The position numbers and the translations under genes are program-made. Below, piece by piece: positions 1-21,476 of a stretch of 21,476 nucleotides of DNA. Every line of letters starts with the position of its first letter. The first letter of the stretch is position 1. The stretch comes from a virus, in the IMG/VR virus record IMGVR_UViG_3300010392_000008, positions 1-21,476 of that record; one strand, given 5' to 3'. The notes under the pieces were generated by a model. It did no database searches. It was not told the origin of the DNA and worked only from the letters and a program-made list of their open reading frames with translations.

Positions 1-300
1 AATATTGCCAACGCTGACCTTGCCGACTATTACGTGGCCGGCAGCAACATGACGCAGGTACACGAAATCGGCGACTTGACCGTTGAGCAGCGGCAGTGCA
101 TCAAGTCCGTGAAGTTCACACCGCAAGGCGACCCAGTGCTTGAGCTGTACGACCGCATGCGCGCCAACGATAAGCTTGCCGACATCCTGAAGGTTGTAGG
201 CGACGACGTGACCGGCGCCAGCGTAGAAGAGAAAGCCAGCCAAATCAGAACACTATTGCAGGAAATGGAAGATGTTACAACGGGCGTCACTACTCACTGA
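1..300 (+). CDS. terS: Terminase small subunit, C-terminal part (5' end outside window)
   Basis: The reading frame is open from base 1 and ends at TGA 298-300, so only the last 99 residues are visible. A GTG at 34 is not a credible start, because coding continues upstream of it. The visible part has the usual C-terminal layout of small terminases of the Terminase_2 type: an ADLADYY segment, then EIGDLTVEQRQCIKSVKF, then a beta-like stretch and an ELYDRMRANDKLADIL helix used in oligomer formation. The N-terminal DNA-binding helices lie outside the window. The protein recognises phage DNA and loads it onto the large subunit to begin packaging. It overlaps the large terminase gene by 29 bases, which suggests coupled translation. 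The family call rests on the segment pattern and the neighbouring gene. Confidence 0.85.
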   Translation, partial: NIANADLADYYVAGSNMTQVHEIGDLTVEQRQCIKSVKFTPQGDPVLELYDRMRANDKLADILKVVGDDVTGASVEEKASQIRTLLQEMEDVTTGVTTH

Positions 301-1657
301 ACGGTGGACACCGCTACGGCGCGTGGCCGAGCAGCAACGATTCTGGGAATCGCAGGCGCGATTTCAGGTTGTACCTGCCGGGCGCCGATCGGGCAAAACC
401 GAGATTGCCAAGCGCAAGGTATTCAAGAAATCGCTACTTGCCACCGCCTTATCGCCGAATTATTTCTTTGGTGCGCCGACCCGCGACCAAGCAAAGCGCA
501 TATTCTGGAAAGACCTGAAAGCAATGACCCATCCGGACATTATGGTGGACAAATCAGAGTCTGAACTGAACATACAACTAATTAACGGCGCGACGTTGTG
601 GGTCGTGGGCATGGACAAGCCCGAACGGATCGAGGGCACACCTTGGGACGGCGGGGTGCTGGATGAGTACGCCAACATGAAGGCGCACGCTTGGCCGGAA
701 AACGTCCGTCCGGCGCTGGAAGACAGGGGCGGGTTCTGCATATTCACTGGTGTACCGGAAGGCCGCAACCACTATTACGGCCTGTACCGGAACGCCGCGA
801 CCCGGGCAGACTGGGACCGGTTTCGGTGGAAGTCGGCCGATGTGCTGCCGGCCGCGGTCGTTGAGGCAGCCCGCCTTGACCTTGACCCGCTGACATTCGC
901 GCAGGAGTACGAAGCCGACTTTTTGAACTTCGAAGGCCGGGCATATTATCCATTCACTGAAGATTTGCATTGTGAAAATCTGCGGGATAGGTATAATGTC
1001 AATGGTGACCTGATTTTATGTTTCGATTTCAACGTAAATCCGGGCACGGCGACAATCGCGCAGGAGATGAACTTTCCGCGGCGGCAGTCGGCCGAAGCAC
1101 CCGTTGCCATTGGTGGCGCCGAACTATTTACCGGCGCACAGGCGCCAGAAGAACACGGGACGGGTATAATCGGGGAAGTACACATACCGAACAATAGCAA
1201 TACGCCCGCTGTTGTTAATAAATTCATCGCCGATTGGGGGAACCACGCAGGGCGAATTTTCGTATATGGTGATGCAACAGGTGGTTCAAGGAAAACATCA
1301 GCGACTGAAGGCAACGACTGGGATTTGGTCAAGAATGGCTTGTATAGCCATTTCGGTAGCGAGCGCATACACATGCGCGTTCCGCGATCGAATCCAAGCG
1401 AGCGTTCGCGCGTGAACGCCGTTAATACCCGCCTCAAATCAGGCAACGGCCGCATTCACATGATGGTCGACCCTGTCGAGGCGCCAATGTCGGTGAAGGA
1501 TTTCGAAGGTGTGCGATTGCTTAAAGGCGGTTCGGGCGAGATTGATAAGAAAGCCGACCCGAAACTGACCCATTTATCCGACGGGCTGGGATACTACATT
1601 TCTAAAGAATTTCCGGTGCGTAAAGTTCAAACGATCAGCGAGGCGTTGTACCTATGA
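272..1657 (+). CDS. terL: Terminase large subunit (packaging ATPase and nuclease)
   Basis: 461 residues, a normal length. The N-terminal ATPase domain has a Walker A loop GRRSGKT at residues 37-43, a Walker B ending VLDE with acidic residues D131 and E132, and a coupling motif FTGVPEG near 158-164. The C-terminal RNase H-like nuclease domain shows its acidic residues in the expected order: D252 in CFDFN, D334 in VYGDATGG and D437 in HLSDGLGYY. The protein powers DNA entry into the prohead through the portal and cuts the concatemer at the end of packaging. The ATG at 272 lies inside the small terminase gene, with AGGA about ten bases upstream. The stop overlaps the portal start as ATGA. All key catalytic residues appear intact. 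Confidence 0.96.
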   Translation: MLQRASLLTERWTPLRRVAEQQRFWESQARFQVVPAGRRSGKTEIAKRKVFKKSLLATALSPNYFFGAPTRDQAKRIFWKDLKAMTHPDIMVDKSESELNIQLINGATLWVVGMDKPERIEGTPWDGGVLDEYANMKAHAWPENVRPALEDRGGFCIFTGVPEGRNHYYGLYRNAATRADWDRFRWKSADVLPAAVVEAARLDLDPLTFAQEYEADFLNFEGRAYYPFTEDLHCENLRDRYNVNGDLILCFDFNVNPGTATIAQEMNFPRRQSAEAPVAIGGAELFTGAQAPEEHGTGIIGEVHIPNNSNTPAVVNKFIADWGNHAGRIFVYGDATGGSRKTSATEGNDWDLVKNGLYSHFGSERIHMRVPRSNPSERSRVNAVNTRLKSGNGRIHMMVDPVEAPMSVKDFEGVRLLKGGSGEIDKKADPKLTHLSDGLGYYISKEFPVRKVQTISEALYL

Positions 1658-3363
1658 GTCACAATGTACACAGCGGCGGTCCGGGTCACCGGGCGAGCAG
1701 CAACACGACGGCATCCAGCGTTTCAGGCAGCGAGCAGAACCCCGTCGCAATTCCGACGCACGCGTACCACGTTATGTCGCACAATTGGTCTGTTGTCGAC
1801 ACATTATGGGGGGGCACCGATAGCATGCGCGGCGCCGGCCGCCGTTTCCTGCCTCAAATGCCCGACGAACCGGAAGCCGCGTACCGCGCACGGTTACATC
1901 AGTCGGTATTGACCAACGTGTACAAGGACACGATCGAAAAGCTTGTATCCAAGCCACTGAAACAGCCGATTACCCTGAAAGACGACGTCCCGGAAGACAT
2001 TCAGCTGTTCCGCGGCAACATCGACGGCCAAGCCACTGACATTGACGTGTTCACGCGGCAGGTAGGCGAAGCAGCGTTGAACCATGGGCTGACACACATT
2101 CTTGTTGACTATCCGCAGGCCGACCCCGAAACGTCGGTGCTGGAAGAGAGGCAAGAAGACATCCGGCCGTACGCCATTCACTATGACGCCACGCAGGTTA
2201 TCGGCTGGAAATCCGAAGTCCGTAACGGGCGCCGTTCCCTGACACAAGTCCGCATTCTGGAGAAAACCTACAGCGACGTCGGCGAATTCGAACAAGTGCT
2301 GGTACACCGCATTCGTGTACTTGAGCCCGGTTTTTATCGCACGTACGAACTGCGGGAAGTCGGCAACGGGCAAAGCGATTGGAAACTGACCGAAAGCCAC
2401 GAAGTCGTCGCGAATGGCCAAGTGCTTGATTTTATTCCGTGGATTACGATCTATTCGAACAAAGAAAACTTTATGATTGCGCAACCGGCAATGATGGACG
2501 TTGCCCACTTGAACATTACGCACTGGCAGTCGGACAGCGACCAGCGCAACATTTTACACGTGGCCCGGGTGCCGATACTGTTCGGTTCGGGATTGGGTGA
2601 CGAAGACGCTGTTGTTAAACTGTCCATTGGCGCCACGACCTTTATCAAAGGGCAGATTTCCAGCGACCTGAAGTACGTTGAAACGTCGGGGAAGGGCATC
2701 GAGGCAGGGCAAAAGGACCTTGAAACGCTGGTTGAGCGTATGTCGTCACTGGGCTTGAACATGCTGGTACGCAAGCAGCCGACAGGCCGGGCAACGGCCA
2801 CAGCGCGCACGCTTGACCAGTCCGAAGCCGACAGCCCGTTGTCGATGTTCGCCCGGGAGCTGGAAAGCGGTCTGGAAACCATGCTGGATTGGTTCGCCGT
2901 ATTCATGGGCAAGGGCCCGGACAACGGCGGCAGCGTGGAATTGTTCAAAGATTTCAGCATTACCATGCGCGATTCGGAAGACATCAAAGAGCTGGGCCAA
3001 ATGCGCGCACGTGGCGACATTAGCCAAATCACATACTGGGAAGAGCTGAAACGCCGCAACCTGCTGTCGGACGACTTCGACGCAGAAACCGAAATTGATT
3101 TGCTTGATCTCGAGTCGCCCGGAATGGATCGCCCGGGCATAACCGAAGCTGAACTTGAACAGGGTAACGCGCCCGGCGACGAAACAGGACCGGCGGACGG
3201 GCACATTCATGTGTTGCAAGCTAACGGTTGGACGAATATAGTAGGTGGACATAAACACAAATGGGAAGTGACCGGTAAGGAAACTTCCGAAGCTGACGGC
3301 CACCGGCACGCGTTGGGCGAAACGGGCGGCGGTGAGCAGGAAGAACGGGAAGAGCAGGAATGA
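1654..3363 (+). CDS. Portal protein (DUF4055-type) with His-rich C-terminal tail
   Basis: 569 residues, directly after the large terminase with an ATGA overlap. The N-terminal part fits the DUF4055 portal pattern: an initial segment with WSVVDTLWGG, then RFLPQMP, a YRARLHQSVLTNVYKDTIEKL helix region and the start of the clip/stem fold. The portal is the dodecameric ring at the unique head vertex through which DNA enters and leaves and to which the connectors bind. The last 60 or so residues are unusual. After an acidic stretch they hold three spaced HxH pairs (H517/H519, H533/H535, H550/H552), two in a DGHxH context and one as GGHKHKW, and end in Glu-rich sequence. This looks like a metal-binding or disordered appendix, which is inference. 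The first 30 or so residues are Ser/Gly/His-rich and probably flexible. Confidence 0.9.
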   Translation: MSHNVHSGGPGHRASSNTTASSVSGSEQNPVAIPTHAYHVMSHNWSVVDTLWGGTDSMRGAGRRFLPQMPDEPEAAYRARLHQSVLTNVYKDTIEKLVSKPLKQPITLKDDVPEDIQLFRGNIDGQATDIDVFTRQVGEAALNHGLTHILVDYPQADPETSVLEERQEDIRPYAIHYDATQVIGWKSEVRNGRRSLTQVRILEKTYSDVGEFEQVLVHRIRVLEPGFYRTYELREVGNGQSDWKLTESHEVVANGQVLDFIPWITIYSNKENFMIAQPAMMDVAHLNITHWQSDSDQRNILHVARVPILFGSGLGDEDAVVKLSIGATTFIKGQISSDLKYVETSGKGIEAGQKDLETLVERMSSLGLNMLVRKQPTGRATATARTLDQSEADSPLSMFARELESGLETMLDWFAVFMGKGPDNGGSVELFKDFSITMRDSEDIKELGQMRARGDISQITYWEELKRRNLLSDDFDAETEIDLLDLESPGMDRPGITEAELEQGNAPGDETGPADGHIHVLQANGWTNIVGGHKHKWEVTGKETSEADGHRHALGETGGGEQEEREEQE

Positions 3364-3497
3364 TCGTAAAACGCGGTAACCAGTTCTGTTTGATATCGAA
3401 AAGGGCCAAGCGGAACCTTGGGTGCTTCGATACCAAGGCCGGCGCGATCAAACGCGAACGGCAGGTGCAGTTTTTCAAGCGTAAAGGTAAAAAGTGA
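3360..3497 (+). CDS. Small basic protein, 45 residues
   Basis: A short gene starting with ATG at 3360, overlapping the portal stop as ATGA, and ending at TGA 3495-3497, where the next gene begins on an overlapping GTG. Its 45-residue product is strongly basic (KRAKRNLG, then AIKRERQVQFFKRKGKK at the end). Small proteins ending in a KRERQVQFFK-like helix occur beside terminase and portal genes in many phages; this is from memory of the pattern and has no assigned function. Coupling on both sides, normal codon use and the recognisable C-terminal motif support a real gene. Nucleic-acid binding would fit the charge but is not shown. Confidence 0.75.
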   Translation: MIVKRGNQFCLISKRAKRNLGCFDTKAGAIKRERQVQFFKRKGKK

Positions 3498-4102
3498 ACC
3501 TTGTTATTATTTGCACGCCGGGAAACACCGGCAGTAGTTTGTTGACAGCAGCATTTACTGCACACGGTTTCGCTGGCGGCGGCAAAGGGCACCGTTCAAG
3601 CAAGTACGCAACGCACGAAAACAAGACGATCAACACTATATCCAAGCGATACATCAAGGAAAACGGCGGTTCACCGTGGGCGATCGGCGGCAACTTCACC
3701 GTCAGCAACGACTGGCCGAAGAGATTTAAAGACGCGCTGCGCGGCGAAGGCTTATCGAACGAGAATAACGTTGTAATAAAGGGGTTCAGTTTTCTGTGGT
3801 TAAAGGATAAAATGCCGCCAGCATACTGGATTTTTGCACGGCGGAATCAGCAGCGCACAGTTGAATCTATGCTTGAACGGTTGTCGCAAAACTATTCAGT
3901 CGGAAAGGACACGGTCGAGGGCCTTGTTGGTGACTATTTCACTGCCGCCGAAGATTTGTGCGACTATGTGGTGGATATGGACGCTTTTGTTGCTGGTGAC
4001 GCTCAATGCGTACCGGAAATAATGAGTAAATGCGACATTGTGTACGATCGTGCTAGAATGGCTAGTGTGATACGCAAAGACTTGTGGCGTGGGGGTAAAT
4101 AA
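3494..4102 (+). CDS. Sulfotransferase-like P-loop protein
   Basis: 202 residues from a GTG that overlaps the previous stop (GTGA). The N terminus is a beta strand followed by a loop, LVIICTPGNTGSSLL (residues 3-17), which resembles the phosphosulfate-binding loop of PAPS-dependent sulfotransferases. Further on, KGFSFLW (96-102) and YWIFARRNQQRTVESML (111-127) match the strand, Arg and Ser layout of the 3'-phosphate-binding segment. Such enzymes transfer sulfate from PAPS to sugars or other acceptors. At 202 residues it is shorter than most cellular sulfotransferases but typical of phage versions. It sits between portal and minor head genes, where it has no obvious assembly role, so it may be cargo that modifies a virion or host molecule. 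A kinase-like P-loop protein is the main alternative. Confidence 0.6.
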   Translation: MNLVIICTPGNTGSSLLTAAFTAHGFAGGGKGHRSSKYATHENKTINTISKRYIKENGGSPWAIGGNFTVSNDWPKRFKDALRGEGLSNENNVVIKGFSFLWLKDKMPPAYWIFARRNQQRTVESMLERLSQNYSVGKDTVEGLVGDYFTAAEDLCDYVVDMDAFVAGDAQCVPEIMSKCDIVYDRARMASVIRKDLWRGGK

Positions 4103-4434
4103 TGGCCAAATCAGCGGCTGAAGAAACACAAGACGATTTCATTGCACAGGACGTGACACTGGCCCGGGTGGATGCGGGCTTGCAGAAACGGATTGACGAC
4201 AGATTGGACCAACTTGGGCGGGACCTCAAGCGTTTGACATTGGATGTCGATGTGGCAGGGACGCCACGCAGGGACGCACAAATACGCCGCATGAACAAGC
4301 TGAACAAGGGCAGCCGGGAGCTTATCCGCGTTGCCTACTCCGACATCAACCGACTGACCAAAGACGTGCTTCAAGACGTGGCCAAGGCAACGTCAATGGA
4401 AGTCGCAACGGCATTGGAAGAAAATATACCGTGA
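4102..4434 (+). CDS. Probable N-terminal piece of minor head protein (Mu gpF-like)
   Basis: 110 residues, almost all predicted helix, starting on ATG at 4102 in a TAATG overlap with the previous gene. The layout (ARVDAGLQKRIDDRLDQL, then RMNKLNKGSRELIRVAYSDI, then a VLQDVAKATSMEVATAL helix) resembles the helical N-terminal region that normally precedes the Mu gpF domain in large minor head proteins. Here it ends at TGA 4432-4434, and the gpF domain is encoded separately from 4620. The protein probably binds the portal or the inner prohead, as minor head proteins do. The assignment to this family is inference from helix pattern and position; it could also be an independent small structural protein. 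Confidence 0.6.
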   Translation: MAKSAAEETQDDFIAQDVTLARVDAGLQKRIDDRLDQLGRDLKRLTLDVDVAGTPRRDAQIRRMNKLNKGSRELIRVAYSDINRLTKDVLQDVAKATSMEVATALEENIP

Positions 4435-4610
4435 CACAAGACGAAATCGACACCGCACTTGCCGAGTTGCCCATGGATCAATACCTGCGAACCGTGGCCG
4501 TATCGGCACAGCAACGCGCCAAGGCATTGAAAGGCAAGACTGCCCGTGCATCCTTCCTGTACGACATCGCGGCGACCGCTGGCCGGTACCTTCGCGTATT
4601 GCGCGGATAA
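4431..4610 (+). CDS. Small unknown protein between minor head pieces
   Basis: A 59-residue ORF starting with GTG at 4431, overlapping the preceding stop as GTGA, and ending at TAA 4608-4610. I do not recognise it. The product is mostly Ala/Leu/Arg-rich helix, with a basic middle (RAKALKGKTARAS) and end (YLRVLRG). Codon use matches its neighbours. Its frame is the same as that of the gpF-domain ORF starting at 4620; only the TAA and three codons separate them. It may be a real small gene that serves as translational coupler for the next ORF, which has no good Shine-Dalgarno of its own, or part of a once-continuous head gene. Confidence 0.55.
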   Translation: MTQDEIDTALAELPMDQYLRTVAVSAQQRAKALKGKTARASFLYDIAATAGRYLRVLRG

Positions 4611-4619
4611 TTCCCGTCA

Positions 4620-5906
4620 ATGGCCAAGGACATCCAGTTTAATGGCAAAGAGCTTGACGCCAATACGACGAACGCGATTGCGGGCAACGTATTAGTCGAG
4701 GGACAGCGGCCGATTACGTGGTGGCGCCAGCAAGGCACCGACCTTCACAACAAATTCATGCGCGAAATGCGCACAAGCCTTGAAAACGGGGAATCGACGG
4801 CGCAGGCCGCGACCCGCATTGCCGGCGGTACCATCAAGGGCGTTGAAGTTCCGGGGATCATGAATACCGCGAAAAATAACGCCAATACGCTTGCGCGGAC
4901 CGCAATCAACAAGGTAACCAACGAAGCCCGCATACAATCGTTTGAGGCGAACGCCGACGTTGTCAAGGCAATGAAGCAGATCAGCACACTTGACAACAGA
5001 ACAAGTCAGATTTGCATTGCGTACGACGGCCAAGTGTGGGAAAACGCACCCGGCAATAAACCGGTTCCGCCGTCAACCCTACCATTCAACGGGGGACCGC
5101 CGCGGCACTTCAACTGCCGGTCAACGCTGGTACCCGTACTGAAGAGCTGGGAAGAGTTGGGCATACCGGCCGACGAACTGTCAGCCAGCACCCGGGCGAG
5201 CATGGACGGGCAGGTACCGGACGACACCACGTTTGACGACTTCCTGAAGAGTAAAGGCACGGCATTTCAAGATGATATCCTTGGCCCGACAAAGGCGAAA
5301 CTGTGGCGCGCAGGCAAGATCACCTTGCAGCAATTGGTTAATTTCCGCGGTGACCCGTTGACAACCGAGCAGTTATTGAAGGTTGCAAAGAAGAAACGCC
5401 CAGTGGCCAAGCCGAAGCCGAAGCCCGCGGCCAAGCCGGCAGCCAAGCCGAAGCCGAAACCAGCGCCGAAGGAAGCACCGCGGGGGCCGTATCAAAAAGC
5501 GGGTGACCTGTTTATAGCGAACGAATGGCACCGTACATCATGGAACAATGCGCCTGATTACGTGCGCGACGCCTTGGACGACGTGCCGGTATTGACGGGC
5601 GTTACGAAGCAGGGCAAGGGCGCGTTTTATAACCCAAAAACGTATTCCGACGCCGACCATGCGTCAATCAATATGTCGAAGCAGCATACGTTCGATCGGA
5701 AACTGTCGCAAGGCACTTGGCGGCATGAATACGGTCACCACCTTGACTATACGTACGCCAGACGCCTACCAGAAAAGAAATTTCTTGACTCCAAGCGTCA
5801 GATTTCGTGGTCAGCGCCCATGCGCGACCTATTCAAGTCCGACTTGGATTCGGTACTGGCCAAGGCCGGCAAGACGCGCCCGACGCGGGTTAAACAATTG
5901 GACTAA
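4620..5906 (+). CDS. Minor head protein: Mu gpF domain plus first half of a metallopeptidase domain
   Basis: 428 residues. Residues about 30-180 are a Mu gpF/SPP1 gp7-like head morphogenesis domain: ITWWRQQ, the LARTAINKVTNEAR helix, then TLDNRTSQIC (D125, R127, C132), AYDGQVW and the closing PPRHFNCRSTLVP (H163, C166, R167). Residues about 220-252 hold the usual extension with GDPLTTEQLL. A Lys/Pro/Ala linker (258-285) leads to a second domain containing HEYGH at 369-373, a zinc HExxH motif. This domain stops early at TAA 5904-5906 and its apparent remainder continues in the same frame downstream. Minor head proteins are present in a few copies near the portal and may be injected with DNA, so a protease domain could act in the head or the host. 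The start ATG has no clear ribosome site; coupling to the ORF ending at 4610 is likely. Confidence 0.88.
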   Translation: MAKDIQFNGKELDANTTNAIAGNVLVEGQRPITWWRQQGTDLHNKFMREMRTSLENGESTAQAATRIAGGTIKGVEVPGIMNTAKNNANTLARTAINKVTNEARIQSFEANADVVKAMKQISTLDNRTSQICIAYDGQVWENAPGNKPVPPSTLPFNGGPPRHFNCRSTLVPVLKSWEELGIPADELSASTRASMDGQVPDDTTFDDFLKSKGTAFQDDILGPTKAKLWRAGKITLQQLVNFRGDPLTTEQLLKVAKKKRPVAKPKPKPAAKPAAKPKPKPAPKEAPRGPYQKAGDLFIANEWHRTSWNNAPDYVRDALDDVPVLTGVTKQGKGAFYNPKTYSDADHASINMSKQHTFDRKLSQGTWRHEYGHHLDYTYARRLPEKKFLDSKRQISWSAPMRDLFKSDLDSVLAKAGKTRPTRVKQLD

Positions 5907-5930
5907 GCGGCCGCTATATTTGATGACCAC

Positions 5931-6401
5931 TTGAAAAAGACGATGGACGGCGGCACAGACTATCTGGACAAGCAGTTTAAGAAGCGCGGCACAAGCTATG
6001 CGGAAATGCGCGCTATTCACCGAAATAACATGGATCAATCGGTGGACGCGCCGAACGACGCCATTATGCGCAACAAGATGGCACACTTATTGACGGCCAT
6101 GGACACCCAGAACGTGAATTATTACATTATTAACGTATGGGAAGGACAACAGTTTTATCATTCGGGGATTAATGGTAAGATACTAGACTATTATGGAAGT
6201 TTGACGAAAAATAAGGTTGGCCAAGGGCATTCGACCGCGTATTATTCGGAGGGCCCGCAGTGGCAATCTACAGAAATGTTCGCGAACGCTGTTACCATGC
6301 TGGGCGACGAACCCGGTTGGAGCAAAGTAGTTCGCAACCTTGGGCACCATGAATTTTACGATGGTGTGGAAAAACTACTTAAAAACAAGGGTGTACAATG
6401 A
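5931..6401 (+). CDS. Second half of the metallopeptidase domain, separated by an in-frame stop
   Basis: 156 residues if begun at TTG 5931, with an ATG option at 5943; neither has a Shine-Dalgarno. The frame is identical to the preceding ORF and is open without a break right after its TAA (5904-5906). The content looks like the C-terminal part of an HExxH metallopeptidase: ILDYYGSL (with D86), GQGHSTAYY (G99, H100), then STEMFAN with E115 in the place of the third zinc ligand, and a closing helix. HExxH lies in the upstream ORF and the third-ligand Glu here, so neither ORF alone holds a full active site. Possible explanations are a nonsense mutation, sequencing error, stop readthrough or a two-chain enzyme. 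The family reading is from motif order, not a search. Confidence 0.65.
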   Translation: MKKTMDGGTDYLDKQFKKRGTSYAEMRAIHRNNMDQSVDAPNDAIMRNKMAHLLTAMDTQNVNYYIINVWEGQQFYHSGINGKILDYYGSLTKNKVGQGHSTAYYSEGPQWQSTEMFANAVTMLGDEPGWSKVVRNLGHHEFYDGVEKLLKNKGVQ

Positions 6402-6574
6402 GCAAAGAACTAAATATTGCAGTACAGGATTACGTTGCAGCGTTTGACGACTACCCGACCATTATCGGCATGACCGACGAAACAGCCGTGCGCGCGATCA
6501 ATCAAGCTGTCAGGGACAAGCAGCCTATCGAAGAACCGACCGACCCGAACGGCGAAGTTGACATATACGTATGA
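6398..6574 (+). CDS. Small acidic unknown protein
   Basis: 58 residues, starting on ATG 6398, which overlaps the previous stop as ATGA. I do not recognise it. A helical first part (ELNIAVQDYVAAFDDY) is followed by MTDETAVRAINQAVRDKQ and a Pro/Asp/Glu-rich tail. It is acidic overall, with no Cys and no membrane segment. Codon use is like the neighbours, and the tight coupling supports a real gene. It lies between the minor head genes and the scaffold gene, so a role in head assembly is possible but not shown. Confidence 0.6.
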   Translation: MSKELNIAVQDYVAAFDDYPTIIGMTDETAVRAINQAVRDKQPIEEPTDPNGEVDIYV

Positions 6575-6577
6575 CCC

Positions 6578-6793
6578 ATGGACGACGTCACCGGCCGCCG
6601 GCACCGCAATAATCCAGATTTCACAATCTACATTCAAGCTACAGGCGTCAAGCTGCCCGATGGCCGGGTAAGTTGGCGCCTGAATCAATCAAATTGCACC
6701 GCCACCGACGGCACCAAGCTATCGGCTATCTGGTGGGCGAACCTATTCACAGACTGGGCAAAAACTTTTTTACGCAAGGGGTTGCAAAAGTAA
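6578..6793 (+). CDS. Small unknown protein
   Basis: 71 residues from ATG 6578, four bases after the previous stop codon begins to clear; no good Shine-Dalgarno is visible, so reinitiation after the upstream gene is likely. Not recognised. The protein is basic, with four Trp (SWRLNQ, AIWWANLFTDW), a predicted beta-rich first half (FTIYIQATGVKLPDGRVSWRL) and a helical end. Codons follow the usual pattern of this genome. It is the last gene before the candidate promoter and the scaffold gene. Confidence 0.55.
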   Translation: MDDVTGRRHRNNPDFTIYIQATGVKLPDGRVSWRLNQSNCTATDGTKLSAIWWANLFTDWAKTFLRKGLQK

Positions 6794-6811
6794 TTTACGT
6801 TTCCGTATAAT
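6782..6811 (+). promoter_or_regulatory. Candidate sigma70-type promoter ahead of scaffold and capsid genes
   Basis: TTGCAA at 6782-6787 (4 of 6 to consensus), an 18-base spacer, and a perfect TATAAT at 6806-6811, in the 58-base gap before the scaffold gene. The -35 lies in the end of the previous gene. The terminator after the capsid gene would make scaffold and capsid a defined transcript. The call rests only on the match and position. Confidence 0.45.
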
Positions 6812-6830
6812 AATGGAGTAAACTCCAAAA
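6803..6830 (+). repeat. Leader motif, copy 1 (similar copy at 10281-10308)
   Basis: The stretch CCGTAT, AATAATGGAGTA, then an A/T/C-rich end with an A run is nearly repeated at 10281-10308, also just before a gene that opens a new block. In this copy GGAG and CTCC flank TAAA, giving a tiny possible hairpin. It also holds an ATGGAGTAA three-codon ORF. The function is unknown; a shared late-gene promoter or leader is possible. Confidence 0.4.
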
Positions 6831-6851
6831 ACTGAACCGGGACGGTATAAA

Positions 6852-7658
6852 ATGACGATTGAAGCTTTTGTAACTGATTTGGAAGGTGTAGCCGAAGATT
6901 TACGCGGCGAATATGCTCAAGTTGAGGGCGGTTATCAACTAAAAATTCTGGGCGGCTTTGTCGCTAAGGACAAAGTCGAAAATGTCGACGGTCTGAAGTC
7001 CGCACTGCACAAGGAACGGGAAAACGCCCGTACCGCAGCGCGCCGGGCCCGGGAACTGGAAGACCAGTTTGGGGGTTTCGACCCCGCAGAGTTACAGACA
7101 CTTCGCGACGAAAAGGTGGCAGCCGAAGAGCAGCGCGCCCAAAAAGCCGGGGAGTGGGACAAGTTGAAAACTCAGCTTGTCACGCAGCATCAGGACGAAG
7201 TCGCCAAATTGAAGGCTGACAATACTTCCCTGAAAACTGCGTACGACAACCAATTGATTGATTCCGCGGTCGTGACGGCCATTGCGGGTGAAAAGGGTAA
7301 CACTACGTTACTCAAACCGCATGTGCGGAATCACGTCAAGGTAGTGCAGGACGATAACGGCGCCTTTAGTGTGCAGGTAGTTGACGACGCAGGCAACCCG
7401 CGCGTTGATGGTACCGGAAAGTTCTTGGCCGTGTCTGATTTCGTTAAGGAAATGCGGGAACAGGACACATTCGCAGGCGCCTTCATTGGTGCGCAAAGTT
7501 CGGGGGGCGGGACCCCACCGGGCGGCGGCGCAAGTGGTGGAGCAGGCGGCAAAGGTGGGATACCTTCCGATTTGAAACGTGGCGGTATGACTCCGCGCCA
7601 AAAAGTTGACTTTATCAACGATCACGGCGACGCGGAGTATCAGAAACTGCCAGCCTAA
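6852..7658 (+). CDS. Head scaffolding protein
   Basis: 268 residues, immediately before the major capsid gene. The middle (about 45-135) is a charged Ala/Glu/Lys/Arg-rich coiled coil (SALHKERENARTAARRAREL and the following stretch). Then come a mixed region with VVQDDNG and VVDDAGNP, a Gly-rich linker at about 217-236, and a short C-terminal helix pair (GGMTPRQKVDFINDHGDAEY). This is the usual plan of phage scaffolds, in which the C-terminal helices bind the capsid shell. The protein forms the temporary inner core that sets prohead size and then leaves or is degraded. The start is ATG 6852, with a weak GGGACGG site upstream. The metallopeptidase domain in the minor head gene could be a candidate for its removal, but nothing here shows that. 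Confidence 0.88.
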   Translation: MTIEAFVTDLEGVAEDLRGEYAQVEGGYQLKILGGFVAKDKVENVDGLKSALHKERENARTAARRARELEDQFGGFDPAELQTLRDEKVAAEEQRAQKAGEWDKLKTQLVTQHQDEVAKLKADNTSLKTAYDNQLIDSAVVTAIAGEKGNTTLLKPHVRNHVKVVQDDNGAFSVQVVDDAGNPRVDGTGKFLAVSDFVKEMREQDTFAGAFIGAQSSGGGTPPGGGASGGAGGKGGIPSDLKRGGMTPRQKVDFINDHGDAEYQKLPA

Positions 7659-7688
7659 CGTAACTATTTGATTTAAGGAGCTATTAAA

Positions 7689-8717
7689 ATGGCTGAAGGT
7701 ACACGCGAATCCTTTGCCGCAGTCGGTCGACTGCCCGAAGGCCTTATTTACCCCGACTTGGTGCACAGTGGCATGGTCGAAACGTTGGTGCAGAACACCG
7801 ACGCGTTCAACGCCGCTTCACTGAATGCAATCCGTCTTGTGACGCAGGCCCGCATGGGTGACTTCCATCAGGAATCGTTCTTCAAGAACGTTTCGAACCT
7901 GATTAGTCGCCGGCTGGTTAACGTTTCTCCTGCGAACCCTGCTGTTGCATCCAGCGCCGTTCCTGCTGACGAACTTATCAGCGTGAAGGTCAACCGTCGC
8001 ATTGGTCCAATCGACCAGACGCTTGACAGCTTCAAGAAAATGGGTATGAACCCTGATTTTGAAGTTCTGTCCTTCCTGTTGGGCGAGCAAATCGCCAAGG
8101 CAATGCAGGTTGAGCAGCTTGACACCGGTCTGCGTTCCGTACTGGCCGCGATCGTTGGTCAGGCCGCACTGCTGACCGACGGCGAGGCTTCACCGCCTAC
8201 CACGCTTGACACGCTCGATCTGGTTAACGGTCTGGCGAACTTCGGCGACGCTGCGGACAAGGTTGTGCTGTGGGTTATGCACTCCAAGCCTTATTATGAT
8301 CTTGTGAAAGATCAGATTATCCGCAACATCGACGGTCTGTCGAACTTCAACGTTGCCAGCGCAACGCCTGTCACACTGAACCGTCCGGTTCTCATCACTG
8401 ACAGCGCCGCACTGGTTGCCACAGTTGAGTCGCCGGAGCGCTCCCAGTACACCACGCTTGGCCTTACCACCAACGGCGTTGTTCTGGAAGACAGCGAAGC
8501 ACCGACCCTGTTCAACGAAGTTGTTACCGGCAAGCAGAACCTTGTTACCCGGTTGCAGGGCGAGTTCGCGTACAATGTAAGCTGCAAAGGCTTCAAGTAC
8601 GACGTCGCGAATGGCGGCGTGAACCCGGACGACAGCACGTTGGCCACTTCAACCAACTGGGACAGCGTTATGGACAGCATCAAGGACCTGTCCGGCGTTG
8701 CAATCCGTTCGTTCTAA
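7689..8717 (+). CDS. Major capsid protein (HK97-type fold expected)
   Basis: 342 residues, with a strong ribosome site (AAGGAG six to eight bases before ATG 7689). It follows the scaffold gene and precedes a terminator, the classic place for the major coat protein. Features consistent with coat proteins of this group are an N-terminal arm with LPEGLIYPDLV, a long helix region at about 123-160 (FEVLSFLLGEQIAKAMQVEQ), and the WVMHSKPYYDLVKDQ segment at 195-209, typical of the A-domain of many phage coats. No N-terminal delta domain is obvious; assembly probably relies on the separate scaffold. The protein forms the icosahedral shell. The fold assignment is inferred from family pattern and genome position. 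Confidence 0.92.
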   Translation: MAEGTRESFAAVGRLPEGLIYPDLVHSGMVETLVQNTDAFNAASLNAIRLVTQARMGDFHQESFFKNVSNLISRRLVNVSPANPAVASSAVPADELISVKVNRRIGPIDQTLDSFKKMGMNPDFEVLSFLLGEQIAKAMQVEQLDTGLRSVLAAIVGQAALLTDGEASPPTTLDTLDLVNGLANFGDAADKVVLWVMHSKPYYDLVKDQIIRNIDGLSNFNVASATPVTLNRPVLITDSAALVATVESPERSQYTTLGLTTNGVVLEDSEAPTLFNEVVTGKQNLVTRLQGEFAYNVSCKGFKYDVANGGVNPDDSTLATSTNWDSVMDSIKDLSGVAIRSF

Positions 8718-8730
8718 AGGTAATATGGAT

Positions 8731-8764
8731 AGTCACGGGGGCTTCGGTTCCCGTGACTTTTCCT
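8731..8764 (+). terminator. Intrinsic terminator after the capsid gene
   Basis: A 12-base-pair stem, AGTCACGGGGGC (8731-8742) with GTTCCCGTGACT (8747-8758), closed by C-G around a stable TTCG tetraloop (8743-8746), including two G-T pairs. It is followed by TTTTCC and a T run up to 8769. It lies 14 bases after the capsid stop and would end or attenuate the scaffold-capsid transcript. Confidence 0.88.
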
Positions 8765-8786
8765 TTTTTGAATGGAGCAGAATAGA

Positions 8787-9296
8787 ATGTCAGACGATTT
8801 CGATATTAATTCCGACCGCCGCGTTGCCAAGCTGTACTTTACCAACGGCTTCGAAAGCCTTGTGAAAGACATGGCGGCCAAAATCCGCAACCAGAAGTCA
8901 CACGCTCACCTTATCGACCAGCAATTTTTCACCGGACCCGAAACAGTCTTGCCGTGCCATGCCGTATTGATTCAGGCAACCGCACGAAACGCACGATTCA
9001 TCGGCCGGACCTATTCGCAGCACGGCGTCGCCGGTTGTGAAGTCGTGTTTTTCGACGACGAAGGCAACATTACGAAGCTTGACCTTGTGGAACCGGAAAC
9101 CTCTTTTGCAACCATGCTGGGCGGAAGTACAGAAAATGAAAAACCAGTTGAAAACGTTACTGAAGAACGACCCGTTGAACGACTTCTGGGACAACCTGAA
9201 GCAGGACCCGACCGTGGAACAACCGGCGAAACTGTCCGATCTGCGGACATTGAGGGCGGGAATTCCGCAGACAACGCGGAAAATAGCGACGCTTAA
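8787..9296 (+). CDS. Unknown protein after the capsid gene, with disordered acidic tail
   Basis: 169 residues from ATG 8787, which has GGAG nine bases upstream; the in-frame ATG at 8772 is inside that ribosome site and less likely. Not recognised. The first 115 or so residues look folded (VAKLYFTNGFESLVKDMAAK, an HLIDQQFF segment, CHAVLIQATARNARFIGR, CEVVFFDDEGNI). The last 50 or so are Glu/Pro/Gly/Asn/Asp-rich and probably disordered. The tail is read from the same DNA as the start of the next gene (9136), and its codons there lack the GC-ending preference seen elsewhere. Position suggests a head-associated protein such as a stabiliser, but this is inference. Confidence 0.72.
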   Translation: MSDDFDINSDRRVAKLYFTNGFESLVKDMAAKIRNQKSHAHLIDQQFFTGPETVLPCHAVLIQATARNARFIGRTYSQHGVAGCEVVFFDDEGNITKLDLVEPETSFATMLGGSTENEKPVENVTEERPVERLLGQPEAGPDRGTTGETVRSADIEGGNSADNAENSDA

Positions 9297-9693
9297 CGGC
9301 TTCCTGATCGAAAACCTGCGCGGCCCGGCTATCAAGCTGGGCTGCACAGTGGTTTCAGGGCACACTGCCGAGTTGCCAATAATCACGTCCCGGGCGAAGC
9401 GCGTAGAACTGTACTATAATCAGTTCCTGCATACGCCGGCAATGTTCGGGGGCGGTGTACGGAATGCGCCGATATTCCCTGAAAACGTGAATTTGTGCCA
9501 ACGCGGTACAGTACCGCCGCCGGTTGGGTGCTTGGTGTTCCTTGGTGAAAGTTCGCTTGACTGTGGTACAATAGAATTTGTATCCGGCGCAAGGGTTATG
9601 GGTGACCTGAAATGCGTTAAGCGGTTCGTGAAAGGCCGCAAATTTTCCATCCTTAACAGGTGGAATGATTTTATCTGCATGGAGTTAGCTTAA
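9136..9693 (+). CDS. Unknown structural-region protein, overlapping the previous gene
   Basis: 185 residues from ATG 9136, preceded by GGAAG at nine bases. The frame is open further upstream to 9037, but that part has untypical codons and is excluded. The first 160 bases overlap the preceding gene in another frame. Codons in the overlap (AAC, GAC, CCG, CTG, AAG, ACC) match normal use in this genome, so this frame seems the older one there. The protein has a helical start (LLKNDPLNDFWDNL), a segment LPIITSRAKRVELYYNQFL, then a Gly/Pro-containing beta-type region ending NRWNDFICMELA. Five Cys are scattered. I do not recognise the family; head location is likely from context only. Confidence 0.7.
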   Translation: MKNQLKTLLKNDPLNDFWDNLKQDPTVEQPAKLSDLRTLRAGIPQTTRKIATLNGFLIENLRGPAIKLGCTVVSGHTAELPIITSRAKRVELYYNQFLHTPAMFGGGVRNAPIFPENVNLCQRGTVPPPVGCLVFLGESSLDCGTIEFVSGARVMGDLKCVKRFVKGRKFSILNRWNDFICMELA

Positions 9694-9713
9694 CAAGCAC
9701 AAGGAGTTATGGA

Positions 9714-10250
9714 ATGGCGCTAAGCAGGAGTTTGGTGAATGGGCCGCAAAGTACTGTTCTAACCCAGCGTAGTATCGCGTGGGAGCACTGGATTATTCAC
9801 AGAGGCGAATACTTCGCCGCATCCGATCGGCGCGATCTGGCGAATAATTCGTCCCTGAATTACCTGATTCGGACGGGCGTGCACGGCGTTCACATGGACA
9901 TTGCCGCATGGTCTGCCGGGGCGATAGATTTAGATGTGCACAGCGCTCCAGTTTTAGGCAGCCCGTTTAGCGCGACAGAGATGGACATCACTAACCATGC
10001 CCTGCCCCTTACTGGCATTCGTGTGCCAGAATGCACATTTTTCATGGACGTAGACATCGACGACGACGGCGGAAACCCCGCCCTGCAAAGATTTATCCCT
10101 ATCGGATCAGGTGGTGAAGTCTTAAATCAGGCTGCTGGGCGAGAATTTGTACTTGGGCCGAAACACGACTACCTTGTGCACGTGGACAACCTGTCGAACG
10201 GCGCGATTAGGTATTCGATCGAATTTAATTTTTACGAAGTTCTACTGTAA
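9714..10250 (+). CDS. Decoration-like head or virion protein
   Basis: 178 residues, with AAGGAG seven bases before ATG 9714. The sequence order (HRGEYFAASDRRDLANNSS, then NYLIRTGVHGVHMDI, beta-rich middle, then EFVLGPKHDYLVHVDNLSNG and a final NFYEVLL) fits a beta-sandwich family of about 170-180 residues that I recall from many tailed phages downstream of capsid genes. It ends in the FYE motif typical of that family. No enzyme motif is seen. A capsid surface or virion decoration role is inferred from position and predicted beta structure. Two short acidic stretches (MDVDIDDDGG) could bind metal ions. It is followed by a 58-base gap with the second leader motif. Confidence 0.65.
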   Translation: MALSRSLVNGPQSTVLTQRSIAWEHWIIHRGEYFAASDRRDLANNSSLNYLIRTGVHGVHMDIAAWSAGAIDLDVHSAPVLGSPFSATEMDITNHALPLTGIRVPECTFFMDVDIDDDGGNPALQRFIPIGSGGEVLNQAAGREFVLGPKHDYLVHVDNLSNGAIRYSIEFNFYEVLL

Positions 10251-10280
10251 TATGCTATACTTAAACTTGTATTAAGATCA

Positions 10281-10308
10281 CCGTATTTAATAATGGAGTA
10301 TATTCAAA
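10281..10308 (+). repeat. Leader motif, copy 2 (similar copy at 6803-6830)
   Basis: CCGTATTT then AATAATGGAGTA and an A-rich end, matching copy 1 apart from two inserted T and a few changes. GGAG at 10295-10298 is ten bases before ATG 10309 and serves as ribosome site here. A poor TTTACG/TATACT promoter pair (10231-10236 and 10256-10261, spacer 19) lies just upstream. Confidence 0.4.
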
Positions 10309-10803
10309 ATGACTGTCGGAACGACTGAGCTTTACGCGAATGGTATTAAACGGCTATCGGGCGTTGACGCCGGTTCCCCAACCCCTTGCAAGCCTTGGGA
10401 TTCACCGGAAGTAGGGGCATTCATGTTCGTTTTGGCATCCAGCGCATACACCCCCGATTTCACGCATGACGACATGACCGATGTCGCCGGCGAAATTACC
10501 GCCGGGGACGGCGCGCCAATTGATGCGGCTGCCAGAACGATAACAGTCTCCGGCAGTCCAACGCGCACGCGCTATGATAGTGATGACGCTAATTTTGGTA
10601 CGTCGGTGACAATCACAGCGAAATATCTGTTATGCGTTAAACCGGCGACCGCGGGATTATTCGTCAATGACGCAACGACAAAGCTCGCGTGGTATGTTGA
10701 TCTTGAAGTGGCATCACCGGACCCGGGAGACCCTAGCTCTGTGGCGTCTGATTTCAGGATTAACGCGCCGACTGAAGGTTGGTTTACCGCGTACCAGCAG
10801 TAA
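10309..10803 (+). CDS. Conserved phage structural protein with YTPD/TH motif
   Basis: 164 residues. The ASSAYTPDFTHDDMTDVAGEI segment (about residues 44-64, split by D/T residues), followed by a small beta domain with ITVSG, DANFGTSVTITAKYLLCV and a LAWYVDLE strand, is the layout of a widespread family of small tailed-phage proteins that share Y-T-P-D and T-H followed by a D-V-x-x-E-I pattern. They lie in structural clusters; their exact place in the virion is not known to me. The sequence is beta-rich, with no signal peptide or membrane segment. ATG 10309 with GGAG at ten bases is the start. It opens a run of tightly coupled genes up to 14060. Confidence 0.7.
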   Translation: MTVGTTELYANGIKRLSGVDAGSPTPCKPWDSPEVGAFMFVLASSAYTPDFTHDDMTDVAGEITAGDGAPIDAAARTITVSGSPTRTRYDSDDANFGTSVTITAKYLLCVKPATAGLFVNDATTKLAWYVDLEVASPDPGDPSSVASDFRINAPTEGWFTAYQQ

Positions 10804-10885
10804 GGGCTAGATGGCGCCGTGACGGCGAAAAAAAGCAGTGAAGGGGTCGGCAATAGCGCTGGCCCCAAATACAGTGGAGTTTCAA

Positions 10886-11350
10886 ATGCCATTCGATAGA
10901 AACGACCCGGCCGACTTGCTGGAACTGAAAACCGAAGTTAACACCGATCCGCTTGGGTTGGGGTATGACCCGCTAGGCACTAATCAGGCGGTTGTTGATA
11001 TTATCAATGCGAAGGACTTTACTGTTGATAAACTGAAAATCAGCACGGCCGATGTCAGATCTACAACGACATTCGACGCCTATAACAACCTGTCCATCGA
11101 CGAACAAGAATGGATTCGTTGGATGACTGGAACTAACGGGTTCAACGAGGAAAATATGGTCGTCACTGCCGACCTACGCACACAGTTAACGGGACCGGGT
11201 TCTGATAGTATCTGGGCGCTAGCAGACCGCACTGAGATGAATGCGGCCATGTTAGCACTAATTGAAGTACCGGGCAGCCGCGCCGAAGTACTATGGGGTC
11301 ACGGCACGCTGATTTCACGTGAAGATTGGGCCGCGGCGAGGGATTCATAA
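10886..11350 (+). CDS. Conserved phage protein (LKTE-NTDPLGLGY family)
   Basis: 154 residues from ATG 10886, with GGAG six bases upstream; an in-frame GTG at 10838 has no such site and is rejected. The start DLLELKTEVNTDPLGLGYDP, the middle IDEQEWIRWMTGTNGFNE and the end SRAEVLWGHGTLISREDWAAA follow a familiar helical phage family of unknown function found in head-tail regions. In that family the order is LKTE, then a SRAE-x-L-x-G-x-GT motif near the C terminus. No catalytic motif is known to me. Its stop overlaps the next start as TAATG. Confidence 0.72.
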   Translation: MPFDRNDPADLLELKTEVNTDPLGLGYDPLGTNQAVVDIINAKDFTVDKLKISTADVRSTTTFDAYNNLSIDEQEWIRWMTGTNGFNEENMVVTADLRTQLTGPGSDSIWALADRTEMNAAMLALIEVPGSRAEVLWGHGTLISREDWAAARDS

Positions 11351-11826
11351 TGGCTAGTACAGATGGTGCAATTCTTGATTTTGACGGCACTCTGTTTACT
11401 GTAATTACGACGACGGGCACGGTCGCTAATGGGATTTTCACGGTAGCGGGCACTAATGCAACGTTGACCGAGTTCGATAATTCATCCGATTTGTGGCCGG
11501 ATGCTGTTGCGACCCTATCAATTCCGGATACTTTTGTGGCCGCTCCAGACGCTGGTTCAACCATCGATCTGTACTTATTTAAGCAGGATGTTGATGGTAC
11601 GCTGGACGAAATACCGCCGACCACAACATCGGCAGAGGGTGCGCATTATGTCGGCTCGTTTAAAATTACCGCGAACGATGTAAACAACCCGCAGCAATTT
11701 ACATTTTCCATGTACGGTATACGCAAATGTAAATTCGCCTTCCAGAATAACAGTGGGCAAACTATGTCATTTTCCGCTGGAGCAACGGTAAAAGTCGAAG
11801 GTCTCACACTGAAACCGAGCGCGTAA
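11350..11826 (+). CDS. Conserved beta-rich phage structural protein
   Basis: 158 residues from ATG 11350 (TAATG overlap), with GAGGG at seven bases; a GTG-type upstream start at 11326 is not needed. Thr/Ala/Gly-rich beta sequence throughout. The segments DLWPDAVATLSIPDTFVAAP, STIDLYLFKQDVDGTLDE, AHYVGSFKI and a C-terminal FAFQNNSGQTMSFSAG strand pair match a phage family with an LYL-x-x-x-x-x-DG motif and a terminal N-x-(S/T)GQ strand. I recall it only as a structural-region protein without function. The TAATG overlap with the lectin gene suggests the two are made together, perhaps as parts of the same appendage. Confidence 0.65.
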   Translation: MASTDGAILDFDGTLFTVITTTGTVANGIFTVAGTNATLTEFDNSSDLWPDAVATLSIPDTFVAAPDAGSTIDLYLFKQDVDGTLDEIPPTTTSAEGAHYVGSFKITANDVNNPQQFTFSMYGIRKCKFAFQNNSGQTMSFSAGATVKVEGLTLKPSA

Positions 11827-12578
11827 TGTCGAAAGCCATTCCTAACCCTCGCAGCCTGTACTATCGTGAACCGAATTTATTGATACCGGGCAAGAAGCCT
11901 GTTGGGCCGGTTAAGATTGATTGGGATCATCCTACAACTAGAGATTTGAAGATTTTACATTATGTGCAAGGTCTACAGGCCAGAGATCTAGTGAAGGATA
12001 TATTCCCAAAAGACTATGATGGTACTTGGACTGTAGATAGTGAAGGGTACAGTCTTACTGTGTCTGGCAATGGAGGCGGACTCGAATATGCCGATCTTGA
12101 AGATGCTCGGTTAGGAGGTACAGCGTTTACTATATGGTGGAGAGGGATTCCAACAGAAACAAATAACAATGATGCGTTCATAGGCAGGCGGAACAGCTTT
12201 AGCGATGGATACTGGGCAGTAGCTACAAGTGCATCACAAACGGTAAAGTTTTTTTGTCATAATGGAAGTCCAAGCGATGTCACTTTTGGTGGTTTAAGCG
12301 CATACAGTCTGAATGAAAAACTATCTCTATATATTACATGTGATGGTGTACAGGAATTTAAGCGAATTATAAACTATACCAAGTCAACAGATACAAATTC
12401 TGGCGCGATTCCATCGGGTAATAATACGCATGATTTCAATATAAATACACTCCAGTATGGCGGCAATAACGAACTGAATGGAGTTAATTATATAGCTGGA
12501 ATATGGCACAGAGAGCTATCAGATGCCGAATGTTATTCATTAACTGATGATCCCTATCAGTTCATAATCCCAGCATGA
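11826..12578 (+). CDS. LamG/concanavalin A-like lectin domain protein
   Basis: 250 residues. The N-terminal part contains KIDWDHPTTRDLKILHYVQG, then a jelly-roll lectin domain with FTIWWRGIP, FIGRRNSFSDGYW, KFFCHNG and a closing IAGIWHRELSDAECYSLTDD. That last segment is the typical end of LamG-type domains (W-x-R-x-LS-x-x-E). Such domains bind sugars or form fibre tips. The gene is visibly AT-richer than its neighbours: hand counts give 24 of 60 G+C at 12001-12060 and again at 12361-12420, against 40 of 60 at 18001-18060. That suggests separate acquisition, as is common for host-range genes. It starts in a TAATG overlap and its stop overlaps the repeat-protein gene. Confidence 0.78.
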   Translation: MSKAIPNPRSLYYREPNLLIPGKKPVGPVKIDWDHPTTRDLKILHYVQGLQARDLVKDIFPKDYDGTWTVDSEGYSLTVSGNGGGLEYADLEDARLGGTAFTIWWRGIPTETNNNDAFIGRRNSFSDGYWAVATSASQTVKFFCHNGSPSDVTFGGLSAYSLNEKLSLYITCDGVQEFKRIINYTKSTDTNSGAIPSGNNTHDFNINTLQYGGNNELNGVNYIAGIWHRELSDAECYSLTDDPYQFIIPA

Positions 12579-13609
12579 GAAGAATTCAGCCGCCTTTTTT
12601 ATGGGCGCCCGAAGCCGCGCCGGGGTTTATTGGCGCCGCCCTTGCGGGGGTTATTCTGTTCGCCGGGGCACAGCCGACACTAAATATCGGCGAGAATAAT
12701 AACGCTCAGTCAAGCAATATTATATTCAACGGCCAACAGCCGGCCGCACAGGTCGGCCAGACGGCACAGGCTACGGCCGGAACAATACTGTACAACGGCC
12801 AGCAACCGGCCGCACAGGTCGGCCAGACGGCACAGGCTACGGCCGGAACAATACTGTACAACGGCCAGCAGCCGGCACTACAGAAAGGCGTGGCAGCGGC
12901 CGCTACGGCCGGCGCCATCCTGTACAACGGGCAGCAACCCACACTTGTAACGGCACAACAATTCGTCGAGCAGGCGGCTTCCGGAACAATACTGTACAAC
13001 GGCCAACAGCCGGCGGCACAGGTCGGCCAGACGGCACAGGCGACGTCGGGAGCCATTATACTAAATGGCCAACAGCCGGCGGCACAGGTCGGCCAGACGG
13101 TTCAAGCAACATCAAGCAATATTATATTCAACGGGCAGCAACCGCTCTTTGTTTCTGGTGCAGCATTCGTCGAGCAGGCGACGTCGGGAACCATCCTGTA
13201 CAACGGGCAGCAACCATCCGTTCAAACTGGCGTAATAGATCAAGCGACGGCCGGCACCGTCATATATAATGGCCAGCAACCCGCCACGCAGAGCGGCTAC
13301 GCCGCGCAGGCAACGGCCGGCACCATCCTGTTCAACGGCCAGCAACCCGGTATTGTATCTGGTGGCGTTACGTTTATCGGAATCCCCGAATCCGGCACAA
13401 TATTATTCGACGGAAAAACACCCGCCGCAGCGGTAGGATATTCCGATACCGCCCAATTCTCGGAAATAGTGTATAATGGTAACCAGCCGACCATTTTTCG
13501 GCGTGTGACAGTACTTCCAGGGCAACTGGTTGTAGCGTTAATTGACGATGGTTTGACAGTATCATTGGGCGCAGAAAATTTAACTGTAACACTTATTGAG
13601 GTAATATAA
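12575..13609 (+). CDS. Tandem-repeat virion protein (22-residue units)
   Basis: 344 residues, starting on ATG 12575 in an ATGA overlap. Thirteen copies of a unit around xILYNGQQPxxQxGxxAQATAG fill residues about 27-305. Ten carry exact NGQQP (Asn at 52, 74, 96, 118, 142, 164, 186, 210, 232, 254), and three are degenerate (AGAQP at 30, DGKTP at 279, NGNQP at 301). Spacing is 22 residues, except 24 for two units that contain FVEQA, and 25 for one. The C-terminal 40 residues are a different beta segment (QLVVALIDDGLTVSL). Repeats with a G-x-x-P core occur in other phage structural proteins, but I cannot name this family. A rod or fibre with beta-solenoid or beta-sandwich repeats is inferred. No signal peptide is evident. 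Confidence 0.75.
   Translation: MRRIQPPFLWAPEAAPGFIGAALAGVILFAGAQPTLNIGENNNAQSSNIIFNGQQPAAQVGQTAQATAGTILYNGQQPAAQVGQTAQATAGTILYNGQQPALQKGVAAAATAGAILYNGQQPTLVTAQQFVEQAASGTILYNGQQPAAQVGQTAQATSGAIILNGQQPAAQVGQTVQATSSNIIFNGQQPLFVSGAAFVEQATSGTILYNGQQPSVQTGVIDQATAGTVIYNGQQPATQSGYAAQATAGTILFNGQQPGIVSGGVTFIGIPESGTILFDGKTPAAAVGYSDTAQFSEIVYNGNQPTIFRRVTVLPGQLVVALIDDGLTVSLGAENLTVTLIEVI
12653..13489 (+). repeat. Tandem DNA repeat, 66-base unit, within the repeat-protein gene
   Basis: Thirteen in-frame units, mostly 66 bases. Units at 12731-12796 and 12797-12862 differ at only 2 of 66 positions. Later units are more diverged but keep the ACGGCCAGCA and CAGGTCGGCCAGACGG cores. The high identity suggests recent unit duplication and possible copy-number change. 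Confidence 0.85.
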
Positions 13610-14004
13610 TGGCTTGCACACTTCCGCTTTCATCGCAAATTTGTTACGTGCGAGGCGATACAAAAGCCATTCGTATACTGGTGCAAGTTTTAGATGAAAA
13701 CGCCAGTCCGGAATTAGCGCCGCTTGATATAAATGGTTACAGCTTCACGCTGACGGTCAATACTGAGCAGGACCCAACAGCCGGTTCGCCCGGTAACGGG
13801 ACGCAACTGCTTTCGATAGCTGGCGACATAGCGTCACCTACCAGCGCCGGAATTGTCGATTTTTCGCCGCTTCTGGCGGATTCCAACGCGTTAATAGCGC
13901 CCGAAACGCTGTACTATGATATACAAATGACTGACGTGACACTGGTAAAACGCACTATTGCCAAAGGTGAATTTGAGACTATAATGGACATAACCAAATC
14001 ATGA
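13609..14004 (+). CDS. Small beta-domain virion protein (BppU N-terminal-like)
   Basis: 131 residues from ATG 13609 (TAATG overlap, GAGG eight bases upstream). The pattern CYVRGDTKAIRILVQVLDEN, PLDINGYSFTLTVNTEQDP, AGIVDFSP, then ETLYYDIQMTD and RTIAKGEFETIMDITKS is that of the BppU-type N-terminal beta domain that many phages use in baseplate, fibre or decoration proteins. It shows an RGD-T start, a G-x-x-F-x-x-x-V strand and a final Y-Y-D-I-Q plus G-x-F/I-x-x-x-x-D-I-T. There is no enzyme motif. Next to the lectin and repeat genes it may serve as an attachment or junction domain; that role is inference. The stop overlaps the micro-ORF at 14001. Confidence 0.7.
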   Translation: MACTLPLSSQICYVRGDTKAIRILVQVLDENASPELAPLDINGYSFTLTVNTEQDPTAGSPGNGTQLLSIAGDIASPTSAGIVDFSPLLADSNALIAPETLYYDIQMTDVTLVKRTIAKGEFETIMDITKS

Positions 14005-14060
14005 TGGCCGCAAAATATAAGCCGCCAAAAAAACGCAAGCCCAAAAAGCAGAGGCGATAA
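14001..14060 (+). CDS. 19-residue basic micro-ORF
   Basis: ATG 14001 overlaps the previous stop as ATGA and the ORF ends at TAA 14058-14060, directly before ATG 14061 of the next gene. The product has 19 residues, 10 of them Lys or Arg, with PPKKRKPKKQRR at the end. The GAGG at 14051-14054 serves as ribosome site for the next gene. It may simply couple translation, or make a tiny nucleic-acid-binding peptide. Confidence 0.5.
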   Translation: MMAAKYKPPKKRKPKKQRR

Positions 14061-14648
14061 ATGGCTATAATAGTTGAAGATGGAACGGTGGTACCCGGCG
14101 CCAATTCGTATGTTACGCGGACAGAAACTAACGATTACTTTAAGGAAATCAACGACTCTGTTTGGGCGGGGGTAGTAAATAACGACAAAGACGCCTCCCT
14201 AGTAAACGCGTGGCGATATTTGCAGCAAAAATACAGGCTGCGATGGCTGGGGAGTCGCGTGGATGCAACTCAGTCGGGAGATTGGCCGCGCCGCGGCGTA
14301 CCAGTTGTTGATTTTTTCGATCCATTTTTCAATCAGGTAGGCGTCCCCCTCGCTTTTCAGGATACGTATTTTATCCCAGAAAACGAAATCCCGCAGGAAG
14401 TTAAGGATGCTCAAATGCTGCTCGCGCGCGCTCAAATTGACGCGAACAGCGGGTTGACTGTGACGCTACAAAAACCATTGGGGCGGCAGACAAGTAAGGA
14501 AAAGGTCGGGAGCCTTGAAGTGCAATACATGACGCCCGAAGAGGGCGGCGACGCGCGCCAGACGATTGAGTACTGGGATGCAATGCAACGGATTGAGCCC
14601 TACCTAAACCCCGCATTCGGAGCGGTAGGTAGATTATCAAGGAACTGA
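14061..14648 (+). CDS. Head-tail adaptor (DnaT-like connector)
   Basis: 195 residues. The sequence follows the family annotated as DnaT-like, which in phages takes the gp6-like adaptor place under the portal. It has a start VEDGTVVPGANSYVTRTETNDYF, a helix with ASLVNAWRYLQQKYRLRWLGSR, the WPRRGVPVVD motif, then IPQEVKDAQMLLARAQID, and an EKVGSLEVQY segment before the final helix ending in PYLNPAFG. Despite the name I see no reason to think it acts in replication here. Its place at the head of stopper, neck and tail-terminator genes supports a connector. It is translated from ATG 14061, with GAGG inside the micro-ORF. Confidence 0.82.
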   Translation: MAIIVEDGTVVPGANSYVTRTETNDYFKEINDSVWAGVVNNDKDASLVNAWRYLQQKYRLRWLGSRVDATQSGDWPRRGVPVVDFFDPFFNQVGVPLAFQDTYFIPENEIPQEVKDAQMLLARAQIDANSGLTVTLQKPLGRQTSKEKVGSLEVQYMTPEEGGDARQTIEYWDAMQRIEPYLNPAFGAVGRLSRN

Positions 14649-14649
14649 T

Positions 14650-15006
14650 ATGCCCGGATTATTGGACGGTTTACAAGATGTCGCGACGCGACTTATCACT
14701 GACTTTGGCGGTCCGGCGGTACTGCGGACCATTTCACAGACGTTTGACGCGTCGACCGGCAACACGACAGACACTTTCGCAGATCAAGGCGTTATCGCCA
14801 CGCCGCCGGAACCGTACAGCGTCGGCCGGATCGACAACAGCGTAATTCAGACACAGGATCTCTCAACGCTGGTACAGGGCGCCGGTTTGTCACCGAAAAG
14901 CGGCGACCGGCTGATTAAAGACGGCGTCGACTATCAGATTGTGCGCGTTCGGCCGCAGTCGGCCGGCACGGTGATTGCGTTCTACGAACTTCAACTGCGT
15001 GTGTAA
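14650..15006 (+). CDS. Head closure (stopper) protein
   Basis: 118 residues, starting ATG 14650 just after the adaptor stop. A helix LLDGLQDVATRLITDFG is followed by beta strands: AVLRTISQTFDASTGNT, GVIATPPEPYSVGRID, and a KSGDRLIKDGVDYQIVRVRP segment, ending in YELQLRV. This is the usual plan of small phage stoppers, with G-D-x-L/V, xxDGxxYxIV and a final R-V. The protein would close the filled head below the adaptor. Its stop overlaps the next start as TAATG. Confidence 0.78.
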   Translation: MPGLLDGLQDVATRLITDFGGPAVLRTISQTFDASTGNTTDTFADQGVIATPPEPYSVGRIDNSVIQTQDLSTLVQGAGLSPKSGDRLIKDGVDYQIVRVRPQSAGTVIAFYELQLRV

Positions 15007-15407
15007 TGGCCCGGATCAAATTCCGAAACGGGGCAAAGTTCAAGCTTGACTTGCGACGCTTTGACGACTTGACCCTTGAGCAGCATGCGCAGTTATTGCG
15101 GAAAGTAGCGTTTCAGTTGCTTGGCCTTATCGTCGCGAAAAACCCTGTCGACACGGGCCGGTCACAAAACAACTGGCAGGTTGCCGTCGACACGTCCGCG
15201 GGCGACGCAGAAATTAACGGAATCAGATCAGCCGGCGCGGTCGAGGCCGACGGGCTGGCAGAACTTGCCAGCGTAAAACCGTTTTCAACAATCATTTTGT
15301 ACAACAACGTTGATTACATTGTGTTTCTTGAAGAGGGTAGCAGCACGCAGGCGCCGCAAGGCTTCGTTCAGATATCAATTGTTGAGGTAGAAAGCCAATT
15401 TCGTTGA
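15006..15407 (+). CDS. HK97 gp10-like neck or tail-completion protein
   Basis: 133 residues. Basic N-terminal part with LTLEQHAQLLRKVAFQLLGLIV, then the family landmark NPVDTGRSQNNWQV (residues about 46-59), a beta part, and the C-terminal LEEGSSTQAPQGFVQ motif, which is the E-x-G-S-S-x-QAP-x-G signature of the gp10-like family. These proteins sit at the head-tail interface or the top of the tail. Standing between stopper and tail terminator, a tail-completion role is expected. The start is ATG 15006, coupled to the previous stop. Confidence 0.85.
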   Translation: MARIKFRNGAKFKLDLRRFDDLTLEQHAQLLRKVAFQLLGLIVAKNPVDTGRSQNNWQVAVDTSAGDAEINGIRSAGAVEADGLAELASVKPFSTIILYNNVDYIVFLEEGSSTQAPQGFVQISIVEVESQFR

Positions 15408-15452
15408 TTCGGGGTTGATATCCTGAATATCAAGCTGCTAAAATAGGGAGTT

Positions 15453-15872
15453 ATGGGACATTCAACCGATGCAGCAACAATCCGCCAGCGTTTTGACGCT
15501 GAATGGCCTGTTGCACAGCCGGGTATTCCTTTTTCGTTTGGCGACGTCGAGTATAACCCGCCAGACGACGAACCTTGGGTGCGCGTCAACACCCTTTCAG
15601 GTGCACAAACACAAGTCAGCATGGGCAAATTGCGTCGATTCCGCCGTGTGGGTTTGGTACTTGTGCAAATCTTCGTACCCGCCGGGAGCGGTGACGGAAC
15701 AGCCCGGGAACTTGCGGACAGCGTCGCCGCGATATATCAAGGGCGAACGGTTAATGGTGTAATTTTCCGGGGAACGGGACTAACACGCGTAGGCATAGAC
15801 GGTGCATGGGTGCAATATAACGCGTCAACGCCATATCAGGCTGACGATTTGATTGCAAATCCAACACCTTGA
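15453..15872 (+). CDS. Tail terminator protein (DUF4128-like)
   Basis: 139 residues from ATG 15453, with GGGAG upstream. The pattern TIRQRFDAEWP, then PWVRVNTLSGAQTQVSMGK, RRVGLVLVQIFVPAGSGDG, ARELADSVAAIYQG and a final GVIFRGTGLTRVG plus Y-Q-A-D fits the DUF4128/tail terminator family. It caps the finished tail tube and joins it to the neck, fixing tail length with the tape measure. Order before the tail tube gene supports this. Confidence 0.82.
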   Translation: MGHSTDAATIRQRFDAEWPVAQPGIPFSFGDVEYNPPDDEPWVRVNTLSGAQTQVSMGKLRRFRRVGLVLVQIFVPAGSGDGTARELADSVAAIYQGRTVNGVIFRGTGLTRVGIDGAWVQYNASTPYQADDLIANPTP

Positions 15873-15898
15873 TAAATTAAACAAGGGAGTTCAACAAA

Positions 15899-17110
15899 AT
15901 GTCAGACTCAAGTTCTGTACAGTTGTTCTTCGTTGAAGAAACCGCGTGGGGCGAAATCCCGGTTGTCAGCCCGTTGGTGCTGTCCGAATTTCGTTTTACA
16001 AATGAGTCTTTGACGCAGAATACCGAAACGGCCACTTCTGAAGAAATTCGAAGCGACCGCCAAGTTGCCGACATTATCCGCACGCAGGTTGGCGCGGGCG
16101 GTGACGCAGGGATTGAATTGTCGTTTGGTTCACACGACCCGTTATTTGCGGGCGCACTATACGACGATTTTTCGACCGAAGTTAATGAAACGGGTATTGG
16201 AATCGATATCTCGTTACCATCACCGGAAAACAATACCGGTATTTTGACGAATACAACTGGCGGAAGTCCGGACCCGTTCAAGAACATTGTTGCTGGGCAG
16301 TTTATCCGGTTGTCAGGTTCCCTTGCGTCACCGACGAACGACGGTTTTTACAAAGTTGTATCGATAGGCGCCGGCTCCCCGGAAGCGCTGACCGTTAGTC
16401 CGGCGCCGCCAAGTGCGGAGTCTATCGCTAGCGCAAGTATCAGGGGGCAGTTTGTAAAGAACGGCACCACGCGAAAAAGCTTCCAGATCGAAAAGCTGTT
16501 TTCTGATCTGTCACCGTTACAGATACAGCGTTTTTCCGGCATGCGCGTTGGGTCCATGGACCTAAACATTGCACCGGGCGCCATTATCAACGGTTCGTTT
16601 ACGTTCCAAGGCAAGCAATTGATTGCTAGCAGTACGTCGATTGGCAGTCAAACGCAGTCGCTTTCTACTGACGACGTCATGAATGCGGTGGACAATATAA
16701 CCGATATTCTGGTTAATGGCGAAAGTGTTAGCGATCTTGCGGCATGCTTTACAAACGTTCAGTTTACCGTCGAAAACAACCTGCGTGACCAGCCATGTAT
16801 CGGTTCGCTAGCGCTGGGTGGTATCGGCATAGGCAGGACGAACGTCAGCGGCACGATTGAGGCGTATTTCCGCAACAGGGCGTTGTTCGATTTGTATCTG
16901 GACTTCCTGACAACGTCAGTGTCGTTCCGGGCAACGCTTGGTGGCGATTCGTACGTGTTTGACTTCCCAGCCGTGAAATTTACAAGCGGCGAAGTCGTGG
17001 CAGGTGGCAACGATCAAGACGTTATTGTTTCGCTTGAATTTGAATCCAAGCGTGACCCGGCGTCCGACTTCATGGTTGCCATAAACAGAATTCCGGCTGG
17101 CACTGCATAA
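15899..17110 (+). CDS. Major tail tube protein
   Basis: 403 residues, with AAGGGAG about ten bases before ATG 15899. The start VQLFFVEETAWGEIPVVSP followed by LTQNTETATSEEIRSDRQVAD and AGIELSFGSHDPLFAGALYDD matches the tail tube family (Phage_tube_2 type). It is long for a tube protein because of an inserted beta domain at about residues 130-185 (GQFIRLSGSLASPTNDGFYKVV), a common surface addition. The protein polymerises in rings around the tape measure to make the tube. The terminator directly after the stop suggests a need for high output. No sheath gene follows, which supports a non-contractile tail. Confidence 0.9.
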   Translation: MSDSSSVQLFFVEETAWGEIPVVSPLVLSEFRFTNESLTQNTETATSEEIRSDRQVADIIRTQVGAGGDAGIELSFGSHDPLFAGALYDDFSTEVNETGIGIDISLPSPENNTGILTNTTGGSPDPFKNIVAGQFIRLSGSLASPTNDGFYKVVSIGAGSPEALTVSPAPPSAESIASASIRGQFVKNGTTRKSFQIEKLFSDLSPLQIQRFSGMRVGSMDLNIAPGAIINGSFTFQGKQLIASSTSIGSQTQSLSTDDVMNAVDNITDILVNGESVSDLAACFTNVQFTVENNLRDQPCIGSLALGGIGIGRTNVSGTIEAYFRNRALFDLYLDFLTTSVSFRATLGGDSYVFDFPAVKFTSGEVVAGGNDQDVIVSLEFESKRDPASDFMVAINRIPAGTA

Positions 17111-17126
17111 TAGCTGGGTAATACAC

Positions 17127-17155
17127 GGTGGGGGCATCGGGCCCCCACCATTTTT
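17127..17155 (+). terminator. Intrinsic terminator after the tail tube gene
   Basis: GGTGGGGGC (17127-17135) pairs perfectly with GCCCCCACC (17141-17149) around a 5-base loop, followed by ATTTTT (17150-17155). It lies 16 bases after the tail tube stop and before the ribosome site of the chaperone gene. It would separate tail tube from the lower-output chaperone and tape measure genes. Confidence 0.87.
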
Positions 17156-17169
17156 CGGGAGCGTATAGA

Positions 17170-17550
17170 ATGAACATTTTGGACCAGTTTTCGACCGATA
17201 AAGAATTGGAGCTGAACGGCGTATGGGTGGAAATCGGCGACGGAACAACGCTTTGCGTTGCGCGCTTGTATAACGACCGGTACAGCGAAGCACTGCGCGG
17301 CGCCATGAAGCCGCACAAGCGGCAGGTTATGGACAACGAATCAAGCCTTGAAATTATGATCGACGTCGAAGCACGAACCGTCCTGATTGGCTGGGAAGGC
17401 GTCACCGAAGGCGACGACGACGTACCGTATTCCATTGAAAAGGCAAAGGAATACCTGCACGTTCGCGACTTCCGCAAACTGGTACTTGAAATCGCCGGCA
17501 GTATGGAAACATACAAGGCACAGGAACTCGAGGACGGCGAAAAAAACTGA
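17170..17550 (+). CDS. Tail assembly chaperone, G-type
   Basis: 126 residues from ATG 17170, with GGGAG nine bases upstream; an in-frame GTG at 17128 lies in the terminator hairpin and is rejected. The sequence NILDQFSTDKELELNGVWVEIGDGT, CVARLYNDRYSEAL, ARTVLIGWEGVTEGDDD and IEKAKEYLHVRDFRKLVLEIAG is the usual G-type chaperone layout. The protein helps the tape measure and tube subunits join during tail assembly and is not kept in the virion. It ends GAA AAA AAC TGA, and the end overlaps a slippery site that makes a longer G-T product. Confidence 0.88.
   Translation: MNILDQFSTDKELELNGVWVEIGDGTTLCVARLYNDRYSEALRGAMKPHKRQVMDNESSLEIMIDVEARTVLIGWEGVTEGDDDVPYSIEKAKEYLHVRDFRKLVLEIAGSMETYKAQELEDGEKN
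17541..17547 (+). other. Programmed -1 frameshift site A AAA AAC
   Basis: Seven A then C at 17540-17547 give the slippery heptamer A AAA AAC, in register with the G frame (GAA AAA AAC TGA). A -1 slip bypasses the TGA and reads AAA CTG ATT AAT GCC TTG into the T frame, which stays open to 17876. A possible hairpin, GGAACCTTG (17566-17574) with CAAGTTCC (17582-17589) and one bulged C, lies 18 bases downstream, which is somewhat far for a stimulator. Confidence 0.87.
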
Positions 17551-17558
17551 TTAATGCC

Positions 17559-17876
17559 TTGGAATGGAACCTTGAATACGGCAAGTTCCTTGGCAAGTAT
17601 CAGCAGATTTACGAAAAAACGGGAAAAATGCCGTCTGCATTGGCAAAGCGTCCCGAAGTGCTGCCACATCTGTTAGACTATTGGAATGGATTCACAAGCT
17701 TGGACAGGTCCCGCGAGTGGTCAATGGGGGGCCCGTTCGGCATACGGTACGCGGAAATGATTGCCTTTGCGGCGATACACCGTTTCCGCGACGACGATCT
17801 GGCCGACTTGGCCTTTTACGTCGGCAAACTCGATAATGTCTACCTGAAGTGGTACGCTGAGCATGGCAAGACTTGA
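17559..17876 (+). CDS. Tail assembly chaperone, T-type extension (made by frameshift)
   Basis: The T frame is open from 17547 and ends at TGA 17874-17876. The TTG at 17559 has no ribosome site, so the T part is most likely made only as a G-T fusion, about 235 residues long. The sequence EWNLEYGKFLGKYQQIYEKTG, RPEVLPHLLDYWNGF, then a FGIRYAEMIAFAAIHRF and DLADLAFYVGKLDNVYL helix set fits T-type extensions, which bind the tube protein while G binds the tape measure. Its end overlaps the tape measure start by 14 bases. Confidence 0.82.
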   Translation: MEWNLEYGKFLGKYQQIYEKTGKMPSALAKRPEVLPHLLDYWNGFTSLDRSREWSMGGPFGIRYAEMIAFAAIHRFRDDDLADLAFYVGKLDNVYLKWYAEHGKT

Positions 17877-19974
17877 AGTTGAAATTGATGGTTCAGGCGC
17901 CCGACGTGGCGCCCGGACCGTCACACGTTCGCTTGACGACATCCGGCGCAAAACCGGCGAGTCAGAACAGGGCTTCCGGCGCCAAGATAAGGCGATAAAG
18001 AATGTCAACGCTTCCGGCCGCGCCCTTGGACAGCTTGCGGGCGTGCTTGCAGGCGCGTTCAGCGTCGTCAAAATCATTCAGGCGGGCGACGCCTACACCC
18101 AACTTTCGAATCGCTTAAAACTCGTTACAGACAGCACTGAAGAGCTGACAGCGGTTACCGAAAATCTCTTTGCAATCTCACAGAATGCCCGGGTAAGCTT
18201 CGAGTCGACCGCGGAACTGTATCAGCGGGTCGCCCGGGCAAGTGATGCACTGGGCAAAAGCACGAAAGAAGTGCTTGACGTCACCGAAGCGGTTTCCAAG
18301 GCAATAACGATTTCCGGCGTATCCGCCGATTCGGCCAACGCCGCAATTGTGCAGTTGGGGCAGGGTTTGGCATCCGGCGCGCTGCGCGGCGACGAACTGC
18401 GGTCCGTGCTGGAACAGACGCCGCGGCTTGCGCAGGCAATCGCCGACGGTCTGGACGTACCCATTGGCAAGCTTCGCGAGCTTGGCGCCGAAGGTGAACT
18501 GACGGCGGACAAGGTATTTGGCGCGCTTCAGAGTCAGGCCGCTGTGTTGAATGCCGAGTTTGGCCAGTTGGATGCGACGGTCAGTCAGTCGCTGACGGTG
18601 TTAGAGAACAGTTTTATTCGGTTGGTGGGACGCCTTGACCAAACGCTTGGCGTCACTGGCAACCTTGCGAACGGCTTCATTTCCCTTGCACAAGAGATCG
18701 ACAGCGACGTGGACAGTATCGAAGACCTAGCGTTTTCGTTCACGCAGTTGGTGCGCGCCGGCACGCTGTCACTGACGACCCTTGATAATCGTTTCGACCA
18801 GTTACAAAATACCATCGTCGGAACCATTGCGACGATAATCGGCGACGATTCGGTTGCAGAAGCCGCGGCAAACGAGCGCGTCAACATTGAACGCGAGCTG
18901 GAAGCAGAGCTGCTTTCCATCACAGACTTTCTGAACGACGAACGCGAGCAGTTCGAAGACCGCAAGCGCTTGTTTGAAGAGGCAAGCCAGCTTGACTTAG
19001 ACATCGCGCCGACCGGCGGCGGTGCCCAGATCATTGACCCGGCCGCCGCGGCCGAAGCGCAGAAGCTTTCAGACAGCCTTGATAAACTTGCCGATAGTGT
19101 CCGCCGGCAGGTTGACCCGTTGTTTGTGTATGAACAGGAACTGGCCAAACTTGACGAATTGCTGATAACGGACCGAATCACGCAGGAACAGTTCAACGCC
19201 GCACTGAACGCCGCGGGCGCGACGTACGCCGCCGCTACGCCCGAAGGGCAGGCATACAATGCAATGCTTGCCGAAGGTGCCCGGATCACCGAGGCGGCGC
19301 TGACACCGGCCGAAGAGTACGCAAACACGGTCAATAATCTGGCCGCACTGCTGGAAGGCGGGTTTATTTCGCAGGAAACCTTCAACCGGTCAGTCGAAGA
19401 GTCGGCCGCCAAGCTGAAGGACGCGACCGGCGCCAGCAGCGAGCTTGCCGGATTCCTTGAACAGACCAGCATACAGGCGGCGCGCAACATTCAAACAGCC
19501 TTCGCAGACTTCCTGTTTGATCCGTTCGACGAAGGAATTTCCGGGCTGGTATCGAATTTCGCCGACGCATTGCGCCGAATGGCGGCTGAGGCCTTGAGTC
19601 AGCAGATACTTTCCGGTATATTTGGGGCTCTTACTGGCGGTGCTGGTGGCGGTGCAGGGGGCGGCTTGTTGTCAGCCTTCGCAGGTGCATTCACCGGTCG
19701 CCAGACTGGCGGCCCGTTGGTTGCCGGTCAAGCGTCAATGGTTGGCGAACGTGGGCAGGAAGCATTCGTACCGCGTGAAGCCGGACAAGTCACGTCGAAC
19801 AGGGAACTTCGTCAGGGTGCAGGTGCTGCGCCGAACGTTAACGTACCCGTTGAAATCATTAATATTACCGACCCGTCGGCTATTCCGGCGGCAATGGAAA
19901 GCGCACAGGGGCAGAAAGCTATCCTTAACGTGATAGGGCAGAACCCCGATTCAGTCAGAAGGGCATTAAGCTAA
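17863..19974 (+). CDS. Tape measure protein
   Basis: 703 residues. The start ARLEVEIDGSGARRGARTV is followed by a hydrophobic stretch (about 55-72) and the well-known tape measure N-terminal domain with AYTQLSNRLKLVTDS, VSFESTAELYQRVARAS, SADSANAAIVQLGQGLASGA and LRGDELRSVLEQTPRLAQAI. A long helical middle follows, then a Gly-rich segment (GGAGGGAGGG near 590) and the C-terminal GGPLVAGQASMVGERGQEAF motif of lambda-like tape measures. The protein sets tail length and passes through the tube at injection. At about 0.15 nm per residue a tail near 100 nm is expected. The long antisense ORF over it (18585-19490) is a shadow. Confidence 0.95.
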   Translation: MARLEVEIDGSGARRGARTVTRSLDDIRRKTGESEQGFRRQDKAIKNVNASGRALGQLAGVLAGAFSVVKIIQAGDAYTQLSNRLKLVTDSTEELTAVTENLFAISQNARVSFESTAELYQRVARASDALGKSTKEVLDVTEAVSKAITISGVSADSANAAIVQLGQGLASGALRGDELRSVLEQTPRLAQAIADGLDVPIGKLRELGAEGELTADKVFGALQSQAAVLNAEFGQLDATVSQSLTVLENSFIRLVGRLDQTLGVTGNLANGFISLAQEIDSDVDSIEDLAFSFTQLVRAGTLSLTTLDNRFDQLQNTIVGTIATIIGDDSVAEAAANERVNIERELEAELLSITDFLNDEREQFEDRKRLFEEASQLDLDIAPTGGGAQIIDPAAAAEAQKLSDSLDKLADSVRRQVDPLFVYEQELAKLDELLITDRITQEQFNAALNAAGATYAAATPEGQAYNAMLAEGARITEAALTPAEEYANTVNNLAALLEGGFISQETFNRSVEESAAKLKDATGASSELAGFLEQTSIQAARNIQTAFADFLFDPFDEGISGLVSNFADALRRMAAEALSQQILSGIFGALTGGAGGGAGGGLLSAFAGAFTGRQTGGPLVAGQASMVGERGQEAFVPREAGQVTSNRELRQGAGAAPNVNVPVEIINITDPSAIPAAMESAQGQKAILNVIGQNPDSVRRALS

Positions 19975-21047
19975 TGGCAAAAATTACAGGTACAGCAGAT
20001 AATTATCTGGATTTAATGACAGACTTCCGCGATTTCATCACGGGAGTTTCGCCGACACTGTCGTGGTTGACGGTGCGCGATACTTCGACAAGCCCGGTTG
20101 GCGCCAATTCACCGAACACGTCGGAAATGATTTTCGAGGGTGACGCAAGCAACGGCGGCAGTCCCGAACGCAAGCTGTATTTCGGGTTCAAGAGTTATGA
20201 AACACCCGCGGCGTCTATATTTGGCTTGGAACTGAGAGGGTTTACCGGGTTTGACCCGGGAAGCCCGGAGGGCAGCATAGCTTTTGAAGATCAGCCCGAC
20301 GCAAGCAACCCTGTTTATATTCCCTTGCAAAACACGACGATGACATATTGGATATGGGCCAACGAACGACGCGTTATCATGGTTATCAAAACGGGAACAG
20401 CGTATCAGTGGTTGCACGCTGGATTCCTTGATACGTTCGCCACTGAAAGCGAGTATCCATACCCGCTAATGGTCATGGGTAGTTCGCATAACCCGCTATA
20501 TGCGTTCAACAACAATTCCCTTGACTTTTCTACAGGCGCGGACCCGGCAGGAAACGCTACTGAATTCACGCCGTCGGCTTGGACGTCGTCCATGTTCCTG
20601 CGATTTGTTGACGGTCAGTGGTACCCGATAAAGAATTTCAGTGGTACATCAACGGCCGTGGCATTAACGGCGCGCGGTGTTTGGCCCTTGGTCGGTTATA
20701 CTCCGTCTAACTGGCCCGTTGATGGGCGCATACCAAACCCGCAGCGCGAATTCAGAGATAAATATTATGCCACTACAGCGGGCGGCACCACGTCGGCGTT
20801 ACTGGCGAAAACACCGGGAAGTCCGGACGATATATCACCGATGTTCCCCTTAACAATAATCTGGTCTAGCCCTTCGCAGCAAATGCTTGGTGAAATAAGC
20901 GGGTTGTTCTGGTTGAGCGGATCGGGCGGCGTTACCGCTGAAGACGAAATATTTGATACCGGCGTCAGTCCGGAACAGCGGTACCTTGTTTTTCAAAATG
21001 TTCACAGAACCGACCCGTGGACATTTATGGCGGTAAAGGACGAATAA
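19974..21047 (+). CDS. Tail protein after the tape measure
   Basis: 357 residues, start ATG 19974 in a TAATG overlap with the tape measure gene. The sequence begins NYLDLMTDFRDFITG and has GLELRGFTGFDPGSPEG, MTYWIWANERRVIMVIKTG, then FATESEYPYPLMVMGSSHNP. This YPYPL-x-x-x-G pattern with a preceding W-x-x-x-N-x-R-R-V strand occurs in a family of tail proteins located after tape measures in several phages. I know no molecular role; tail tip or baseplate is expected from position. It is Ser/Gly/Pro-rich and beta-type. The product starts like that of the next gene (DLM then F-x-TG then W). Confidence 0.72.
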   Translation: MAKITGTADNYLDLMTDFRDFITGVSPTLSWLTVRDTSTSPVGANSPNTSEMIFEGDASNGGSPERKLYFGFKSYETPAASIFGLELRGFTGFDPGSPEGSIAFEDQPDASNPVYIPLQNTTMTYWIWANERRVIMVIKTGTAYQWLHAGFLDTFATESEYPYPLMVMGSSHNPLYAFNNNSLDFSTGADPAGNATEFTPSAWTSSMFLRFVDGQWYPIKNFSGTSTAVALTARGVWPLVGYTPSNWPVDGRIPNPQREFRDKYYATTAGGTTSALLAKTPGSPDDISPMFPLTIIWSSPSQQMLGEISGLFWLSGSGGVTAEDEIFDTGVSPEQRYLVFQNVHRTDPWTFMAVKDE

Positions 21048-21049
21048 TT

Positions 21050-21476
21050 ATGAGTTATGAAACAGGCACTGCGACGGGTCCAAGCGACCTAATGGCGAAG
21101 CTGAATACGTTCTTGACTGGTACGCCGGGATGGACCGCGGATTTGGCACCCGGCGGAAGCAACCGCGCGATATGGAGTAAAGCGGGCGTAAGCGCTAAAA
21201 TTTTTGTTTCATGGGACACGAACAACCTTGGCCTTGGGATTATTCAGGACATCGCGTCACCGGTCGATCAGGTGGGCACGGCGCAGGTGGGGTATGAATT
21301 CACAAGCAACACAATAACGACTAACCGTTATGTCAATATTATGACTGGGCCGTACCAGGCGTACCACTTTTTCGAAGATGACAACTACATACATATTGTC
21401 GTTGAAATAAGCACCGGCCTATTTCGACATTTCGGATGGGGTCAACTTATAAAGCTCGGAAGCTGGACGGGCGGGA
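21050..21476 (+). CDS. Tail protein, N-terminal part (cut by window end)
   Basis: ATG 21050 opens a frame that stays open for 142 codons to the window end; the stop is outside. It begins after the previous stop (21045-21047) by two bases. The start SYETGTATGPSDLMAKLNTF and LTGTPGW resemble the previous gene, and the part near the end (QAYHFFEDDNYIHIVVEIS, then FRHFGWGQLIKLGSWTGG) follows a pattern seen in phage tail proteins with a HF-x-FG-x-L-x-K-x-G-x-x-TGG motif. Function unknown; a tail tip or related role is inferred from position. Confidence 0.65.
   Translation, partial: MSYETGTATGPSDLMAKLNTFLTGTPGWTADLAPGGSNRAIWSKAGVSAKIFVSWDTNNLGLGIIQDIASPVDQVGTAQVGYEFTSNTITTNRYVNIMTGPYQAYHFFEDDNYIHIVVEISTGLFRHFGWGQLIKLGSWTGG

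What the first reader, a model, noticed from the sequence alone, without database searches (positions are those of the whole stretch)
4620..6401. Metallopeptidase domain fused to the minor head protein and interrupted by an in-frame TAA
The ORF 4620-5906 has HEYGH at residues 369-373 and ends at TAA 5904-5906. The next ORF is in the same frame, open directly after the stop, has no ribosome site at its TTG or ATG, and carries GQGHSTAYY and STEMFAN, which fit the C-terminal half and third zinc ligand of such a domain. Neither ORF holds a full active site. Either the gene is newly broken, or a UAA readthrough or two-chain enzyme exists. A protease carried in the head would be of interest.
Basis: partly seen in the sequence, partly recalled or inferred. 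Interest (0 to 1): 0.78.

Follow-up and report, generated by a model that had tools for sequence, protein, structure and literature searches.

The report
Broken phage-head peptidase, intact immunity-like partner
A phage gene that should join a head protein to a zinc-peptidase domain (folded like the enzyme part of anthrax lethal factor) is cut short by one stop codon in this contig, while dozens of related phages keep the gene whole, nearly always next to a tiny undescribed gene that looks like its immunity or inhibitor protein.

Summary
In detail: ORF 4620-5906 is a MuF/gp7-type minor head protein carrying HEYGHH, and after TAA 5904-5906 the same frame runs open to 6399 with the rest of a zincin domain. 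The stop is private to this contig: all 60 relatives aligned keep the full active-site set in one continuous ORF. So it is a nonsense mutation (or a base error), not readthrough or a two-chain enzyme. TAA is the ordinary stop here (15 of 27 genes), no start after it has a Shine-Dalgarno, and every other gene alignable to a colinear relative is intact.

An AlphaFold model of an intact relative's domain (pLDDT 93) matches the catalytic domain of anthrax lethal factor (Z 12.6), then Certhrax and PPEP-2. No Pfam, NCBIfam or PHROG model covers it, although MuF effectors and zincins in phage polyvalent proteins are known.

The new part: in about 61 of 65 loci the zincin gene is overlapped or abutted by a 56-104 aa ORF of one undescribed family, absent from all 11 zincin-less MuF loci tested and tandem in two. 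Best reading: a virion-delivered peptidase effector with its immunity or inhibitor protein. In this window the effector is broken and the partner (6398-6574) intact.

The parts
4102..4434 (+). separate gene matching the N-terminal segment of the gp7/MuF profile
   Evidence: phrog_241 profile positions 9-115, E 4.6e-5; same separate ORF in L003, L004, L006, L007 at 46-85% identity
4431..4610 (+). 59-aa gene with its own stop (TAA 4608-4610), in the same frame as 4620 but not part of the broken gene
   Evidence: 76% identical in L006 and 39% in L003, there also with its own stop
4620..5906 (+). truncated MuF-zincin gene: MuF domain (residues 46-170, nt 4755-5129), Lys/Pro/Ala linker, first half of the zincin domain (from about nt 5529)
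   Evidence: PF04233 E 8.5e-11; phrog_241 E 8.5e-76; alignment with L004, L006, L007
5724..5741 (+). HEYGHH, the HExxH zinc motif (WRHEYGH..D invariant in 60 relatives)
5904..5906 (+). premature TAA, private to this contig
   Evidence: absent in all 60 relatives aligned; sense codons at the aligned column in L004, L006, L007
5907..6398 (+). orphaned second half of the zincin domain: invariant D, GH...Y (from 6219) and E..A (from 6267)
   Evidence: 49-56% identical to L004, L006, L007 and constrained like them; no ribosome site
6398..6574 (+). 58-aa partner ORF overlapping the zincin stop (ATGA); immunity/inhibitor candidate, intact
   Evidence: one family in 52 loci by blastp; profile control; AF2 two-helix hairpin, pLDDT 87

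Best explanation
The phage family to which this contig belongs carries, as an optional C-terminal module on its MuF/gp7 minor head protein, a zinc peptidase domain of the lethal-factor fold, followed by a stop-start-overlapping small gene. I think the module is a MuF-type effector-immunity pair. The head protein is built into the virion through its MuF part (inferred from SPP1 gp7); the peptidase enters the cell with the DNA and cleaves a host protein (inferred); the small helical-hairpin protein, made from the overlapping gene, binds and silences the peptidase in the producing cell (inferred). In this contig a single in-frame TAA removes 164 residues, including the presumed third zinc ligand, so the product should be a head protein with a dead peptidase stub. 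The MuF part is whole, as is the partner gene. Shown: the private stop, continuous homologues, fold match, partner linkage. Inferred: delivery, toxicity, inhibition.
For: Continuous MuF + HEYGHH...GH..YY...TE..A ORFs in L004-L007 and L011 and in all 60 aligned relatives; 47 of 60 hit PF04233 in the same ORF. AF2 of the L006 domain, pLDDT 93; VIA-align Z 12.6, 154 residues, rmsd 3.2 to lethal factor residues 574-776, then Certhrax 9.7 and PPEP-2 9.4, against 5.8 for the next group. The partner follows the zincin in about 61 of 65 loci, with 0 hits in 1,618 frames of 11 zincin-less MuF loci, including close relatives L002 and L003. It also follows zincins fused to a portal (L073) and to DUF2213 + topoisomerase IB (L092), so it goes with the zincin, not with MuF. 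Tandem partner copies in L061 and L127. In the window the segment after the stop shows no decay (third-position excess about 1.0, relative-rate p 0.21-0.41), and every other gene alignable to the colinear relative G001 is intact. MuF toxins followed by small immunity ORFs are published (PMC5576092, PMC11699363).
Against: Nothing here shows activity, delivery or inhibition. No complex model of zincin and partner could be run. Only 4 of 12 long records carry a tyrosine integrase, so the link to temperate phages reported for MuF toxins is not established for this family. A divergent HEFGH clade (L128-L131) shows no partner. The stop could be a base error.
Confidence: 0.6

Rival explanations
1. 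The TAA is a sequencing or assembly error; the phage has a whole MuF-zincin gene like its relatives.
For: Single contig; no second copy of the region in viral contigs; the frame after the stop is perfectly kept with all active-site residues and no decay.
Against: Every other gene alignable to G001 is intact, so the contig is not error-rich. Zincin loss is real elsewhere in the group: L002 and L003, 80-82% identical in the MuF part, lack it.
Confidence: 0.25
2. The zincin is a processing enzyme (autoproteolysis or head maturation, as proposed for phage P1 DdrB), and the small partner is an assembly chaperone or a temporary inhibitor rather than an immunity protein.
For: Iyer et al. 2017 (PMC5512222) propose processing as a main role of zincins in phage polyvalent proteins. 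Some relatives are large multidomain proteins (L073 1600 aa, L092 1392 aa).
Against: Close relatives do without the domain (L002, L003), so it is not needed for assembly. Most members are only MuF + linker + zincin, with no further effector to release. Tandem partner copies and the overlapping stop-start layout look like immunity genes.
Confidence: 0.25
3. UAA readthrough or a two-chain enzyme makes the full peptidase in small amounts.
For: The downstream frame is conserved and constrained.
Against: No relative has a stop or split here (0 of 60). TAA ends 15 of 27 genes and reading through it would run into non-coding sequence elsewhere. The stop is followed by G, there is no stable RNA structure, no Shine-Dalgarno and no tRNA gene in the contig.
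Confidence: 0.04

Closest known systems
MuF polymorphic toxins (Jamet et al. 2017, PMC5576092; Bxa, PMC11699363; Apk2)
   Same: MuF minor head protein with a variable C-terminal enzyme domain, encoded near the portal, followed by a small ORF proposed or shown to be immunity
   Different: The studied ones are ADP-ribosyltransferases or (p)ppApp synthetases. Here the domain is a lethal-factor-fold zincin and the small partner family is undescribed; a tyrosine integrase was found in only 4 of 12 long records
Zincin-like MPTase domains of phage polyvalent proteins (Iyer et al. 2017, PMC5512222)
   Same: HEXXH plus a C-terminal Glu, lethal-factor-like core, and an Asp three residues after HEXXH, as described there for a phage-type clade
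   Different: The conserved His at the end of strand 2 described for that clade is not invariant here; no Pfam or NCBIfam peptidase model recognises the domain; it is mostly a simple MuF fusion with a paired small ORF, which I did not find described in the sections read
Anthrax lethal factor catalytic domain, Certhrax, PPEP (lethal-factor-like zincins)
   Same: Predicted fold: Z 12.6, 9.7 and 9.4
   Different: 16% or less identity in the structural alignment, no detectable sequence relation, phage-head context, no toxin delivery domains of those proteins

Membership tests
MuF / SPP1 gp7 minor head proteins (PF04233) | profile match above cut-off | tested here: met
   43 bits against a cut-off of 29.6; phrog_241 E 8.5e-76
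MuF / SPP1 gp7 minor head proteins (PF04233) | gene next to the portal and terminase genes | tested here: met
   terminase 272-1657, portal 1654-3363; one unrelated gene, 3494-4102, lies between
Zincin (HExxH + Glu) metallopeptidase | HExxH and a downstream Glu in one chain | tested here: not met
   not met by the window product, where the stop separates them; met by all 60 relatives
Zincin (HExxH + Glu) metallopeptidase | zincin fold | tested here: met
   for the intact relative L006: AF2 pLDDT 93, lethal factor Z 12.6
Zincin (HExxH + Glu) metallopeptidase | zinc binding and proteolysis | not testable with these tools
   needs a biochemical assay
MuF polymorphic toxin with immunity | MuF N-terminus fused to an enzyme domain | tested here: met
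   47 of 60 relatives at E <= 1e-3
MuF polymorphic toxin with immunity | small ORF directly downstream, linked to the toxin domain and not to MuF | tested here: met
   about 61 of 65 loci against 0 of 11 zincin-less loci
MuF polymorphic toxin with immunity | carried by temperate phages | tested here: inconclusive
   tyrosine integrase in 4 of 12 long records, completeness unknown
MuF polymorphic toxin with immunity | toxicity, and neutralisation by the partner | not testable with these tools
   needs expression tests
Lethal-factor-like peptidases (sequence family) | sequence profile match | tested here: inconclusive
   no Pfam or NCBIfam peptidase model at E <= 0.1 and no zincin chain in the PDB sequence search; only the fold agrees
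Programmed stop-codon readthrough gene | stop conserved at the same place in relatives | tested here: not met
   0 of 60 relatives

The most novel reading that the evidence does not exclude
A widespread, undescribed phage effector-immunity cassette: a lethal-factor-fold zinc peptidase carried on head proteins (MuF, also portal or DUF2213-topoisomerase fusions), delivered with the DNA, and always silenced by a roughly 60-residue helical-hairpin protein encoded in an overlapping gene. The window catches it with the peptidase lost first and the immunity kept.
Probability: 0.5. Interest if true: 0.65.

Novelty: new variant of a known kind. Interest (0 to 1): 0.5.

Why it matters
Phage heads are thought to carry enzymes that act in the infected cell, but few have been studied. 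A peptidase of the lethal-factor fold on the minor head protein, with its own candidate inhibitor family, gives a concrete pair to test in laboratory bacteria. The partner would be a very small natural inhibitor of this enzyme class. The order of loss seen here (peptidase stopped, partner kept) is what an effector-immunity pair predicts, though it is a single case.

Tried and rejected
Second break upstream: the TAA at 4608 and the shift between 4434 and 4620 looked like further damage, but relatives have the same separate genes. Recoded TAA: rejected, TAA ends 15 of 27 genes and the contig has no tRNA gene. Readthrough structure: RNA fold z 0.38. Other copies of the region: none in viral contigs; metagenome contigs could not be scanned. 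Isolated phages: no DNA match, no zincin-domain match for L006 or L016 by tblastn, only a weak partial match in Nodularia phages. Foldseek against PDB had no match at E <= 0.001; the fold assignment rests on VIA-align, and in that list ACE2/ACE, ERAP2 and IrrE (Z about 5) are the next, weaker zincins. BFVD: best match an uncultured Caudovirales head morphogenesis protein, E 4e-10, with no function. Partner family: no meaningful Pfam or PHROG hit; PDB hits of its profile are helical repeats and designed proteins, judged chance. Bacterial genomes: rare, 5 of 398 in one phylum sample.

Full report
What was checked. The window is a whole IMG/VR record of 21,476 bases holding a phage head and tail gene run. 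The N-terminal part is a MuF/gp7 minor head protein (PF04233 E 8.5e-11; phrog_241 E 8.5e-76). No library model covers the C-terminal part.

Relatives decide the main question. A scan of viral contigs gave 29 loci. In L004/L005, L006, L007 and the more distant L011 the gene is one continuous ORF: MuF, a low-complexity linker, then HEYGHH through TTEAFAN. A wider scan with the domain alignment gave 80 loci, plus three MAGs of Accumulibacter and Azoarcus. Of the distinct ORFs, 60 were aligned; all keep WRHEYGH..D, an Asp, GH...Y and E..A in one chain. The window is the only case with a stop between them. 47 of the 60 hit PF04233 in the same ORF; others carry the domain on a portal (L073) or on DUF2213 plus topoisomerase IB (L092).

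Nature of the stop. After the stop the window is 49-56% identical to L004, L006 and L007, with a third-position excess like theirs (about 1.0 where 0.5 would be neutral), and a relative-rate test finds no acceleration (p 0.21 and 0.41). So the stop is recent or an error. A colinear relative, G001 (26.6 kb, capsid protein 96% identical), shows that every other window gene alignable to it is intact. Readthrough is not supported: TAA ends 15 of 27 genes, there is no Shine-Dalgarno at any start after it, no RNA structure beyond chance and no tRNA gene. I cannot tell a true mutation from a base error without reads. The segment just before the stop (5375-5940) does not align at DNA level with G001 while both sides do, so this part of the gene is unusually diverged in the window, perhaps by recombination.

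The domain. An AlphaFold2 model of the intact L006 domain (293 aa, 18 sequences) has pLDDT 93 and pTM 0.92. Foldseek gave only weak PDB matches. VIA-align of its candidates puts anthrax lethal factor residues 574-776 first (Z 12.6, rmsd 3.2, 154 residues, 16% identity), then Certhrax (9.7) and PPEP-2 (9.4); the next group, ACE2 and ACE, is at 5.8 or lower. This is a shared zincin fold, not evidence of shared substrate or of any action on animals. By analogy with other zincins, I take the two His of HEYGH and the Glu of the late E..A motif as zinc ligands, and the invariant Tyr as a possible catalytic helper; these assignments are inferred.

The partner gene. Directly after the zincin stop, usually overlapping it by 4 to 20 bases, lies a small ORF. 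By blastp, 52 of these, including window 6398-6574, form one family, with a Y...FG..P motif and an AI..G..I segment. With a profile, about 61 of 65 zincin loci with room downstream have it next to the zincin on the same strand. None of 1,618 reading-frame segments in 11 zincin-less MuF loci matches it; these include L002 and L003, which are 80-82% identical to the window in the MuF part but carry an Ala-rich tail instead of the zincin. It also follows the zincins fused to a portal and to topoisomerase IB, so it tracks the zincin. L061 and L127 have two copies in tandem. Limits: the profile was built from these loci, some loci are near-duplicates, three loci have only a weak opposite-strand match and one none, and the HEFGH clade (L128-L131) shows none. 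The window's partner is predicted as a two-helix hairpin with a loose tail (pLDDT 87) and belongs to no Pfam or PHROG family.

How it most likely works. Published MuF toxins combine a MuF head domain with an enzyme and a small downstream immunity ORF (89% of cases in PMC5576092), and for Bxa and Apk2 non-enzymatic immunity proteins are shown (PMC11699363). Zincins are the commonest enzyme in phage polyvalent proteins and are thought to act by processing or as effectors (PMC5512222). The loci here fit an effector-immunity pair best: the domain is optional, strictly paired, overlapping in layout, and sometimes has a duplicated partner. Processing during assembly is the main rival. In the window the peptidase is cut before its presumed third ligand, the MuF part is whole, and the partner remains, as expected if the toxic half is lost first; this is one case only.

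Novelty. MuF effectors and phage zincins are known kinds. This zincin group and its partner family are not in the libraries searched, and I did not find the pair described in the papers read. I therefore call it a new variant of a known kind. The premature stop itself is ordinary.

Noticed in passing
window 4102-4434 and 4620 onward: The gp7/MuF protein is split in this phage group: its N-terminal profile segment (phrog_241 9-115) is a separate gene, with a 59-aa gene between (a different gene in L007). Most isolated phages fetched have one ORF of about 360 codons.
   Followed up: partly
window 3494-4102: 202-aa gene between portal and gp7 whose relative in G001 (48% identical) sits about 13 kb away at 20072-20683, between two tail genes: a gene that moved or was gained twice.
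   Followed up: no
window 5375-5940: Linker and first half of the zincin do not align at DNA level with G001 although both sides do (77-78% identity): a fast or recombined block ending just after the stop.
   Followed up: partly
L002 480-1700, L003 2995-4125: The closest MuF relatives carry a long Ala/Lys-rich, probably helical tail in place of the zincin and its partner.
   Followed up: no
L023 2724-6128: Intein/Hint element inserted inside the MuF domain of a MuF-zincin protein.
   Followed up: no
L092 65-4240 and L073 2-4801: Zincin-partner cassettes on a DUF2213 + topoisomerase IB protein and on a portal protein.
   Followed up: partly
L011 4611-7244: Between MuF and zincin there is a segment that by eye resembles an ADP-ribosyltransferase (YGRGVYLT); no Pfam hit at 1e-3.
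   Followed up: no
L009 1902 onward: A MuF relative with a different C-terminus: by eye a P-loop (GGRGGSGKT) kinase-like segment, then a HEAGH zincin-like motif.
   Followed up: no
window 12575-13609: 344-aa protein made of repeats of about 26 residues (GQQPAAQVGQTAQATAGTILYN); the G001 relative is longer (783 aa).
   Followed up: no
L061 4865-5386 and L127 1058-1582: Two tandem copies of the small partner gene after one zincin.
   Followed up: partly
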